Part shown: piece by piece, positions 1-64,000 of the stretch | How the letters are laid out: every line of letters begins with the position of its first letter | Position numbering within the stretch: position 1 is the first letter of the stretch | Position numbers and translations under genes: made by a program | Notes under the pieces: model-generated | Seen by the model: only the letters and a program-made list of their open reading frames with translations | Database searches by the model: none | What the model was told of the DNA's origin: nothing | From: Lentisphaera araneosa HTCC2155 | Lineage (GTDB): Bacteria; Verrucomicrobiota; Lentisphaeria; Lentisphaerales; Lentisphaeraceae | Assembly (NCBI RefSeq): GCF_000170755.1 | Contig: NZ_ABCK01000007.1 | Location: forward strand, 62,001-126,000 | Length of the DNA stretch: 64,000 bases | Direction: 5' to 3'

Positions 1-2
1 TT

Positions 3-647
3 ACTAAGGGCCCTTTGCTCTCTCGTAGTAAGTGGCCTTCAATGATTGCCTTTAGGAGAAAGAATTACCTGCGATCATCTAAAGAAGATCTCTTGCAAGC
101 CTGTCGTGCAAAAGTGAGCGAAGATCTTTCCTTTGATTTTGATGGAGAAGTCTGCATTCTGACAAATTTGCAGTATTTCGGTCTCTGTTATAATCCTGTA
201 AGTTTTTATTATTGTTATGGTAAGGATGAAAATCTTAAAGCCATAATTGCCGAAATCAATAATACGCCCTGGAATCAACGTCACTCATATTGCATTGATA
301 TGCGAGAAAAGAACTACAAAGATTTTGACAAAGATTTTCATATTTCCCCCTTCATGCCCATGGATATTAATTACCATTGGGCTTTTGGTCCAGCTAAGGA
401 AAAACTAGCTGTCAAAATGCAGAATTTTCATAAAGAAAAACAAATGTTTGATGTGGATATGCAGCTCGAACGCCAAGAATGGTCAACAGCTCGAGTTCTT
501 AAGTATAGTTTACTGTATCCACTCATTCCTCTGAAAGTTATTTGGGGGATTTATTATCAAGCACTGCGTTTGAAAATGAAAAAAGTTCCCTTTTACGATC
601 ACCCCAAATTAAGTGCCGATGAGCACAAGGAGCCTAGCCATGGATAA
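3..647 (+). CDS. DUF1365 family protein, 5' end cut by window
   Basis: The reading frame is open to the left edge, so the N-terminus lies outside the window; about 215 residues are visible. The order of motifs (a SRSKWP segment, FRRKNYL, then YFGLCYNPVSFYYCY and NNTPWNQRH) is that of DUF1365 proteins, which usually have about 250 residues. The family has no proven biochemical activity. It is repeatedly found next to an FAD-dependent oxidoreductase and a cyclopropane-fatty-acid-synthase-like methyltransferase, so a role in fatty-acyl-chain modification is inferred. The stop overlaps the start of the methyltransferase gene by 8 nt, which indicates translational coupling in one operon. An FAD oxidoreductase just upstream, outside the window, would fit the usual cluster. 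Confidence 0.85.
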   Translation, partial: TKGPLLSRSKWPSMIAFRRKNYLRSSKEDLLQACRAKVSEDLSFDFDGEVCILTNLQYFGLCYNPVSFYYCYGKDENLKAIIAEINNTPWNQRHSYCIDMREKNYKDFDKDFHISPFMPMDINYHWAFGPAKEKLAVKMQNFHKEKQMFDVDMQLERQEWSTARVLKYSLLYPLIPLKVIWGIYYQALRLKMKKVPFYDHPKLSADEHKEPSHG

Positions 648-1893
648 TACAAAACTAGCAACGAATAAGAGCCTCTTGGGTAAGCGTTTATCATTACCCG
701 ATCAAGTCTGTAAAAATCTTTTCATCAAAGTGCTATCGCAAATCAAACGCGGCCGCTTAGTGATGCATCACGCCGGTGAAAGTCATGAGTTTGGCAAGGC
801 AGGAAGCGACATTGATGCTGAAATTCACATTCATCAGAACTCGGTATTTAGCGATTTTGTCCTCGGTGGAAGTTTGGGTTGTGGAGAATCCTATATTCGA
901 GGAGAATGGACAAGCAATAATTTAACCGAGTTTATTCGCTTATTTGCAGTAAACATGGATGTGGTCGACAAAATTGATGGCTTCCTGCCTCGCCTAATCA
1001 ACCCTTTCCTTCGTGGTCTGCATTGGTTAAGTCGCAATACACGCAGCGGTTCTCGCAAAAATATCGAAGCTCATTATGATTTGGGGAATGATTTTTTTGA
1101 ATTGTTCTTGGATGAAACGATGATGTACTCATCTGCGATTTATCCCAAGTCAGACTCAAGCCTCTTCGAAGCACAGCAACATAAACTTAAAGTGATATGC
1201 GATAAACTGCAGCTCTCGAATCAAGATCACCTTTTAGAAATTGGTACTGGTTGGGGGGCTTTAGCGATATACGCAGCGGAGCATTACGACTGCAAAGTGA
1301 CGACAACGACGCTTTCTCAAGAGCAGTATAACAAAGCAGTCGAAAGGGTGAAAGAGAAAAAATTAGAAGATAAAATCACCGTGCTTATGCAGGACTACCG
1401 CGACTTAGATGGTCAGTTTGATAAGCTCGTTTCCATTGAAATGATTGAAGCCGTGGGGCATGAGTACTTACCAAATTACTTTGAATCCTGCTCGTCACTA
1501 CTCAAAGAGGATGGCCTCTTCCTCATGCAAGTCATTACAATTCCAGATCAACGTTATGATTCAGCGCGCAAAGAAGTTGACTTCATCAAGCGTTACATCT
1601 TTCCTGGCTCCTGTATTCCCTCAGTTGAACGAGTCATGTCTTGTGTAAAAAGTGAAAGTGATATGCGTTTGTTGGATCATCGCGATTACACGGGTGATTA
1701 TGAACGCACACTTAATGCTTGGGGCAAAAACCTCCAAGACCATCGATCTCAAATTAAAGATATGGCCGGAGAAGATTTCCTAAGAATGTGGGAAATGTAT
1801 TTTGCCTATTGTGAAGGTGGATTCTCAGAAAGAGTGATTGGCGTCGCACAAATGGTCTTTGCTAAACCTCACAACAAATCGGAATTAAGATGA
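640..1893 (+). CDS. cfa: Cyclopropane-fatty-acyl-phospholipid synthase family methyltransferase
   Basis: SAM-dependent methyltransferase of the CMAS/CFA family, 417 residues from the chosen ATG. The family methylenates or methylates double bonds of unsaturated acyl chains in membrane phospholipids. Visible family signatures are NIEAHYDLGNDFF, the SAM-binding LEIGTGWGALAIYAA, the EMIEAVG block and DQRYD with DFIKRYIFPG near the C-terminus. Start: the ATG at 640 has AGGAG (628-632) at 7-nt spacing and overlaps the DUF1365 stop; an upstream in-frame GTG at 613 lacks this. Partnered with DUF1365, it could also be a UfaM-like enzyme of furan/branched fatty-acid synthesis rather than a classical cyclopropane synthase. 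Membrane-lipid remodelling is the safe reading. Confidence 0.9.
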   Translation: MDNTKLATNKSLLGKRLSLPDQVCKNLFIKVLSQIKRGRLVMHHAGESHEFGKAGSDIDAEIHIHQNSVFSDFVLGGSLGCGESYIRGEWTSNNLTEFIRLFAVNMDVVDKIDGFLPRLINPFLRGLHWLSRNTRSGSRKNIEAHYDLGNDFFELFLDETMMYSSAIYPKSDSSLFEAQQHKLKVICDKLQLSNQDHLLEIGTGWGALAIYAAEHYDCKVTTTTLSQEQYNKAVERVKEKKLEDKITVLMQDYRDLDGQFDKLVSIEMIEAVGHEYLPNYFESCSSLLKEDGLFLMQVITIPDQRYDSARKEVDFIKRYIFPGSCIPSVERVMSCVKSESDMRLLDHRDYTGDYERTLNAWGKNLQDHRSQIKDMAGEDFLRMWEMYFAYCEGGFSERVIGVAQMVFAKPHNKSELR

Positions 1894-1917
1894 AATTATT
1901 AAAGTACATTTTCCTTC

Positions 1918-1942
1918 TTCGAATTTAGATAATTTCGAATTT
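1918..1942. repeat. Direct repeat TTCGAATTT x2 upstream of the MerR gene
   Basis: TTCGAATTT occurs at 1918-1926 and 1934-1942, a 16-bp centre-to-centre spacing, in the 87-nt gap before the MerR-type regulator. The spacing places both on nearly the same DNA face, as expected for a regulator binding site. Operator function is inferred only. Confidence 0.35.
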
Positions 1943-1980
1943 GGATTATAAATTATAAACTTTAGAAAAAGAAGAAAATT

Positions 1981-2724
1981 ATGAATCAACGACTATTTAG
2001 CCCAAAAGAAATTGCTCAATCCCTGGCGGTGAGTGAGGCGAGTATTAAGCGCTGGGTGGATAAAGGCTTGATGAAAGCCGAAAAAACCTCTGGTGGTCAT
2101 AGAAAAATTTCCTTGCTTTCTCTACAGCAGTACCTCAAAGAAAATAATAAGGTTTTAGTTAACCCAGAAGTAGTGGATTCCGGCATTAGCGCTGTTCGCA
2201 AATCAGGGAAAATAGATGAAGCTAAGGATTTATTCTATAAAGCCTTAATTGATTGTGATGGTAAGGTTTTAAGAGCTGTACCATATGATCTATTTTTAGC
2301 AGGTATGAATTTAGAATCTATTTTTAAAGATGTCCTTCAAAAGGCACTTATTAAGTGGGAGAAAGCCTATGAGGATGGCAATATTGACGAATTTCAATTC
2401 AGAAGATCGGAGCAACGCTTACAAGGAGTTTTCTACTTCTTAGGCGGTCTTTTATCTCTGCCAGATGAATCGGGGAAATACGCATTGGTAGGAGCACTAG
2501 TTGGTAGTCAGATTAGTTTTGCTCATATGGAAGAACTTATCTTGCGTGAACAAGGCTGGAAAACTGAATTTCTAGGAGGAGATTTAAATGAAGAGGGCTA
2601 TTTACGAGCTGTTAAACTCTTAAAACCCAATCATCTAAGTTTAGCTTTGCGTGATCCAAAAAAACAAACTCCTCAACTTATTGATCTTTGTCAAACTGAG
2701 CACATCGAAGTTAAGTTTATTTAG
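1981..2724 (+). CDS. MerR-family regulator, CarH/LitR-like, without an obvious cobalamin ligand
   Basis: 247 residues. An N-terminal MerR winged HTH (residues about 5-60: FSPKEIAQSLAVSEASIKRW, then GGHRKI) is followed by a helical bundle and a C-terminal Rossmann-like region resembling the B12-binding domain of CarH/LitR light-responsive repressors (HMEELILREQGWKTEFLGGDL). The cobalamin-coordinating histidine motif (DxHxxG) is not seen, and the W-x9-EH bundle motif is degenerate: a Trp is present but EH is replaced by EF. CarH/LitR-type genes often sit beside photolyase, cfa and DUF1365 genes they control, so local regulation of the preceding operon is inferred. Two TTCGAATTT direct repeats (1918-1926, 1934-1942) lie in the leader and could be an operator. 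Confidence 0.75.
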   Translation: MNQRLFSPKEIAQSLAVSEASIKRWVDKGLMKAEKTSGGHRKISLLSLQQYLKENNKVLVNPEVVDSGISAVRKSGKIDEAKDLFYKALIDCDGKVLRAVPYDLFLAGMNLESIFKDVLQKALIKWEKAYEDGNIDEFQFRRSEQRLQGVFYFLGGLLSLPDESGKYALVGALVGSQISFAHMEELILREQGWKTEFLGGDLNEEGYLRAVKLLKPNHLSLALRDPKKQTPQLIDLCQTEHIEVKFI

Positions 2725-2948
2725 ATATTATTATCTGGACCAATCTGAGCGACCTAGCCTAGATGAACACTCGAAATTTAGGCACCTATTTCTTAATTTT
2801 ACTAAAAAATGATCAATACGATAAATTTCTCTTTAATTATGAGGCCTGTACCCTGTTATATCTAAACTGAATCGAAATTTTGGAGTAAGCAGGAGTTCCA
2901 AAATGGAATTGAGGGATTAATTTCAGAAAAATTAATAAGGGATTGAAG

Positions 2949-4088
2949 ATGAAGTATTTATTTATATTATTTTTTGCGGCACTGAATTTATTTGCGGCAC
3001 CAAAGCCAACTATTGAAGTGGGAGCACAAGGCCCCAGCTTTAATTTAAAAGGTCTTGATGGCAAAATGCATACGATTGAAGAATACAAAGATTCCAAGGT
3101 GCTTATGCTGGCCTTTACTTGTAACCATTGCCCTTCGGCTCAGGCCTACGAAGAACGCATGGTGAAATTAGCCAATGATTATAAAGATAAGAGTTTTCAG
3201 TTAGTCGCTATTTCTTCAGCAGCGCCAAAAGGAGTTCGTATTAATGAATTAGGTTACAGTGTGGAAGATGATAGCTACGAGGCTATGATTATTCGCGCTA
3301 AGAAAATGAAGTATAATTTCCCCTACCTCTATGACGGCGATAAACAGGAAGTCTCCAATGCCTATGGCCCTCGAGTTTCGCCCCATTTTTTCATTCTCGA
3401 CGAAAACCGCAAAGTGCGTTACCAAGGACGTTTTGATAACGACAAGAGTGGTCAAGATATAAAAAGTCACGATGCCATCAATGCGATTGATGCCTTACTC
3501 GAAGGCAAAGAACCCCCTGTGGCGAATACGAAAGTGAATGGCTGCAGCACGAAGTGGCTTGAAAAAGAATCAGCTGTAAAAGCTTATAATGAAGCTTGGG
3601 AAAAGCAGGAAATTACTCTCGAAGAAATTGACGTGGCAGGAGTTAAAAAGCTCGTAGAAAATAAAACCGACAAGATTCGTATGATCAATGTCTGGGCAAC
3701 TTGGTGTGGTCCGTGCATGGCGGAATTTCCTGACCTCGTTAAACTCAATCGTCGATTCGAATACCGCAATTTTGAACTTATCACTATCAGTATTGATGAT
3801 TTAAAACGCAAAGACAAAGCCCTGAAATTTTTACAGAGCGAAAATGCGGGTGTCACTCGTCGCATTTCTAAAGGCCTCAAAAATGAAGGTCGTGCGAGTA
3901 ACAATTATATTTTTGATGGCAAAGATGCTGATGGTTTAATCAAAGCCTTGGATGTGAAATGGGAAGGCCCGATTCCCTACACCATCATTATCAAACCAGG
4001 TGGAGAAGTCATCTATCGTCACCAGAGTGAGATTGATCCTGCGGAAGTACGCGAGCTCATTATCGATACCTTTGGCAAAGGTTTCTAA
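2949..4088 (+). CDS. Secreted protein with two thioredoxin-fold domains (redoxin + TlpA-like)
   Basis: About 380 residues. A hydrophobic N-terminal signal peptide ([14 protein letters not shown]) directs export. Domain 1 (about 25-180) is an AhpC/TSA-like redoxin with CNHC in [12 protein letters not shown], a form common in planctomycete-type redoxins. Domain 2 (about 220-380) is TlpA-like with the canonical CGPC ([13 protein letters not shown]). The likely role is extracytoplasmic thiol-disulfide or peroxide chemistry; partners are not evident. The ATG at 2949 is chosen over a TTG at 2943 because AAGGG (2937-2941) sits 7 nt upstream of it. The gene converges on ruvC, and the two stops overlap by 4 bp. 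Confidence 0.85.
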
Positions 4089-4603
4089 AGCTGAATACCC
4101 AATTTTCCTGAAGTAGGGGAAAGTATCGCCTGGCCGTGACAAACGGCCAGCGCTAAAGCATCGGTTGCATCATCATTAATTTGAGAAACATCCGCTTGCA
4201 GAATTCCCGCAATCATAAAAGCAACTTGTTCTTTGGAAGCGTCGCCTGAACCGGTGATTGCTTGCTTGGCACGTTTGGGAGAATATTCCCAAACGGGAAG
4301 ATCCGTTCCCGCTAAGGCACTCAAAACTGAGCCACGAGCCATGCCGAGAATCATTGCGGTCTTCGCAAATTTAGAATAAAAAGTTCCTTCAATCGAGATG
4401 TGATCGGGTTTATAGAGTTCAATCAGTTGAGTGATGGCCACGTGCAGGCGTTTCAAGCAATCGAGCTGACTCAATTTGGCCTTGTTTTTTACAACGCCAC
4501 AATCAATGGCATTCATACTGCCATTCTCAAAGAGGTCCACAATCCCGTAACCCGTGGAACGAAGCGAGGTATCGATACCTAGAATGCGAATTTTTTTACT
4601 CAG
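4085..4603 (-). CDS. ruvC: Holliday junction resolvase RuvC with an apparent CTG start
   Basis: RuvC cuts Holliday junctions together with RuvAB during recombination repair. The four acidic active-site residues are present: D in [13 protein letters not shown] in ISIEGTF, and two D in [13 protein letters not shown]. The first block lies upstream of any ATG/GTG/TTG in this frame; reading back, the frame closes at a TAA with no standard start between. The best start is CTG (complement 4601-4603), preceded by GAGG about 8 nt upstream, giving 172 residues, the normal RuvC length. Starting at the first internal ATG would delete the catalytic first Asp. Thr replaces the usual Pro after that Asp. A strong terminator hairpin ends only some 25 nt upstream. 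Confidence 0.9.
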
Positions 4604-4619
4604 GGTGTTATCCTCGGGA

Positions 4620-4665
4620 TGAAATTAAAATCAGCCTCAAATCGAACGTCGACTTGAGGCTGATT
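4620..4665 (-). terminator. Rho-independent terminator of the cus operon
   Basis: A perfect 12-bp inverted repeat (arms AATCAGCCTCAA 4629-4640 and TTGAGGCTGATT 4654-4665, 13-nt loop) is followed on the minus strand by TTTTAATTTC. It lies after cusA and immediately before ruvC. A palindrome TAAGCTAGCTTA (4665-4676) abuts it. Confidence 0.8.
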
Positions 4666-4773
4666 AAGCTAGCTTAGCTTTAAGGGTTTTGCAATGAAGA
4701 TCATCCCGTAGTTGAAAGAATGCTTGAAGTAGATTATCTGCAGAGATTAAGCAAAAGTAGAGTACTTAATTGA

Positions 4774-7700
4774 CTAGTCTCCGGAACCTTTGTTCTCCTC
4801 TTCACTTTGCTGTGTATTCTCTTCCTCCTTAAGCCAGACACTTAGACGGCGCCAAATATAGACGAAGTCCATAGGCAGTACAAGGAGGGCAATGAGAGTA
4901 CACAGAATGGCGAGGGAAGCGAGAATGCCACAGAGGACGATAAACATTGGATCAAGACTGATATCCATTGTTCCTGCCGTATAGAGCCCAACTCCGAGCC
5001 CTAAAGCTAAAAACACAATAAAAATTTTATCAATTGTGGCATCGGATAATTTGCTGTAGTACTGCACTTCTTTCACCATAGAGAAGAGGCAAGGAACGAG
5101 GAAGACAGAGAGTTGAACTACTAGCATGCCGCCAAAAGAAGGAATGGCCATGGGAACCATGACGTCTGAGCCGCGACCAGTGGAATTCAGTACAGGCAGT
5201 AAGGCAAGTAGCGTGGTTGCGGTGGTCATTAAGCAGGGGCGAATACGACGCTGTGCCCCTTGAATAACATCACTTCGTAAAGAATGAATATTATCGTATT
5301 TTTCTTTGCCGAACTGATCTTTGAGATAGGTCCCCATGACCACGCCATCATCAGTCGCGATACCAAAGAGGGCCAGAAAGCCAACCCAGACAGCAACCGA
5401 GAGATTGATCGCTTTAATACTAAAGAGGTCGCGAAAATTGATTCCCCATAATTCCCCATCTAAAAACCAGCTTTGGCCATAGAGCCAGATAAGGATAAAT
5501 CCTCCAGCCCAAGCGACAGCTACACCGCTAAAGACCATCATGGTATTGGGGATATTTTTAAAGTGCATAAAGAGTAAGATAAAAATAATAAACATGGCGA
5601 GAGGCAGTACCACACGTAGTTTCTTCTCGGCGCGGATCTGATTTTCATATGAACCCGCAAAGTGATATTTTACACCATCGGGTAGAATGAGTTCTCTTGA
5701 CTTAATGAGACTATTGAGGTACGCCTCAGCACTCTCGACAACGTCGACTTCGGCATAGCCCTTGAGCTTGTCGAAGAGTACGTAACCAGTGAGGAAGGTA
5801 TCCTCATTTTTGATCACTTGCGGACCGCGCACATAATTAATTTTAGCCAGTTGATTAAGAGGAATCTGCTGTCCATCAGTTCCTGCGACTAAAATATTAT
5901 CAATTTCCTCTATGCTGTCGCGAAGTTCACGTTGGTAGCGAACCCTCACCGGATAACGTTCGCGGCCTTCTACAGTGCGTGTTAAAGGCTTACCACCAAT
6001 GGCGACTTCAATCACCTGCTGAACAGAGCTGATATGTAGACCGTAACGTGCAATGGCATCACGATCAATTTTGATTTCCAGATAGGGCTTACCCACAATT
6101 CGATCGGCAATCACTGCTGCGGGATTGACCCCGGGCACATTTTTCATGTGCTTTTCCAGTTCGATGCCAAAAGCTTCGATGGTCTCCAGATCTGGCCCGT
6201 TAACTTTTATGCCCATGGGAGCACGCATACCGCTTTGAAGCATGACGATACGAGCGGCGATGGGTTGAAGTTTGGGGGCAGAGGTCGTACCGGGGATCTC
6301 TCCTGCTTTCACGATTTCATCCCAGATATCTTCGGGCGAGTTGATGCCACTCCAGGTTTCACGATCTTCGTTGTCATCAAGAGTAGGGTCGAGCGGCAAA
6401 CGCCAGTGTCGGAAGGGCATGCCATCGTCATCAGGAATGAGTTTCCCCAGTTCATCCCGTATGAATTTCCCCTGAACAATATATTTTTTGCCGTCGGTCG
6501 CGGGAACTGTATTACCCTCGCTATCGCGCATGAAATCAATTTCAGAGGCATTAAACTTAAAGCGCAGTCTATGACCACCTTCATCGATAAGGTACTCTCC
6601 TTTGTAATTGATCACAGTTTCGAACATGGAGATGGGGGCAGGGTCAAGGGGCGTTTCCGCTCGACCTAATTTACCGACGACTTGGTCAATTTCGGGGATC
6701 GCTTTAAAGGCAATATCTTGTTTACTCATGGCATCCAGTGCTTCGCCAATAGAAGCGTGTACCATTGTTGTGGGCATGTAGAGGTAGGAGCCTTCATCAA
6801 GGGCGGGCATAAACTCTTTTTGCAGTCCTGGGACTTGATGTTTCAAATCGACGTAAAGTTCGGATTTTTTCCATTTTTCGGGCATCCATCCGAAAGTGGT
6901 CTCAAAGCCGAGCCAAGCGGAATAGCCACAAATTAGAATGATTCCGATCAGTATAAGGAAGAAGCTTTTGAAAGTCAGAACAAAGCGCAAAGTCCATTTA
7001 TAGGCATACTGCCATAAGAGGAAAAAGCTGAGCAAAGCTGCAATGGGTAGTCCGACGGCGGCAAAGTTCTTCATTTCACCTGCGGCGGGCCCTAGGGGGA
7101 GCCAATGTTGTGAAAGAATCCAACAAATGCCAAGAGCAATTGTGAGGTTAAGGCCCCATGTACTGCATTTCCAAGCACGTCCAAGTAGGACATTTTTTAT
7201 CTTCATAGGTGCTTTATAGAGTAGTTGAGCTAGAACGGGTGTGATGGTCAGGGCGACAATAACTGCGGCGATGAGTGCAAAAGTTTTTGTGTAGGCTAAT
7301 GGTTTGAAGAGTTTCCCCTCTGCGCCCTCCATGGTAAATACTGGCAAAAAGCTGACTACAGTAGTCAAAACAGCAGTAAGTACAGCGCCTCCGACTTCAC
7401 TCGTAGATTCAAAAACGATCTCATACATAGATCGCTTGCGTTCACCTTTTTCTAGGTTACTCAAAATGTTTTCACAAATAATCACCCCCATATCCACAAT
7501 GGTACCGATAGCGATGGCAATGCCTGAGAGTGCGACGATGTTGGCATCAACACCGAAAACTTTCATGGCAATGAAACAGAGTACCACCGCGAATGGAAGG
7601 GTGATCGAGATAATGCCTGAACTACGTAGGTGCATCATCATTACCAAAATGACGATGATGGTGATCAGGATTTCTTCGGTGAGCGCAGTTTCAAGCGTTC

Positions 7701-8940
7701 CTAGAGTCTCATAAATTAGTCCGGAACGATCATAAAAAGGTACGATGCTAACTTGGCTGAGTTTGAGCCATTCTGGAGGATCTTGACCGCTAGTCAGAAA
7801 ATTTTTCCAAGAATCTTGATTAAGTTTTCCATCTTCACCATAGGCGTCAAAACCATTTTCAAGTGCAAAGTTTTTAACGGTGTCACTATCGGTTTGAGTG
7901 AAGTCGATCACCGCCTTAGAAGGTAGCCCAGGTGAGATCTCTTTTACTTTTTCCTTAATCGCTTTGATCGCTGCCAGTGGATTGTCACCGTAGCGTACCA
8001 CGGCCACACCGCCGACGGCTTCAGCTCCTTCTTTATCGAGTATGCCACGGCGTAAGGCAGGACCTAGGCTGACAGTTGCAACATCTTTAATCAGAAGAGG
8101 TATATTTTCATTGACTTTGACGACGGTTTTTTCGATATCGCTTAGGCTTTTGATAAAGCCCAGTCCTCGGATGACATACTCGACTTTATTGATTTCAATT
8201 GTACGAGCACCAACATCAATATTAGACATTTGTACAGATTTAAAAATTTGATCTAGAGTGACTCCATGTGCTCGTAAGGCGTCGGGATTAACATCAATTT
8301 GATACTCTTGAACATGACCGCCAACAGACGCGACTTCACTAATGCCCTCAGCACCTAGTAAACCGTAACGTACATACCAGTCTTGGATAGAGCGCAATTC
8401 ATGTAGGTCCCAGCCACCAGTCGGATTCCCTTCTTTGTCCAGCCCTTCGAGTGTGTACCAGTAAACTTGCCCAAGCGCAGTGGCATCGGGTCCGAGCATG
8501 GGCTTGACGCCGTCGGGCAGCGTCCCAGCTGGAAGAGCATTGAGCTTTTCGAGCACACGTGTTCGCGACCAATAGAATTCGGCGTCTTCGTTAAAGATAA
8601 CGTAGACCGAACTAAAGCCGAACATGGAAAAGCTACGTACAGTTTTGACTTCGGGAACGCCCAATAAAGCCGTGGTGAGTGGATAAGTCACTTGATCTTC
8701 CATATCCTGAGGGCTTCGACCTGGCCAACGAGTGAAGACAATCTGCTGATTCTCACCGATGTCGGGAATAGCATCTACAGGAACGGGATCGCGAGGCAGG
8801 GCCTCAATTTCCCAATCGAAGGGCGCCACCATGATACCCCAGATCAAACCGGCTGACACCAGTAGGAACACCAGCAGCTTATTGAGTAGGCAGAAACGAA
8901 TCAATCGGTCAATAAGGCCTAATTTATCCGAATCACTCAC
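4774..8940 (-). CDS. cusA: Heavy-metal RND efflux pump, CusA type, unusually long
   Basis: Inner-membrane proton-driven RND pump of the heavy-metal-efflux family; 1388 residues against about 1040-1070 usually. TM4 carries the proton-relay region (AIAIGTIVDMGVIICENI). The three methionines that bind Cu(I)/Ag(I) in E. coli CusA have clear counterparts: YLYMPTTM (~723), ISMFETVI (~772) and VMLQSGMRAP (~898), so copper/silver is the likely substrate. Extra length lies in an insert before TM2, a longer TM segment near 590-690, and about 75 residues between the second and third methionine regions, an acidic stretch with DDNEDRETW. Start is GTG in a GTGA overlap with the cusB stop, with GGAG 6-8 nt upstream. 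Last gene of cusCBA. Confidence 0.93.
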   Translation of the reverse strand: MSDSDKLGLIDRLIRFCLLNKLLVFLLVSAGLIWGIMVAPFDWEIEALPRDPVPVDAIPDIGENQQIVFTRWPGRSPQDMEDQVTYPLTTALLGVPEVKTVRSFSMFGFSSVYVIFNEDAEFYWSRTRVLEKLNALPAGTLPDGVKPMLGPDATALGQVYWYTLEGLDKEGNPTGGWDLHELRSIQDWYVRYGLLGAEGISEVASVGGHVQEYQIDVNPDALRAHGVTLDQIFKSVQMSNIDVGARTIEINKVEYVIRGLGFIKSLSDIEKTVVKVNENIPLLIKDVATVSLGPALRRGILDKEGAEAVGGVAVVRYGDNPLAAIKAIKEKVKEISPGLPSKAVIDFTQTDSDTVKNFALENGFDAYGEDGKLNQDSWKNFLTSGQDPPEWLKLSQVSIVPFYDRSGLIYETLGTLETALTEEILITIIVILVMMMHLRSSGIISITLPFAVVLCFIAMKVFGVDANIVALSGIAIAIGTIVDMGVIICENILSNLEKGERKRSMYEIVFESTSEVGGAVLTAVLTTVVSFLPVFTMEGAEGKLFKPLAYTKTFALIAAVIVALTITPVLAQLLYKAPMKIKNVLLGRAWKCSTWGLNLTIALGICWILSQHWLPLGPAAGEMKNFAAVGLPIAALLSFFLLWQYAYKWTLRFVLTFKSFFLILIGIILICGYSAWLGFETTFGWMPEKWKKSELYVDLKHQVPGLQKEFMPALDEGSYLYMPTTMVHASIGEALDAMSKQDIAFKAIPEIDQVVGKLGRAETPLDPAPISMFETVINYKGEYLIDEGGHRLRFKFNASEIDFMRDSEGNTVPATDGKKYIVQGKFIRDELGKLIPDDDGMPFRHWRLPLDPTLDDNEDRETWSGINSPEDIWDEIVKAGEIPGTTSAPKLQPIAARIVMLQSGMRAPMGIKVNGPDLETIEAFGIELEKHMKNVPGVNPAAVIADRIVGKPYLEIKIDRDAIARYGLHISSVQQVIEVAIGGKPLTRTVEGRERYPVRVRYQRELRDSIEEIDNILVAGTDGQQIPLNQLAKINYVRGPQVIKNEDTFLTGYVLFDKLKGYAEVDVVESAEAYLNSLIKSRELILPDGVKYHFAGSYENQIRAEKKLRVVLPLAMFIIFILLFMHFKNIPNTMMVFSGVAVAWAGGFILIWLYGQSWFLDGELWGINFRDLFSIKAINLSVAVWVGFLALFGIATDDGVVMGTYLKDQFGKEKYDNIHSLRSDVIQGAQRRIRPCLMTTATTLLALLPVLNSTGRGSDVMVPMAIPSFGGMLVVQLSVFLVPCLFSMVKEVQYYSKLSDATIDKIFIVFLALGLGVGLYTAGTMDISLDPMFIVLCGILASLAILCTLIALLVLPMDFVYIWRRLSVWLKEEENTQQSEEENKGSGD

Positions 8941-11822
8941 TTTTTACTCTCCGAATAAACTTTTTTGATGCTACCGCAGCGGTACATCTGGGAACCCCAA
9001 TAAGGGTTTTCAACGCGCTCGGCAGTTTGCAGCCAACTGGCGCCTTGATCATCAAAAGCCATGGAGCAGTAGGCTTTGCGCACAGTGGATTTGAAATGGC
9101 CTTTTTCAGCAAGCGGTATCATGATTTCAGATAAGATCTTAAAATCCGCACGGGCGCTTTTTAGATCTTTGTGGTGCATGTGGACCAAAGAATCTATTTT
9201 CTTGTTCTGTGGCAAGAGAACGCGCAGATTTTTTATTTGAACTTCAACATCATTGGCGGAAGGTAAGTGATCTTTACTCAGTGATTTCTGTATATTGAGG
9301 TAAGCCTGTAGCATTTCGGTAGTTGCCGCGTGAGTTTCAGACTTATGCTTTACAGCTTGTTCCACTTCCACTTGATGGGATTTATGCTCCATCTTGTCTT
9401 CACTGTTCTTAGGGGGAATATTCTTTTTAATGCTGCCGCAGCGGTACATCTGGGAACCCCAATAAGGGTTCTCAACGCGCTCGGCAGTTTGTAGCCAACT
9501 GGCGCCTTGATCATCAAAAGCCATGGAGCAGTAGGCTTTGCGCACAGTGGATTTGAAATGGCCTTTTTCAGCAAGCGGTATCATGATTTCAGATAAGATC
9601 TTAAAGTCCGCACGGGCGCCTTTTAGATCTTTGTGGTGCATGTGGGCCAAATAATCTATTTTCTTGTTCTGTGGCAAGAGAACACGCAGATTTTTTGTTT
9701 GAACTTCAACATCATTGGCGGAAGGTAACTGATCTTTACTCAGTGATTTCTGTATATTGAGGTAAGCCTGTAAAGCGCGATCTTCTGGAGTCATTAATTC
9801 AGAACTTATTTCCTCCTTAGGCGGAGTTTGTTTATGAGCTTCGTGGGCCCTTGTCATTTCAGTTTTTTCACTGTTTGAGTTGATTTGCGGATCATCATTT
9901 AAGGAGTTTGACTTATCATCTTCTCCTATGACCTGCTGAATCTCACCACAGCGGTACATACCACTCCCGAAGTAGGGGTTTTCGATTTTGTGAGCTAGCT
10001 GTAACCATTGAGCACCTTGATCGTTCAATGCCATGGAGCAAAAAGCGATTCGAATGGTTTGAGTACTGCCAAACTGCTTTGTTAAAAGAATCATCTGCTT
10101 TGATAAGGGTTCAAAACGTAAACGTGCAATTTTTAGGCTATCACTATTGCTAATATGATTCATTTTCAGCTTTAGCTGATCTAGGCGTTTGTTTAATAAA
10201 AGCGCTACATCCGGACTTAATTTTGATACTTGCAAAGCATTGATGGCTTGCGTTAACTCGGCACGATACTCTTTGATTTGGCTGAAATTATCTTGGCTCA
10301 GATCCCGACTAAGAGATAAATAAGCCTTTTGTACAGGATAAAGCTGTTCAAGAGTATCTTGTGGTAATTCAATGGTTTTTAATTCCTCCAACTCTTCTTC
10401 TTGACTCATCATGCTGGGCTTCGCCAAAATTTGTAAGGCAGAATCGATTTTAAAAGCTCCATTTGTGACAACTAATTCACCTTCATCTAAGCCTTGCTTA
10501 ACGATGTAATCTTCCCCTGCTCGGGGTCCAAGGGTAATCACTCGACCTTGGTAGATACCGCGCTTAGTTTGGACATAAACGACGGCGCGTTTACCCGTGA
10601 TTAACACGGAGGAGGCAGGAATAACAAGAGGGATTTTCCATTCTCTTTTTTGAGTGAAGCCCAGTTCTTCGGCGGGGACCAAATCCATTCCACAAACTGT
10701 GCAGGATCCAGGCTTGTCACTGATAACTTCTGGATGCATGGGGCTTATCCATTTCCCGGCTAATGAGCTATCCACCATTTGACCCTTTTGGCTGAGTTCT
10801 ACACCTACGCTGGCATTGACAAACATGTCTGGCTTGAGCCGCCCGTCACTGTTGTCCACATTCAAACGTACTTTAACCGTACGTGTTTTTGGATTGAGTA
10901 CAGGATGAATAAAGCTGATCTGTCCTTTGAATAATTCTCCAGGATAAGCTTGAGTTTCAAAGCTAACTGCCTGCGCAAAATGTAACCAGGGTAAATCGCT
11001 TTCATAGGCTTCTAGTTCAATCCAAAGCTTACTAAGGTCTGCGATCGAATACACCGGTACGCCCTCTTTAACATATGCCCCTTCCTTAAGATGCTTTTTA
11101 ATGACCACACCTGCCATGGGTGAGTATTTACTCAAATGCTCAAAGGTGCGCCCGCTGGATTCAATTTCCTGAATTTGTGTAGCGGTCAGTCCCCATAGGC
11201 GCAGCTTGTCACGCGACGCTTGAATAGCCAAAGCGGAACTTTCCTGTACGATTGTGATATCCGACTTTTTCATTTCTTCAGCAGATTTGAGTGCCTGTAT
11301 CAATTCTTCTTGAGCGGTCATCAGTTCTGGGGAATATATCTCAAATAAATGATCGCCTTTTTTAACTTGAACGCCGGTGTAATCAACGAAGAGGCGATCC
11401 AAACGTCCGCCAAAACGAGCACTTACTTGCTTAAGGCGAGTTTCATCGAAGCTTACTTTACCAAGCATTTTTACCGTCATAGAAACCCTACGTTTTTCCA
11501 CAGGTCTAACAGTGATAGCAGCCAGTTTTTCTGCATAGGGACTCAAGCGCAACTCACGTTCCCCCAATTGCTCACCGCCCTTTTTTAGAGGAATAAGTTC
11601 CATGCCGCAAATGGGACAGGGGACTTTATCTTTGAGTTTAAATTGTGGGTGCATGGAGCATGTCCAAATAGTTTCTTCTTTTGGTGATGAAAGATCTTCG
11701 CTTGACTTGGAAAGTCCTTGTTCTGTACTTGTTTGAGTACTTCGGCCAACTAAAAATGAAATACCAGAGCTAAGCACTATGGCCCCTAAAAATACTCCCG
11801 TTAAAATTACTTTTCGTTTCAT
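8937..11822 (-). CDS. cusB: RND periplasmic adaptor CusB-like with two metal-binding and three DUF3347-like domains
   Basis: Membrane-fusion protein joining the pump to the outer-membrane channel; 961 residues, more than twice the usual ~400. Order: N-terminal membrane anchor; heavy-metal-binding domain (TCSMHPQF...CPICGMELIPL, ~55-82); CusB-like hairpin/barrel (~95-350); second heavy-metal-binding domain (SPMHPEV...CTVCGMDLVPA, ~361-385); beta-barrel end; then three DUF3347-like domains (~500-625, 683-796, 837-950), each ending with an FCSMA/YCSMA...WLQ...ENPYFG/ENPYWG...MYRCG pattern. The last two are almost identical in DNA. Met, His and Cys in these domains suggest a metal store or chaperone feeding the pump. 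Both ends overlap neighbours by 4 bp. Confidence 0.92.
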   Translation of the reverse strand: MKRKVILTGVFLGAIVLSSGISFLVGRSTQTSTEQGLSKSSEDLSSPKEETIWTCSMHPQFKLKDKVPCPICGMELIPLKKGGEQLGERELRLSPYAEKLAAITVRPVEKRRVSMTVKMLGKVSFDETRLKQVSARFGGRLDRLFVDYTGVQVKKGDHLFEIYSPELMTAQEELIQALKSAEEMKKSDITIVQESSALAIQASRDKLRLWGLTATQIQEIESSGRTFEHLSKYSPMAGVVIKKHLKEGAYVKEGVPVYSIADLSKLWIELEAYESDLPWLHFAQAVSFETQAYPGELFKGQISFIHPVLNPKTRTVKVRLNVDNSDGRLKPDMFVNASVGVELSQKGQMVDSSLAGKWISPMHPEVISDKPGSCTVCGMDLVPAEELGFTQKREWKIPLVIPASSVLITGKRAVVYVQTKRGIYQGRVITLGPRAGEDYIVKQGLDEGELVVTNGAFKIDSALQILAKPSMMSQEEELEELKTIELPQDTLEQLYPVQKAYLSLSRDLSQDNFSQIKEYRAELTQAINALQVSKLSPDVALLLNKRLDQLKLKMNHISNSDSLKIARLRFEPLSKQMILLTKQFGSTQTIRIAFCSMALNDQGAQWLQLAHKIENPYFGSGMYRCGEIQQVIGEDDKSNSLNDDPQINSNSEKTEMTRAHEAHKQTPPKEEISSELMTPEDRALQAYLNIQKSLSKDQLPSANDVEVQTKNLRVLLPQNKKIDYLAHMHHKDLKGARADFKILSEIMIPLAEKGHFKSTVRKAYCSMAFDDQGASWLQTAERVENPYWGSQMYRCGSIKKNIPPKNSEDKMEHKSHQVEVEQAVKHKSETHAATTEMLQAYLNIQKSLSKDHLPSANDVEVQIKNLRVLLPQNKKIDSLVHMHHKDLKSARADFKILSEIMIPLAEKGHFKSTVRKAYCSMAFDDQGASWLQTAERVENPYWGSQMYRCGSIKKVYSESKK
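8971..9772. repeat. Tandem duplication of a ~340-bp DUF3347 segment (462-bp period)
   Basis: Segments 8971-9310 and 9433-9772 are near-identical, offset by exactly 462 bp (154 codons), so the reading frame is kept. The ~122-bp linker between them differs. This points to a recent in-frame domain duplication inside cusB. Confidence 0.95.
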
Positions 11823-13156
11823 TGGGCTTCTCCATAAATATTTTCATTTGCGGCGAGTTCTCTTAGCCTTGCATATTGTTTGTAAATTCGTGTTTCAGCC
11901 TTTTTCTGCATATGCTCAAAATCCAATTGCTGACGTTGAATATCGATCAATTCTAAAAAGCTGGATTTTCCGTTGCGGTAGGACTGCAGGGTGATCTTTA
12001 ATGACTGGCTGTTTTTAGGTATTAAAGTATTAGTGTAAAGGCGATAAGTTCGCGCACTATCTTGGAGCTCAAAAAGCGTTGTCGTCAGTGCGCGTTCGAG
12101 TTCTCTTCGCTTGCCTATTTTGGAATTTGCGAGGCTTTCGCGATGATTGATAGCTGATTGTTCCAGTGCACTATAGCGTTTTTGGTTGAGGGGTATAGTC
12201 ATCCCTACAGTCAGCATAATCGGATCTTTTCCATCGTCAGGGTGTGTTGTATCACCACCACTGGTGCGGATATATTTCACACCTACAGAAAAATCAGGGT
12301 AATGATCTTTTTTGGCTAAGAGAATTTGGTCCGATGCTGAGTTCAGTTTAAATTCAAAGCTCTTGAGCTCTGGGTTATTCGCATAGATAGCATGAAGAAG
12401 TTCTTTTTTGGATTTTAGAGTACTTATCTTGTGAGGTTTTGCAGTAAAAGTGATAGCCGTTCCTGGCGCGAGATTCAGCAATTCATTCATGCGGGATTTA
12501 AGGGGCATATAACGCAATTTAAGGTGCGCTATACGATTTTCTATGTGCCCGAGTTCGACTTGTAGCTTAATCAAATCTTTAGAGCTTTGGCCAGTTTTTA
12601 TAATGTTACGAGCAATGGGTTCAAAGGACAGTAAGAGGCCTTTGTTTTCGCGCGCAATGCGTGAGGCTTCCTGAAGATAATAAAAATCGTAATAGAGCTG
12701 TTCCAATTCTTTAAATACTTTTAAAGTTCTGCTTTGCAGATCAGCTTGTGCGGCGCGTGCTTTTTTAGATTGTGTGGAATGTTGTAGATCAAGTCTGCCA
12801 AACCAAGGTAGTTTTTGGATGAGATTTACAGCTTGTTTTTGTGGGCCTGTACGGGTTTCTACTTCTTCAAAATAATGTGTAAAACTGACAAAGGGATCGG
12901 GGAGGTCACCAGCGGTATTAACCTTCAAAAATTCTGCTTGCCAGTTATTATAAGCAGCTCGGATGGAGGGATTATTTGCTAAAGCTTCTTTTTTTAATTT
13001 TAATAGTTGCTCGTCATGCTCAAAACTTAACGGAGCTTGAGCTTCAAGGGAGTTTTTAACCTTCACCTTATCTTGTATTAAAGTGGAGTCAGTTTTTGGC
13101 TTTGTTTCAGCGATAAAAGTTGAAAGTAGTACAGTTGTAAATATTAATAACTTCAT
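11819..13156 (-). CDS. cusC: TolC-family outer-membrane efflux channel (CusC-like)
   Basis: Outer-membrane component of the tripartite efflux system, 445 residues, with an N-terminal export signal. It has the two-fold repeated, helix-rich, Lys/Gln-rich pattern of OEP proteins: LKLKKEALANNPSIRAAYNN near residue 52 starts the first half, and LHAIYANNPELKSFEFKLN starts the second. PWFGRL and SVGVKYIRTSGG are family-like turns. Its stop overlaps the cusB start by 4 bp (ATGA), so cusC, cusB and cusA form one translationally coupled operon. A perfect inverted repeat at 13190-13212 lies just upstream. Confidence 0.9.
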   Translation of the reverse strand: MKLLIFTTVLLSTFIAETKPKTDSTLIQDKVKVKNSLEAQAPLSFEHDEQLLKLKKEALANNPSIRAAYNNWQAEFLKVNTAGDLPDPFVSFTHYFEEVETRTGPQKQAVNLIQKLPWFGRLDLQHSTQSKKARAAQADLQSRTLKVFKELEQLYYDFYYLQEASRIARENKGLLLSFEPIARNIIKTGQSSKDLIKLQVELGHIENRIAHLKLRYMPLKSRMNELLNLAPGTAITFTAKPHKISTLKSKKELLHAIYANNPELKSFEFKLNSASDQILLAKKDHYPDFSVGVKYIRTSGGDTTHPDDGKDPIMLTVGMTIPLNQKRYSALEQSAINHRESLANSKIGKRRELERALTTTLFELQDSARTYRLYTNTLIPKNSQSLKITLQSYRNGKSSFLELIDIQRQQLDFEHMQKKAETRIYKQYARLRELAANENIYGEAQ

Positions 13157-13189
13157 GATTTTTCTCGAGTTTTAATGAATCAAGATATT

Positions 13190-13212
13190 GCCTATGACAA
13201 AGGTATAGGCAC
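13190..13212. promoter_or_regulatory. Perfect inverted repeat upstream of cusCBA, candidate operator
   Basis: TGCCTAT - 9 nt - ATAGGCA, 34 bp upstream of the cusC start codon and between it and the terminator of the preceding gene. No U-tract follows on either strand, so an operator for a metal sensor is more likely than a terminator. Which regulator binds is unknown. Confidence 0.45.
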
Positions 13213-13213
13213 A

Positions 13214-13260
13214 GAAAAAAACATGAAGGCTCAGTGCGTCTACGCGCAGCAAGCTTCATG
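13214..13260 (-). terminator. Hairpin plus T-tract after the Cys-rich gene
   Basis: CATGAAG (13222-13228) pairs with CTTCATG (13254-13260), with an inner TGCG/CGCA stem. On the minus strand it is followed by a run of seven T. It separates the small Cys-rich gene from cusC and could act as a partial terminator or attenuator. Confidence 0.6.
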
Positions 13261-13275
13261 CCGTCATGAAGTGAA

Positions 13276-13719
13276 TTAACAGAGGTAAGCGTTGTGTAGA
13301 ATAAAGAGGGCTTTATTCGAAGAGAGGGCAATAAAAGTATCCCTCGGAGGACTCTTATTATTACCAAGTTTATTTAGTAGATTTGTAGGTAATACGGGTT
13401 CATAGAAAGCCACATAAAGCTCTAAATTATCACCTTGAGCTAAGTTGATTTCTACATCACCGGCTGCTACAAAGGGCATGGTAAGTTGATGATCAATCGA
13501 GTTACAGCAAATTTCGCTGAGAATTTCACCTGGCTGATTTTCAGTTGTTTCTTCGGATCCGCAACAACTTTTCTTGACTTTAACTTCCAGTTTCTTAGCA
13601 CAGCAGGATTTTAAAATGTGTAGTGAATTCTGCTTTGCACAGGCATAAAGGGGCACATCACCAAAAGCGAATACCATCGCTAATAGGCCGGTCATAAATA
13701 CGCCGAGTGCTTTTTTCAT
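13276..13719 (-). CDS. Small secreted Cys-rich protein at the head of the cus operon
   Basis: 147 residues: a signal peptide (ALGVFMTGLLAMVFAFG), then paired cysteines (CAKQ, SCCAKK, SCCGSEE, ICCNSIDH), a mainly beta-like hydrophobic middle and a SPPRD motif near the C-terminus. The paired Cys and the PP near the end recall the small HYC_CC_PP proteins found in copper-efflux loci of Bacteroidetes-like bacteria, but the match is by eye only. Position, orientation and Cys content suggest extracytoplasmic Cu(I)/Ag(I) binding. AGGATA precedes the ATG. A terminator-like hairpin separates it from cusC. Confidence 0.7.
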   Translation of the reverse strand: MKKALGVFMTGLLAMVFAFGDVPLYACAKQNSLHILKSCCAKKLEVKVKKSCCGSEETTENQPGEILSEICCNSIDHQLTMPFVAAGDVEINLAQGDNLELYVAFYEPVLPTNLLNKLGNNKSPPRDTFIALSSNKALFILHNAYLC

Positions 13720-13875
13720 TTTATATCCTGATTATTGATTACATAAATCTATTACTTAAAAGGATCTACATCAAGTCGTAGGACAAAGCATACAGATTTT
13801 ATCACGAAAGTATATGCCGGAATTGCTTGAATAAAACTTGGGGAAGCGAAGTTAAATACAAAAATTAAACCCCCA

Positions 13876-13908
13876 AAACAAAAGGTCACAGAAAAATCTG
13901 TGACCTTT
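13876..13908 (-). terminator. Rho-independent terminator of the acyltransferase gene
   Basis: AAAGGTCACAG (13881-13891) and CTGTGACCTTT (13898-13908) form an 11-bp stem with a 6-nt loop, followed on the minus strand by TTTTGTTTTGG. Confidence 0.8.
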
Positions 13909-13934
13909 AAGTTTTGACTTGAGCGGTTTTACAA

Positions 13935-15677
13935 TTACACGTAGCTTGGACTGCAGTGTTGATCGCAGTAATTTTGATAATTTTCTCCGAGATAAGTGAG
14001 CAGGCTTTTGGCGGGAGCCTTGGGCAAATCGACAACGATCAAGCCATCGAGTGTACCGCCGAAGTGTTCATCTACTGAGAAAGAACAAAATTTGCCTCCA
14101 AGTTTCATGTAATGCTTCACGAGGGGAGGGATATCCTTGTTGTCTGGTTCAATATTTTTGATCAGGGCTGATAATTGCTCGGGATTCGAGATATTGAGCA
14201 TTTTGCAATAGCGGCGAATCTCGCGATTAAACTTGTGAAGTTTAGCTTTTTGTTTTGAACTCACAGACTGATTATCATTCAATAAGAGCTCAGCAATGAG
14301 TGCACGGGACACGGCGCTATAATCACTACTTACCGATACGGCACCAATGAGGTAACGGTATTGCGGGTTTCGCATCATGTAGGCGCCGATACCTCTCCAC
14401 AAGAGAAGCAGAGAATACGGTTTTCTTTGGTAATCGGGACTAACAAAAGAGCGGCCCATTTCCAAACCTTGCTGATACTTATCGTAGAATTCAGGGGAAA
14501 AATTATAAAAATTCGAGGTATACATACCTTTGAGTCCGAGCTCATTGAGGCGACCAATGCGGTAGGCACCAACGATTTCATTTTCTTCGCGATTCCAAAT
14601 GAAGAGTTGTTCATAAGCATCATCATATTTATCTAGGTCGAGTTCTTTGCCTGTCCCTTCATTGGCTCGACGGAAAGTAATTTCTCGTAAACGTCCAATT
14701 TCCCGCATCAACTGAGGGATTTTGTCTGATGTACTGCAGTACACATCAAATTCTTTGTAGCTATGGAGCTTTGCCAAGGGGGGTAGGTGACTGATTTCTC
14801 TCTTCAAAACTTCTTTGGAAATGGCGTCAATGATTGGAGCCTGATCCGTATCACTCATATCAAAATCTTTCTTTTTGAGCTCAGTATTGAGCAGCAAACT
14901 CTGGAGACGTAGAAAGGCAATGCCCTCAAGTTCATTATCAAATGATTTGATTTTAGGTGGATTAATAGCACTGCCAATTTTTACCTTAACTTTGCGATTT
15001 TCGCGACTCAATTCGCGGGGGAGTAGTGCGGTGCGCACTAAGGGATGGATCATGCCGAGAGCATTGAACAAGAGACTATTGCGGCCTTTGAAATGCACTG
15101 GGACGACATTGGCTTTTGCAATTTTGGCTAAACGGAAAATAGCTGGATTCCATTCATCATCGCTGACGCGGTGGTCTTCATGATGATAATGAGAAACGGC
15201 CCCAGCGGGAAAAACCGCGAGTAGGCCACCGTCTTTTAGGTGTTGCAAAGATTCGCGCATGGGGCGATGGTTTTTGTCATTATTTCTGTTAAAAGCATCC
15301 ACATAAATGCAATCTTGGGAGACGGCATCAATCTGTGATAAAAAGTGATTGGCCATGATTTTGACATCGGGACGCACGTGCTTAATCAGGCGGAGTAAGA
15401 TGAGACCATCGATGCCACCGAAGGGGTGATTAGCGACGACCAATACAGGGCCAGTTTTGGGGATATTGGCGAGTGATTGATGATCCAAATCAAGTTGAAT
15501 ATTTAGAATATCTAAAGCCTGGTCGATAAACTCTTCACTCGTTGGACTATCTTCGATTTGTTGGTAGACATCGTCTAACTTATTAAATTTCAGTACTTTA
15601 TTGAGAAGAGGAGCTGAAAGTTCGAAGATCGCTTTATCTTCAAGAAGGTTTTCGATACAGATTTTTTTGCTTTTCAT
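13935..15677 (-). CDS. Two-domain acyltransferase, OlsF-like (PlsC-type + OlsB-type)
   Basis: 580 residues from the ATG at 15677 (an in-frame GTG lies 12 nt upstream; neither has a strong ribosome site). The N-terminal half (about 60-280) is a PlsC-type lysophospholipid acyltransferase domain with NHPFGGIDG, FPAGAVSHYH and VVPVHFKGRN. The C-terminal half (about 310-570) is an OlsB/hemolysin-type GNAT acyltransferase (REITFRRANEGTG...DDAYEQLFIWN...IVGAYRIG). This fusion order is that of OlsF, which makes ornithine lipids by N-acylating ornithine and then O-acylating the product. Ornithine-lipid synthesis is therefore the best guess; other aminolipids are possible. Confidence 0.8.
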   Translation of the reverse strand: MKSKKICIENLLEDKAIFELSAPLLNKVLKFNKLDDVYQQIEDSPTSEEFIDQALDILNIQLDLDHQSLANIPKTGPVLVVANHPFGGIDGLILLRLIKHVRPDVKIMANHFLSQIDAVSQDCIYVDAFNRNNDKNHRPMRESLQHLKDGGLLAVFPAGAVSHYHHEDHRVSDDEWNPAIFRLAKIAKANVVPVHFKGRNSLLFNALGMIHPLVRTALLPRELSRENRKVKVKIGSAINPPKIKSFDNELEGIAFLRLQSLLLNTELKKKDFDMSDTDQAPIIDAISKEVLKREISHLPPLAKLHSYKEFDVYCSTSDKIPQLMREIGRLREITFRRANEGTGKELDLDKYDDAYEQLFIWNREENEIVGAYRIGRLNELGLKGMYTSNFYNFSPEFYDKYQQGLEMGRSFVSPDYQRKPYSLLLLWRGIGAYMMRNPQYRYLIGAVSVSSDYSAVSRALIAELLLNDNQSVSSKQKAKLHKFNREIRRYCKMLNISNPEQLSALIKNIEPDNKDIPPLVKHYMKLGGKFCSFSVDEHFGGTLDGLIVVDLPKAPAKSLLTYLGENYQNYCDQHCSPSYV

Positions 15678-15754
15678 AATAACGCCCACTTTGGTTTTTT
15701 GACGCTATTAAGTTAAAGCAAGAAAATGATTCCATGAAATCAATTATATGTGGA

Positions 15755-15781
15755 CTTACTATTGACAAAATCAATAGTAAG
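15755..15781. repeat. Perfect 11-bp inverted repeat between two minus-strand genes
   Basis: CTTACTATTGA (15755-15765), 5-nt spacer, TCAATAGTAAG (15771-15781). It lies between the hydrolase stop and the acyltransferase start. There is no T-tract on the minus strand, so it may be an operator for the acyltransferase gene or a weak terminator or processing stem. Confidence 0.5.
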
Positions 15782-15810
15782 CTGAGTGAGCAAAGATGTA
15801 TTTGGTTTTA

Positions 15811-16599
15811 CTAGGCTAGGTATTCAACGATCTGTTGTAAAGTCCACTCAGGGGCGTCCTCGGGTAGGTCATGACCCGCTGTATCATGTGTTTCCATAGG
15901 AGCTTTTAAAGTTTTTGCCAAAATTTTACTGCATTGAGGGCTCACAAAGCGATCTTGAATTGAACTGAGGATAATGAGATCGTCTTGATTGACAATGAGC
16001 TCAGGTTTTGCGGCGGCCGCAGCCCGAAGTTGCTTGATAAAACTAAGGGGACGAACAGGTCGTTGCTTTCTGATCTTTTGCCATTTGTTGGCGGTAGCTT
16101 CATTTTTACCATTGAGGTTACAGACCACATCCAAAAGCTTCTTTTCTAAAGAGGGGATCAAAGGAAGACTAAGGATAAGCGGATAATATTTAAACTTCAT
16201 TCGTTGCCAAAAGGGAGAAAGTCCCCCATGGCTCGTGTTAATCAAAAAGAATTTCTTGATCTCACTAGAGAATTGATTTCTATATTGTAGTCCCACCATG
16301 GCACCAAATGAGACGCCAATAAAATAACGATTATCCGAATGAGCTAAGTTTTGTATTAATTCATTAAGGTGTTCTGCGTAATCGTCTATTTTTACAGGAC
16401 TTAAATGCTCATGAAAAATCCCGTTACCTGGAAGATCGAGGCAGTGAACTTCGTCTTCGGAAAAGTGTTTCTCTAAGTGATTCGGTAACACTCCCCAATG
16501 ACCAGCATCTCGGCAGAGGCCACGGAGAAGAATAAATTGCTTTTTAGCTGTACCACTTACTTCGGGCGAGCTCGAGGATGGTGTGTCGTTCGGTATCAT
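15811..16599 (-). CDS. Alpha/beta hydrolase
   Basis: 262 residues, no signal peptide, so cytoplasmic. Nucleophile elbow GVSFG (GxSxG) near residue 97, acid residue probably in SIQDRFVSP, histidine in TAGHDLPED, with an oxyanion-hole region LLRGLCRDAGHWG. It belongs to the general esterase/lipase-like alpha/beta fold group; the substrate is not predictable. It overlaps the end of the upstream M14 gene by 56 nt, which places it last in a three-gene unit with the PHP/glycosyltransferase protein and the peptidase. Confidence 0.8.
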   Translation of the reverse strand: MIPNDTPSSSSPEVSGTAKKQFILLRGLCRDAGHWGVLPNHLEKHFSEDEVHCLDLPGNGIFHEHLSPVKIDDYAEHLNELIQNLAHSDNRYFIGVSFGAMVGLQYRNQFSSEIKKFFLINTSHGGLSPFWQRMKFKYYPLILSLPLIPSLEKKLLDVVCNLNGKNEATANKWQKIRKQRPVRPLSFIKQLRAAAAAKPELIVNQDDLIILSSIQDRFVSPQCSKILAKTLKAPMETHDTAGHDLPEDAPEWTLQQIVEYLA

Positions 16600-17575
16600 T
16601 TTGTGGGATCCATTTTTTAGAACTTATACAGGCTTCCATCAAAAAGCCAATGAGCATAATGTGTCGGCGCAATACTCTTTCGTAACGATGAGCCGACATG
16701 GAATTGAAATAGCCTGTCATTGAAAAAAGTTGACGGGGGTTCTTTTTGAGCCATAGCCAACTACCGAGCTCCAGGGTCAAGGGAAGAAAGATTCCTGAAT
16801 TAGAGCTTTTTTCATGCTCTAATAAGAGGTAATCCCAGAGGTCACCATGGATGAGGTAATGGCGAATTTGTGGTTCAAATTTATAGGCGTGGTAGGGGAA
16901 ACCTTCTCGCAGTAAGCGGCGCAGTTTGTAGATTTCTACTAGACAGGGAGGCTCGCTTGTCGTATGGGCAAAAGGAAACCAAATGCGGTCGCGGAGCCCA
17001 AAGCCCGAATGGAGATCAAGACTAATGGTACACTTACTTTCGAAAGTATGTTTTTTCACAAAGTTAATAAGAGCCTGAGATTCTTTTTCTAAACCATTAT
17101 TCCCTCTAAACCAAGGGAGGCGAGGGCTATAACTTTGACCACCCCAGAGTTGGTGTTTTTTTAGATCGGGACTATTGAGTGGGGCATTGCGCATAAGGTC
17201 GACACGATTAGCGTTGTAACGAGATTTGAGTGCCATTCCTGCAGGGTTGACTATCGGGATGACGACGAAGCGCATTTTACGAAGTAGAGATTTACGTGAT
17301 TTCGACCATGAACCGAGCGAGAGCCATGACTTGAGAAAGGAGAGCGCCACATGTGTGCCAATCCGTTCGAGACCATGAACTCCAGCAGTCATACAGAATA
17401 CAGGTGCAGTGGGATCGGGATTGCCTGCCACTAAGCCGTAAATGGGGTACCTGTGATTTTTATGCTCAATTTCATCCAGCACTTCAAGTTTGAAATCAAA
17501 GTTTCTGTTTTCGATTAAACCAAGTAAGATGTCCATTTCAGGCAGGGCAATATCCCTGCTAAGCAAATGTTTCAT
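16544..17575 (-). CDS. M14-family zinc carboxypeptidase / amidoacylase
   Basis: 343 residues. The zinc ligands of M14 and succinylglutamate-desuccinylase-like enzymes are visible: HGLE (HxxE) near residue 69 and the later H in SLDLHSGFG; LTLELGSW supplies the catalytic Glu. FVVIPIVNPAGMALKSRYNANRVDLMRN matches the Asn-Pro-x-Gly and N-R-x-x-x-x-R substrate-binding region of the family. There is no export signal, so it probably acts in the cytoplasm on a peptide or N-acyl amino acid. The start is one base from the stop of the PHP gene. Confidence 0.82.
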   Translation of the reverse strand: MKHLLSRDIALPEMDILLGLIENRNFDFKLEVLDEIEHKNHRYPIYGLVAGNPDPTAPVFCMTAGVHGLERIGTHVALSFLKSWLSLGSWSKSRKSLLRKMRFVVIPIVNPAGMALKSRYNANRVDLMRNAPLNSPDLKKHQLWGGQSYSPRLPWFRGNNGLEKESQALINFVKKHTFESKCTISLDLHSGFGLRDRIWFPFAHTTSEPPCLVEIYKLRRLLREGFPYHAYKFEPQIRHYLIHGDLWDYLLLEHEKSSNSGIFLPLTLELGSWLWLKKNPRQLFSMTGYFNSMSAHRYERVLRRHIMLIGFLMEACISSKKWIPQNDTERHTILELARSKWYS

Positions 17576-17576
17576 T

Positions 17577-19721
17577 TTAAACTTTTAAGAAATCTTCAAA
17601 GAAGCTAGAACTTTTAGCCTTTTCTTCTGCAGGGGGTTCAAGGGAGCAATGATTTTTTGGGAATAGACATTTGGGTAGGGATGTCTCTGCAAAAAAATCA
17701 ATTTCTTCCTCCTTAAAGTCCATGTCTTGATGCAAAAGCCTTTTATGAACGGCTTCTGAAGAACAGAGCAAGTTATCAAAAATCCCGTAAAAGGCCCTGA
17801 GGTAACGACGTACTTGAGAAAAATAGGGCGTCGGCTTAGATGGGTGGTCAATTCGGGCTAACCAGTCAGTTTGTATATGAAGAGAGACGGGAATTGAGAA
17901 GGCCTGTTGCAGGAATAATCCCGCTAGCCCCATGACTTCACCTGTACATATGACTTGATCAAAATCTCCCTCTTTAAAGCTAGTGTGCAACTCAAACCAA
18001 TCGGGGATGGCAATCTTTTCTGGGACAAGTTCTTCCTGAAGGTCGAGAGTTGTGAGTGAATGAGTGTATTTAATCTTAGGGTCAGTTGGAATGCCTTGTG
18101 AACAGATCATGAATTCAATATTAATCGCGGCATTTTCACATCGACTTTTAAGGTCTGACCAAGCCTTGGTGTCCTTATAGTATTCATGTCCATCAATTAG
18201 CCAGAGGATTTTGTTATCTTTTTCATAACGACCTAAGTGATGAGCAAATTTGTTGAGGAAATCATGATTGCTATTGAGAGCGCGGGATGCCACCAACTTT
18301 GCGCTAGTGAGAATGAGAGAAAAGAGCGCGGGGAAACTGAGCTTATCAAGGGTTTTACCTAAGTTGAAACCTTGATCATTTTTGGTGAAATTCTTAAAGA
18401 GATGGCGCAGGTGAAGAGGAACTTCGAATTTCGGGCTCTTAAATTCGCGGCGCTTTTGGAAGTGGGTGATTTCACTTTGAACTCGATCACCGATGAGCTT
18501 ACTCACTTTAGTGAACATGTTGGGAACAAGCTTGTGCAATTCGTTTTCAAATTTTTCGCGGTCATTACTTTTACTTGCCTGGGAAAGTGCCACAAGTGGG
18601 GTGATAAATTGTTTATACTCTTTTGGCGCGGCAAGGCCGAGAAGGAAGCTCGGTTTATGGCCTTGGAGGGCTTTGTGAAAAGTCTTGAGATACTTGGTTG
18701 TGTACTTGTGACGTTGGAGTTCTAGAAGTCCATTACCCAATATAAAGCAGGCGGCTTTGTCTTTTAGACTTCCTTTGTGGATAAGCAGGCGAACGAGCCC
18801 TGGGTCTTTCATGTTAAGAACAACTTGGCAGAGGTAGTCAAGAAAGGCAATAGTTAATTTTTCTTCATCGGCAATATTGCCATAGGGATGAAAGTTACCT
18901 CTCCAGATCGCTTCTAATGCGAGCTCAGATGGTTTGAGCATGCGAGTTCCCGTTATGATATCATCGACATAAAGCGTCGTGCCGCAAGAGCCCGCTAAAA
19001 TGCCTAGGTGATCATCAGTTCCACCAGAAATACTCTTTTTGTAGGGGTTACGGCAATAGATGTCTGAAGAAATATTATGCTTTTTCTCTAGGGCTTCAAT
19101 TTTTTCAGGCGTGAGGGATCGAATCCATTCAACTGTTAAGAGGTTTTGCCAAATGTCACGTTGGCCATTGAGCCCCTCGAAACGTTCAAAAATCAGCGCT
19201 AACTTTTCATAAGCTTCCATGGGGGGTTCTTTACCTTTGGAGTAAAAGTAGAGAGGATGAGGAAGAATAGTGGGGATTTCGTGTTTGCGGCAGTAAGCGG
19301 CGAAGGCAAAGATATTTTTTCTGAGTTCATTGAGTTTTTCTTCTTGAGCAGGAGAAAAACCGTAGGCGAGGACGTGTAAATACAGATTGTACTCTTCAAA
19401 AAAGCAGGTGAATTCAGCGCCGGGTAAGACATCGTGGCCTTTTTCGAGCATATCCCAACATGAACGAGCGTTGTTATGATTAGTTATTGTGGTCACGTCT
19501 GTCCGATTACGCTTCAAACAGTCAAAGAGTTCCTCGCTCGTAACCCAAGTTTCTCTGAGTTGTAGTAAACGTCCCCACAATTCATCGGGAACATCGCTAT
19601 TGTAGTCGTGGCAGTGGAGGTCGATTTTGAGCTTGTGCTTGTGCTCTTGGTAGGGGCCGCGGAGGTCGATAAGAGCTTTTTGGTAGTCGAAGTGAAGATT
19701 CTTCTTGTACTGTGATTTCAT
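17577..19721 (-). CDS. PHP-domain phosphoesterase fused to a GT4-like domain
   Basis: 714 residues. The N-terminal part (about 30-280) is a PHP metal-dependent phosphoesterase domain with DLHCHDYNSD (HxH), TNHNN, LPGAEFTC, HVLAYG, ILPHPLYF and GGTDDHLG as ligands. The middle (~290-480) is helical and unrecognised. The C-terminal part (~500-690) resembles the first Rossmann domain of GT4 glycosyltransferases (SFKEGDFDQVICTGEVMG...SIPVSLHIQTDW...LLCSSEAVHKRLL) and then stops, so the second GT domain with the nucleotide-sugar site is missing. Lipid or exopolysaccharide glycosylation is possible but unproven. First gene of a tight unit with the M14 peptidase and hydrolase. Confidence 0.75.
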   Translation of the reverse strand: MKSQYKKNLHFDYQKALIDLRGPYQEHKHKLKIDLHCHDYNSDVPDELWGRLLQLRETWVTSEELFDCLKRNRTDVTTITNHNNARSCWDMLEKGHDVLPGAEFTCFFEEYNLYLHVLAYGFSPAQEEKLNELRKNIFAFAAYCRKHEIPTILPHPLYFYSKGKEPPMEAYEKLALIFERFEGLNGQRDIWQNLLTVEWIRSLTPEKIEALEKKHNISSDIYCRNPYKKSISGGTDDHLGILAGSCGTTLYVDDIITGTRMLKPSELALEAIWRGNFHPYGNIADEEKLTIAFLDYLCQVVLNMKDPGLVRLLIHKGSLKDKAACFILGNGLLELQRHKYTTKYLKTFHKALQGHKPSFLLGLAAPKEYKQFITPLVALSQASKSNDREKFENELHKLVPNMFTKVSKLIGDRVQSEITHFQKRREFKSPKFEVPLHLRHLFKNFTKNDQGFNLGKTLDKLSFPALFSLILTSAKLVASRALNSNHDFLNKFAHHLGRYEKDNKILWLIDGHEYYKDTKAWSDLKSRCENAAINIEFMICSQGIPTDPKIKYTHSLTTLDLQEELVPEKIAIPDWFELHTSFKEGDFDQVICTGEVMGLAGLFLQQAFSIPVSLHIQTDWLARIDHPSKPTPYFSQVRRYLRAFYGIFDNLLCSSEAVHKRLLHQDMDFKEEEIDFFAETSLPKCLFPKNHCSLEPPAEEKAKSSSFFEDFLKV

Positions 19722-19964
19722 ATATGTTCCAAAAATAGGCTGTTTACCATATTTAGAAGGTCTTTATAAAGAACATTTTAATAATTTTTGAAAAATTGGT
19801 GAAGATTAAATTACTTATGTTAAGAAGTCCATGATTTTGCCTAAATTTTTGAGGCTTTTGCAATTGCCCAATTCTTTGTCTAGCCCTGTAGAAATACTAA
19901 AATGTTCTCCTATATTGCGGGTTCTTAAGATTTTAATAGATAAAAAGTTATATACAGGTTTAAT

Positions 19965-21755
19965 ATGCATACTTACAGAAGTCACTCCTGCAACGACTTG
20001 CGCAAAGATGACGCTGGGCAAGGAGCCCGCCTCTCTGGTTGGATTCACCGCGTGCGCGATATGGGTGGTATTGTTTTCATTGACTTACGCGATCACTACG
20101 GAATTACTCAGGTTGTCATCAACCCCCAAGAAGATTTTCACATGGATGTTCACCACTGGAAACTCGAATCCGTTATTACTGTTACGGGTGACGTTGTTCT
20201 CCGCGACGAAGAAACTTTCAATAGCAAAATTCCTACGGGTGAAGTTGAGCTCATTGCCAAAGAATTGAAAATGGAAAGCCTCGTTGAGCACATGCCTTTT
20301 AATGTGGCTCTCGAAATGGAAATGCCTGAAGCCATGCGCCTCGAGCACCGTTACCTCGATTTGCGTACTTCGCGTATGCACCATAACATCATCACACGTG
20401 CCAAAATTATTGCGAGCCTCCGTCAACGTATGACTGGCCTCGGCTTCAACGAATTCCAGACTCCAATCCTCACGGCAAGTTCGCCAGAGGGTGCACGTGA
20501 CTTCCTCGTTCCTTCGCGTTTAAATCCGGGTAAATTCTACGCGCTACCTCAGGCGCCTCAGCAGTTCAAGCAATTGCTCATGGTTTCTGGCTTTGATAAG
20601 TATTTCCAGATTGCGCCTTGTTTCCGCGACGAAGACGCTCGTGCCGACCGTTCACCTGGTGAGTTCTATCAGTTGGATATGGAAATGTCTTTTGCAACAC
20701 AAGATGACGTTTTCAAAGTCATCGAAGAAGTGATCATTGGTACTTTCCAAGAGTTCACTCCTTGGACCACAGACGAAAAAGAATTCGTTCGCATCCCTTA
20801 CAAAGAATCTATGCTTAAATATGGTTCTGATAAACCTGACTTACGTAACCCGATTATTATCAGCGATATATCTCCTGCATTTGTCGATTCTGAGTTCACC
20901 GCTTTTGCTTCTGTAGTGAAAAAAGGTGGCGTCGTTCGCGCAATGAAAGTTTCGAATCACGCGGGTGCTTCTCGTAAGTTCCACGACAAAATGATTACTT
21001 TTGCTCAGTCGGTTGGCTCAAAAGGTCTCGGTTACCTCATTTTCGAAAATGGTGAGCTCCGTAGCCCCATTGCTAAATTCCTTTCAGAAGAAACAATCAA
21101 TAGCATCAAAGAAGCTTGCGATGTACAAGATGGTGACGTGGTTTACTTCGTAGCTGACAAAGAAAAGAATGCTTGCCGCATTTGTGCTGCAGTTCGCGAT
21201 GAATTGGGGCAACGCCTCAATCTCCTCGACGAAAAAGAATTCAAATTCTGCTGGATCGTGGATTATCCGATGTTCGAATACAATGACGAGACTAAGAAAG
21301 TTGAGTTCAGTCACAACCCATTCTCTATGCCTCAGGGCGAGATGGAAGCACTCGAAACAATGGATCCACTCGACGTTCTCGCTTGGCAATATGACCTCGT
21401 TTGTAATGGTATTGAGCTCTCCTCTGGAGCAGTTCGTAACCACCGTCCTGACATCATGCTCAAAGCTTTCGGAATTGCGGGTTACGCAGCTGAAGAAGTT
21501 GAATCGAGTTTCTCTGGTATGATCAATGCTTTCCGCCATGGTGCACCTCCTCACGCAGGTATTGCGCCGGGTGTTGACCGTATGGTTATGCTTATTCTTG
21601 GTGAGCCAAGCATTCGCGAAATCATTGCTTTCCCACTCAATGGTTCAGCTCAAGATTTGTTGATGAACGCTCCGTCACCAGTATCGCAAGATCAGCTTAA
21701 GGAACTTCACCTCAAGCTCAACTTGCCGAAGCCCAAGCCAAAGATGCAGGGCTAA
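19965..21755 (+). CDS. aspS: Aspartyl-tRNA synthetase
   Basis: Class II synthetase charging tRNA-Asp, 596 residues, the size of bacterial-type AspRS. An N-terminal anticodon-binding OB fold ([22 protein letters not shown]) is followed by motif 2 ([25 protein letters not shown], positions about 225-245), the bacterial GAD insertion in the middle and motif 3 ([19 protein letters not shown]). The gene is divergent from the PHP gene and is followed after 3 bp by mnmA, so the two tRNA-function genes are probably cotranscribed. Upstream ribosome site is weak. Confidence 0.98.
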
Positions 21756-21758
21756 AAA

Positions 21759-22820
21759 ATGAAAATTGCTATGCTTCTTTCGGGAGGGGTGGATAGCTCC
21801 GTGGCTTTACGCCTTCTCAAAGAAGAAGGCGGTCACGAGATCACGGCCTTTTACCTCAAGATTTGGCTTGAAGATGAACTCGCTTTCCTCGGGGAGTGCC
21901 CTTGGGAAGAAGACATGCAATACGTGCGTGCAGTCTGTGAGGAACTCGATATTCCTCTGCAGGTTGTGCCACTTCAAAAAGAATACATGGATCGCGTTGT
22001 TTCCTACGTTTTGGCTGAGCTCAAACAAGGTAGAACCCCGAGTCCAGATATTCTCTGTAATGAGCGCATCAAATTCGGTGCCTTTTTCGATGCGATTGAC
22101 GAAACTTACGATAAAGTGGCCACGGGTCACTACGCTCAAGTTCAAGAAAATGAAGAAGGCATTTTTGAATTGCTCCGCGCTCCCGATCCAGTTAAGGATC
22201 AAACCTATTTTTTATCTTCTCTAAGTCAGGCTCAGCTCTCACGTGCTTTGTTCCCCATTGGTTCATTGATGAAGAGTCGTGTGCGTGAACTCGCTGAAGA
22301 ATACGATTTACCCAATAAAGTCCGCAAGGATTCACAGGGGATCTGCTTCCTCGGCAAAATTTCTTATCCCGACTTTGTTCGTTTTCACTTGGGTGAAAAG
22401 CAGGGCGATATCATCGAAATTGAAACGGATGAGAAAAAAGGCGAACACAAAGGCGTTTGGTTTCACACCATTGGTCAACGTTCAGGCCTCGGCCTCTCAG
22501 GTGGCCCTTGGTACGTGGTTAAAAAAGATTTGGCGACCAACATTGTATATATCTCCCACAAAAATGGTCTGGAAGATCAGCTTCGCGACGAAGTCACTGT
22601 CAATACAGTGCACTGGACTTCAGGAAAATTTCCTAAAAATACCAATCTCAAAGTAAAACTCCGTCATGGCCCTCAACTCGTTGAAGCCCGCATCATGGAT
22701 CTCGGCGAAAGTCGCGTTTTCATTAAGCTCGCTGAAAAAGATAAGGGCATTGCCCCAGGTCAATCCTGCATCTTTTACGACGACCTCATCTGCCTCGGCC
22801 GCGGAGTTATAGAAAAATAG
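21759..22820 (+). CDS. mnmA: tRNA-specific 2-thiouridylase MnmA
   Basis: ATP-dependent thiolation of U34 in tRNA-Lys, -Glu and -Gln. The PP-loop SGGVDSS is at residues 8-14, the first catalytic Cys is in LCNERIKFG and the second in QGICFLG; the C-terminal beta-barrel ends with LGRGVIEK. 353 residues is normal length. It lies 3 bp after aspS with AGGG upstream of the ATG. Its TAG stop forms the first bases of the downstream structured repeat. Confidence 0.97.
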   Translation: MKIAMLLSGGVDSSVALRLLKEEGGHEITAFYLKIWLEDELAFLGECPWEEDMQYVRAVCEELDIPLQVVPLQKEYMDRVVSYVLAELKQGRTPSPDILCNERIKFGAFFDAIDETYDKVATGHYAQVQENEEGIFELLRAPDPVKDQTYFLSSLSQAQLSRALFPIGSLMKSRVRELAEEYDLPNKVRKDSQGICFLGKISYPDFVRFHLGEKQGDIIEIETDEKKGEHKGVWFHTIGQRSGLGLSGGPWYVVKKDLATNIVYISHKNGLEDQLRDEVTVNTVHWTSGKFPKNTNLKVKLRHGPQLVEARIMDLGESRVFIKLAEKDKGIAPGQSCIFYDDLICLGRGVIEK

Positions 22821-23278
22821 AGTGCTGAAAGCACGCCATGATTTAGCCTAGCTCGTGAGAGCTAGAGAATGTAAATAACTGATTATTAGTGAGTTCTGAA
22901 GGAACGGCATAGAGTTCGATAAATTAAATCAACATACTCAGGCAGAGCCGCTGTGGCGCGGGGTTTTGATATGTATACAAAACGGCACTTCTCACTACAT
23001 GTTTAAAAGTAAAATAGTCACGAGCAGAGCTGGTTGAGATGCCGACTAAATAGAGTGCTGAAAGCACGCCATAACTTAGCCTAGTTCGTGAGAACTAGAG
23101 TCTGTATATGGCCTATAATTAGCGAGTTCCGAAGGAACGGCATAGAGTTCGATATATTAAATCAAAACACTCAGGCAGAGCCGCTGTGGCGCAGAGTTTG
23201 GATATGTATACGAAATGGCACTTTTCTATACATATCCTCATAAGGTGTATACAAAACGGCACTTTTCTATACATATCC
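22818..23278. repeat. Two-copy structured noncoding repeat with covarying hairpins
   Basis: Copy 1 (22818-23000) and copy 2 (23051-23237), offset 233 bp, share a series of short hairpins in the same order: GTGCT-GAA-AGCAC; a 7-bp stem capped by GTGA (a GNRA tetraloop); GTTCT or GTTCC-GAA-GGAAC; a GCC/GGC stem; and a terminal hairpin. In copy 2 the last is an 11-bp perfect stem GGATATGTATA/TATACATATCC. The GNRA stem is CTAGCTC/GAGCTAG in copy 1 and CTAGTTC/GAACTAG in copy 2, a compensatory change. A partial third copy of the terminal hairpin is at 23244-23278. No coding frame is apparent. This is the main content of the 638-bp gap after mnmA; the remainder to 23458 is A/T-rich leader of the next gene. 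Confidence 0.8.
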
Positions 23279-23458
23279 TTGTTTATGAATGATAGAGAGT
23301 TATTTATTAGAACTCGAAAATATTGTATTATTTAAGCCTTAAGTGTTTAGACTGGGTGATGGTGATTTAGATAAGTGATTATCAATCATAACAACAGGCG
23401 ATAGTGTCGTGAAATGCACTGAGCCTGATTCTAAATTTTCTATAGGACCTTCTGAAAA

Positions 23459-26437
23459 ATGAAACAATGGCTCACACTCACTTTGATGCTAGCAAGTTTA
23501 CCTAGCTTTGCCCAAAAACTCGAAAAAACTCTTTATTCTGATCATACGAAAACGCCTTGTCCAGCCGTCATTGCCGCTTCGCCTTATGGTGATGTCTTTG
23601 TTGGTGTGGATCAACAGGGTTCTTTAGGCAAAAAAATTAACATGGGGGTGATTAAACGCCTTCGCGATACGAATAATGACGGCGTTGCGGATCAAGTCAC
23701 AGATTATGTGACGATTGATAACCCGCGTGGGATTGTTTCTATTGGAAACAAATTGATTGTCCTTCACTGTTCTCAAAAGGATGGCAAAGTTTATGGCCAA
23801 GATATTACTGTGTTTACGGATGCAGATAATGATGGTGTGGCTGATGGTCCCGGAAAAATTCTCGTCAAAGGCATTGGCAATCCCAAATTTGTCCAAAGTC
23901 GTGGTGCGGACCACTGCACAAATAATATTCGCTTAGGTGTTGATGGCTGGCTCTATATTTCTGTAGGGGATTTCGGCTTTGTTGATGCAGAGGGAGCCGA
24001 TGGCAAGAAGCTCACTTTTTACGGTGGTGGAGTGGCGCGCGTTCGTCCCAATGGTCATGAATTAGAAATGTTTATTCATGGGACGCGAAATGTTTATGAT
24101 GTGGCCATCGATCCCTTTATGAATGTCTTTGCGAGAGAAAATACCAACGATGGTGTGGGCTGGTGGGTTCGCTTCAGTCACTACATTCAATCGGGAGAAT
24201 ATGGTTATCCCTGCTTGTACAAAAAGTTTATCGAAGACATGGTCCCTGCCTTGGGCATGTATGGTGGCGGTTCTGGTACGGGTGCCCTTTTCCTTCAAGA
24301 GCCCTCATGGCCTAAGGAATACAATAATAAGCCTCTCATGGCGGATTGGGGGCGATCAATGATTTTTATTCATGATGTAAAAGCCGATGGACCTTCTTTT
24401 ACAGATCAACCTAAAGATTTTCTCAAAGTGTCTCAAGTCGCTGACTTGGATGTGGATGCTTCGGGTAGAATGTATGTGGCTGCTTGGGCAGGTGCTGGCT
24501 ATAAAGGCAATCCCCAAAAAGGTTATGTTGAACGCTATGTGCCCGAGGGCTGGGAATACAAAGCTTTCCCAAATTTAACAAAGGCCTCTAAAGCTGAACT
24601 TTTAGCTTTTATAGATTCTGAGAGTTTTACCGCACGTATTTATGCACAGCAAGAAATTTTAGCGCGAAAAGATCAGGCTTACCTCAGTGATTTAAAGCAA
24701 TTGGCGAAGTCCGCAAAAACACTTGAAGCACGTGTGGCAGCTGTTTATACTTTGGCACAATTAGGCGAAAGTGCGGCTTTTAGTCATTTAGAAGAACTGA
24801 GTCAAGATAAAGATCTTCGTGAGCATGCGATTCGCCTCATGGGAGATAGAGAAACCTTTAATCAGAAAGCCGATGTAAAGTTAATCGCTCAGTACTTACA
24901 AGATGAGAATCCTCGTGTGCGAATTGCCGCAAGTGTGGCTTTAGGCAGAATCGGCAAGCAGCAAGTTGCCGATCAATTATTGACTTTAGCAAGGCCTCCT
25001 CAATCACAAATGAAGAAAGAGAAGAATTTCACTAATTACACGTCTCCCAAAGTGACTTATAAGAATTCTTCAGTGGATATTAAAGTGGATCTTAGTCAAT
25101 ACAGCGTTCTTAATCTCGTTGTTGATAGCCTTGGGAACAATGGTGGTGATCACGCGGCCTGGGTTGACCCAGTTATTGAGCTCAAGAACGGTGAAAAAGT
25201 TGATCTCACAAAAGTAAAATGGGAAAAAGCGAAAGGTGGCTGGGGCAAAACTTTAGTGAATAAGGATTGCCGAGGTCAAGAACTTAAAAATTTGAAAAAG
25301 GAGTCTATAAAAGGAATTGGGACTCACGCTCAATCGAGTATCGTATACAAGCTTCCTAAGGGAGCGAAGTACTTCACGGCTAAAGGAATGATCAGTTTAG
25401 GGGCTCACAAAGAAGCCTCAGTCAAGTTTATCGTGAGTTCAGAAGCGTCAAAAAATTCTAAAAGCTCAAAAAATACTCCGACAGTTTGTTCCACACCTAA
25501 TCCCAGCATTATTATTCCTCATATGGCTCGCCAAGCCTTAGTGAATCTCCAAGCATATGAAGCCGTCATTAAGGGCTTAAATAGCGCGGACAAGAAGCAA
25601 CAATCTGCAGCACTCAATACAATGAAGTTCATGCATGATAAACTTATTGTCGATGCCTTGATTGAACGTTTAAGCTCCGCAGATGAAGAACTGAAAATTC
25701 AGATCTACAGCGTGCTTATGCGTCTTCAGCAAAAGGATGTGGACTGGGATGGCAGCACTTGGTGGAGTACGCGACCAGATCCGCGCGGCCCCTATTTTGA
25801 GCCCACAAGCTGGGAACAATCGAAACGCATTGCAGAAGTGTTGAACAAGTATTTAGCGAGTCATTCGGGCCAAAAACGTCAGGTCATAGAAGCTGAGGTC
25901 ACAAAAAATCGTTGCAATTTAGATGGCAAAGTACAAAGCACGCAAGATCAGAAGCCGAAAAAAGCTGGTGATGTGAAAGTGGGCAAATCGGCTATCGAAG
26001 ATGTGGTGATTTACTTATCAAAACATAAAGGCAATAAGAAAAAGGGTAAGGAAATCATCAAAACCGTGGGCTGTATTGCCTGCCATAATATTGCACATGG
26101 ACAAGTCATCAAAGGTCCTGACCTCACAAAATTAGGAAAAATGAGCAAAGAAGCCTTAGCTGAGTCCATTCTTAAGCCTGGTGCGAGTATCGCAAAGTCT
26201 TGGGTGACTATTCAGATGAATGATGGCTCAAGTCATTTGGGGACGCTGGTAAAAAAGGATTCCAAGCAAGTTGTTCTCCATAATATTGCGGGGATCGCAA
26301 CGAAACTCGATGCAACGAAAATCAAAAAAACTGAACCTGGGCTCAACATGATGTCCTTGCATCTAGTCGATGGGCTAAGCTTACAGCAATTTGCCGATTT
26401 AATTGAGTACCTCAAGTCAATGGATTCTAAAAAGTAG
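23459..26437 (+). CDS. PVC-type haem-binding protein: propeller, HEAT repeats, NPCBM and cytochrome c domains
   Basis: 992 residues with a signal peptide (MLASLPSFAQ). Order: a beta-propeller of the glucose/sorbosone-dehydrogenase type (~20-360, with Ca-binding-like DTNNDGVAD and DADNDGVAD loops and RGADHCTNNIRLGVDGWLYI); HEAT-like repeats (~370-510); an NPCBM carbohydrate-binding module (~520-660, with DSLGNNGGDHAAWVDP and IGTHAQS); more HEAT; and a C-terminal cytochrome-c-like domain with CIACH (~871) and a distal MMSLH region. Such proteins are typical of planctomycetes and lentisphaeres; they are thought to bind polysaccharide and oxidise sugars in the periplasm, but none is well characterised. 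Tandem repeats directly downstream contain degraded copies of its 3' end. Confidence 0.9.
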   Translation: MKQWLTLTLMLASLPSFAQKLEKTLYSDHTKTPCPAVIAASPYGDVFVGVDQQGSLGKKINMGVIKRLRDTNNDGVADQVTDYVTIDNPRGIVSIGNKLIVLHCSQKDGKVYGQDITVFTDADNDGVADGPGKILVKGIGNPKFVQSRGADHCTNNIRLGVDGWLYISVGDFGFVDAEGADGKKLTFYGGGVARVRPNGHELEMFIHGTRNVYDVAIDPFMNVFARENTNDGVGWWVRFSHYIQSGEYGYPCLYKKFIEDMVPALGMYGGGSGTGALFLQEPSWPKEYNNKPLMADWGRSMIFIHDVKADGPSFTDQPKDFLKVSQVADLDVDASGRMYVAAWAGAGYKGNPQKGYVERYVPEGWEYKAFPNLTKASKAELLAFIDSESFTARIYAQQEILARKDQAYLSDLKQLAKSAKTLEARVAAVYTLAQLGESAAFSHLEELSQDKDLREHAIRLMGDRETFNQKADVKLIAQYLQDENPRVRIAASVALGRIGKQQVADQLLTLARPPQSQMKKEKNFTNYTSPKVTYKNSSVDIKVDLSQYSVLNLVVDSLGNNGGDHAAWVDPVIELKNGEKVDLTKVKWEKAKGGWGKTLVNKDCRGQELKNLKKESIKGIGTHAQSSIVYKLPKGAKYFTAKGMISLGAHKEASVKFIVSSEASKNSKSSKNTPTVCSTPNPSIIIPHMARQALVNLQAYEAVIKGLNSADKKQQSAALNTMKFMHDKLIVDALIERLSSADEELKIQIYSVLMRLQQKDVDWDGSTWWSTRPDPRGPYFEPTSWEQSKRIAEVLNKYLASHSGQKRQVIEAEVTKNRCNLDGKVQSTQDQKPKKAGDVKVGKSAIEDVVIYLSKHKGNKKKGKEIIKTVGCIACHNIAHGQVIKGPDLTKLGKMSKEALAESILKPGASIAKSWVTIQMNDGSSHLGTLVKKDSKQVVLHNIAGIATKLDATKIKKTEPGLNMMSLHLVDGLSLQQFADLIEYLKSMDSKK

Positions 26438-27560
26438 CTTTTCTGTACATTTAAGTAGAGATGAGAAAATGAAAAGTTTTAACCACGGAAAATCACAAAA
26501 AGACACAGAAGGTTATGCGATCTAAATGGAAAATAAAAAAGTTCATTTATAATTTTAATCATCCCCTATTTTTGTGTTTTTCTGTGCTCTTTAGTGGTTC
26601 TTTATCCTGGCATGGTTATAATATTTGCTGAATTTAATTGAGTACCATTAAATCAATGGACTACTAAAAAGTAGATCTTCTGTACACTTAATATGGAGAT
26701 GAGAAAATGAAAAGTTTTAACCACAGAAAATCACAAAAAGACACAGAAGGTTTTTGTCTCGAAATGGAAAGTGAAAAAGTTCATTTATAATTTTAATCAT
26801 TCCCTATTTTTGTGTTTTTCTGTGCTCTTTAGTGGTTCCCTAACCTGGAATATTTATAATATTTGCTGAATTTAATTGAGTGCCTTAAGTCAATGGAGTA
26901 CTAAAAAGTAGATCTTCTGCACACTTAATATGGAGATGAGAAAATGAAAAGTTTTAACCACAGGAAATCACAAAAAGACACAGAAGGTTTTTGTCTCGAA
27001 ATGTAAGTTGCCTATAGTTTATTCACCGACTGCTTTTGTGTTTTTCTGTGCTCTTTAGTGGTTCCCTAACCTGGAATATTTATAATATTTGCTGAATTTA
27101 ATTGAGCGCCATTAATTCAATGGACGTCAAGAAAATAGTTTTTCTGTACATTTAAGTAGAGATGAGAAAGTACAATAAATGAAAAGTTTTAACCCCAGAA
27201 AATCACAAAAAGACACAGAAGGTTTATGTCTCGAAATGTAAGTTACCTATAGTTTATTGACTGACTATTTCTGTGTTCTTTAGTGGTTCTTTATCCTGGC
27301 ATGGTTATAATATTTGCTGAATTTAATTGAGTACCATTAAATCAATGGACTACTAAAAAGTAGATCTTCTGTACACTTAATATGGAGATGAGAAAATGAA
27401 AAGTTTTAACCACAGAAAATCACAAAAAGACACAGAAGGTTTTTGTCTCGAAATGGAAAGTGAAAAAGTTCATTTATAATTTTAATCATCTCCTATTTTT
27501 GTGTTTTTCTGTGCTCTTTAGTGGTTCCTTAATCTTAAATATTTGTTATGAGGGTTTTGA
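26438..27560. repeat. Five tandem ~215-240-bp repeats carrying an imperfect palindrome
   Basis: Five units fill the 1155-bp gap. Each contains a palindromic core starting AACCAC..AAATCACAAAAAGAC and ending TGTGCTCTTTAGTGGTT: 26481-26599, 26719-26837, 26956-27063, 27191-27288 and 27408-27526. The cores are imperfect inverted repeats (AACCAC at one end, GTGGTT at the other). Between cores each unit carries a degraded copy of the 3' end of the preceding gene (TTTAATTGAGTACC, ATCAATGGA, AAAAAGTAG), so the duplicated unit spans gene tail plus palindrome. Units 2 and 5 are nearly identical; units 3 and 4 have a shortened, altered centre. Units are too long and too palindromic for CRISPR. Confidence 0.9.
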
Positions 27561-27592
27561 TGTTTAATTATAAGGGGAAAGGAGTTTAGAGT

Positions 27593-27976
27593 ATGGAAAA
27601 GAAAACATTTTTATTCAAAGAAGAATCGTACTTGATTCAGGGAGCCATTTTTGAGGTGTATAAAGAAATGGGGCCGGGTTTTTTAGAAGCGGTCTATCAA
27701 GAATGTCTAGAAAAAGAATTGATGCGTCAAAATATTCCCTATAGTTCACAAACTAGTTTAGAAATTAGATATAAAGACCAAATTTTAATGCAAAAATACA
27801 AACCAGATTTCATCTGTTTTGGTCAGATAATTTTAGAACTAAAAGCTGTTCAAGAAATAAATTCTATTCACATAGCTCAGGTGATAAATTATTTGAAAGC
27901 AACCGGCTTGGGCTTAGGTTTTATAATCAATTTTGGGCATTATCCCAAAGTGGAAATAAAGCGACTCGTTCTCTAG
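27593..27976 (+). CDS. GxxExxY protein (PDDEXK_3 nuclease-like)
   Basis: 127 residues, the full length of the family. The name-giving motif is GFLEAVY within GPGFLEAVYQE, and a PD-(D/E)xK-like nuclease core is visible as KPDFICFGQIILELKAV (PD then ExK). No activity has been shown for the family. It has a good ribosome site (AAAGGAG, 8 nt before the ATG). GxxExxY genes are often embedded in long palindromic intergenic repeats of the AACCAC...GTGGTT type, as here, where five copies lie directly upstream. A role in mobility or maintenance of these repeats is a hypothesis. Confidence 0.88.
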   Translation: MEKKTFLFKEESYLIQGAIFEVYKEMGPGFLEAVYQECLEKELMRQNIPYSSQTSLEIRYKDQILMQKYKPDFICFGQIILELKAVQEINSIHIAQVINYLKATGLGLGFIINFGHYPKVEIKRLVL

Positions 27977-28020
27977 GTGAGTTTAATCATTTTCTTATAA
28001 AGTTGGCTCGAGGACTAAAA

Positions 28021-28053
28021 TAAAAAAGGGCTGAACTCAGGAGTTCAGCCCTT
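28021..28053 (-). terminator. Rho-independent terminator of the PhoD gene
   Basis: AAGGGCTGAACT (28026-28037), loop CAGG, AGTTCAGCCCTT (28042-28053): a 12-bp perfect stem. On the minus strand it is followed by TTTTTTA. It lies 20 bp after the stop of the phosphatase gene. Confidence 0.88.
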
Positions 28054-28072
28054 AGAAATACTCTGAGTTTCT

Positions 28073-30007
28073 TTACTTCAGTTGAGCATTCACAAGTTGC
28101 TTGGTTCCGGGGCTGAGAGATTTCTTTTCCCAGAGGTCAGTTTTGCCGAGGCCGGCTTTTACTGTGTAAGTACCTTTAGCGTAAACGGGAGCCGAGAAAC
28201 TCTTACCTTGAATACGACGCGTGTAGAGGATCTCACCTGTGGCATCTTTGATGACCTGAACAACGGGGTTTTCCACATCAAAATTGATCATGGGCAAGTG
28301 ACCCGCTGGTTTGCGACCGTCGTTTTCTTCCATCTGGAAAGAAATTGGCCAGCCGGGGAATTGAACTGAGTCACCTTTGCGGACATCGCAAAAACGCGGC
28401 CAGCATTCGAAAGTCACTTTGTTATTGGACTTGTTGAAGCGAACGAGTCCGTATCCATCAGCACGTGATGTACGATTTTTCATGAGTTCCGCTTTTGTCG
28501 CATACTTGGGGTTAGCATAGGCGAGCATGGTCATTTTATTGCCAAGGCCGTCGAGGTAATCACCCGTCCAAGGAAGGGGGCCATCAATCTTTTCACCACC
28601 ACCAGCTTGTTCATTTTCTGGCCACCACCAGCGACCATAGACAGTATTAACAAGCGCAGGGTTAGTGAAAGCGTAGGGGCCATCGCGGAAACCTTCGATA
28701 CCATGTTTAACGGATACACCTAAATGCTGGTCACCACAGAGGTGAGTGGCGACGCCGCGACGGATTTCCGTTAAAGCTTTGTTACGGCCAGTTTGTGGCC
28801 ATGCATTGGAGTCTAAATCGGCGAGCAGGCGGTTGTCGAGTTTACCATGCTTATGAACCGCCCCCGTAAAGGCTGTTGCAGAAAGCACGGATTTCATTTG
28901 AGCACCCGTCCAATCCTGACTCCAGTTATGGAGGAACTTGAGTTGGCGATTACCAAGAAGTTTGAGGCCAGGAAGGTCGACGGCTTTGCGGTCGTAGCTT
29001 GGGTCGTTGATGTGATCGGCGCGTGGACCCATTGGCGGGATCGTACCTTTGGGGCCAGTTTTAAATTTACGATCTTCAATAATGGCAAAATCAATACCAC
29101 CTACATTGAGGTCAGTGTACCAAACGCCAATTCCCTGTTTGATGGGAGTGGGATCGTAGGCGTCGGGAAGATTAAAAGTTTGCTGACGTTCTACCATTTT
29201 CACATAGGAGCCTGGGAAGTAATAACCACCAGAATCACCACTCATGGCATCGGCAACTCCACCAGCTTCACCCCAGAAGTTGGCTTGACCAATGTCGTGA
29301 TCGTCGGGGATCATGACTGTGGGGCGATCTTTCATGATATCGGCAAATTGTACACCAAACTGCAGGAAGGCATAAGTATGTTCTTTGTGATTGTAGCTTT
29401 GGTCACCGGCAAAAAAGAGTAAGTCAGGATCGTGAATACTTAAGTTTTTGATGTATTCCGCGCGTTGATAAGGAGTTTCATCATGAGGGGAGTTGCAGGA
29501 CATGGAAGCCACGACAATCTCTTCTTTATTCTTAGGGTCTTTGCGGAAAGTCCCTTCAAAAGTCGAGAGATCACCGAGTTTGACGCGGTAGTCAACCGTT
29601 TTTGAGCTATCCCAGTTTTCGACGCGGAAGTGTGAGCTCCAGCCTGGATAAAGGACATCTTGAGTATCAAGCTTTTTCCACTGACCCTTTTCTTTAATTT
29701 CTAAAGTGACGGACGTAGGTTCGTCGGGGAGGAGAGGAAAGCATTGAACTGTGAGCTTAAGTACGCCGTGATCGTGTGCGTAGAAGGCAAAACCAATGGC
29801 TTTTGAACGTTCGCGTTCAGCAATAAACTTCTGATGCATATTATTAGCTTTTCTCTCCCACCATTTTCCCGTGGTGAGTCTTTCTAAAACTTTTTCACGT
29901 GGCCCATCTCCGAAGGGGAGTGGATCGTAATCAATTTGAGAGGCTTGGAGTGACAGAGTACTCATTAGGCCTAGGCTTAGTCCTAGAAAAGAAGATTTTA
30001 AATTCAT
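28073..30007 (-). CDS. PhoD-like alkaline phosphatase / phosphodiesterase
   Basis: 644 residues with a signal peptide (LGLSLGLMSTLSLQA). An N-terminal beta domain (about 60-160) precedes a PhoD-type metallophosphatase domain with ASMSCNSPHDE, LLFFAGDQSYNH and VMIPDDHDIGQANF, and late histidines in THLCGDQHLGV. PhoD enzymes hydrolyse phosphate mono- or diesters outside the cytoplasm using Ca/Fe. The C-terminal ~100 residues form an extra beta-rich region. There is no phosphate-starvation regulator nearby; the context is polysaccharide breakdown, so release of phosphate from complex polymers is possible. Confidence 0.88.
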   Translation of the reverse strand: MNLKSSFLGLSLGLMSTLSLQASQIDYDPLPFGDGPREKVLERLTTGKWWERKANNMHQKFIAERERSKAIGFAFYAHDHGVLKLTVQCFPLLPDEPTSVTLEIKEKGQWKKLDTQDVLYPGWSSHFRVENWDSSKTVDYRVKLGDLSTFEGTFRKDPKNKEEIVVASMSCNSPHDETPYQRAEYIKNLSIHDPDLLFFAGDQSYNHKEHTYAFLQFGVQFADIMKDRPTVMIPDDHDIGQANFWGEAGGVADAMSGDSGGYYFPGSYVKMVERQQTFNLPDAYDPTPIKQGIGVWYTDLNVGGIDFAIIEDRKFKTGPKGTIPPMGPRADHINDPSYDRKAVDLPGLKLLGNRQLKFLHNWSQDWTGAQMKSVLSATAFTGAVHKHGKLDNRLLADLDSNAWPQTGRNKALTEIRRGVATHLCGDQHLGVSVKHGIEGFRDGPYAFTNPALVNTVYGRWWWPENEQAGGGEKIDGPLPWTGDYLDGLGNKMTMLAYANPKYATKAELMKNRTSRADGYGLVRFNKSNNKVTFECWPRFCDVRKGDSVQFPGWPISFQMEENDGRKPAGHLPMINFDVENPVVQVIKDATGEILYTRRIQGKSFSAPVYAKGTYTVKAGLGKTDLWEKKSLSPGTKQLVNAQLK

Positions 30008-30180
30008 AGATTTCCCTTGTGTTTACTGTTTTATCTATTAAACGCCGGCCAATTGATGACCTTTACAGAAGATTAAGTAATTAATGCATTCGAATTATAA
30101 GGGATGATCTTGTGCGGATAAAATTTTTGATATGGGATTTTTTAAAAAGAAGGAAATGCTTAAGGGAAATGACTGAGTTT

Positions 30181-31559
30181 TTATTTTTTCGTCAATGAAT
30201 AATGATGGACGTGAGTTTGATTCAAACTGTAAATTTTCTGGTGAAGACTCTCAAGCTCACGGAGTATTTTTTGCTTATTTTTTTGAGTTATGAGAAAGTT
30301 TGCGGCCTTCATTTTATGGTACTTATAAGACTGGGTATGTATTCGACTTTCCACGTGTTTGTCTAAAAAAGCTTTCACAGCTTCTTGATCATTGAGATCA
30401 ATTGAGTTGTTTTTGTAGAGTCCACTGGTGTAAAAAGTGAAGGCGGCATCTCTCAATTGCAGTTGAAGTTGTCTTCTTTTTTCGTTTAGGCGTGAAACTT
30501 CCAAAGCTTGCTGATATTGCGGTGTGTTTTCTTCTAGAGCGAGGTTAACCCCGTCAGCTAAGTCAGAGGCTGAAAATGATGAGATGCTTCTCCCGTCGAT
30601 ACTTAAATTATACTCACCAGGAGTTAAATTTTTGATGATGAGAACTTCTTGATTGAGTTCTTCGGTAAAGGGCACAAGAGCTAGGGCTTTTGCGAAAGCG
30701 GGTGTTTGAGGAAAGGGCAGAGATTGAGCTTTGAGACTAAATGAGATCTTCTTTTCACTCAAAGCGAGTTTGCTCAGCGTAGCATTGATGGTGTTAAGAG
30801 CTTTGGACTTGTTTATATCCAAAGTAACTTTCGAAACATATTGTGGCAGCTTTTGTGATTTTAGAAATTCATAAGCCATAATAAAGTGCCCAAGTTCTTG
30901 TGTGGGATGTACCCTATCTTTACCCACGATAGTGTCGGTGGGATTCTGGGCTTGTACCTGGGCATTGATTTGTAGCATGGACTTATAGAAATCTACATAA
31001 GATAAGCTCATGAGTTTTACTGAGCTAAGAATGAATTGACGGCAGTCTGCTAGGGCATCGTTAACACCTATATAGTTATGTGTTGCACCCTGCATGGTTT
31101 GATCGTAAATTGATGGCGTGATGAGAATGACTTCACTCCCTAAATCTTGTAGATTCCGTATGATTTTGGGCATTTGTTGACGGTAGCGATCGAGAGCTTT
31201 TTGCTTTAACTCCATGGCTTTCGGGTCAGTTTTATTTTTTTCACCATAAAAATGTCTGCCCACATCATTCATGCCGAGCATGATGGTGGTGACTGTCGGC
31301 TGTGTAGTGGCTATATCCGTCGAAAAACGATTAAGTGTCCCACGACTCTGACCTCCACTTAAGCCCTTATTGATAACACGAATTTCTCTTTCGGGAAAAC
31401 GGGTTAGGTAATACAAATAAATATAGGAATGGTAGGAGCCCGCATGAGTAATGCTATCTCCCACAAAGCACACACGGTCCTTGTGCTGAAACTGTTTAAC
31501 AGCACTAGCATTTAGACCAAAAACTAGAAAAATAACGAGGCAGGAAAAAAGGCTTTCAT
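30181..31559 (-). pseudogene. SGNH/GDSL esterase with a frameshift in its signal peptide
   Basis: The main frame (from complement 31473) encodes an SGNH hydrolase: GDSIT (Ser), KGLSGG, GMND (Asn) and DRVHP (Asp/His), with a ~200-residue C-terminal helical/beta extension. Such enzymes are usually secreted deacetylases of polysaccharides. A start ATG at complement 31557-31559 opens MKAFF and then hits a stop within 12 codons, but the +1 frame continues as SCLVIFLVFGLNASA, a textbook signal peptide joining directly to the SGNH domain. One T missing from the T6 tract (forward A6 31545-31550) explains this. It is therefore a frameshifted gene, a phase-variable gene or a sequencing error. A GTG at 31473 would give an unexported protein. 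Confidence 0.75.
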
Positions 31560-31675
31560 TTTATAAGATCCATTACAATCATCGGGTTCAATTATGGCAA
31601 TACAAATTTTAGTATCAGCAATAAAAGCGAAGATGATTAGAGGATGTTACAGCTGCTCGTTATTTTGTTGAAAGC

Positions 31676-33163
31676 TTAATAGCTCTGCTTTTTAAAGCGC
31701 TTATTTTCGTAAGCTTCCCAAGAGTGACTGGCTTTAGATTTTCCTACGTACTCGTATTCGTCGAAAATATCTGGATTCGATCCCATGCGTGGGTCATGAG
31801 TTGCTTTGAGTTGCTCGCTCAGTTGTTTCCAAAGCTTTTCTTTGATGGCGGCGTATTCCGGATTTTTTGCCAAATCCTTAATGCAGTCCGAATCTTGGTC
31901 AATGCGATAGAGTTCTTCTTGGGAGCGCTTGGCCATGGTCAAGTTATAGTACTTGTCATTGCCTTGTTCATTGAGCGCGAGGATGTTGTCTTTAGTCGGT
32001 GAGCTATCGATATTTGTGTAGCCCGTTTCAGGATTGCCTGAGGGGTAACGATCGGGAGCAAAGTTACGAATGTAAAGAAACTTTTCTGTACGAATGGCGC
32101 GGACGGGGTAGCCTTTGTCGCCTTCGCGACCGAGGTCGTGGTTTTCGCGACCGACGCAAACGAAGTTGCGTTCGGGGTTAATGTAGCCACTCTTATTGGC
32201 ATGGAAGATGTCGAGGAAACTTTTGCCACTCATTTCTGCGGGGATCGCAATGCCTGCAGCATCGAGAAAAGTGGGGCCTAAGTCAATATTGCTGACAAAA
32301 TCTTTTACTACTGCGCCGCCCTTGTGAATTTTGCCCCAGCGAGCAATCATTGGCAGGTTGATATCGTCATCATAGAGTTGTCCCTTGATGCGAGGGAAGG
32401 GGGCACCATTATCTGAAAAAGCGACAATTATCGTGTTATCCAATTCACCGATTTCTTCGAGGTGTTGAACAATGAGGCCAAGGTGATGATCGTACCAATT
32501 AATTTCCAAGGCATAGTCCAAGAGGTCGTTACGAACGATAGCATTATCAGGGTAGTACTTTGGGACTTTTACTGATTCAGGCTTAAGACCAGATTCGATA
32601 CCTGAATTTTTGGTATATTTGCGATGGGGCTCTTTCGCACCATACCAGAAACAAAAGGGCTGGCCATCTTTTTTGGCTTTGATGAAATCTTTGAAGTTAG
32701 CCGCGTAGTCGGTGTTAGACATGGCTTTGGTAGGAGATTGACTGGTGATTTTATCCCAGGCTTGACCAGCGGGGTTGTGTTCACGAACATTATTGTAGCG
32801 TCCTGGTCCCCAGCCCTTGCCAGTATAGCCCACGTGATAACCATTCTCTGCGAGGATATCGGTATAAATTTTTATTTTGGCCGGCCATTGACTCCAGTGA
32901 ATGGCGGCTTCCTGCATTTGCCAGAAATGACGGCCGCCCAGTGTTGATGCTCGTGAGGGTCCGCATTTGGGGTTGCTCACAAAAGCATTTTCAAAGAGGA
33001 TGCCTTCCTTGGCCAAGCGATCGAGGTTGGGAGTCTTGACCCAAGTATCGCCAAAGCAGCCCGCATGGGACATATCATCGGCAATGGCAAATAAGATATT
33101 GGGGCGTTCTTTTGCTGAGCTCGAAAAAATGAATAAAGCAGTGATTAAAATAAATTTGTACAT
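31676..33163 (-). CDS. Secreted sulfatase (CGPSR)
   Basis: Type I sulfatase, 495 residues, signal peptide at the N-terminus (ILITALFIFSSSA). The formylglycine site is CGPSR in NPKCGPSRAS; metal ligands are ADDMSH near the start and VAFSDNGAPFP in the middle. It should cleave a sulfate ester from a polysaccharide or oligosaccharide outside the cytoplasm, after its Cys is converted to formylglycine by an enzyme not found in this window. AAAGGTAAC precedes the start. It is separated by 262 bp from the upstream sulfatase, so it may have its own promoter. Confidence 0.93.
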   Translation of the reverse strand: MYKFILITALFIFSSSAKERPNILFAIADDMSHAGCFGDTWVKTPNLDRLAKEGILFENAFVSNPKCGPSRASTLGGRHFWQMQEAAIHWSQWPAKIKIYTDILAENGYHVGYTGKGWGPGRYNNVREHNPAGQAWDKITSQSPTKAMSNTDYAANFKDFIKAKKDGQPFCFWYGAKEPHRKYTKNSGIESGLKPESVKVPKYYPDNAIVRNDLLDYALEINWYDHHLGLIVQHLEEIGELDNTIIVAFSDNGAPFPRIKGQLYDDDINLPMIARWGKIHKGGAVVKDFVSNIDLGPTFLDAAGIAIPAEMSGKSFLDIFHANKSGYINPERNFVCVGRENHDLGREGDKGYPVRAIRTEKFLYIRNFAPDRYPSGNPETGYTNIDSSPTKDNILALNEQGNDKYYNLTMAKRSQEELYRIDQDSDCIKDLAKNPEYAAIKEKLWKQLSEQLKATHDPRMGSNPDIFDEYEYVGKSKASHSWEAYENKRFKKQSY

Positions 33164-33425
33164 GGGCCAGTTACCTTTATTAAATATTAGATCTGGGTAT
33201 GAGATACGTTTATAACCGTTCGTTATTACTCATCCTATACACTCTCTGTACAAAGTTTTCGCAAAAAAGCTAAAATCTTGCGCTGTAGTTGCGAGGGATT
33301 TTTTCTCAATTAGAGCAATAAATTATTGCTTCACTTATCCAAAAGATAATAAACCCATGAGAAAAATCATGCACTCTAATGTGTGTATTTTTTAAATGAA
33401 CACGAAGAATGAATTTTATGTTTTG

Positions 33426-34853
33426 CTACGAAGATTTTTTCTTTTTGAGGAGTCGAGCTTTATCTGCGCCTTGGAGGCTCCAAGGTGCGATGTAGTCTTC
33501 GATGACCTGCTGTTCAGTTTGTGGCAAGTGTTTCTTGAGCTCAAGTTTTTGATTTTTGTACTCTGGATTTTGGGCGAGGTTTTTCCATTCATTTGGGTCG
33601 GTTTTGTGAAAGTAGAGTTCTTCGGTGCCATCATGGTAACGAGTGTAGCGCCAATCATCGGAGCGAACGCTATAGTTGCCCCTGCCCCAAGAACTAATCG
33701 TGGGGTAAAGTATTTTTTCTTCGACATTTTGTAATTGTGGAATGAGGCTGACGCCATCGACATATTTTGGCGTCTTGATATTTGCGAAGTCCGCAATTGT
33801 TTTGTAAATATTGATGAGTGAAACGGCCTGAGTACAATTGGCACTCATTAAATTTGAATTGGGACGGAGATCCTTGATGATAAAAGGAACTCGAGTGGAT
33901 TCTTCCCATAGAGTGAATTTGCGGAAAGTATTTTTTTCTCCCATGTGGTAGCCATGATCTGACCAGAGGACAATGATGGTGTTATTGGCATACTCACTGT
34001 CTTCAAGAGCTTTGATTAGGCGGCCCACATTATAATCTGCCCAAGAAATGCAGGCTAAGTAGGCGCGACGCACATCTTCCCAGGCTTTGTCCTTTTTGAA
34101 TTGGCGGTCATCGCGAGTTTTTAGAAAATCTTTGGCTTCTTTAGGAACATCTTTGAGGTCGTCATTAAGGATTTCTGGAGCAATGATCACTTCTGGCAGC
34201 GCATCAAAAAATGTCTTTGGCGCATTAAAGGGGAGGTGGGGTTTGACGATGCCCACAGCCAAGAAAAAAGGTTTGTCGTGCTTTTGGGATAAAATGTCTA
34301 TGCCGTAATCGACGAACTGATGATCAAGGTGTTGCTCATAGGGTGATATGGTGGGTCGGAAGGATGACTTATGAGATTTGCCGACTTGGTAGCCAGATCC
34401 TTTTGCATAGAGTCTTTTAAAGTTTTTTGGCTCATAATAATCCGTCCATTCTCTAGAATCGTCCTTGGGGCCATGATGAATTTTTCCAGAGCCATAGGTC
34501 TTGTAGGAGTTTTCTTTAAGCAAGCGCGGGAGACTGGTGTATTTCTGATGTAAATCTTGGTGTATTTCGTGTTCGTAAAAGGGGTATAATCCCGAGTTAA
34601 AGGGTTCAATACCGTACAAGAGCGCATTTCTACTTGGGGAACAGCCAGGGGCGGAACAATGGGCATTGGTAAAGTTGACACCTTCTTTAGCCAAGCTATC
34701 CATATTAGGTGTTTGTGCCTGAGGGTGACCACCTAAAAAACCAGTCCAATCATTCATGTCGTCTATGGCAATAAAAAGAATATTAGGTGCTGATTGTGCA
34801 CTAAGTGAACTAAGAAAGAAAGTACTAAAAAAAATGAGTGTTCTAAATTTCAT
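33426..34853 (-). CDS. Secreted sulfatase, iduronate-2-sulfatase-like (CSPSR)
   Basis: 475 residues with a signal peptide (LIFFSTFFLSSLSAQSA). Active-site CSPSR in APGCSPSRNALL; early metal ligands AIDDMNDWTG and late WSDHGYHMGEKN. The DMNDW...GGHPQAQTPNMD pattern and the YHMGEKNTFRKFTLWEEST block are typical of iduronate-2-sulfatase-like S1 members. It ends in a Lys-rich tail (LLKKKKSS). It starts 14 bp after the GH50-like gene and is the last of a three-gene operon (sulfatase, GH50-like, sulfatase). Confidence 0.93.
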   Translation of the reverse strand: MKFRTLIFFSTFFLSSLSAQSAPNILFIAIDDMNDWTGFLGGHPQAQTPNMDSLAKEGVNFTNAHCSAPGCSPSRNALLYGIEPFNSGLYPFYEHEIHQDLHQKYTSLPRLLKENSYKTYGSGKIHHGPKDDSREWTDYYEPKNFKRLYAKGSGYQVGKSHKSSFRPTISPYEQHLDHQFVDYGIDILSQKHDKPFFLAVGIVKPHLPFNAPKTFFDALPEVIIAPEILNDDLKDVPKEAKDFLKTRDDRQFKKDKAWEDVRRAYLACISWADYNVGRLIKALEDSEYANNTIIVLWSDHGYHMGEKNTFRKFTLWEESTRVPFIIKDLRPNSNLMSANCTQAVSLINIYKTIADFANIKTPKYVDGVSLIPQLQNVEEKILYPTISSWGRGNYSVRSDDWRYTRYHDGTEELYFHKTDPNEWKNLAQNPEYKNQKLELKKHLPQTEQQVIEDYIAPWSLQGADKARLLKKKKSS

Positions 34854-34867
34854 AAATCGACCTTGGT

Positions 34868-36919
34868 TTATTTGGCTTCGCTGATTAATAAATTTTTAGC
34901 CATGCGTAATGAATACATTTCTGCGGCAAGTTCGCGAGCGGCCTTAATCATTGATGGGTAGGGGGTATCAGTAATACTCAAGAAGCCAATACGGTAATTT
35001 TCTCCATCTTTTCTCCCCGTGAGGGCCTGGTCGTATAATTGAAAGTAATGAGCACCCACAAAACGTGGGTCTAATAATGCATGTTTGAGGTAGACTTTAA
35101 ATTGCTTGGCAGCCTGCTCCAAATTGGGAGATGTGCATAAACCTCCACCCCAGACACCTCTTTCATTGAGTGTTCCAAAGTGAAATTCACCAATGATTAT
35201 CGGCTTATCCAGGTGTTTTGGTGATTTGATGATGAGAGGAGTGAAGTCGTAACAATTTATACTGATGACATCGGCAAATTTCCCAGAACTTTCAATAGCT
35301 AAATGGTTCTCTTTACGATGAATTCTGCTACCTAAATAGAGTTTTTTCGGCGCATGAATTTTCATGAGTTCCGCACAAGTAGAAAAGTATTTTTCCAGGT
35401 ACCGTCGTCCTAAGTTCAATAAATCTTTTTGGAGATTTTTATTCGGTTTTACTTTGTCGACTTCCAGCTGATCCCAGTTGGTATATTGGCTATTCCAACT
35501 TTTGTTTAAATGATCAATAGATTGATATTTTTTTTGCAGTTGAGAGATGGCATCTAGATAAGTTTTTGTAGCTTTATTCGCCCCTAAAACTTTTGAACCA
35601 GTACTCAATGATTTAGAACCAAAATCCAATTCATTATCGATAAAAAACCCTAGACACCAAGGGTCGTTAGCTTCCTCTTTAAGCGTGATTAATTTTTCGG
35701 AAAGACTTTCGGGAAAGCTCGAGTGAAAGACATCTGGCAAGGCTTTGGGATCTTGGGAAAGTTTTTGACAGCGGTAGTGGACGGCCACAGTATAGGGCGT
35801 CTTTTTTAGGCCATAATAATCTTTTGTTGACCAGTTTCCAAAGGTGTTGAGGCCCCATGATTTAAAGCGTTTGTGAAGAATATGGCCATAGTCTTGCTGC
35901 CAGTTTTGTCCATATTTTTTCTCGATATTTAATAATCTTGGATTCCACTGATTGCGTTTTAAGCCTTGTTGGCGGTTTAAGTTTTGGGCATTTTTAAAAA
36001 TTTTATTGAGTTTGGGTTCTTCAGTCACGGAAGAATTGTTGACTCCGGTTATACCAAAGGACCAAAATATGTAGCCCTCTGGATCGATGAACCACCATTT
36101 ACCTTCATGCTTTTTTACATAAAAATGCCCTCTTGCTTTAAACTGAGGACCACTTAATAAGCCACCAAAGCGACTTAGGTTTTTATTGCCTGTGTGGAGT
36201 TTTAAATCCTCAGTTTCAGCTTGTTTCTGAATGCTTAAATGACTTTCTTTTAAGATTTTTTCAGGCCATTGACTTAAGGTGCTTTGACCAAAAATATCTG
36301 TGTAAGGACGGTTTTTTACAGCTAGCTCAGAATTCTCTAAGGGCACAAGATCAGTAGCTCCTCGGAATCCAGAGATTTCTAAGTTATGTTGACCAGAATT
36401 TGAGTAGGAATAGAGTGTGAGTTTGTCTATTTTGGATGAATCAATTTCACGCCATTTTAAACTGATACTACCATTGGGCAATGATTTTACAGCGCCATAT
36501 AGCTCAGTGTAATTCGCGGGCCTAGAATCTGATTGAGGCATAAAAATGGCTAAAGTTTGTTTTTGTTGTGGCTCAATGAGCACACCGCCTAAAACTTTTT
36601 TCCGCCCTGCGGAGATCTCTCCTCTTATGAGGACGGGATCTAAACCGTGATTGTGAATATCAATGCAAAACCAAAGTTTTTGAGCCAAATCCCAAGTCTG
36701 ATTTTTAGCGGGAAAAAAGTTGATAGGTAGTTGTTTTTGAGCTGATTTTTTGATCTGCCATAAAGCTTGCTTGTTCCTTGAGATTAGCTCAGTTTCTCCA
36801 GAGTGGACAATAGTTTTGTCCTCAAGATAAAGAGGGTTTTTATCTGTAAAAGGGCTGAGAGGGTTAGCGAATAAAAGCCCTGGGATGAGCCAGACTAGGA
36901 TGAGCATAGTTTTTTTCAT
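34868..36919 (-). CDS. GH50-like agarase-type glycoside hydrolase
   Basis: 683 residues with a signal peptide (LILVWLIPGLLFA). An N-terminal beta-sandwich precedes a TIM-barrel region. The stretch LSGPQFKARGHFYVKKHEG, with KWWFIDPEGYIFWS, is characteristic of GH50 beta-agarases. Candidate catalytic acids are Glu in LGFFIDNELDFG and in PIIIGEFHFG, matching the acid/base and nucleophile blocks of GH50. The substrate is then a galactan such as agarose; related families cannot be excluded. The gene sits between two sulfatases with 6-bp and 14-bp gaps, so it is co-expressed with them, which fits attack on a sulfated galactan. Confidence 0.78.
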   Translation of the reverse strand: MKKTMLILVWLIPGLLFANPLSPFTDKNPLYLEDKTIVHSGETELISRNKQALWQIKKSAQKQLPINFFPAKNQTWDLAQKLWFCIDIHNHGLDPVLIRGEISAGRKKVLGGVLIEPQQKQTLAIFMPQSDSRPANYTELYGAVKSLPNGSISLKWREIDSSKIDKLTLYSYSNSGQHNLEISGFRGATDLVPLENSELAVKNRPYTDIFGQSTLSQWPEKILKESHLSIQKQAETEDLKLHTGNKNLSRFGGLLSGPQFKARGHFYVKKHEGKWWFIDPEGYIFWSFGITGVNNSSVTEEPKLNKIFKNAQNLNRQQGLKRNQWNPRLLNIEKKYGQNWQQDYGHILHKRFKSWGLNTFGNWSTKDYYGLKKTPYTVAVHYRCQKLSQDPKALPDVFHSSFPESLSEKLITLKEEANDPWCLGFFIDNELDFGSKSLSTGSKVLGANKATKTYLDAISQLQKKYQSIDHLNKSWNSQYTNWDQLEVDKVKPNKNLQKDLLNLGRRYLEKYFSTCAELMKIHAPKKLYLGSRIHRKENHLAIESSGKFADVISINCYDFTPLIIKSPKHLDKPIIIGEFHFGTLNERGVWGGGLCTSPNLEQAAKQFKVYLKHALLDPRFVGAHYFQLYDQALTGRKDGENYRIGFLSITDTPYPSMIKAARELAAEMYSLRMAKNLLISEAK

Positions 36920-36925
36920 ATGGGC

Positions 36926-38323
36926 TTACTTTTTTTGAGTACTGCTTTTCTTTCGAGCAGCCTTTTTTTGCCAAGCCTCCGTATGCAGGAGTCCCAAGAA
37001 AATAGGGTCCATTAATTCACTGTCCCATTGTTTACGAACTTTCTCAAGTTCTTTGACTCTTTCAGGGTGCACTGCGGCGATGTTATTTTCTTCACCAATA
37101 TCTTTTGATAAATTATAGAGCTGTGGTGGGGCATCTTTATAGGGAATGACGAGCTTGAAATCACCTTGGCGAACGACGTAACGAGATTGATCGAATTTGC
37201 GAATGAAAATTTGTGCGTGAGGAGCCTGAGTTTTTTCTCCCGTAATAAAGGGGATTAAGTTGACGCCATCTAAAGGTTTGTCCGCATGAGTAGGAGATTG
37301 AGCTAAACTTGCGATGGTCGCAAAAATATCTAACGAACTTACGGGGTGATCATAAACTTGTTTGGCTTGTATGGCGGCAGGGTATTGCATGGCAAATGGA
37401 ACTCGGAAGCCACCTTCCCAAACATCAGATTTTTGTCCTTTTAGGGGGAAGTTATCGGACTTATTTTTGTGTGATGGGCCACCATTATCAGAAAGAAAGA
37501 AAACGATGGTATTATCTGCGATATTCGTCTCTTTTAGGCTTTGCATCACTTGACTTACGCCATCATCAACAGCACTCACCATGGCGGCGTAAGTCTTGCG
37601 TTTTGGATCCTTGATATGAGGGAATCTGGCGAGATACTTTTCAGTAGCCTGGAGGGGTAAGTGGGGGGCGTTATAAGAAAGAAAAAGAAAAAAGGGTTTT
37701 TGGTGATTTCTTTTGATAAAGCTCACGGCTTCATCACTAAATTCTTCGGTGAGGTATTTCGTCGTTTTCACTGGAGTATCATTACGCGTAATCCAGCTTC
37801 TGTAGGAATCTAATTCATTTTTCACTTCTTCAGTATGTTGAATAACTAAATCTTCTGGCATGAAGCGATGACCACCCCCTAGATGGCCAAAAAATTCATC
37901 AAAGCCACGCTTGTTAGGGCGTAAACTAGGCTCTGCTCCTAAATGCCATTTCCCAATAATGCCACAGTGATAACCTACTTGAGTGAGTGATTCAGCTATG
38001 GTCATTTCACTTTTTGGTAGAGCAGAATTTGGGTCTGTGAGATTCCATTGGGGGTTTCGTTCAAAGCCAAAGCGCTGTTGATATCGCCCAGTGATAAAAC
38101 CGGCGCGGCTTGGGCCACATACGGAATAAGAGGTGTAGCCATTAGTAAACTTGACGCCATTTTGTGCTATGGAATCTATACCTGGAGTCGGTATTTCGGT
38201 GCAACCATTAAAGCCGACGTCATTGTAGCCTAAGTCATCGGCCATAATGACGATGAGGTTGGGACGGCTAGCGCAGATGGCGTTGAGTGATATGAGAATA
38301 AATATTATGTAGGTGGCTTTCAT
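36926..38323 (-). CDS. Secreted sulfatase, first gene of the GH50 operon (CGPSR)
   Basis: 465 residues with a short signal peptide (YIIFILISLNAICA). Active-site CGPSR in SVCGPSRAGFITG followed by RYQQRFGFE, the pattern of N-acetylgalactosamine-6-sulfatase/arylsulfatase-A-like S1 enzymes; metal ligands MADDLGYND and FFLSDNGGPSHKN. A basic tail (ending KKSSTQKK) follows. It is the promoter-proximal gene of the operon; a TTGTCA element lies 50 bp upstream of the start. Downstream the GH50-like gene begins after 6 bp. Confidence 0.94.
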   Translation of the reverse strand: MKATYIIFILISLNAICASRPNLIVIMADDLGYNDVGFNGCTEIPTPGIDSIAQNGVKFTNGYTSYSVCGPSRAGFITGRYQQRFGFERNPQWNLTDPNSALPKSEMTIAESLTQVGYHCGIIGKWHLGAEPSLRPNKRGFDEFFGHLGGGHRFMPEDLVIQHTEEVKNELDSYRSWITRNDTPVKTTKYLTEEFSDEAVSFIKRNHQKPFFLFLSYNAPHLPLQATEKYLARFPHIKDPKRKTYAAMVSAVDDGVSQVMQSLKETNIADNTIVFFLSDNGGPSHKNKSDNFPLKGQKSDVWEGGFRVPFAMQYPAAIQAKQVYDHPVSSLDIFATIASLAQSPTHADKPLDGVNLIPFITGEKTQAPHAQIFIRKFDQSRYVVRQGDFKLVIPYKDAPPQLYNLSKDIGEENNIAAVHPERVKELEKVRKQWDSELMDPIFLGLLHTEAWQKKAARKKSSTQKK

Positions 38324-38348
38324 CTTGTCTCCGAATTGATTTTATAAA

Positions 38349-38378
38349 AAGAATTCGGCGTTTTGGAATTAATGACAA
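38349..38378 (-). promoter_or_regulatory. TTGTCA promoter-like element of the GH50/sulfatase operon
   Basis: On the minus strand TTGTCA (core TGTCA complement 38373-38377), 18-nt spacer, ATTCTT. The same TTGTCA-N18-ATTCTT occurs before the pseudopilin gene at 45019. It belongs with the TTGTCA elements of nearby hydrolase genes but lacks their CGTA. Confidence 0.4.
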
Positions 38379-38471
38379 GAAATGCTGAAATTATTTAATG
38401 GAACTTTAAATTATGGCAAAGAGGTGGTTTTGTAGAAGATCATTTTATAATTATAACTAGGAGCGATACTT

Positions 38472-40439
38472 TTGAATCAAAGTTCAAGCAATAAGCAAGC
38501 ATTGCCAGAAGCTTGTTTTGATTCAAGTGACCGGATTTTATCACTCTTGGATATGGAAGAAAGTGACGAAGCCATTAGTGAAGAATTATCTGATCAGCCA
38601 TACATAATTAAAGAAAAAATCGCTTCTGGGGGGCTCAAAAATATCTACCGAGCCTTTAATCAGCAGAGTGCTCGTGACGTGGCCTATGCCGTTTTGCTTG
38701 AGGATAAAGAATCGACAGAAAACTTTAGACGATTTAAGCGAGAAGCCAAAATGAGTGCCTTATTGGAGCACGCGAACATCATACCCGTTTATGATGTGCG
38801 TGTCGGTGATAAGCCTTATTTTACCATGAAGCTGGTCTTAGGGAAAAATTTGAGTGAATTGATTTTCACGGATCAGGTCGAACTCAGTTTAAATGAATCG
38901 CTGCGAATTTTTATTAAGATATGTGATGCGGTTTCATACGCGCATTCTCGGGGAATCATTCATTTGGATTTAAAACCTGATAATATAAAGATCGATGCCC
39001 ATAAAGAAGTTCTGCTCCATGATTGGGGCTTAGCGAAACGCGTATTTATTCCAGATGGTGACCACAATGATTTGGCCATAGATGAAGTGGATTCAACAGA
39101 TCAAATTTTAGGTACGCCATCGTACATGGCTCCAGAACAGTTTCGTCCTCATGATAAGCTCACTGACGAAAGAACCGATATTTATTCACTAGGGGGTATT
39201 CTCTACAGTTTATTAAGTCGTAAAACCCCCTTCCCACGCAATGACATCAACTTTGAGCGCAGAGCTTCCGCACCCTCAGAAGTCAGTTCGACAAATGCCA
39301 TTCCAGCTAGTCTAGATGCCGTTTGTTTGAAAGCGATGGAACACGACCCAGAAAAGCGTTATCAATCAGCTGCGGAACTGGCAGATGAAGTCCAACGTTA
39401 CCTAGATGGTTTTGCGACTAACGCAGAAAACGCAGGATTGGGAACCTTAATAAAACTCATTTTTAGGCGCCATAAGAAAGCCTGTGTGGCGATATCTTTC
39501 ACAGTTACTTTGGTCGTGCTCATAGTTGCGGGTTTTATTAATAAATTACAAGAATCAAAAGCGGCGACTCTAGTGGCTTTCCAGGAGGCGCAAAAATCTC
39601 AGAAAGAAGCTGTAGAGGCGCTTATAAAAGCCGAGCAAAATTTCAAACTCTATGAGACAGAACGAGAAGAGCGCTTAACAATTTCTGAGTTGGCATCGAA
39701 GAATATTATTAATACGCCACTGACTTTTGATAAATGGCAATCTAAACGCTACAAGGAAAAATTAGATTTTGCCTTAAAAGCCACTCCGATGAATTTGAAT
39801 GTGCATAAAAAACTTTTGGTGCTGCACATTTATAACGAAGAATTATTCAAGGCAATCGAGATCTATGATAAGCATGTTTCGAATACCAACTTCATAAAAA
39901 CTGCGGCACCAATTTTAAAAAAATACGCAAAAGTGAAGGCACCCAAATCAGCGCTGCCCATTGCGGAATTCACAAGTATGCTTCACGAATTAAATAAAGT
40001 AGGACACCGGTGGCTGGCAAACGGCATGATGAGAACGAGAATGAGCTATTCCAAGTCATCGGAAGGACGAATTTACTTAATTAATGACGTTTTGAAGTCT
40101 TGTAATCCGATGCAAACAAATTGGGACTTTCAGTATAAGACTAACGATGGGCAGATTTTCACTTCGATAGATTTAAGTGATCATCATAATGTGGGAGCAT
40201 TAACAGCATTTTCGGGCTCATTTATCGGTGAATTAAATCTTAGTGGTACAGGTACTTTTCATGCAAGTACACTTGGTTCGACTTATGTTAAAGAACTTAT
40301 TATTACCGGGAAGAAAATCCAAAATCCGAAAGAACTTCAAAAAGTTCCTGGCCTCGAAATCGTGATCTTAAGGCAAGGGCAAATAACGCCTGCAGTCATG
40401 GAGCAGATACCGAGAATTCAATTTAGTTTTGTCGATTAG
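38472..40439 (+). CDS. Transmembrane Ser/Thr kinase with WNK-like relocated lysine
   Basis: 655 residues. TTG start with AGGAG (38459-38463) 8 nt upstream. Kinase domain ~45-315: glycine loop IASGGLKNIY with K56 in place of the third Gly; beta-3 VAYAVL has Ala73 where the invariant Lys should be; alpha-C Glu91; catalytic loop HLDLKPDN (Asp166, Asn171); DWG (Asp184) for DFG; TPSYMAPEQ. Then a GFATNAENA juxtamembrane motif, one TM helix (~337-357), a coiled-coil (~360-400), a helical region, and a C-terminal leucine-rich-repeat-like part (IDLSDHHNVGAL...ELNLSGTG...ELIITGKK) that should face outward and sense a ligand. It converges on an ECF sigma gene with a 4-bp gap. Confidence 0.9.
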   Translation: MNQSSSNKQALPEACFDSSDRILSLLDMEESDEAISEELSDQPYIIKEKIASGGLKNIYRAFNQQSARDVAYAVLLEDKESTENFRRFKREAKMSALLEHANIIPVYDVRVGDKPYFTMKLVLGKNLSELIFTDQVELSLNESLRIFIKICDAVSYAHSRGIIHLDLKPDNIKIDAHKEVLLHDWGLAKRVFIPDGDHNDLAIDEVDSTDQILGTPSYMAPEQFRPHDKLTDERTDIYSLGGILYSLLSRKTPFPRNDINFERRASAPSEVSSTNAIPASLDAVCLKAMEHDPEKRYQSAAELADEVQRYLDGFATNAENAGLGTLIKLIFRRHKKACVAISFTVTLVVLIVAGFINKLQESKAATLVAFQEAQKSQKEAVEALIKAEQNFKLYETEREERLTISELASKNIINTPLTFDKWQSKRYKEKLDFALKATPMNLNVHKKLLVLHIYNEELFKAIEIYDKHVSNTNFIKTAAPILKKYAKVKAPKSALPIAEFTSMLHELNKVGHRWLANGMMRTRMSYSKSSEGRIYLINDVLKSCNPMQTNWDFQYKTNDGQIFTSIDLSDHHNVGALTAFSGSFIGELNLSGTGTFHASTLGSTYVKELIITGKKIQNPKELQKVPGLEIVILRQGQITPAVMEQIPRIQFSFVD

Positions 40440-40443
40440 GACT

Positions 40444-41043
40444 CTAAGAAAATTTCTTTTCTAATCGTTTAATTTCTTTTTTCAGTGTATTGAGCACGCG
40501 GCGCTTGTAGACCGACACAGTGTTTTTCGGTAAGTCTAAAGTTTCGGCAATTTGCGAGAGCGGGAGGCCCTCTAATGACATATTAAAAACCTCTTGCAGA
40601 TTAGTATTTAAATCATCTTTAATATTATGCCAAGCAGTGTTGGATAGGTAGAGCTCCCACTCTTTGTCGGCTAGAGCTTCGATTTCTGGCTGAGTATAAG
40701 CCTCGAGATCAACTTCTTGTTTTGTGATTTTAAAGAGGTTTTGTTTTGTGGACTCACTTTTTTGTTTTTGGATAAAACGCAATGCGGTATTGCGAGCAAT
40801 TGTAGCGAGCCATCTTCTAAATTGGCCATTGTAACCACCATGCTCAAACTTTTCGACATTTTTCCAGACCTTTAGAAAAGTCGTTTGCATAATGTCGTGG
40901 CAATCTTCTTCACTAAAGTTCATTCGCTTAATAATGACAAAAACATAGCCACGATATAAATTTATAAACTCATCCCATGAATCTTCGTTATAGTCGGTCT
41001 GTAATTTTTGAATGAGAGTAATTCTCGTCAGATCTTCTTTCAT
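40444..41043 (-). CDS. ECF-type RNA polymerase sigma factor
   Basis: 199 residues. Region 2 (~25-95): FINLYRGYVFVIIKRMNFSEEDCHDIMQTTFLKVWKNV, then FRRWLATIARNTALRFIQ. Region 4 (~140-190): VFNMSLEGLPLSQIAETLDLPKNTVSVYKRRVLN. No anti-sigma gene is adjacent; the neighbour is a transmembrane kinase in convergent orientation. Kinase-linked ECF sigma factors are known in planctomycetes and proteobacteria, where phosphorylation of the sigma factor replaces an anti-sigma. A weak TGTCA-like element (AGTCA-N19-AGTACG on the minus strand) lies 40 bp upstream, so autoregulation is possible. Confidence 0.92.
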   Translation of the reverse strand: MKEDLTRITLIQKLQTDYNEDSWDEFINLYRGYVFVIIKRMNFSEEDCHDIMQTTFLKVWKNVEKFEHGGYNGQFRRWLATIARNTALRFIQKQKSESTKQNLFKITKQEVDLEAYTQPEIEALADKEWELYLSNTAWHNIKDDLNTNLQEVFNMSLEGLPLSQIAETLDLPKNTVSVYKRRVLNTLKKEIKRLEKKFS

Positions 41044-41083
41044 GGCAGCCTTGGGATTGTTAGATAATGATCACACTAACTCT

Positions 41084-41113
41084 CGTACTTTATTTTCCAT
41101 AATTCAATTGACT
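41084..41113 (-). promoter_or_regulatory. Weak ECF-like promoter of the sigma gene
   Basis: On the minus strand AGTCA (complement 41109-41113), 19-nt spacer, AGTACG (41084-41089). It is one base off the TGTCA/CGTAC pattern of the nearby hydrolase genes. Confidence 0.3.
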
Positions 41114-41266
41114 GAGAAGATGAATTTTTCATTATATTTATATTGTGCCTAAACCCTTGAGCTAGCTTGAGATTTGATTCAATCCCTATCTATAATTTTG
41201 CAGAAAATTCATTAATTTTGTCACAAATAACTTTCTCCTTGATTTCTTGTGTAAGATCAGAACCCC

Positions 41267-42869
41267 TAGCCTGATGCACTCCGACATTCTACGCAGCAAC
41301 TTGAAGTTCGATTTGAGATAATAACTGGTAGAGTCTCTCCAAGTTGAACCCTATAGTGCTTATGAGCGTTTCCTGTCGAACTCTCTTTAAGCCACAAACG
41401 GTAAACCTCTCAAGATTGTGATAGTTCTTCATCTTTGAAATCCCCGCTTCAGAGATTGAGCGGATGTTTCTCGCCAGCTGATAGTTTTCACTTTCATAAA
41501 TTTCTTCTCCCAGAAGCTTCTTGCCCTTTGAACCGCTGATACTGACTAATTCCACTCCCTGTTCTATGGCGTAATCCAAATTCGTTGCAGAGCTATATCC
41601 ATCATCAACACTGACCATCATAGCGGATTCTCCAGTCATTTTTTTATTTTCCACAAGGCAATCTGCAAAGACTTTACTGTCACTGGTATTTCCAGATTCC
41701 AAAATGAAAGAAGTCAGAAAACCATTGGCACTAAAAGCAAAGTTTGGACGATAACCAAAAACTGTTTCACGACCGCCTTTTTTGATAAAGGCAGCGTCGT
41801 CATCACTCATACTGTAAATTTTTCTTGCCGTCTTGGCATCGTAGTCCTCAGGAGCCATCTTAAAGCGGTGCTCAACCATCAAAACTTTATCAATAAAGCG
41901 AGAAAAATCTTCATCAAGCATCGAGGACTTTATACTGCTACAGTGCTGTTTGATTTTAGGTAGAACCTTTTTCAGGCGTGTTATAAATTTTCGACACCTC
42001 GGCAAAAGTTCTTGTGTATAAGACTTATACCTCATTTTCTTGGCTCCTTTCTTCCCTTTAAACATCGAAATCACAAAATCCAATTTACTCATATCATCAC
42101 AGTAATTCTGTAGACGTTTGAGAGGGATTCCTCTACGTTCAAGGCAAGGGAGCTTATCATGTACTTTCTGAATATTTTTCATAACTTTACAACTAAGGTT
42201 CTTCAGTAATGCACTATCAACCGGCCAGGACGAATCGGCTTTGATGGCTGTGGAATCAATGATTACTGCTGAGAAATCATCTAAGTCACATGCTTTGACA
42301 CAGTTCAAAATAGCTTGATGAAAAAGTGTAAGGGTATGTTCAGAAAGTGCAGAAATCTGTTCATGAATCGTATTGCGTGAAGGGAACTTCCCGATGCCTA
42401 GGCGCCCGATAAATTGATGTAATGAACTGTTCTCACATAACATGCTATAGCCGCGTTCCCCGTAACAATTATTATAAAAGTGACGGGCTATGAACAAGGC
42501 AACCACTAATTCCGCTGGTGGATGCTTTTTGGTATTGCCATTTTTAAATTCGCGATTTTTAGTAGCGGCCCTATCCATACTCAACTGGAATTGATCACTC
42601 TCAATCGCTTTTCGGATCCCTTCAAATTCAGGAAGAAGTATGATTTCCCCCGCAATCTTCAGCGGACCGCTTAAAATTCCTGCCGTTTGTTGTAGTTCCC
42701 CGATGAAATATTCGGAAAAAAGAGTATCGTTCATGATGAATTCCGCCTGCTATTTGTTTTTGTAAAGAACTACAATATAGCATTTTAGGCGGAATTTTTT
42801 ACAAATAAATACATTTTAAAGCTATTATTTATGAGCCTCTTGAATGAACTGTCGGAGTGCATCTAGCCT
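41267..42869. mobile_element. Complete insertion sequence (1591 bp) with 14-bp TIRs and 6-bp TSD
   Basis: The element is 41273-42863. The termini are exact inverted repeats GATGCACTCCGACA (41273-41286) and TGTCGGAGTGCATC (42850-42863). Flanking direct repeats TAGCCT (41267-41272, 42864-42869) mark the target duplication. The single gene is a 481-residue DDE transposase. The intact ends and transposase suggest recent, possibly still active insertion. Confidence 0.93.
41289..42734 (-). CDS. DDE transposase of the 1.6-kb insertion sequence
   Basis: 481 residues. The N-terminal helix-rich DNA-binding part contains HPPAELVVALFIARHFYNNCYGERGYSMLCENSSLHQFIGR, as in IS5/IS1182-group transposases. 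DDE residues: Asp in VIIDSTAIKADSS, Asp in VSVDDGYSSATN, Glu probably in SISEAGISKMKN. The family is not settled by eye; IS1182 or ISNCY-type are candidates. The start is 130 bp inside the right TIR, and the stop lies 3 bp from the left TIR. Confidence 0.88.
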   Translation of the reverse strand: MNDTLFSEYFIGELQQTAGILSGPLKIAGEIILLPEFEGIRKAIESDQFQLSMDRAATKNREFKNGNTKKHPPAELVVALFIARHFYNNCYGERGYSMLCENSSLHQFIGRLGIGKFPSRNTIHEQISALSEHTLTLFHQAILNCVKACDLDDFSAVIIDSTAIKADSSWPVDSALLKNLSCKVMKNIQKVHDKLPCLERRGIPLKRLQNYCDDMSKLDFVISMFKGKKGAKKMRYKSYTQELLPRCRKFITRLKKVLPKIKQHCSSIKSSMLDEDFSRFIDKVLMVEHRFKMAPEDYDAKTARKIYSMSDDDAAFIKKGGRETVFGYRPNFAFSANGFLTSFILESGNTSDSKVFADCLVENKKMTGESAMMVSVDDGYSSATNLDYAIEQGVELVSISGSKGKKLLGEEIYESENYQLARNIRSISEAGISKMKNYHNLERFTVCGLKRVRQETLISTIGFNLERLYQLLSQIELQVAA

Positions 42870-42880
42870 TTAAATCTCAA

Positions 42881-42906
42881 AGCTTTTTACAGGAGCTTTT
42901 TACAGG
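42881..42906. repeat. 13-bp tandem duplication AGCTTTTTACAGG
   Basis: AGCTTTTTACAGG occurs twice in direct tandem (42881-42893, 42894-42906). It lies in the leader between the IS and the metallophosphoesterase gene. The remainder of this 329-bp gap (42735-43063) is the IS right end and A/T-rich leader; nothing else is recognised. Confidence 0.7.
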
Positions 42907-43063
42907 ATTTATCATTTTTCTGTAAGTCATGAAATTGCAAAGTTAAAGTTTTTGTCTTGCGAAAATTTAGTGATTAAGGACAAACTTTGATCAAATATAT
43001 AAGGCTAATAAGCTAAAGAAATCATTAACAAAATGAGTCAAGAATTACGACCAGGAGAATGCA

Positions 43064-44929
43064 GTGAAAATTCCAATCTTACTATTAATAGTATTTACTT
43101 CAAACTTAATAAAAGCCGAAGAAACTTGGCGTTTTCTACTTCTTGCAGATTGGCATAACGCAGAAAAATATACTCAATCAGCTAAAAATCCGTCTTGGTT
43201 GAAGCAAGCTATAGAAGAGGATGTGGCCGATATAAAAATGTTGAAAGATAATTATGGTGGAGAACTAATTCTTATGCCGGGAGATAGCAATGGTGGTCAT
43301 TGGGATACTCCCAAATTCATCAAATCATTTAATCCACAGCTCTCGCCTAGTGAAGCGATTCTAGCAGCGGGTAAACTATGTTATGATGGCATGATAAGCT
43401 CATTTAAAAAAGGTGGATATTCTAAGTTAATTATGGCAGTAGGCGATCATGAAATGGGCGATAACCCATGGCCGGAAAATTCAGTTCTTTCACATTGTCA
43501 GCCGCAGTTTAGAGAAGCTTTTGCAAAATCATTTAACTATAAAGCTAATGGTGGGGACTTTCTATATAATAAACCAATAGGCAAAGTGCCTTCTCAGCCT
43601 TTAGGAACGCCATTCGAGGACACAGCATACGCATATCAGCATAAAAATGTCCTGTTTATAACACTTGATGCCTTTTACCAAGAAAGCCCCGACAAGCGTA
43701 TATCAGATGAAGGTAGCGTAACAGGAACGATCACGGGGAAACAGTTGGAATGGATGGAAAAAGTATTGATTGAGGCGCGCAATGATTCATCAATTAAGCA
43801 TATTTTTGTACAATCTCATCTTCCCGTAATTTATCCTGTTCGCAAAGTAAATAGTAGTGGGATGATGATGGACGATGGAATGGAAAGCATATTTTGGAAA
43901 TTGCTTCGTACGTATGAAGTGGATATATATTTTGCGGGAGAAGTCCATGCAAATACAGTAAGTAAAGATCCTCATTCAAATGTGATTCAAGTAGTAAGCC
44001 GGGGGAATTTTTTTAATAATTTTCAGACTGTAGACATAAGTGATGATCAAATTAAAATCATTTGCTACAAGCAAAATGGCCCATCAGTTTCAGATAATAA
44101 TTTTGAACAATCAGGTATATTGATGATCGATAAGACATCTAAAAAGCCCCAATTTACTCATTCAGGAGAACTCGCTTTTTTAGAACTCGATAAGCCCGTC
44201 TTTAGCTTTTCTTTTGAGAAGGACTTTCTCTACTCAGAGCGGCCTATTACAGGTTTAGAATTCAAAAAAAACCAAAAGCAATCACAGCGGGTACGTGGGG
44301 TGTATTGTGATCGTATAATCCCAAATAATGGTTCCTTTGCCAATAGCTATGACGCACTACATCACAAAGTTGAATTAGTTCCTGGTAAACATGGAACAGC
44401 GGGAAAATTTACTAAGAATACTATCATGACTAGCTATGGTATGGGGCCACTTGATAATGGTAAGCCCATCTCATATTCTGTTTGGATAAAGACTAGTTCT
44501 GAAGAAAATCAGCTCATTATAAATACTGGATCAATTTGGTCTAAGGCGCTTAAAGGTTTCATGAACCTGCATATCAATAATGGACTTCCCGAAGTCGTGA
44601 TTTCTAAAGATCATTATTTAATGGCGCTTACAGAAAAAATTAACGATGGGAATTGGCATCATTTAGCAATAACTATGCCTAAAGAATCGTGTAGGCTATC
44701 AGAAGTTTTGATCTATGTCGATGGTGAAAAAGCTGTCACAAGAATCAAGAAAGGTAGTGATGTCAATTTAAGTTTTACTAAGTCAATGCGCCTTTCAATT
44801 GGTGGTCTTGGCTATACCAACAAGGCTTTCAATAAATTAAATGTCAAAGCATTCAAAGGCCTAGTTGACGAGGTGACTATATGGACGCGCTCAATTAGTG
44901 TCGAGGAAATTTCTCAATTGGCGAATTAA
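43064..44929 (+). CDS. Secreted metallophosphoesterase with C-terminal LamG domain
   Basis: 621 residues; GTG start with AGGAG 6 nt upstream and a signal peptide (IPILLLIVFTSNLIKA). The calcineurin-like core uses LLADWHNAE (DxH), LILMPGDSNG (GD), MAVGDHEMG (GNH-like GDH), FVQSHLPV and FAGEVHAN (GxxH). The C-terminal half (~420-620) is a LamG/concanavalin-like beta sandwich (FTKNTIMTSYG...ISYSVWIKT...DGNWHHLAIT...VDGEKAVT), used in this group to bind glycans. Expected to act extracytoplasmically on phosphorylated polymers. It opens the + strand block that continues into the pseudopilin and sulfatases. Confidence 0.87.
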   Translation: MKIPILLLIVFTSNLIKAEETWRFLLLADWHNAEKYTQSAKNPSWLKQAIEEDVADIKMLKDNYGGELILMPGDSNGGHWDTPKFIKSFNPQLSPSEAILAAGKLCYDGMISSFKKGGYSKLIMAVGDHEMGDNPWPENSVLSHCQPQFREAFAKSFNYKANGGDFLYNKPIGKVPSQPLGTPFEDTAYAYQHKNVLFITLDAFYQESPDKRISDEGSVTGTITGKQLEWMEKVLIEARNDSSIKHIFVQSHLPVIYPVRKVNSSGMMMDDGMESIFWKLLRTYEVDIYFAGEVHANTVSKDPHSNVIQVVSRGNFFNNFQTVDISDDQIKIICYKQNGPSVSDNNFEQSGILMIDKTSKKPQFTHSGELAFLELDKPVFSFSFEKDFLYSERPITGLEFKKNQKQSQRVRGVYCDRIIPNNGSFANSYDALHHKVELVPGKHGTAGKFTKNTIMTSYGMGPLDNGKPISYSVWIKTSSEENQLIINTGSIWSKALKGFMNLHINNGLPEVVISKDHYLMALTEKINDGNWHHLAITMPKESCRLSEVLIYVDGEKAVTRIKKGSDVNLSFTKSMRLSIGGLGYTNKAFNKLNVKAFKGLVDEVTIWTRSISVEEISQLAN

Positions 44930-44943
44930 TTTTTTTTTAACAA

Positions 44944-44976
44944 TTTTTGTCACTAATAAATTTAGCTTGAATTCTT
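44944..44976 (+). promoter_or_regulatory. TTGTCA promoter-like element before the pseudopilin gene
   Basis: TTTTTGTCA at 44944-44952, 18-nt spacer, ATTCTT at 44971-44976, 42 nt before the start. The -35-like part is identical to those of the 54.0 and 57.5 kb promoters; the -10-like part matches that of the GH50 operon. Confidence 0.4.
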
Positions 44977-45018
44977 TGGGTATAAACAATTTATTTAATT
45001 AATTATAAGGTAGGTCAG

Positions 45019-45660
45019 ATGATGAAATATAAAAAGTTTTCACTAATCGAATTATTGGTGGTCATAGCCATTATTGGCATTCTCACCAGTATACTTTTAC
45101 CGGTCTTATCCAAAGGGCGGCAGAAAGCTTTTCAAGTAAGCTGTGCGAATAATATTCGTCAAATTGGCACTGCTGCCTTTATGTATAGTGAAGATTGGGA
45201 AGGCTTATTCCCTTTTGACTACAGTGGGGATTCATCGATAAAAGCCTTAACGAAAAATGGTTTCATGGAACCGTCTCTAGGAAATTGGGTGCCAGCAGCG
45301 GCGCAGTGTCCAATGGGGCTAGATGTGAGTGCAGATGGTTGGAAAAGCAATGTGGCCATGAATTGGAAATTTGACCCAAAGTCATCATTTAACACTGGAT
45401 CAGACTTTTTTTTAAGTTCAGGGACAGGCTCGTCTGAACGCATGGTCTATATGGATAGTTACAATGCTTGGGATAATATTTATAAAGGATATTTTACTAC
45501 AGATAAAATATTTCATTCGGATAAAAAAACTCGTATCGCACGACACCAAAATAAGGCGAATGTGTACTTCCAAGATGGACATTTAGCAGCGCTAAGCGGC
45601 GTCACATTACTAACTTTTGCATCGACTTACGATCAGAAGTTTTGGCGCAATGATTGGTAA
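45019..45660 (+). CDS. Pseudopilin-like protein (prepilin cleavage motif, H-X9-DG)
   Basis: 213 residues. The type IV prepilin-like N-terminus KKFSLIELLVVIAIIGILTS has the peptidase-cleaved F with Glu5 and a hydrophobic helix. The C-terminal H-X9-DG motif is exact (RHQNKANVYFQDGHL). Such proteins are massively expanded in lentisphaeres and planctomycetes, often in sulfatase clusters, and are presumed to be surface or type II secretion pseudopilins; none is characterised. Two ATGs (45019, 45022) are possible. A sulfatase gene follows after 65 bp and may be co-transcribed. Confidence 0.9.
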   Translation: MMKYKKFSLIELLVVIAIIGILTSILLPVLSKGRQKAFQVSCANNIRQIGTAAFMYSEDWEGLFPFDYSGDSSIKALTKNGFMEPSLGNWVPAAAQCPMGLDVSADGWKSNVAMNWKFDPKSSFNTGSDFFLSSGTGSSERMVYMDSYNAWDNIYKGYFTTDKIFHSDKKTRIARHQNKANVYFQDGHLAALSGVTLLTFASTYDQKFWRNDW

Positions 45661-45725
45661 TAAGTTTTTGATTAAAACTTAAGAAAGAAATACTCAATTT
45701 TAAATACAAATAAAAAGATAAAGAT

Positions 45726-47372
45726 ATGATTTTTAAAAAAGATTTCAGAAAATTGCTCTACTTTGCTACGCTTGCTTTTAGCCTAAGTATTCAAAGTGCC
45801 ACGGATAAGCCTTACAACGTACTGTTCATTATTGCAGATGACCTTAACGATTATGTCAATGGACTTGGTGGTCACCCACAATCAAAAACTCCTAATCTCG
45901 ATAAATTTGCGAAGACTGGGGTGAGTTTCACAAATGCTTTTGCCAATGCGGGCTGGTGTGCTCCAAGTCGTGCTAGCCTACATACGGGTATAGCGCCATG
46001 GCACTCAGGCCTAGCCATGAAACGTGTTAGCAAGCACAAAGGGTTGAAAAATAATTTTACCCTTTCGGATTACTTTAAGAAAAACAACTATTATTCCATC
46101 GGCACGGGGAAGACAGAACATGGAGTTGAACACAAAAACTGGACGAAACACTATTACGGCCCCTTGTATGGACCTTTTTGGAAAAATGAAGATGATTCAG
46201 TAGGTGCTCACCCCAATGTGAAATCTCCCTTTGCTGATCGTGGTCGAGTGGATGGTTCTTTTGGGATTCTAGAAGCAGCTCCTGAAAAAGGTCTAGGTGA
46301 AAAAGCTCATTGGGTATCAGGTCCTGCAGAGGGATCCAAAATGGGCACAGTCTGGAGTAAAAATATTAATGCCAAAACAGAGTATGACCCCAAGAGGGGT
46401 TACATGACTCCCGATAAAGTTAATGCTGATTTAGTAAAGGGGTGGCTTGAAGGAAAAGGCGATGAATTAAAAGCTCCATTTTATCTTAATTTGGGTTTTG
46501 TACGCCCACATACACCCATGCATGCTGAGCAAAAACACTTTGACCATTTCCCAATTGAAGATGTTCAGTTGACGGTGGGACAATTGGAAACCATCAAACA
46601 TTTTAAGCCATTGGACGACTACTCTAAGTTGGAGAAGCCTTATAAAAAAGTGCATGAACTCTATGCGAGCTACGGCGACCTGACGACCGCATTTAAATTA
46701 TATAATCAAGCCTATTTAGCCAGTGTTCATGCAGCCGATGAAAATATAGGTCGTGTATTGGATGCATTAGAAAAAAGTAAATATAAAGACAATACAATTG
46801 TCATCATTACTTCAGATCACGGGTGGCACAATGGGGAGCACTTTCAGATCGGTAAAAACTCAACTTGGGAAGAGTCCTGCCGCATTCCTTTGCTCATTCG
46901 AGTGCCTGATCTCGCGAAAGCAGGAGCCAAATGTGAGGTTCCCGTATCATTAATTGATATCTATCCGACCTTGGTCGATTTATGTAAGTTAAAAGGGAAA
47001 ACAGCCAAAAAGGGCGGACCATCTTTGTCGGGCCATAGTTTGAAACCCTTGCTAGTAAATCCAGAAAAAGCTGAGTGGACTGGTGATGATATTGCTGTCA
47101 CCGCAATTATGAAACAGTGGTTTAGCGATAAACAACAACAGACGATGAGTGTTGAAGATATTGTTGAAAAATCACTGAAATACTCCATGAGATCAAAGCA
47201 ATACCGTTTTGTCTATGTATCTCCGGAAGAGATGTATTTATACGACCTAATTAAAGATCCAATTGAAAAATATGATTTGGCACAAAAGCCGGAATATCAA
47301 GAAGTGATATCAAAGTTTAAATCCAAGCTAAAGAAAATGAAGGGTGGTAAATCCAACTTTGTTTCTATTTAG
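45726..47372 (+). CDS. Secreted sulfatase, iduronate-2-sulfatase-like (CAPSR)
   Basis: 548 residues with an N-terminal signal segment (LLYFATLAFSLSIQSA). Active-site CAPSR in NAGWCAPSRASLHTG; metal ligands IADDLNDYVNG and ITSDHGWHNGEHF. The GGHPQSKTPNLDKFA and HGWHNGEHFQIGKNSTWEESC blocks match iduronate-2-sulfatase-like S1 members. First of three consecutive sulfatase genes on the plus strand, with a 42-bp gap to the next. Confidence 0.93.
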   Translation: MIFKKDFRKLLYFATLAFSLSIQSATDKPYNVLFIIADDLNDYVNGLGGHPQSKTPNLDKFAKTGVSFTNAFANAGWCAPSRASLHTGIAPWHSGLAMKRVSKHKGLKNNFTLSDYFKKNNYYSIGTGKTEHGVEHKNWTKHYYGPLYGPFWKNEDDSVGAHPNVKSPFADRGRVDGSFGILEAAPEKGLGEKAHWVSGPAEGSKMGTVWSKNINAKTEYDPKRGYMTPDKVNADLVKGWLEGKGDELKAPFYLNLGFVRPHTPMHAEQKHFDHFPIEDVQLTVGQLETIKHFKPLDDYSKLEKPYKKVHELYASYGDLTTAFKLYNQAYLASVHAADENIGRVLDALEKSKYKDNTIVIITSDHGWHNGEHFQIGKNSTWEESCRIPLLIRVPDLAKAGAKCEVPVSLIDIYPTLVDLCKLKGKTAKKGGPSLSGHSLKPLLVNPEKAEWTGDDIAVTAIMKQWFSDKQQQTMSVEDIVEKSLKYSMRSKQYRFVYVSPEEMYLYDLIKDPIEKYDLAQKPEYQEVISKFKSKLKKMKGGKSNFVSI

Positions 47373-47414
47373 TTTTTGATTTATAAATAAGAATTTTACC
47401 TGTAGGAGATTGAG

Positions 47415-48950
47415 ATGAATAGAAGAGATTTTTTAAAGATAAATGTGGGTTCAGCGGCGGCCTGTTTAGTTTCTAGCCCAAAGTTGTACGCAGCAGCCAC
47501 GAAAGAGAACCCAAACCTTCTCATTATTATGACGGACGAGCACAATTTTAGAACTTTGGGTTGTTACAGAAAACTGCTTTCCAAAGATCAGGCAATGATC
47601 TGGGGCGACGGAAATATTGTCGAGACTCCACATATTGATAAATTGGCAGAAGAAGGCGTTCTTTGTAATAACTTCTATGCATCTTCTCCAGTCTGCTCAC
47701 CGGCGCGTGGTTCATTTATCAGTGGACAGTACCCACAAAACACCCCGGTTATAGATAATAATACTCACATGAGCGACGACGTGGTATCTTTTGGCTCAAT
47801 CCTTCAGTCTCATGGCTACACGACGGGGTATTCAGGAAAGTGGCATTTAGATGGTGATGGTAAACCACAATGGGGGCCAGAGCGTCAATTTGGATTCGAA
47901 GATAATCGTTACATGTTTAATCGTGGGCATTGGAAAAAGATATTGGATACGGCATCGGGGCCTAAAATCGGAGCTGAAAAAAGAGGGACACCAACTTACG
48001 ACGTAAATGGTGCTGACGAGAATACTTATACAACAGATTGGCTCACTAATAAAACAATTGATTTCATCACCCAACACAAAGCGAGTCCGTTTTGTTATAT
48101 GGTCAGTTACCCAGATCCCCACGGGCCAGACACGGTGCGGGCTCCTTACGACACAATGTATACTCATATGAACTTTCAGAAGCCAAAGACAGCATCTAAA
48201 AAACAAGATGATCTACCTTCCTGGGCAACGACAAAAAGGGGAGCGGCCAATCAAAGTCAGTATTACGGCATGATTAAATGTATCGATGATAACATTGCTC
48301 GCATAATGACTTGTTTAGATGAACAAGGGATCTTAGAAAATACTATTGTGGTGTTCACTTCTGATCATGGGGATATGAGAGGTGAGCACGGTCGTCAAAA
48401 TAAAGGGATTCCACTGGAAGCTTCAGCTAAGGTGCCCTTCATTGTGCGTTACCCGAAAAAGATCAGCTCAGGAAAAATAGTTAATGAAGCACTGAGTGGA
48501 GTCGATTTCTTACCGACAATTCTTGGGCTCATGGATAAAGAAACTGCGGGCAAAGAAGAGGGTCGCGACGGATCACAATTACTGCATGGTAAAGTACCTA
48601 CTGGTTGGAGTGATGTAACTTTTATTCGTGGGACAAAAGAAAAATGGGTCGCAGCTATTACAGATCAGTATAAGTTGGTAATGGCGCCGTGGGACGAGCC
48701 ATGGTTAATTGACAAAAAGAACAACCCTGATGAAACAATTAATTACATTAATGATCCACAATATCGATCTGTGATTCGAAGCCTAGCTAAAGAAATGCAA
48801 CGTTATGGGACAAAATATAATGATCCTAGTTTCACCAAAGCAACGATGAAACAAGATATCGAATGGGCATTGAGCGACAGTCCTATTTATGTGAATCCAA
48901 GACCTAAAAAAATAGATCCTCCACTTAAGAAAAAAAAGAAGAAAGCCTAA
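47415..48950 (+). CDS. Sulfatase with Tat-like signal (CSPAR)
   Basis: 511 residues. The N-terminus MNRRDFLKINVGSAA has a twin-arginine export motif (RRDFLK), unlike the Sec-type signals of the other sulfatases here, so it is probably exported folded with its formylglycine already formed. Active site CSPAR in SPVCSPARGSF (CxPxR with Ala instead of Ser); metal ligands IIMTDEHN and TSDHGDMRGEHG. The TDEHN variant resembles the sulfatase/phosphonate-monoester-hydrolase branch. The tail is strongly basic (PPLKKKKKKA). AGGAG precedes the start; the next sulfatase begins 4 bp after the stop. Confidence 0.92.
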   Translation: MNRRDFLKINVGSAAACLVSSPKLYAAATKENPNLLIIMTDEHNFRTLGCYRKLLSKDQAMIWGDGNIVETPHIDKLAEEGVLCNNFYASSPVCSPARGSFISGQYPQNTPVIDNNTHMSDDVVSFGSILQSHGYTTGYSGKWHLDGDGKPQWGPERQFGFEDNRYMFNRGHWKKILDTASGPKIGAEKRGTPTYDVNGADENTYTTDWLTNKTIDFITQHKASPFCYMVSYPDPHGPDTVRAPYDTMYTHMNFQKPKTASKKQDDLPSWATTKRGAANQSQYYGMIKCIDDNIARIMTCLDEQGILENTIVVFTSDHGDMRGEHGRQNKGIPLEASAKVPFIVRYPKKISSGKIVNEALSGVDFLPTILGLMDKETAGKEEGRDGSQLLHGKVPTGWSDVTFIRGTKEKWVAAITDQYKLVMAPWDEPWLIDKKNNPDETINYINDPQYRSVIRSLAKEMQRYGTKYNDPSFTKATMKQDIEWALSDSPIYVNPRPKKIDPPLKKKKKKA

Positions 48951-48954
48951 TTAG

Positions 48955-50493
48955 ATGATATTAAATATAACACTTAGCAAAATTTGTCTCGCCATTTATT
49001 TATGCTTTAATTTTGCGATAATCGCAAATGAACGTCCCAATATTGTTTTGGTTTTAGCGGATGATTTAGGGCCGGGAGATATTTCATATTTTCATCAGCA
49101 AAGAACTTCGAATCAAGCCATTATTCAGACTCCAGCACTGGATAAATTACGAGCGGATGGGATGCATTTCACTAATGCGCATTCGCCGGCATCTCTTTGT
49201 GCTCCGACTCGATTTAGCATGTTAACCGGGAATTATTCATTCAGGAATTATTCGGCTTTTGGTGTATGGATGAGTCATCGAGATACGGGGATTGACCCGA
49301 AGTTTACGACTTCGGCTCGCATTGCAAAACAGGCATCGTATCGCACGGCATTCTTTGGAAAATGGGGACTTGGAGGTCAAATGTACCAAAAGGGTTCTGA
49401 TAAAATACACACTGGATGGAAGACGGATGCAATTGATTACTCCCGCAGAGCCAAGGGACCTAATGACTACGGGTTTGATTATTCTTGTGAGTTACCTCAA
49501 GGGATTCAGGGTGAACCCTTTGCTTTTTATGAGAATCAAAAATGGATGCCTCTTCATAAGGATTCGATTCTAAAAAAGCTTTCATCCAAGCAACTCATGT
49601 ATGATAAAGCTAGAAAACACAATGATTTGGAAGGTGTAGGAGATAGCTTTTGGGATCCACGTGAAGCAGGTGGAGTCCTCGTTAATAAAGCGATTAATTT
49701 CATCAAAGATCACAAAAAAAGTCATTCTGATCAAGCCTTCTTCATGTATTATTGTTCACAAGCCGTTCATATTCCCCATACGGCACCCGAAGAATTAAAT
49801 GGAGTGAAAATTGCTGGTAGTACCCCAGGTAAACACGGGGATATGATTGTGGAACTTGATGTGCAGATTGCGATGTTGAGGAAGGCTTTAGAAAATAATG
49901 GCTTTGCTGAAAATACATTATTTATTTTTACTTCCGACAATGGTGGCCTCAAACCGGATCAAGCCATGAGTGATTTGGGGCATGATTCTTCAAATGGCTG
50001 GCGCGGGATCAAAAGTAGTGTTTTTGAAGGAGGACACCTCGTGCCATTCATTGCCGTTTGGCCTGGAAAAATCAAGAAGGCTAGCCAATCCAATGCATTT
50101 GTTGTGGCTCATGATGCGGTAGCAACTGTATCTGCAGTTGTTGGTGAAAAACTGGATAGATCAGTTGTTATGGATTCAAAAAATCTTTTGCCAATTTTTT
50201 TGAATAAAGAGGGAGCCTCTGGCCATAAATACTTGTTTCATCAAAGCCAATTAGCTAAAAAGAAAGCAGCCTATGCAATTCGAGAGGGAGATTGGAAATT
50301 GATTATGCATTCATCTAATCAAAAAAACTTAAACGATCTGAAAGCAAAATCATTATTTAATTTAGCCACCAACCCTCAAGAAGAAGATAAGAAAAATCTC
50401 ATTACTAATCCTGAGTATTCACAGATTAAAAAGCAGCTATTAAAGAAATTTATAGAAGTCCGCAAATTAGGTCAATCGCTCCTCACTGATTAA
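48955..50493 (+). CDS. Secreted arylsulfatase-like sulfatase (CAPTR)
   Basis: 512 residues with a signal peptide (KICLAIYLCFNFAIIA). Active-site CAPTR in ASLCAPTRFSMLTG; metal ligands LADDLGPGDISYF and FTSDNGGLKPD. The NYSFRNYSAFGVW stretch after the site is usual for the arylsulfatase branch with this start. It follows the previous sulfatase after 4 bp, so both are surely co-transcribed. A strong bidirectional terminator closes the unit. Confidence 0.93.
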   Translation: MILNITLSKICLAIYLCFNFAIIANERPNIVLVLADDLGPGDISYFHQQRTSNQAIIQTPALDKLRADGMHFTNAHSPASLCAPTRFSMLTGNYSFRNYSAFGVWMSHRDTGIDPKFTTSARIAKQASYRTAFFGKWGLGGQMYQKGSDKIHTGWKTDAIDYSRRAKGPNDYGFDYSCELPQGIQGEPFAFYENQKWMPLHKDSILKKLSSKQLMYDKARKHNDLEGVGDSFWDPREAGGVLVNKAINFIKDHKKSHSDQAFFMYYCSQAVHIPHTAPEELNGVKIAGSTPGKHGDMIVELDVQIAMLRKALENNGFAENTLFIFTSDNGGLKPDQAMSDLGHDSSNGWRGIKSSVFEGGHLVPFIAVWPGKIKKASQSNAFVVAHDAVATVSAVVGEKLDRSVVMDSKNLLPIFLNKEGASGHKYLFHQSQLAKKKAAYAIREGDWKLIMHSSNQKNLNDLKAKSLFNLATNPQEEDKKNLITNPEYSQIKKQLLKKFIEVRKLGQSLLTD

Positions 50494-50520
50494 GGATTAG
50501 CGAGGAACTCTTAAAGAAAA

Positions 50521-50553
50521 AAAGCCCGTGCTGTGAGCCACGGGCTTTTTGAT
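50521..50553. terminator. Bidirectional terminator between sulfatase and Dabb genes
   Basis: AAAGCCCGTG (50521-50530) and CACGGGCTTT (50539-50548) form a 10-bp stem with an 8-nt loop. T-tracts follow on both strands (TTTTT on plus; CTTTTTTTCTTT on minus), so it serves both converging genes. Confidence 0.9.
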
Positions 50554-50562
50554 GTGCGAGTT

Positions 50563-50931
50563 TTATTGTTCTTGGAAGTCGTAGACAATGACTTTAGCGA
50601 GGGCGGGTTTGAGTACGCTGGTGACGGCTTCGACGTGCTTAGGGTGATCGAGGTAGACTTTTAGATCATCGTTATTTTTAAAAGTGATGATGAATGAGAT
50701 GTCGAAGCTATTGTCGGCGACGGGCTCGACGCTTTCTAACTTAGTGCCAACAGAAACACTTTGAACTTCATCAATCTGTTTCAGGTCTTTGACGGCTTGG
50801 ATAAATTCAGCTTGGGAAGCATCGGGTTTTAACCAACACATGACGATATGTTGAACTTGGGGAGTGGAATTGTTGACAGAAGTACATGAGCTCATGATTA
50901 GGACCATTAATAGGATGATAAATTTATACAT
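50563..50931 (-). CDS. Dabb-domain (stress-response A/B barrel) lipoprotein
   Basis: 122 residues. The signal ends in a lipobox (LIMSSC), so it is a membrane-anchored lipoprotein. The rest is a Dabb/ferredoxin-like alpha-beta barrel (VQHIVMCWLKPDASQAEFIQAV...LDHPKHVEAV), with HPKHVE as the family hallmark. Such proteins occur next to sulfatase and sugar-degradation genes in PVC bacteria; function is unknown. Transcription ends at the bidirectional terminator. Confidence 0.85.
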   Translation of the reverse strand: MYKFIILLMVLIMSSCTSVNNSTPQVQHIVMCWLKPDASQAEFIQAVKDLKQIDEVQSVSVGTKLESVEPVADNSFDISFIITFKNNDDLKVYLDHPKHVEAVTSVLKPALAKVIVYDFQEQ

Positions 50932-51487
50932 GGATAGATCTCCGATGAATTGTTGATGTGCTAATAGAGCTCAGAGTCGACCGTTTAAATAGGAAGATTT
51001 ATCCAAAAAATGGGTAAAAAGCGCTCTATTTGATCCAAGTCTTCAACACAATTTGAGCCTCTTGGCATAATTTTTTGAAGTTTTATCGCCTTTCTTGTTA
51101 TCAATTGAGTTTGAGAACCGTTTTATGAGTAGATACCGATTCTCTAGCTCTTTTCAATAAATCTCTGACACCACACATTTATTGATCAATGATAAAACCC
51201 CCCATCTGGCTAGAGAGTCGGTTTCTGTTTTATATTCCCAAAATAAATTAAGCATGATCAAGGGGGCCCAAGTTTTTATTGAGGAATTAAAAAATGAATT
51301 TCAAAAGCTGTCGGAATTTTGCTTAACTCATTGATCAATGCGGACAATAATTATACTTTTTTGCCCTTGTTTGAAACAATAAGTTAAAATTTATGTTAAA
51401 TAATGTCACAAAACTATATCATGTGGAGTATTAATACTTAGCAAGACATATAGATTTATTGACTATTTAAAATAATTAGGAGAGCCC
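50932..51487. other. 556-bp intergenic region with two ATTGATCAAT palindromes
   Basis: No gene is recognised. The 10-bp palindrome ATTGATCAAT occurs twice (51181-51190, 51330-51339), 149 bp apart. A promoter-like TGTCA-N18-AGTATT precedes the ThuA gene (51404-51432). The rest is A/T-rich. Confidence 0.5.
51404..51432 (+). promoter_or_regulatory. ECF-like promoter of the ThuA gene
   Basis: AATGTCA (TGTCA 51404-51408), 18-nt spacer, AGTATT (51427-51432). It is one base from the CGTATx form seen for the 53.9-kb sulfatase. Confidence 0.4.
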
Positions 51488-52492
51488 ATGAAATTGAAAA
51501 ACTTTATTTTTTCAGCCTTAGCGCTAGCAAGTATGACAACTTTCGCAAATGAAGATAAAAACGCTAAACTTAAACAGATCAATCAAGAGATCCAAACCTT
51601 ACAAGCAAGTTCAAAGGATAAGAAAAAACTCCCCAAGTCGACCAAGCAGAAAATCAGTTTACTAAAAGCCAATAAAACGCTCATTGAAAAAGAAGCTGAG
51701 ATAAAGAAAATGTTTTCGAGTTTTGACGTGGTAAAAGCAAAGTCTCCGCGCAAAGTTTTGGTCTACTCGAGAACAACGGGTTTCCGTCATGGTTCAATTG
51801 AAACGGGAGCAGTGATGATCAAAGCTATGGGTGAAGAAACAGGTGCGTTTACGGCCGTTCATACTGAAGATGAAGCTGTGTTCAATGATGCGGAACTCGC
51901 AAAATACGATGTAATCCTGATGTTGAGTACGACTAGAGATCCAATTTCTAAACCTGAGGCACGTGCGGCTTTTGAGAAATTTTTAGCGGAGAAAAAAGGC
52001 TTAGTGGGAATTCACGCCGCAACTGATTGCCATAAAAACTGGCCTAATTATCTCGAAGCGATGGGCGGCATTTTTGATGGTCACCCTTGGAATGCCCGTG
52101 ATGAAGTAACAATTTATAATGAATGTCCTGATCATGCCTGTGCGAAAATGGTTCCTCAGGGTTTTAAGATCAAGGACGAGATCTATCAGTATAAAGATGA
52201 TAAGCATTTCACACGCGATAAAATGCGAGTGCTTTTAAGCTTAGACCTCTCTGGACCTAATATGATGAAAAAGAATATGAAACGCAAAGATAATGATTAC
52301 CCCGTTTCTTGGTTGCGTTCTTTCACGGGCTCAAGAGTTTTCTACACGAATCTTGGTCACAATGATGCCACTTTTATGAATCCAGTTGCCATGCAACATA
52401 TCCTCACCGGGATTCAATATGCCGCGGGTGATGTTGAAGCTGATGCCACTCCCAGTGCTAAGATTGGAAAATTTCCAAAAGTTGTAAAATAA
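51488..52492 (+). CDS. ThuA-domain secreted protein
   Basis: 334 residues with a signal peptide (IFSALALASMTTFA), a Lys-rich helical linker (~25-70), then a ThuA class-I-glutamine-amidotransferase-like fold: VLVYSRTTGFRHGSIETG, DVILMLSTTRDP, GLVGIHAATDCHKNWPNYLEAMGG, PVSWLRSFTGSRVFYTNLGHN. ThuA is named for trehalose utilisation in rhizobia; secreted PVC members are common beside sulfatases and glycoside hydrolases, probably in sugar metabolism. A strong terminator follows. Confidence 0.88.
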   Translation: MKLKNFIFSALALASMTTFANEDKNAKLKQINQEIQTLQASSKDKKKLPKSTKQKISLLKANKTLIEKEAEIKKMFSSFDVVKAKSPRKVLVYSRTTGFRHGSIETGAVMIKAMGEETGAFTAVHTEDEAVFNDAELAKYDVILMLSTTRDPISKPEARAAFEKFLAEKKGLVGIHAATDCHKNWPNYLEAMGGIFDGHPWNARDEVTIYNECPDHACAKMVPQGFKIKDEIYQYKDDKHFTRDKMRVLLSLDLSGPNMMKKNMKRKDNDYPVSWLRSFTGSRVFYTNLGHNDATFMNPVAMQHILTGIQYAAGDVEADATPSAKIGKFPKVVK

Positions 52493-52513
52493 GCTCAGTT
52501 CACAAATGATTTT

Positions 52514-52548
52514 AAAAGCGCTTCTCAATTGGGAAGCGCTTTTTTTTG
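52514..52548 (+). terminator. Rho-independent terminator of the ThuA gene
   Basis: AAAAGCGCTTC (52514-52524) and GAAGCGCTTTT (52533-52543) form an 11-bp stem with an 8-nt loop, followed by more T. Confidence 0.9.
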
Positions 52549-52578
52549 GATCCTCAAGGAATTGAGTGAAGCACTTTT

Positions 52579-53943
52579 TTAGTTTAAAGTCTTGGCTTTT
52601 TGGCCAATTTTGCGATGAAGTAGTGGGACTTTTATAGGGAGTGCTTTATCGTGACCAAAGTAAGCAGGTACATTCTTCTTATCCCAATTCAACCAAAGCC
52701 GATTCATTTTATTGGCAATGTCGGGGTGTTGATCGATAATATTGCGGGATTCGCTGATATCCTGTTTTAGATTAAAGAGCTCGCTAGGACCTCCCGCATT
52801 GGAGAGTTTCCAATCACCCATGCGCACAGCCATTTTACCGGCGCGTTTCCAGAACATAGCGGGGTGGGGAGTCTGGTTAGTTTTTCCTTGCATCAAAGGG
52901 AGAATGGTTTTGGCCTCAATGTCTTTGGGAACAGTGATTTGGGCAGCTTCTAAAGCGCTTGGAAAGATGTCCATAAGGAAAACTGGCTGATCGAGGGTTT
53001 TGCCTGCAGGGATTTGGCCCTTGGGCCAACGAACACAGGCGGGGACTCGAATGCCTCCCTCATAGAATTGAGTTTTTTGCCCTTTTAACGGGTGGTTAAG
53101 GCTGTAATTGTTATCGGGCTTTCCACCATTATCAGACCAAAAAACGATGAGCGTATTATCGAGGATACCTTGATGTTCGAGGGCGTCAAAAACGCGTCCA
53201 ATATTATCGTCCATGGCACTGAGCATGGCTGCGAAAACACGACGATTAGGATCTGCGATATGCGCAAAACGCTGCATATATTTTTCACTGGCCTGCATGG
53301 GTGCGTGAACGGCTGTGAAAGGCAGGTAGAGAAAGAAAGGTTTGTCGCCTTTACGAGTGATAAAACTTACCGCCTCACGTCCAATAGCATCGGTAAAATA
53401 TTCCCCTTCGTAATCAATAACGGTATCTTGGCGAATGTATTTGCGTTCGCGATTAACCGTGTCGTCGTAGAGTGAAGCCCCCTCTAAAATGCCAAAGAAT
53501 TCATCAAAGCCACGGGAAGTGGGCATAAGGGTTTTATCGAAGAGGCGTTCACCACCGAGGTGCCATTTGCCGAACAAGCCAGTGGCATAACCCGCTTCTT
53601 GGAAGTACTGAGCTAAAGTTTTAACTTCTCGTGGCATGCCTACGACGACATGTTCGTTAAGTTTGCGACCGCCGCAAATACCTTCACAGCCAATGCGTTG
53701 TTGATAAACTCCACTCATGAGAGCGGCGCGCGTGGGGCCACAGATACTGCCATTGGAGTAACCAGCACTAAATTGTACACCCTCATTAGCAATGCGATCG
53801 ATATTGGGAGTGGGAATTTCTTCGAGTCCATGGTAACCCACGTCGGCATAGCCGAGATCATCGGCTAAGATAATGAGGATGTTTGGTTTATCGGTGGCCC
53901 ACAAGAGGGAGCAAGAAAAGAGGAGGGTGATAAATATTTTCAT
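52579..53943 (-). CDS. Secreted sulfatase (CGPTR)
   Basis: 454 residues with a signal peptide (FITLLFSCSLLWATD). Active-site CGPTR in SICGPTRAALMSG followed by VYQQRIGCEG, typical of N-acetylgalactosamine-6-sulfatase-like S1 enzymes; metal ligands LADDLGYADVGY and FWSDNGGKPD. Divergent from the esterase/beta-lactamase pair; the 128-bp gap carries a promoter-like element on each strand, so both directions may respond to the same sigma factor. Confidence 0.94.
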   Translation of the reverse strand: MKIFITLLFSCSLLWATDKPNILIILADDLGYADVGYHGLEEIPTPNIDRIANEGVQFSAGYSNGSICGPTRAALMSGVYQQRIGCEGICGGRKLNEHVVVGMPREVKTLAQYFQEAGYATGLFGKWHLGGERLFDKTLMPTSRGFDEFFGILEGASLYDDTVNRERKYIRQDTVIDYEGEYFTDAIGREAVSFITRKGDKPFFLYLPFTAVHAPMQASEKYMQRFAHIADPNRRVFAAMLSAMDDNIGRVFDALEHQGILDNTLIVFWSDNGGKPDNNYSLNHPLKGQKTQFYEGGIRVPACVRWPKGQIPAGKTLDQPVFLMDIFPSALEAAQITVPKDIEAKTILPLMQGKTNQTPHPAMFWKRAGKMAVRMGDWKLSNAGGPSELFNLKQDISESRNIIDQHPDIANKMNRLWLNWDKKNVPAYFGHDKALPIKVPLLHRKIGQKAKTLN

Positions 53944-53966
53944 AATTGGATCCTTTTGTTACAAAA

Positions 53967-53999
53967 TATACGGATGAGCCAAGCTTTATTTGACAAAAA
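53967..53999 (-). promoter_or_regulatory. ECF-like promoter of the 53.9-kb sulfatase
   Basis: On the minus strand TTTTTGTCA (complement 53991-53999), 18-nt spacer, CGTATA (53967-53972), 23 nt from the start codon. Confidence 0.6.
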
Positions 54000-54020
54000 T
54001 CCGAGTGATTTTTTGTTTAT

Positions 54021-54053
54021 TTTTTGTCAAAGCCTTAGTTTTCTAAACGTACT
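54021..54053 (+). promoter_or_regulatory. ECF-like promoter of the esterase/beta-lactamase pair
   Basis: TTTTTGTCA (54021-54029), 18-nt spacer, CGTACT (54048-54053), 18 nt from the ATG. It is arranged back to back with the sulfatase promoter. Confidence 0.6.
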
Positions 54054-54071
54054 TAAAAGAAAAAGGATCTT

Positions 54072-54788
54072 ATGAGAAAGTGCATCATTTTAATCATGTT
54101 TATAAATCTCGGGCTATTTGCTGAACTTCAGCGGGTTGTAGAATTCCCGGAGTCGCTCTCTTCTCAGACGACTTACCTCAACTCTAAATTTTTACTTCAT
54201 CTTCCTGTGACAAAAAAGAGCAATCAAAAATGGCCTTTGATTGTTTTTTTACATGGGAGAGGTGAACGTGGTGACAATATTGAAAAGGTGAAATCCCACG
54301 GGCCACCCAAAGTAGTTGAAAAAGATAAAAATTTTCCCTTTATGGTTTTATCGCCTCAATGTTTAAAAGGGAAAGATGGTAAGGGTTGGTGGAAAACTAA
54401 AGACCTCGATTTATTGCTGGATTATGTCAAAAAAACTTATCCTGTGGATGAGCAACGTATTTATCTAACGGGTTTGAGTATGGGTGGCTTTGGCACTTGG
54501 GCTTGGGCGGCGGAGCGCCCCACTGAGTTCGCGGCGATTGCTCCAATTTGTGGTGGTGGAAATCCTTTAAATGCCAAGCGCCTTTCCAAGCTTCCTATTT
54601 GGGTTTTTCATGGTGATAAAGATAAAGTAGTTCCCATTACTTTATCTCAGCTCATGGTGACAGCGCTCAAAGCGGAGGGAGCCAAGGTTGACTTTACTAT
54701 TTACCCCAACGTGGGTCATAATTCTTGGTCAAAGACCTATGCCAACCCCAAATTGTATGAATGGTTTATGGAGCATAAAAAGGAATGA
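54072..54788 (+). CDS. Secreted alpha/beta hydrolase, feruloyl/acetyl-esterase-like
   Basis: 238 residues with a signal peptide (CIILIMFINLGLFA). A PlpD/prolyl-oligopeptidase-like esterase: oxyanion PLIVFLHGRGERGDN, nucleophile GLSMGGFGTWAWA, acid HGDKDKVVP, histidine NVGHNSWSKTY. This group includes polysaccharide esterases that remove acyl groups from sugars. The stop overlaps the start of the next gene (ATGA), so the two are translationally coupled. Confidence 0.87.
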   Translation: MRKCIILIMFINLGLFAELQRVVEFPESLSSQTTYLNSKFLLHLPVTKKSNQKWPLIVFLHGRGERGDNIEKVKSHGPPKVVEKDKNFPFMVLSPQCLKGKDGKGWWKTKDLDLLLDYVKKTYPVDEQRIYLTGLSMGGFGTWAWAAERPTEFAAIAPICGGGNPLNAKRLSKLPIWVFHGDKDKVVPITLSQLMVTALKAEGAKVDFTIYPNVGHNSWSKTYANPKLYEWFMEHKKE

Positions 54789-55951
54789 AAAAAGTTATTT
54801 TATCGAGTTTATGTTTTGCGGCGAGTTTATGCGCAAATGATACGGGCTTAGCACCGGAAGTTATTGATCTTAACGCCAAAGATGCGAGTATTGAACTTGA
54901 GCGACGTACTCCCTATTTATCGAAAGCCTTTATAAGCCTTGCACCTCAAGACATGAACGATGGCCTCAAAGTAGGAGCTTTAAATAAGACCGGTATTGAT
55001 GAAAGTAAAGTGCTTGGTTTTATCGATAGATTAGCCGAAGAAAACCCCAATAAGACCGATAGCCTACTCATTAGTCACAAAGGAAGTTTAATGACTGAAT
55101 GTTACTTTCGAAGAGGGCGCCAGAACTTACCCCATTACCAGATGTCGATCACCAAGTCGTATACGGCTTTTGCCATTGGTCGTGCCATTCAGTTGGGGTA
55201 TTTGACGATGGAGGATATGCATAAGCCGGTGATAGGTTTTCTCAAAGAGCTCGATAGATCGCGTTTAGCTCCAGGTGCCGAGAAAATAACTTTATATCAG
55301 GCGATGATCATGGGCTCGGGGATTCGTCTCAGTCATGAAAAAATTAATAGGCTACGGAAAAACCCGGAAGCTCTCAAGGGGCAGGGACAAATCCAAGCCT
55401 ACCTGCAGCATAGTGACCCCATTGGCGATGCACCGCGTAAATTTAAATATCAGCCCGCAGATACAGCAATTACTATGCAGGTCTTAGAGTCAGTAGTTCC
55501 CGGCTCCGCTAAAGATTTTATTGCCAAAGAATTATTTGCCCCCATAGGTATCAGTGATTATGCCTGGCAAAAAGACCTTAGTGATTTACCTAAATCGGCA
55601 GCAGGGTCGAGTTTCTGTTCCCGAGATATGATGAAAGTGGGAGAACTCATTCTCAAGGAAGGAAAATGGAATGGTCAGCAACACTTACCGAAAGCGTTTA
55701 TTAATACCGCAACTTCGGCTTTGGTACATAGTTACGCCACCAGTTATTACGGGTACTTTTGTTGGAATCAGACTTATGAAATTGAGGGGAAGAAATACCT
55801 TTGTAAACAACTTCGCGGAGCGGGTGGGCAGTTTATTTTTGTTTTGCCTGAGATAGAATTAGTGATTGTCATGACCTCTCACGCCAAGGGGATGGGAACC
55901 ATGTTGCAGGACCTGGTGCCAAGCCTCGTTCCCTTATTTGAGAATAAATAA
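54785..55951 (+). CDS. Serine hydrolase of the class C beta-lactamase / NylB-like family
   Basis: 388 residues with a signal peptide (VILSSLCFAASLCA). The nucleophile motif is SITK (SxxK) in QMSITKSYTAF; FKYQPADTAI occupies the Y-x-x position where NylB-like members have F-x-Y-x-S; the third motif is HAKG near the C-terminus. Such enzymes are esterases or amidases of extracytoplasmic substrates rather than true beta-lactamases. It overlaps the preceding esterase by 4 bp. An IS4-family element is inserted 80 bp after its stop. Confidence 0.82.
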   Translation: MKKVILSSLCFAASLCANDTGLAPEVIDLNAKDASIELERRTPYLSKAFISLAPQDMNDGLKVGALNKTGIDESKVLGFIDRLAEENPNKTDSLLISHKGSLMTECYFRRGRQNLPHYQMSITKSYTAFAIGRAIQLGYLTMEDMHKPVIGFLKELDRSRLAPGAEKITLYQAMIMGSGIRLSHEKINRLRKNPEALKGQGQIQAYLQHSDPIGDAPRKFKYQPADTAITMQVLESVVPGSAKDFIAKELFAPIGISDYAWQKDLSDLPKSAAGSSFCSRDMMKVGELILKEGKWNGQQHLPKAFINTATSALVHSYATSYYGYFCWNQTYEIEGKKYLCKQLRGAGGQFIFVLPEIELVIVMTSHAKGMGTMLQDLVPSLVPLFENK

Positions 55952-56022
55952 CGGGCATTAGTTTATTAATCCTTGTGAGTTGCCTCATCGCTTAGCATAT
56001 ATTGTGGATTAGTGTGTTTTTT

Positions 56023-57482
56023 ATTTAAATTCACAATCATCCCATAAACTTCTAAATTAGCTCATTTTACTTAATCTTTGAGTGTAATAATTCCTATTTT
56101 CTTAAAAGGGGTTTGACGGTTTTAGGTAAAATGAGCTCAATCAAACACATGCTGTCCCATAGAATGCCTTATCAAAGTTAGGTAAATACGCTTGATCTGG
56201 AACTGCTTTGATCTTTGGTGGATCACTGGCTGTCCCACAAGTTTTCAAAAGAGATGATAAATCGAAATAGCTCCACAAAACACCCCGAATTAGAGTCGTA
56301 ATTCTTGAGAAGGAATGTGGCCATTGAGATCTGAAAGCTAAAAATCTTAGTAAAACATACGTAAGTAGAGCAGTCCAAACTTGCCATTGAATTGCATTTT
56401 TGTTATGCCCTAAAAAATCAGCTAACTTCAAGTTTTGTTTTAGTTGTTTAAAGAAGACTTCAATACCCCATCGAGATTGATAAATAGATGCGATAGAACT
56501 TGGTGCCCACTGTAAATTATTGGTCAGAAACATCAATACTTTCATTTTTCCATCAACCTCAATGTTAGCGGTAACCAAACGGAGGTTTTGGGAGTAATGC
56601 TTTTCTGTATTGATCCCATTCAGTTTAATGATTTGGTCGGAAATAATATTGCCTTTAGTGGGTCTCTCCTCAATTATATCATAAACCATATTGTCTTTAG
56701 AGCGAGTCACCCAGTTGACGCCTCGCGAATCAAGGTGATAGAGGTGCCTAAAATCAACATAAGCCTTATCGAAGACCACTATTTCACCATCCTTAATATT
56801 AGCGCACATTTCTTTCGCTTCAGTTGAATCATGGGTATTAGCTTCTTTTACAATTGCATATGAAGGCAAGAAGGTCTGAAGATTTAATTGCATATGACAT
56901 TTAGCAGCAGCTTTACGTCGACGGTGTTTTGCCCAGTCCAAACAATGAGCGACTAATTGTATTGTCGTAGAATCAACTGCGTATACTGCTCTTTTAAAAC
57001 GTTGAGGAAAGTTTGAGTTTTGTTTATCTAAACCAAAGCTAGGAAGTTGGGATTGAAGTGATTTTAAAACTTCCCAGAATAAGTCCTCTGCCATTGCGGC
57101 ATTTCGTGTTCGATTGGCATTTGAGAAAGTATTTCTTTTTGGTGCTGTCGCACCTCTAATCTGAAATAATGAACTGGAGTGATAATGCAAGCCATCGCAT
57201 ACATCATTTAAACTCAAAGCATGAGAGAGTTGAGTATACAATAAACTTACGACATGGCTCCAGGAACTTAATTTACGTGTCTTTATTCCATGTTTCTTAG
57301 CAAGTTTATTGACTATGTGAGGTGGGATTAATTGGCAGATCTGTTTCAGGGTCGATAGATTACTCTTGTTTGGCTTCATTGTAGGTCCTTTATTTGTGGT
57401 AATCTAAAGTACTCAATGAAGCCAGACTTACTTTCAGTTAGTCCAGTTTATCATTTCTTATGGGATGACTGTGATTTAAATT
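56023..57482. mobile_element. IS4-family element (1442 bp) with 16-bp TIRs and 9-bp TSD
   Basis: The element is 56032-57473. Termini are CACAATCATCCCATAA (56032-56047) and TTATGGGATGACTGTG (57458-57473), inverted with one mismatch. ATTTAAATT flanks both sides (56023-56031, 57474-57482) as a 9-bp target duplication, in the range usual for IS4. The transposase is intact. The right end lies 13 bp from the TTGTCA promoter of the next gene. Confidence 0.93.
56141..57379 (-). CDS. IS4-family transposase
   Basis: 412 residues. A DUF4372-like N-terminal segment (CQLIPPHIVNKLAKKHGIKTRKLSSWSH) precedes a DDE_Tnp_1 domain: Asp in AVDSTTIQL, Asp in VVFDKAYVDF, and the IS4 YREK signature YQSRWGIEVFFKQLKQN. 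Complete, with 94-110 bp to each TIR, so probably functional. Confidence 0.92.
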   Translation of the reverse strand: MKPNKSNLSTLKQICQLIPPHIVNKLAKKHGIKTRKLSSWSHVVSLLYTQLSHALSLNDVCDGLHYHSSSLFQIRGATAPKRNTFSNANRTRNAAMAEDLFWEVLKSLQSQLPSFGLDKQNSNFPQRFKRAVYAVDSTTIQLVAHCLDWAKHRRRKAAAKCHMQLNLQTFLPSYAIVKEANTHDSTEAKEMCANIKDGEIVVFDKAYVDFRHLYHLDSRGVNWVTRSKDNMVYDIIEERPTKGNIISDQIIKLNGINTEKHYSQNLRLVTANIEVDGKMKVLMFLTNNLQWAPSSIASIYQSRWGIEVFFKQLKQNLKLADFLGHNKNAIQWQVWTALLTYVLLRFLAFRSQWPHSFSRITTLIRGVLWSYFDLSSLLKTCGTASDPPKIKAVPDQAYLPNFDKAFYGTACV

Positions 57483-57495
57483 AAAAAATATTTAT

Positions 57496-57529
57496 TTTTT
57501 GTCAAAAATTGTGCAATGATCTGCGTACC
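57496..57529 (+). promoter_or_regulatory. ECF-like promoter of the second pseudopilin gene
   Basis: TTTTTGTCA (57496-57504), 19-nt spacer, CGTACC (57524-57529), 32 nt before the start. The upstream context TTTATTTTTTGTCAAA is identical to that at 54 kb. Confidence 0.6.
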
Positions 57530-57561
57530 ATTATTGTAAGAATAAATCTGGGCTGAAAAAT

Positions 57562-58347
57562 ATGGATAAAAAACATTTTACACTTATTGAACTTCTCGTA
57601 GTTGTCGCAATTATTGCGGTGTTAGCTTCATTATTATTACCGACTTTGAGTAAAGCTAGGAGAACAGCGCGTATAGTAACTTGTGCATCTCAAATTGGTC
57701 AATTCACCAAAGCAACTTTGATGTTTGCGGATGATTATGATAATCAAACCCCACCGGGATATCGTCATAGTGGGACTTGGGCGAACCCTGATTCTAATGT
57801 AGAAAATTCCTTATTAGTGGACAATAACCCCATCGGTTATGTTGAAAATACAGCTCAATATCTTGGTGTGACTTTGGATTATTCAAGTAAGGCCGCTCTT
57901 GAAACAAGTGCCGCAGATGCCAGTACAATGAGACCTTTTATCTGCACTGAGGAAGATAATCCTCAGCCAAGTAAGACTGCGTTTTGGGATTCAGGTCTTG
58001 TCTATAATGCGACAAACTCTTATGGTTGTAATGGTGGACTATTCTCTCGTGAAGGAGCTACATCGGCTATTTTAAATAATATCTCAGCTATAAATGATAC
58101 TAGCAGGACATATGTTTATAATGATGCGAAGGCAATGTGGGCGGGACGTTATATAAGTAATTATGGGAGATCCAACCTACTTGAATTCCTTAACTTGGGA
58201 GCAGGTAATGTGTGGTATGATATGCTGGCTAGTGAACGACATCAAACAAAAGTGCCCATTAGTTTTTTAGATGGTCATGTAAAAGTTTATGATTGGACTC
58301 GAAAGACATCTTGGTCAGAAATTTATGGAACTCAAGGTGTGCAGTAA
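57562..58347 (+). CDS. Pseudopilin-like protein (prepilin cleavage motif, H-X9-DG)
   Basis: 261 residues. N-terminal FTLIELLVVVAIIAVLASLL is the prepilin-type cleavage/anchor helix; the C-terminus has H-X9-DG (RHQTKVPISFLDGHVKVYDW). Same family as the protein at 45 kb but larger. Function unknown; presumed surface or secretion-linked. The upstream flank is separated from the previous unit by the IS4 element, which inserted just before the promoter, so the original neighbour was probably the esterase/beta-lactamase pair. Confidence 0.9.
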   Translation: MDKKHFTLIELLVVVAIIAVLASLLLPTLSKARRTARIVTCASQIGQFTKATLMFADDYDNQTPPGYRHSGTWANPDSNVENSLLVDNNPIGYVENTAQYLGVTLDYSSKAALETSAADASTMRPFICTEEDNPQPSKTAFWDSGLVYNATNSYGCNGGLFSREGATSAILNNISAINDTSRTYVYNDAKAMWAGRYISNYGRSNLLEFLNLGAGNVWYDMLASERHQTKVPISFLDGHVKVYDWTRKTSWSEIYGTQGVQ

Positions 58348-58501
58348 GCGTGATATTTAATAAAACCCAAGCTAAGCAATCATTATGCGATGAAGTCCAG
58401 TAATTTAACCCTCAAATAACACGGCTGGATTTTATCGAATTAAGCTCGTGAACATGAGTTTAGGGGACTCAATTTATTGCGATTTCTTCGAAGCCAAAAC
58501 C

Positions 58502-59164
58502 TTAATCGTTTAATTTGATGTGACGATAGACAGTTTGCGCAATTTGCGTCGCCCCAAGTTTGTTGGGGTGAACCCCGTCTGGAGAGAAGTATTTCTCATT
58601 CGCTAGAGGGCTAAAAGTATCAATCAATTCGCAGTCTTGCTCTTTGGCCAATTGCTTTAATAAAATGCGTGCCATAGATAAGTTACCTTCGTTGCAATCC
58701 CAAGGCCCAAGTAGTTGAGTAAAACTACTCACAGGTAAACAAAGATAAATTTTTGCCTTTGAATTGACTTTCCGATAATCTTTGATGAGTTTGCTATAAT
58801 CAGCCAAGTAGGCGGTCTTATCCCAGTGAAAGGGTTTGGAGTCATTAGCGCCAAGCATAATGACTACAATATCTGCCGAAGCTTTCAGGCTAGCGTCGTA
58901 AACAGGGCGTTTTATATATCTTGTATTCTCTGGTGTACTCCTTATGCAGGTGGCGCCATTTGATCCGTAATTTCGAATATGATAGGATTCACCGAGCAAA
59001 AGCCCCAGTTGCTTGGGATAGCTATTTTCTGAACGGTTTTTAATCGTCATCCCCCAAGTGATACTATCACCAACACAGGCTACGATTGTCTGTATTTTTT
59101 CTGCAGAAATTGTGCTTAAAGTGAAAGAGCACAAGAAAATGAGTATTAACTTGTTCATATACAT
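58502..59164 (-). CDS. Secreted SGNH/GDSL esterase
   Basis: 220 residues with a signal peptide (ILIFLCSFTLSTISA). SGNH blocks: ACVGDSITWG (Ser), NYGSNGATC (Gly), MLGANDS (Asn), DGVHPN (Asp/His). Close in size to rhamnogalacturonan or xylan acetylesterases, so it probably deacetylates a polysaccharide. Starts ATG 59164 or 59158. Downstream of the GH144-like gene by 66 bp and in the same direction, so likely co-expressed. Confidence 0.9.
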   Translation of the reverse strand: MYMNKLILIFLCSFTLSTISAEKIQTIVACVGDSITWGMTIKNRSENSYPKQLGLLLGESYHIRNYGSNGATCIRSTPENTRYIKRPVYDASLKASADIVVIMLGANDSKPFHWDKTAYLADYSKLIKDYRKVNSKAKIYLCLPVSSFTQLLGPWDCNEGNLSMARILLKQLAKEQDCELIDTFSPLANEKYFSPDGVHPNKLGATQIAQTVYRHIKLND

Positions 59165-59230
59165 AGTTTAACTGTCCTTTGATTAAGGGAGGATTAGAGG
59201 CCATTGTGCAGAGGCCGTACTTAATTATGA

Positions 59231-60964
59231 TTACTTAAGGATATTAATGCTCTTAATATTTAAGCTTATTGAATCGCTATTAATTTTACAGTTTTGATAG
59301 TACCAAGGCTTTTTCCAGAACACTAATTCTAATGACTTTATATTGTTTTCGTCGATGTGAATTCCTAAAAGATCGTCTGCCTCAATACGGTAGACGGAGC
59401 GATGTTTTTGGAGCTCTATATGTGTGTATCTAAGTTGATTATAACGATCGAGAATGAGTAAGCGCACCCAATCGGGGCCTTGTTCGCTAGACTTGATCAT
59501 ATCCATTTCTATTTCGAGAGCCTTAAGGTTACTCATATCGGTGGTGGGTATTTTTAGCTTAAAATGATGAGGTTCAGAATCCTCTTTACTTTCAAAGTTG
59601 AGCTGTATAGATTTATCCTTGTTTTTAGATGCGCTAAGGCAAGGACTATTCAAAGGTTTAGCTAAGTCAGGAATAATCTTTGTTGTCTGAGTCGAATGAC
59701 TGATGGGCTTGATGCTTCGATCGACTTGTGCATCGCGCTGAGCCCAAAGCTTTAAGAATTCTTGATTTGGTTTGAGGTAAGGAGCAATTAACTTAAGTCC
59801 CTTCTGAACGAGTGGATCGGCATGATAAATTTTTCTGACGATACCATCCTGTAGATAATTGGAGAGAGCGAGAAAGAGCATGCCTTGATCGAGTGAGAGG
59901 TAGCGATGGTCCCATTGTTTGCTTTTCATGTCGTAGGCATCGCGAAAGCCCCACTGAACGTTTTCGAAACCTTGTGGCCCTTGCATTCCTCCTGTCTTGG
60001 CTAAGCCACGTAGAGCTTGTGTAACGTGTTTTGGATAGTATTCGATCATTAAGGCAAGAGCATGAGGAGTGACAACTTGTTCTGAGAGGTGCCCGCCTTC
60101 GGTATAGCCCTTGCCGGGCATGTAGCAGTTTGACCAGCCCCAAAAGGGGTAGCCTCGTTGCTTCGAGAATTGAATTTGCTGCCAAGCAAAGTTGCCAGAA
60201 GATTCACCCATTTCGGAACTGATTTCGGGTAGAAAAAGGCTATCCATGGCCATCATAAATAAGCCTCCCATGCCGTAGCCACGGAGGATTTTTCCGTAGG
60301 GAGTATAGAGAGGCGTACGGTCCATTTCTGCCCACATTTCTGCTGGTGCAGCGCCAGTGGCAATCATTAAAAAGGCGGCAGAGCGAGTATCTGCGGGTAA
60401 CCATAGATGACCCTCACCTAAAGTGCGATCAGAATCAAAGTCATAACCCCAACTGACGTTTCCAGTTTCTTTGTGATAGAGTTTTTCCCATTCGACTGCC
60501 TGAGTAAAGTGGTCGATCCGCTCGCAAAGTTCGGGCCAAACTTGTTTGACCATAATGAGGCCCACAATTAGCTTGTTGAAATCGGAGATTGCCACATAGC
60601 CCGTAGCCGTTTTTGTTCTGAGTTGGACGTCTAAAATATGAGGGGTGAAACCATGCACGCGTTCAAAACTCTCGAGAGATGAGAGGATTTTTTCAGCTCG
60701 TTGAAAGCCATGCTGATGCGTGGTGAGACCTTTTTCAACGGCGACACAGAGTGAGGCAAGATAGAGACCAATATTTGTGGTATTGGTATGGCCACCCGGA
60801 AATTGTGTGTCCTGAGGGAAACCCGTTGTGGGGTCAATCATTGCGTCGAGGCAATTCCACGTATCGGCATGGACTTGACGTAAAAAATCTCTGTCAGTGC
60901 TGTTTTGTGCTTTGACTTGAAGGATTAAAAAAATACAGCTAAGCAAGAATAAAATATTTTTCAT
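59231..60964 (-). CDS. GH144/glucoamylase-like secreted glycoside hydrolase
   Basis: 577 residues with a signal peptide (ILFLLSCIFLILQVKA). The first ~400 residues form an (alpha/alpha)6-barrel protein of the PF10091 (glycoamylase-like)/GH144 type: TNTTNIGLYLASL, VSWGYDFDSD, ADTRSAAFLMIA, FWGWSNCYMPGKGYTEGG, VVTPHALALMIEYYP, QGPQGFENVQWGFRDAYD and YLSLDQGMLFLAL are typical positions. GH144 enzymes cut beta-1,2-glucans, but the substrate of this branch is uncertain. The C-terminal ~170 residues are beta-rich and may bind carbohydrate. A TGTCA-N19-CGTACC promoter-like element precedes it. Confidence 0.8.
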   Translation of the reverse strand: MKNILFLLSCIFLILQVKAQNSTDRDFLRQVHADTWNCLDAMIDPTTGFPQDTQFPGGHTNTTNIGLYLASLCVAVEKGLTTHQHGFQRAEKILSSLESFERVHGFTPHILDVQLRTKTATGYVAISDFNKLIVGLIMVKQVWPELCERIDHFTQAVEWEKLYHKETGNVSWGYDFDSDRTLGEGHLWLPADTRSAAFLMIATGAAPAEMWAEMDRTPLYTPYGKILRGYGMGGLFMMAMDSLFLPEISSEMGESSGNFAWQQIQFSKQRGYPFWGWSNCYMPGKGYTEGGHLSEQVVTPHALALMIEYYPKHVTQALRGLAKTGGMQGPQGFENVQWGFRDAYDMKSKQWDHRYLSLDQGMLFLALSNYLQDGIVRKIYHADPLVQKGLKLIAPYLKPNQEFLKLWAQRDAQVDRSIKPISHSTQTTKIIPDLAKPLNSPCLSASKNKDKSIQLNFESKEDSEPHHFKLKIPTTDMSNLKALEIEMDMIKSSEQGPDWVRLLILDRYNQLRYTHIELQKHRSVYRIEADDLLGIHIDENNIKSLELVFWKKPWYYQNCKINSDSISLNIKSINILK

Positions 60965-60998
60965 AAAGTACTTATAAATTGTTTTTGAATTACCTTTA

Positions 60999-61028
60999 GG
61001 TACGCTACTGCGGCTTAGTTTTTTGACA
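60999..61028 (-). promoter_or_regulatory. ECF-like promoter of the GH144-like gene
   Basis: On the minus strand TGTCA (complement 61024-61028), 19-nt spacer, CGTACC (60999-61004), 34 nt from the start codon. The bases before TGTCA are AAGC, not TTTT. Confidence 0.55.
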
Positions 61029-61061
61029 GCTTAATGACTGATTTGAGGTTTTTTTATTTAG

Positions 61062-61090
61062 TTGACAAAAGCCTTTACAAGACTTAAGCT
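61062..61090 (+). promoter_or_regulatory. Housekeeping-type promoter of the second sigma gene
   Basis: TTGACA (61062-61067), 17-nt spacer, TAAGCT (61085-61090), 22 nt before the chosen start. The -35 is perfect, the -10 moderate. Confidence 0.5.
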
Positions 61091-61112
61091 TATAGAAATT
61101 AGCAAGGAAAAT

Positions 61113-61715
61113 ATGAGTCAAGAATCACTTCATACACGTCATACATTGCTCCAAAAAATTTGTAATCAACACGATGACAAAGCCTGGGAAGATTTTGTTT
61201 ATTATTACGAGAAATATATCTATTTAATTTGCCGCAGGACTAATTTAGATCATCATGAAGCTCAAGAGCTTGTGCAGCAAGTCATGATCAAGCTATGGAA
61301 GAAACTTCCCGAGTTTAAGGTGAACAAAAACAAACGTTTTCGCAGCTGGTTGTGCACGGTGACGCGCAACACAATTATGGATTATTTTCGAGGAAAACAA
61401 CGCCGTGATACGAGGCTTGAAAAAGCTTATGATAATGATGCCTGGGCTTATTATCGTGAAGATAGTTTACCTGAATTCGAGGCACTTACGGAAAGGGAAT
61501 GGGAGAATTATTTGGTCAATATGGCTTTGCAGAACTTAAAGGGCAAAGTATCGGAAAAAATGTATAATGTTTTTTTAGAGCTCCAAAAGGGAAAACTGCA
61601 CAAACAAATTAGTGAAGAAATGGAGATGCAGCTCAACTCAGTCTACGTTTACCAAAAGCGCATGACGGCCAAACTTAAAGAAGAAGTGAAACGCTTGAGT
61701 CAAGAGTTAAGTTAA
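61113..61715 (+). CDS. ECF-type RNA polymerase sigma factor
   Basis: 200 residues from the ATG at 61113 (AAGGA 4 nt upstream), chosen over an in-frame TTG at 61062 that coincides with a -35 TTGACA; the resulting size equals the paralogue at 40.4 kb (199). Region 2: FVYYYEKYIYLICRRTNLDHHEAQELVQQVMIKLW and FRSWLCTVTRNTIMDYFRG; region 4: VFLELQKGKLHKQISEEMEMQLNSVYVYQKRM. No anti-sigma gene is adjacent. It converges on the second transmembrane kinase, repeating the arrangement at 38-41 kb. Confidence 0.93.
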   Translation: MSQESLHTRHTLLQKICNQHDDKAWEDFVYYYEKYIYLICRRTNLDHHEAQELVQQVMIKLWKKLPEFKVNKNKRFRSWLCTVTRNTIMDYFRGKQRRDTRLEKAYDNDAWAYYREDSLPEFEALTEREWENYLVNMALQNLKGKVSEKMYNVFLELQKGKLHKQISEEMEMQLNSVYVYQKRMTAKLKEEVKRLSQELS

Positions 61716-61754
61716 TGGCGACTTTAGCAAAAGTGATTAAAACTCTTACCGACT

Positions 61755-63728
61755 TTATTTGAATTCAATGGTTAAATGAGGGAATCCGGAAAAATTTAGA
61801 TAGTTGTAAGCCCCTTTCGTAAGAGTGACTTTTTTCAATTTGGGCAGGTACAAGATTTCGTGAAACAAATCAATATTGGTGTTTTCTAAATTGAGTTCTC
61901 GGGCTCGTATATATTTAAATTCACTCGAATGCAGGATGTCAGTTCCTTTTAAGTTGAGCTGTTCAATTTCGAGGCCGTTTAAAGCGATGAGGTAGCGTGC
62001 TTTATTGGTTTTTGAGAGGTCGATATTGAGTTTTTTATCGTCATACTGAATAGAGATTTTACTGGCATCAATCAGTCTATTGGAGCGCTTGATAAGCGTT
62101 TTTAAAATAGTTTTTTTTATTTCATTTGAGTCTGAATTTTGAATGAAATAGAGACAGGCCATTTGCTCAAGCTGGATATAATTGAGATCCTCGATGAGCT
62201 TAAAAAGATTTTTTTCATCAAGAGATTGAATGCCTTTAAATTTTTCTAAAGTTTTGAGGAAATGACTAGTGTAAACTTCCAGCCTTTCAGCTTTTATGTA
62301 GTCATAGGCTTGAGCGTATTTTTGACTGATGAAATGAAGCTCAGCAATTAAGACTTTAGCGGGGGTATAATTCCGATCTCTTTTGAGGGTGAGTTGACTT
62401 TGTTCATAGGCTTTTTTAAAGGCCCCGAGTCGCATCGAATTGAGCGATTTTTCGTAAAGTGCTGGGGCAGCTTCAACACTCACTGCAGAGACGACTTTTT
62501 GCTCTTGTTTATAGAGCTCGAGTGCTTGAACGGCTTTGGCTTCATTTTGAATAGCCAGCAAAGCATTTGATTCAGCAAGTCCTTTTTGTTTAAGGGCATG
62601 GCGTTCACTCACTTTGATTTGGTAGACAAATAAGCACGAAGCGATAATGAAAATCATACAGGCTAGGCTTAAAATTTTATGGCGCTTGATCAGTAGATGA
62701 GCAAGTTGTACAAAGCTGGCGTCTTCTGCATCAGTGGCAAAGCCCTCACGCCATTTAATAATATCTGTACGCAGATCAGCGACCTTGTTATAGCGTTGGC
62801 CTTTTTCTTTACTCAGCGCTTTCATTGCAACAGCCGCCAAACTTGCAGGAATCTTGAATTGGGAATTGCGAACTTCGCCAAGGTCGCGTATCTGACCATT
62901 AAGGGTGAGTTGCAAACATTCATTTACATCATCGTGAGAGCAAGGTGGGCCAAAGGAAAGTAAAAAATAGAGGATGCCACCTAAGGCGTAAATATCGCTC
63001 TGATAGTCTTTATTACCAAACGCAGAATCAATTTGTTCGGGAGCTAAGTAACCAGGTGAGCCTTTAATGAAACCGTCTAAGGTAATATCGTTAATTATAT
63101 TGGGATCCAGTAACAAATCGTCCTGTGTTTCATCTTCGTCATCATCTTCAGTTACAATTTTGGCGATGCCCCAATCACAGACCAAAACTTCACCATATTT
63201 TCCCATGCGGATATTGGCAGGTTTGAGGTCAAGATGGATGATGTTTTTGGAATGAGCGTACTCAATAGCATCACAGATCTTAAGAAAAATATCGATGGCT
63301 TGCTGCAGTGAAAAATCACCGGGGCAATTTTTAATCATTTGTTCGAGGTTTTCGCCTTCCACAAGTTTCATGGTGAAGTAAGCCTGACCATCATCATTAA
63401 TACCAGCATCATATACGGGAATAATATTGGGGTGTTCTAATGAAGCGGTGAGAAAGACTTCACTAAAAAAGCGTTCTGAGCGTTCGGCTTCATCCTGATC
63501 AATGAGTTCAGCTAGAGCAATTTCACGCGAAGTCATGGCATCGTGAACTTTAATAATTTTTTTTGATCCGCCACGATCAATACTTTCTTGTTGGCTATAG
63601 CGTTCGGTACAATTTTGGATGCCATCTAAAATCGGATGTACTTGGTCGACACTTAACTTCTTATCGAGTAAGCCATCGACTTCGAGAAAGTCTTGATAAA
63701 ATTCTTCGTTACTAATCTTTTTTGGCAT
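61755..63728 (-). CDS. Transmembrane Ser/Thr kinase with WNK-like relocated lysine
   Basis: 657 residues. Kinase domain ~45-335: glycine loop IDRGGSKKII with K56 at the third-Gly place; beta-3 IALAEL has Ala73 instead of Lys; alpha-C Glu90; HLDLKPAN (Asp167, Asn172); DWG (Asp185); SPGYLAPEQ. The activation segment carries an unusual acidic run (EDDDEDETQDD). A GFATDAEDA motif, TM helix (~354-374, LACMIFIIASCLFVYQI), coiled coil, TPR-like helices and C-terminal leucine-rich-repeat-like segment (ALNGLEIEQLNLKGTDI, ARELNLENTNI) follow. Same architecture and residue numbering as the kinase at 38.5 kb. A GAAC-N16-CGTC pair (classical ECF pattern) lies upstream. Confidence 0.9.
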   Translation of the reverse strand: MPKKISNEEFYQDFLEVDGLLDKKLSVDQVHPILDGIQNCTERYSQQESIDRGGSKKIIKVHDAMTSREIALAELIDQDEAERSERFFSEVFLTASLEHPNIIPVYDAGINDDGQAYFTMKLVEGENLEQMIKNCPGDFSLQQAIDIFLKICDAIEYAHSKNIIHLDLKPANIRMGKYGEVLVCDWGIAKIVTEDDDEDETQDDLLLDPNIINDITLDGFIKGSPGYLAPEQIDSAFGNKDYQSDIYALGGILYFLLSFGPPCSHDDVNECLQLTLNGQIRDLGEVRNSQFKIPASLAAVAMKALSKEKGQRYNKVADLRTDIIKWREGFATDAEDASFVQLAHLLIKRHKILSLACMIFIIASCLFVYQIKVSERHALKQKGLAESNALLAIQNEAKAVQALELYKQEQKVVSAVSVEAAPALYEKSLNSMRLGAFKKAYEQSQLTLKRDRNYTPAKVLIAELHFISQKYAQAYDYIKAERLEVYTSHFLKTLEKFKGIQSLDEKNLFKLIEDLNYIQLEQMACLYFIQNSDSNEIKKTILKTLIKRSNRLIDASKISIQYDDKKLNIDLSKTNKARYLIALNGLEIEQLNLKGTDILHSSEFKYIRARELNLENTNIDLFHEILYLPKLKKVTLTKGAYNYLNFSGFPHLTIEFK

Positions 63729-63846
63729 GAAATAGAGCGGACTTAAAATTTAAATGAATGACGCTTGCTATTATTTTAAGTTCTTAAAGTCATCAAGAGA
63801 AGGGGTATACAACAAATACTGAGTCTTTTGATAATTTTAGAGTAAA

Positions 63847-64000
63847 TCAACGATTTCGGTTAGAGGGACCACCCCACCACTTGTTATCGGGGAGTTTGCT
63901 ATCCCATTGGTCGAATTTGGCTTGTAACTTTTGAGCGATTTCAGGATGTTTATGAATGAGGTTGTTTTTTTCATTGGGATCATCTTTTAAATTGAATAGC
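63847..64000 (-). CDS. Sulfatase, C-terminal part only (cut by window)
   Basis: The last 154 bp read on the minus strand as an open frame ending in TGA (complement 63847-63849). The encoded tail LFNLKDDPNEKNNLIHKHPE followed by LQAKFDQWDSKLPDNKWWGGPS is the standard C-terminal sulfatase block (L-F/Y-N/D-L-x-x-D-P-x-E-x-x-N-L, then a Trp-rich end). The catalytic part lies beyond the window. It is the eighth sulfatase gene seen here. Confidence 0.85.
   Translation of the reverse strand, partial: LFNLKDDPNEKNNLIHKHPEIAQKLQAKFDQWDSKLPDNKWWGGPSNRNR

Follow-up and report, generated by a model that had tools for sequence, protein, structure and literature searches.

The hairpin repeat behind mnmA in Lentisphaera araneosa HTCC2155 belongs to Acido-Lenti-1, a family of unknown role filed in Rfam as an sRNA gene (RF01687), and our analyses argue strongly that it is in fact a REP-like mobile DNA element, whose single-stranded hairpins would be recognised and moved by transposases of TnpA-Y1 subclass 1.2. 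It also seems likely, with somewhat more reserve, that Acido-Lenti-1 as a whole is the bipartite DNA recognition end of these enzymes and not an sRNA, that is, a further kind of REP system that is built on an IS200-like enzyme, occurs in at least ten phyla and serves in addition as a target for group II introns. Since the motif brackets a family of single-stranded DNA transposases across at least ten phyla, a mobile DNA hairpin is a likelier explanation than an RNA. The motif itself was already known in 2010 and it is its link to a transposase that appears to be new; in the open-access literature searched, we found no paper linking Acido-Lenti-1 to a transposase.

The window, by which we mean the whole stretch of 64,000 nucleotides that was analysed, carries the features listed in Table 1. 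The stop codon of mnmA abuts the first copy of the motif, and the two copies 233 bp apart that the earlier note had described are indeed present, each held in a direct-repeat unit of 186 nt. On the plus strand of copy 1, hairpin H2 reads GTGCT-GAA-AGCAC (22822-22834) and hairpin H1 reads CTAGCTC-GTGA-GAGCTAG (22848-22865), while in copy 2 the latter has become CTAGTTC-GTGA-GAACTAG, so that the compensated C-G to T-A change seen by the earlier note in the GTGA-capped stem is confirmed. A second, degenerate H2 follows each copy. The 11-bp perfect terminal stem (GGATATGTATA/TATACATATCC, 23200-23237) and the partial third copy (23246-23279, 94% identity) are likewise real. The repeat is nevertheless a composite: its treatment as one element stands for 22821-22866, 23054-23099 and their degenerate H2s, which alone belong to the dispersed family, and fails for the GTATAC hairpins at the 3' end (about 23200-23279). 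The latter form a separate, local 41-bp tandem hairpin repeat, of which two to four units stand behind mnmA in both congeners; among the own-genome matches listed it gave only its self-match, with no dispersed copies seen. Elsewhere in the window, a 238-bp unit occurs five times in tandem between two genes (26389-27544; TRF score 1450).

Table 1. Features at and downstream of mnmA, in window coordinates (R1, covariance model described in the text)
Feature	Position	Strand	Remarks
mnmA (tRNA 2-thiouridylase)	21759..22820	+	353-aa ORF; 94-98% identical orthologues in two congeners
Acido-Lenti-1 copy 1 (H1 - linker - H2)	22821..22866	-	RF01687 60.1 bits, cut-off 37; R1 61.3 bits
Degenerate half-element, copy 1 (linker + H2 only)	22893..22915	-	RF01687 partial match, 16.4 bits
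Acido-Lenti-1 copy 2, compensated C-G to T-A in H1	23054..23099	-	RF01687 59.6 bits; R1 64.8 bits
Degenerate half-element, copy 2	23126..23148	-	RF01687 partial match, 18.0 bits
Direct repeat unit 1, holds copy 1	22815..23000	.	repeat comparison
Direct repeat unit 2, 87% identical, 233 bp downstream (start to start)	23048..23233	.	repeat comparison
Two GTATAC hairpins (11-bp stem + 34-nt partial repeat)	23200..23279	+	separate local repeat; after mnmA in two congeners too

Both window copies exceed the curated gathering threshold of RF01687, which rules out the new class of structured RNA that had been proposed: the core of the repeat is Acido-Lenti-1, published as a candidate RNA, without cis-regulatory role, from Acidobacteria and Lentisphaerae (Weinberg et al. 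2010, PMC2864571). Further copies, as anticipated, are abundant: the genome contains 124 matches with E of at most 1e-3, far more than there are tnpA genes. None of the 124 overlaps an ORF (at least 120 aa, simple calls), and at 49 intergenic sites the neighbouring genes are convergent in 22 cases and divergent in 7. Both strands carry copies, some repeated in tandem every 67-115 bp or at longer intervals, others facing each other head to head as inverted pairs only a few nucleotides apart; a 92-bp unit of the form H2-spacer-H1-linker-H2 recurs across the genome. Near the window copies promoter-like sites are not above chance, and in both copies H2, read on the minus strand together with the T-rich stretch behind it, has a terminator-like score. 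A dispersed repeat of about 110 bp (C7:5047-5160; L067:2548-2660), with dozens of copies here and in genome G041, seems to have no relation to the motif.

From two copies alone, selection could be argued only thinly; the case for it comes from the genome-wide copies. Folded as single-stranded DNA, the 49-nt cores give z of about -3.5 to -4.1 on either strand. Among 53 non-redundant own-genome copies, 94.5% of cells are paired, double-sided changes affect 12 of 13 pairs, and the covariation score is 0.595 against 0.207 in shuffles, none of 500 shuffles being as good; slid controls collapse. The structure is thus under selection, as the earlier note had maintained from the window alone, and pairing is retained in copies elsewhere, both in these 53 and in 123 distinct copies from many phyla (96.2% paired, in an alignment that was fitted to the model and hence leans towards the structure). 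On Rfam's strand A.C mismatches outnumber G.T mismatches by 34 to 3 in the own genome and by 87 to 39 in the wider set. Read on the opposite strand, these mismatches are G.T/G.U wobbles, and the own-genome hairpins are there often capped by a GNNA loop (H1) and a GAA loop (H2). The working strand is probably the one opposite to Rfam's, the same that the earlier note had read, the mismatch counts being suggestive, as the copies are related and do not represent independent events. Depletion of G-U pairs was considered as proof of DNA and dropped, because the opposite strand carries the wobbles and the observation bears on the folding strand, not on RNA versus DNA. A conserved structure and a transcript are in any case not mutually exclusive.

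The transposase partner can be recognised in the own genome. Sixteen genes match PF01797 (Y1_Tnp), four of which are tnpA genes of subclass 1.2, the others of the four being 35-51% identical to the first. Two of them (C1:416938 and C6:22056) lie inside motif arrays, each with its own stem variant, a third (C38:5601) has weaker motif copies on its flanks and the fourth (C4:303782-304216) has no motif on its flanks, which makes three of four motif-flanked genes in the subclass versus none of the 12 other Y1_Tnp genes (Fisher P 0.007). The flanked proteins reach 55-61 bits against NF033573 (IS200/IS605 transposase; cut-off 55) and 23.8 bits, far under the cut-off of 80, against the REP_Tyr_transpos model. 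Their HUH and Tyr residues align with IS608 TnpA structures (sequence profile match, E 5e-13), and they carry DH[VI]H (NHIH in one), WQ and Y-x-x-x-Q-x-x-H-H, which together make up the signature of TnpA-Y1 subclass 1.2; H56, H58, W99, Q100, Y119, Q123, H126 and H127 are invariant in 39 proteins. This subclass was described as low in copy number, without REP, generally without typical IS200 ends and found mostly in Cyanobacteria and Bacteroidetes (Quentin et al. 2018, PMC6006769).

The same association recurs in other species. We examined 80 foreign tnpA loci, taken from one-per-species genomes and picked by protein alone, with a covariance model (R1) trained solely on own-genome copies. At E below 0.01 and with fragments set aside, 78 of 103 matches lie at most 500 bp from tnpA, in 7% of the DNA (P 7e-68), and a motif is placed near tnpA at 45 of the 80 loci. 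Going by record titles, these include Bacteroidota, Chlorobiota, Planctomycetota, Verrucomicrobiota, Kiritimatiellota and Lentisphaerota as well as Acidobacteriota, KSB1, Hydrogenedentes, Nitrotoga and sulfate-reducing lineages. An iterated model (R2) finds a flanking motif at 75 of 80 loci, a count less independent than that of R1 since R2 was trained in part on R1 matches near tnpA; five loci have no motif above threshold, and at 52 of 79 the motif stands on both sides. The nearest upstream copy is on the '-' strand in 65 of 67 cases (median 60 bp from tnpA) and the nearest downstream copy on the '+' strand in 56 of 60 (median 55.5 bp). Inverted motif copies therefore bracket subclass 1.2 tnpA in at least ten phyla. 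Across whole genomes the two also go together: of 115 drawn evenly from the phylum, 10 have both, 4 tnpA only, 2 the motif only and 99 neither (Fisher P 8e-10), and RF01687 was found in 31 of 40 tnpA-bearing genomes searched versus none of 14 well-known control genomes.

The earlier note had left the choice between an RNA and a mobile or single-stranded DNA element, and it is the second branch that the linkage to subclass 1.2 tnpA strongly supports, whereas the first has no positive evidence here. At C34:40232, two congeners can be aligned with this genome over both neighbouring genes and the ends of the intergenic region, and both lack a motif-bearing segment of about 300 bp, the matched flanks being about 43 and about 70 bp apart in the congeners versus about 360 bp here; the flanks of this filled and empty site have diverged, so that the insertion boundaries are approximate. 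The motif after mnmA is also absent in both congeners (MnmA 98% and 94% identical), and the site is not a clean empty one because in them a different sequence fills the space from the stop codon to the shared hairpins. Another candidate empty site, C7:4823, was uninformative, having a multicopy sequence as its flank. A Tannerellaceae MAG (G006) contains many MITE/REPIN-like derivatives, symmetrical and about 200 bp long, whose inverted ends are those of its tnpA locus, and G051, a genome of the same class in a single contig, has more than 100 dispersed motif copies. In G006, most of the motif-bounded elements of about 200 bp (L204-L221) occupy the middle of a different palindromic repeat (..TCTCTTA / TAAGAGA..), which hints that a certain target is preferred. 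In G051 (L242-L251), many of the Acido-Lenti-1 copies are enclosed by a larger element, whose borders are formed by the inverted repeat GTAATCGGTCACCCATTGAGAA.

The motif is also visited by group II introns, of which the genome has 29 3' ends. In one subfamily, whose 3' end reads ...AGTCTTCCCTACCCTTAT (L262-L275, L285), the motif's linker and H1 (TAGCC...) follow directly after the intron end in nine copies, which places the insertion point between H2 and H1, on the opposite strand from Rfam's; two further copies lie beside an H2. A sister subfamily (3' end ...AGCTTTCCCTACCC) has no copies in Acido-Lenti-1 in this genome. Hairpins such as attC are used similarly by group IIC introns (PMC7923331).

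Taken together, these observations fit a model in which H1 and H2, two small hairpins with a conserved linker of about 12 nt between them, would be recognised as single-stranded DNA by a Y1/HUH transposase, whose gene sits between inverted copies, some 55-60 bp from each of its ends. By homology with IS608 TnpA and TnpA-REP, the subclass 1.2 enzyme would bind the motif as single-stranded DNA and cut beside it, and, like the TnpA of IS200/IS605 and TnpA-REP, would presumably excise and copy motif-bounded segments through single-stranded intermediates. Non-autonomous tandem, inverted-pair and MITE-like copies, whose distribution and lineage-specific presence are as reported above, would have spread by this catalysis through intergenic DNA. 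In the window, one copy may have landed right behind the mnmA stop codon and then been duplicated with its flank.

Could Acido-Lenti-1 be a genuine sRNA after all, close to tnpA as an element-borne regulatory RNA that controls, for example, tnpA expression? Strong covariation suits RNA as well as single-stranded DNA, the mismatches become G-U wobbles, which RNA tolerates, on the strand opposite to Rfam's, and ISPpu9 in Pseudomonas is regulated by sRNAs (PMC8450116). We nonetheless hold this improbable, given that both strands carry copies, arrayed in tandem or inverted and far more numerous than tnpA, that promoter-like sites at the window locus do not rise above chance, and that the motif stands inverted and at a fixed place on either side of tnpA, as transposon ends do. 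A little less probable still is a passive role, in which the motif, as a terminator or similar hairpin, offers a safe harbour for the insertion of Y1 elements and group II introns alike, the linkage then reflecting the choice of target and not the recognition of cognate ends. That an intron subfamily does insert in the motif, the terminator-like score of H2 with its T-rich sequence and the 22 of 49 sites between convergent genes would all agree with such a role; yet insertion at one hairpin would leave direct halves and not inverted whole motifs placed symmetrically at about 55-60 bp from both gene ends in many phyla, different tnpA genes of the own genome carry different stem variants, and genomes without tnpA mostly lack the motif.

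REPs can be co-opted for mRNA 3'-end stability or termination. A repeat selected for such a function in the host, here for the mnmA transcript, with its spread being incidental, would agree with the position of copy 1 against the stop codon, but this is very unlikely indeed, as both congeners, with 94-98% identical MnmA, have no motif there. We accordingly retain the reading of the motif as a mobile DNA element with TnpA-Y1 subclass 1.2 as its partner.

How does this system relate to those already described? It shares the two-hairpin motif of RF01687, well over the gathering score, and departs from its filing as an sRNA gene in that our results favour a DNA element that belongs to a transposase and the mismatches suggest the opposite folding strand. 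With TnpA-Y1 subclass 1.2 it has in common DH[IV]H, WQ, Y-x-x-x-Q-x-x-H-H, a length of about 150 aa and low copy number, whereas the 2018 description has no REP and inverted motifs here flank 75 of 80 loci with R2 and 45 of 80 with the independent R1. The likeness to REP, REPIN and RAYT (TnpA-REP, class 2) lies in high-copy extragenic palindromes in arrays and inverted pairs, and in a low-copy Y1 transposase flanked by its own palindrome variant. However, GT[AG]G at the 5' foot of the hairpin is absent from the motif consensus and the listed flanks, the motif is a bipartite two-hairpin unit, and the class 2 Y-x-x-x-NP is replaced by the class 1, IS200-like Y...Q..HH; as both the GT[AG]G foot and the class 2 transposase are missing, we regard the system as a variant of the REP/RAYT kind and not a member of it. 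IS200/IS605 elements (IS608, ISDra2) have the same catalytic domain, HUH/Tyr residues and subterminal DNA hairpins, but the tnpA genes here are divergent singles (35-51% identical to the first) and not multi-copy, near-identical IS, and the ends are inverted repeats. Finally, short gene-less elements with the same inverted ends (about 200 bp in G006, head-to-head pairs in the own genome) recall REPINs and MITEs.

The finding would join two orphans, an RNA family of unknown function (Rfam, 2010) and a transposase subclass described as lacking a cognate DNA element (2018). Acido-Lenti-1 is reportedly associated with introns, and a motif doubling as a group II intron target would, if our reading is true, explain that association; the motif would then offer these introns a plain route to safe landing sites. 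Copies near Tannerella protease genes have been suggested as possible regulators of them (PMC13298647), and this and other annotations of an 'Acido-Lenti-1 ncRNA' would need rereading, while the substrate of subclass 1.2 enzymes would become testable in vitro.
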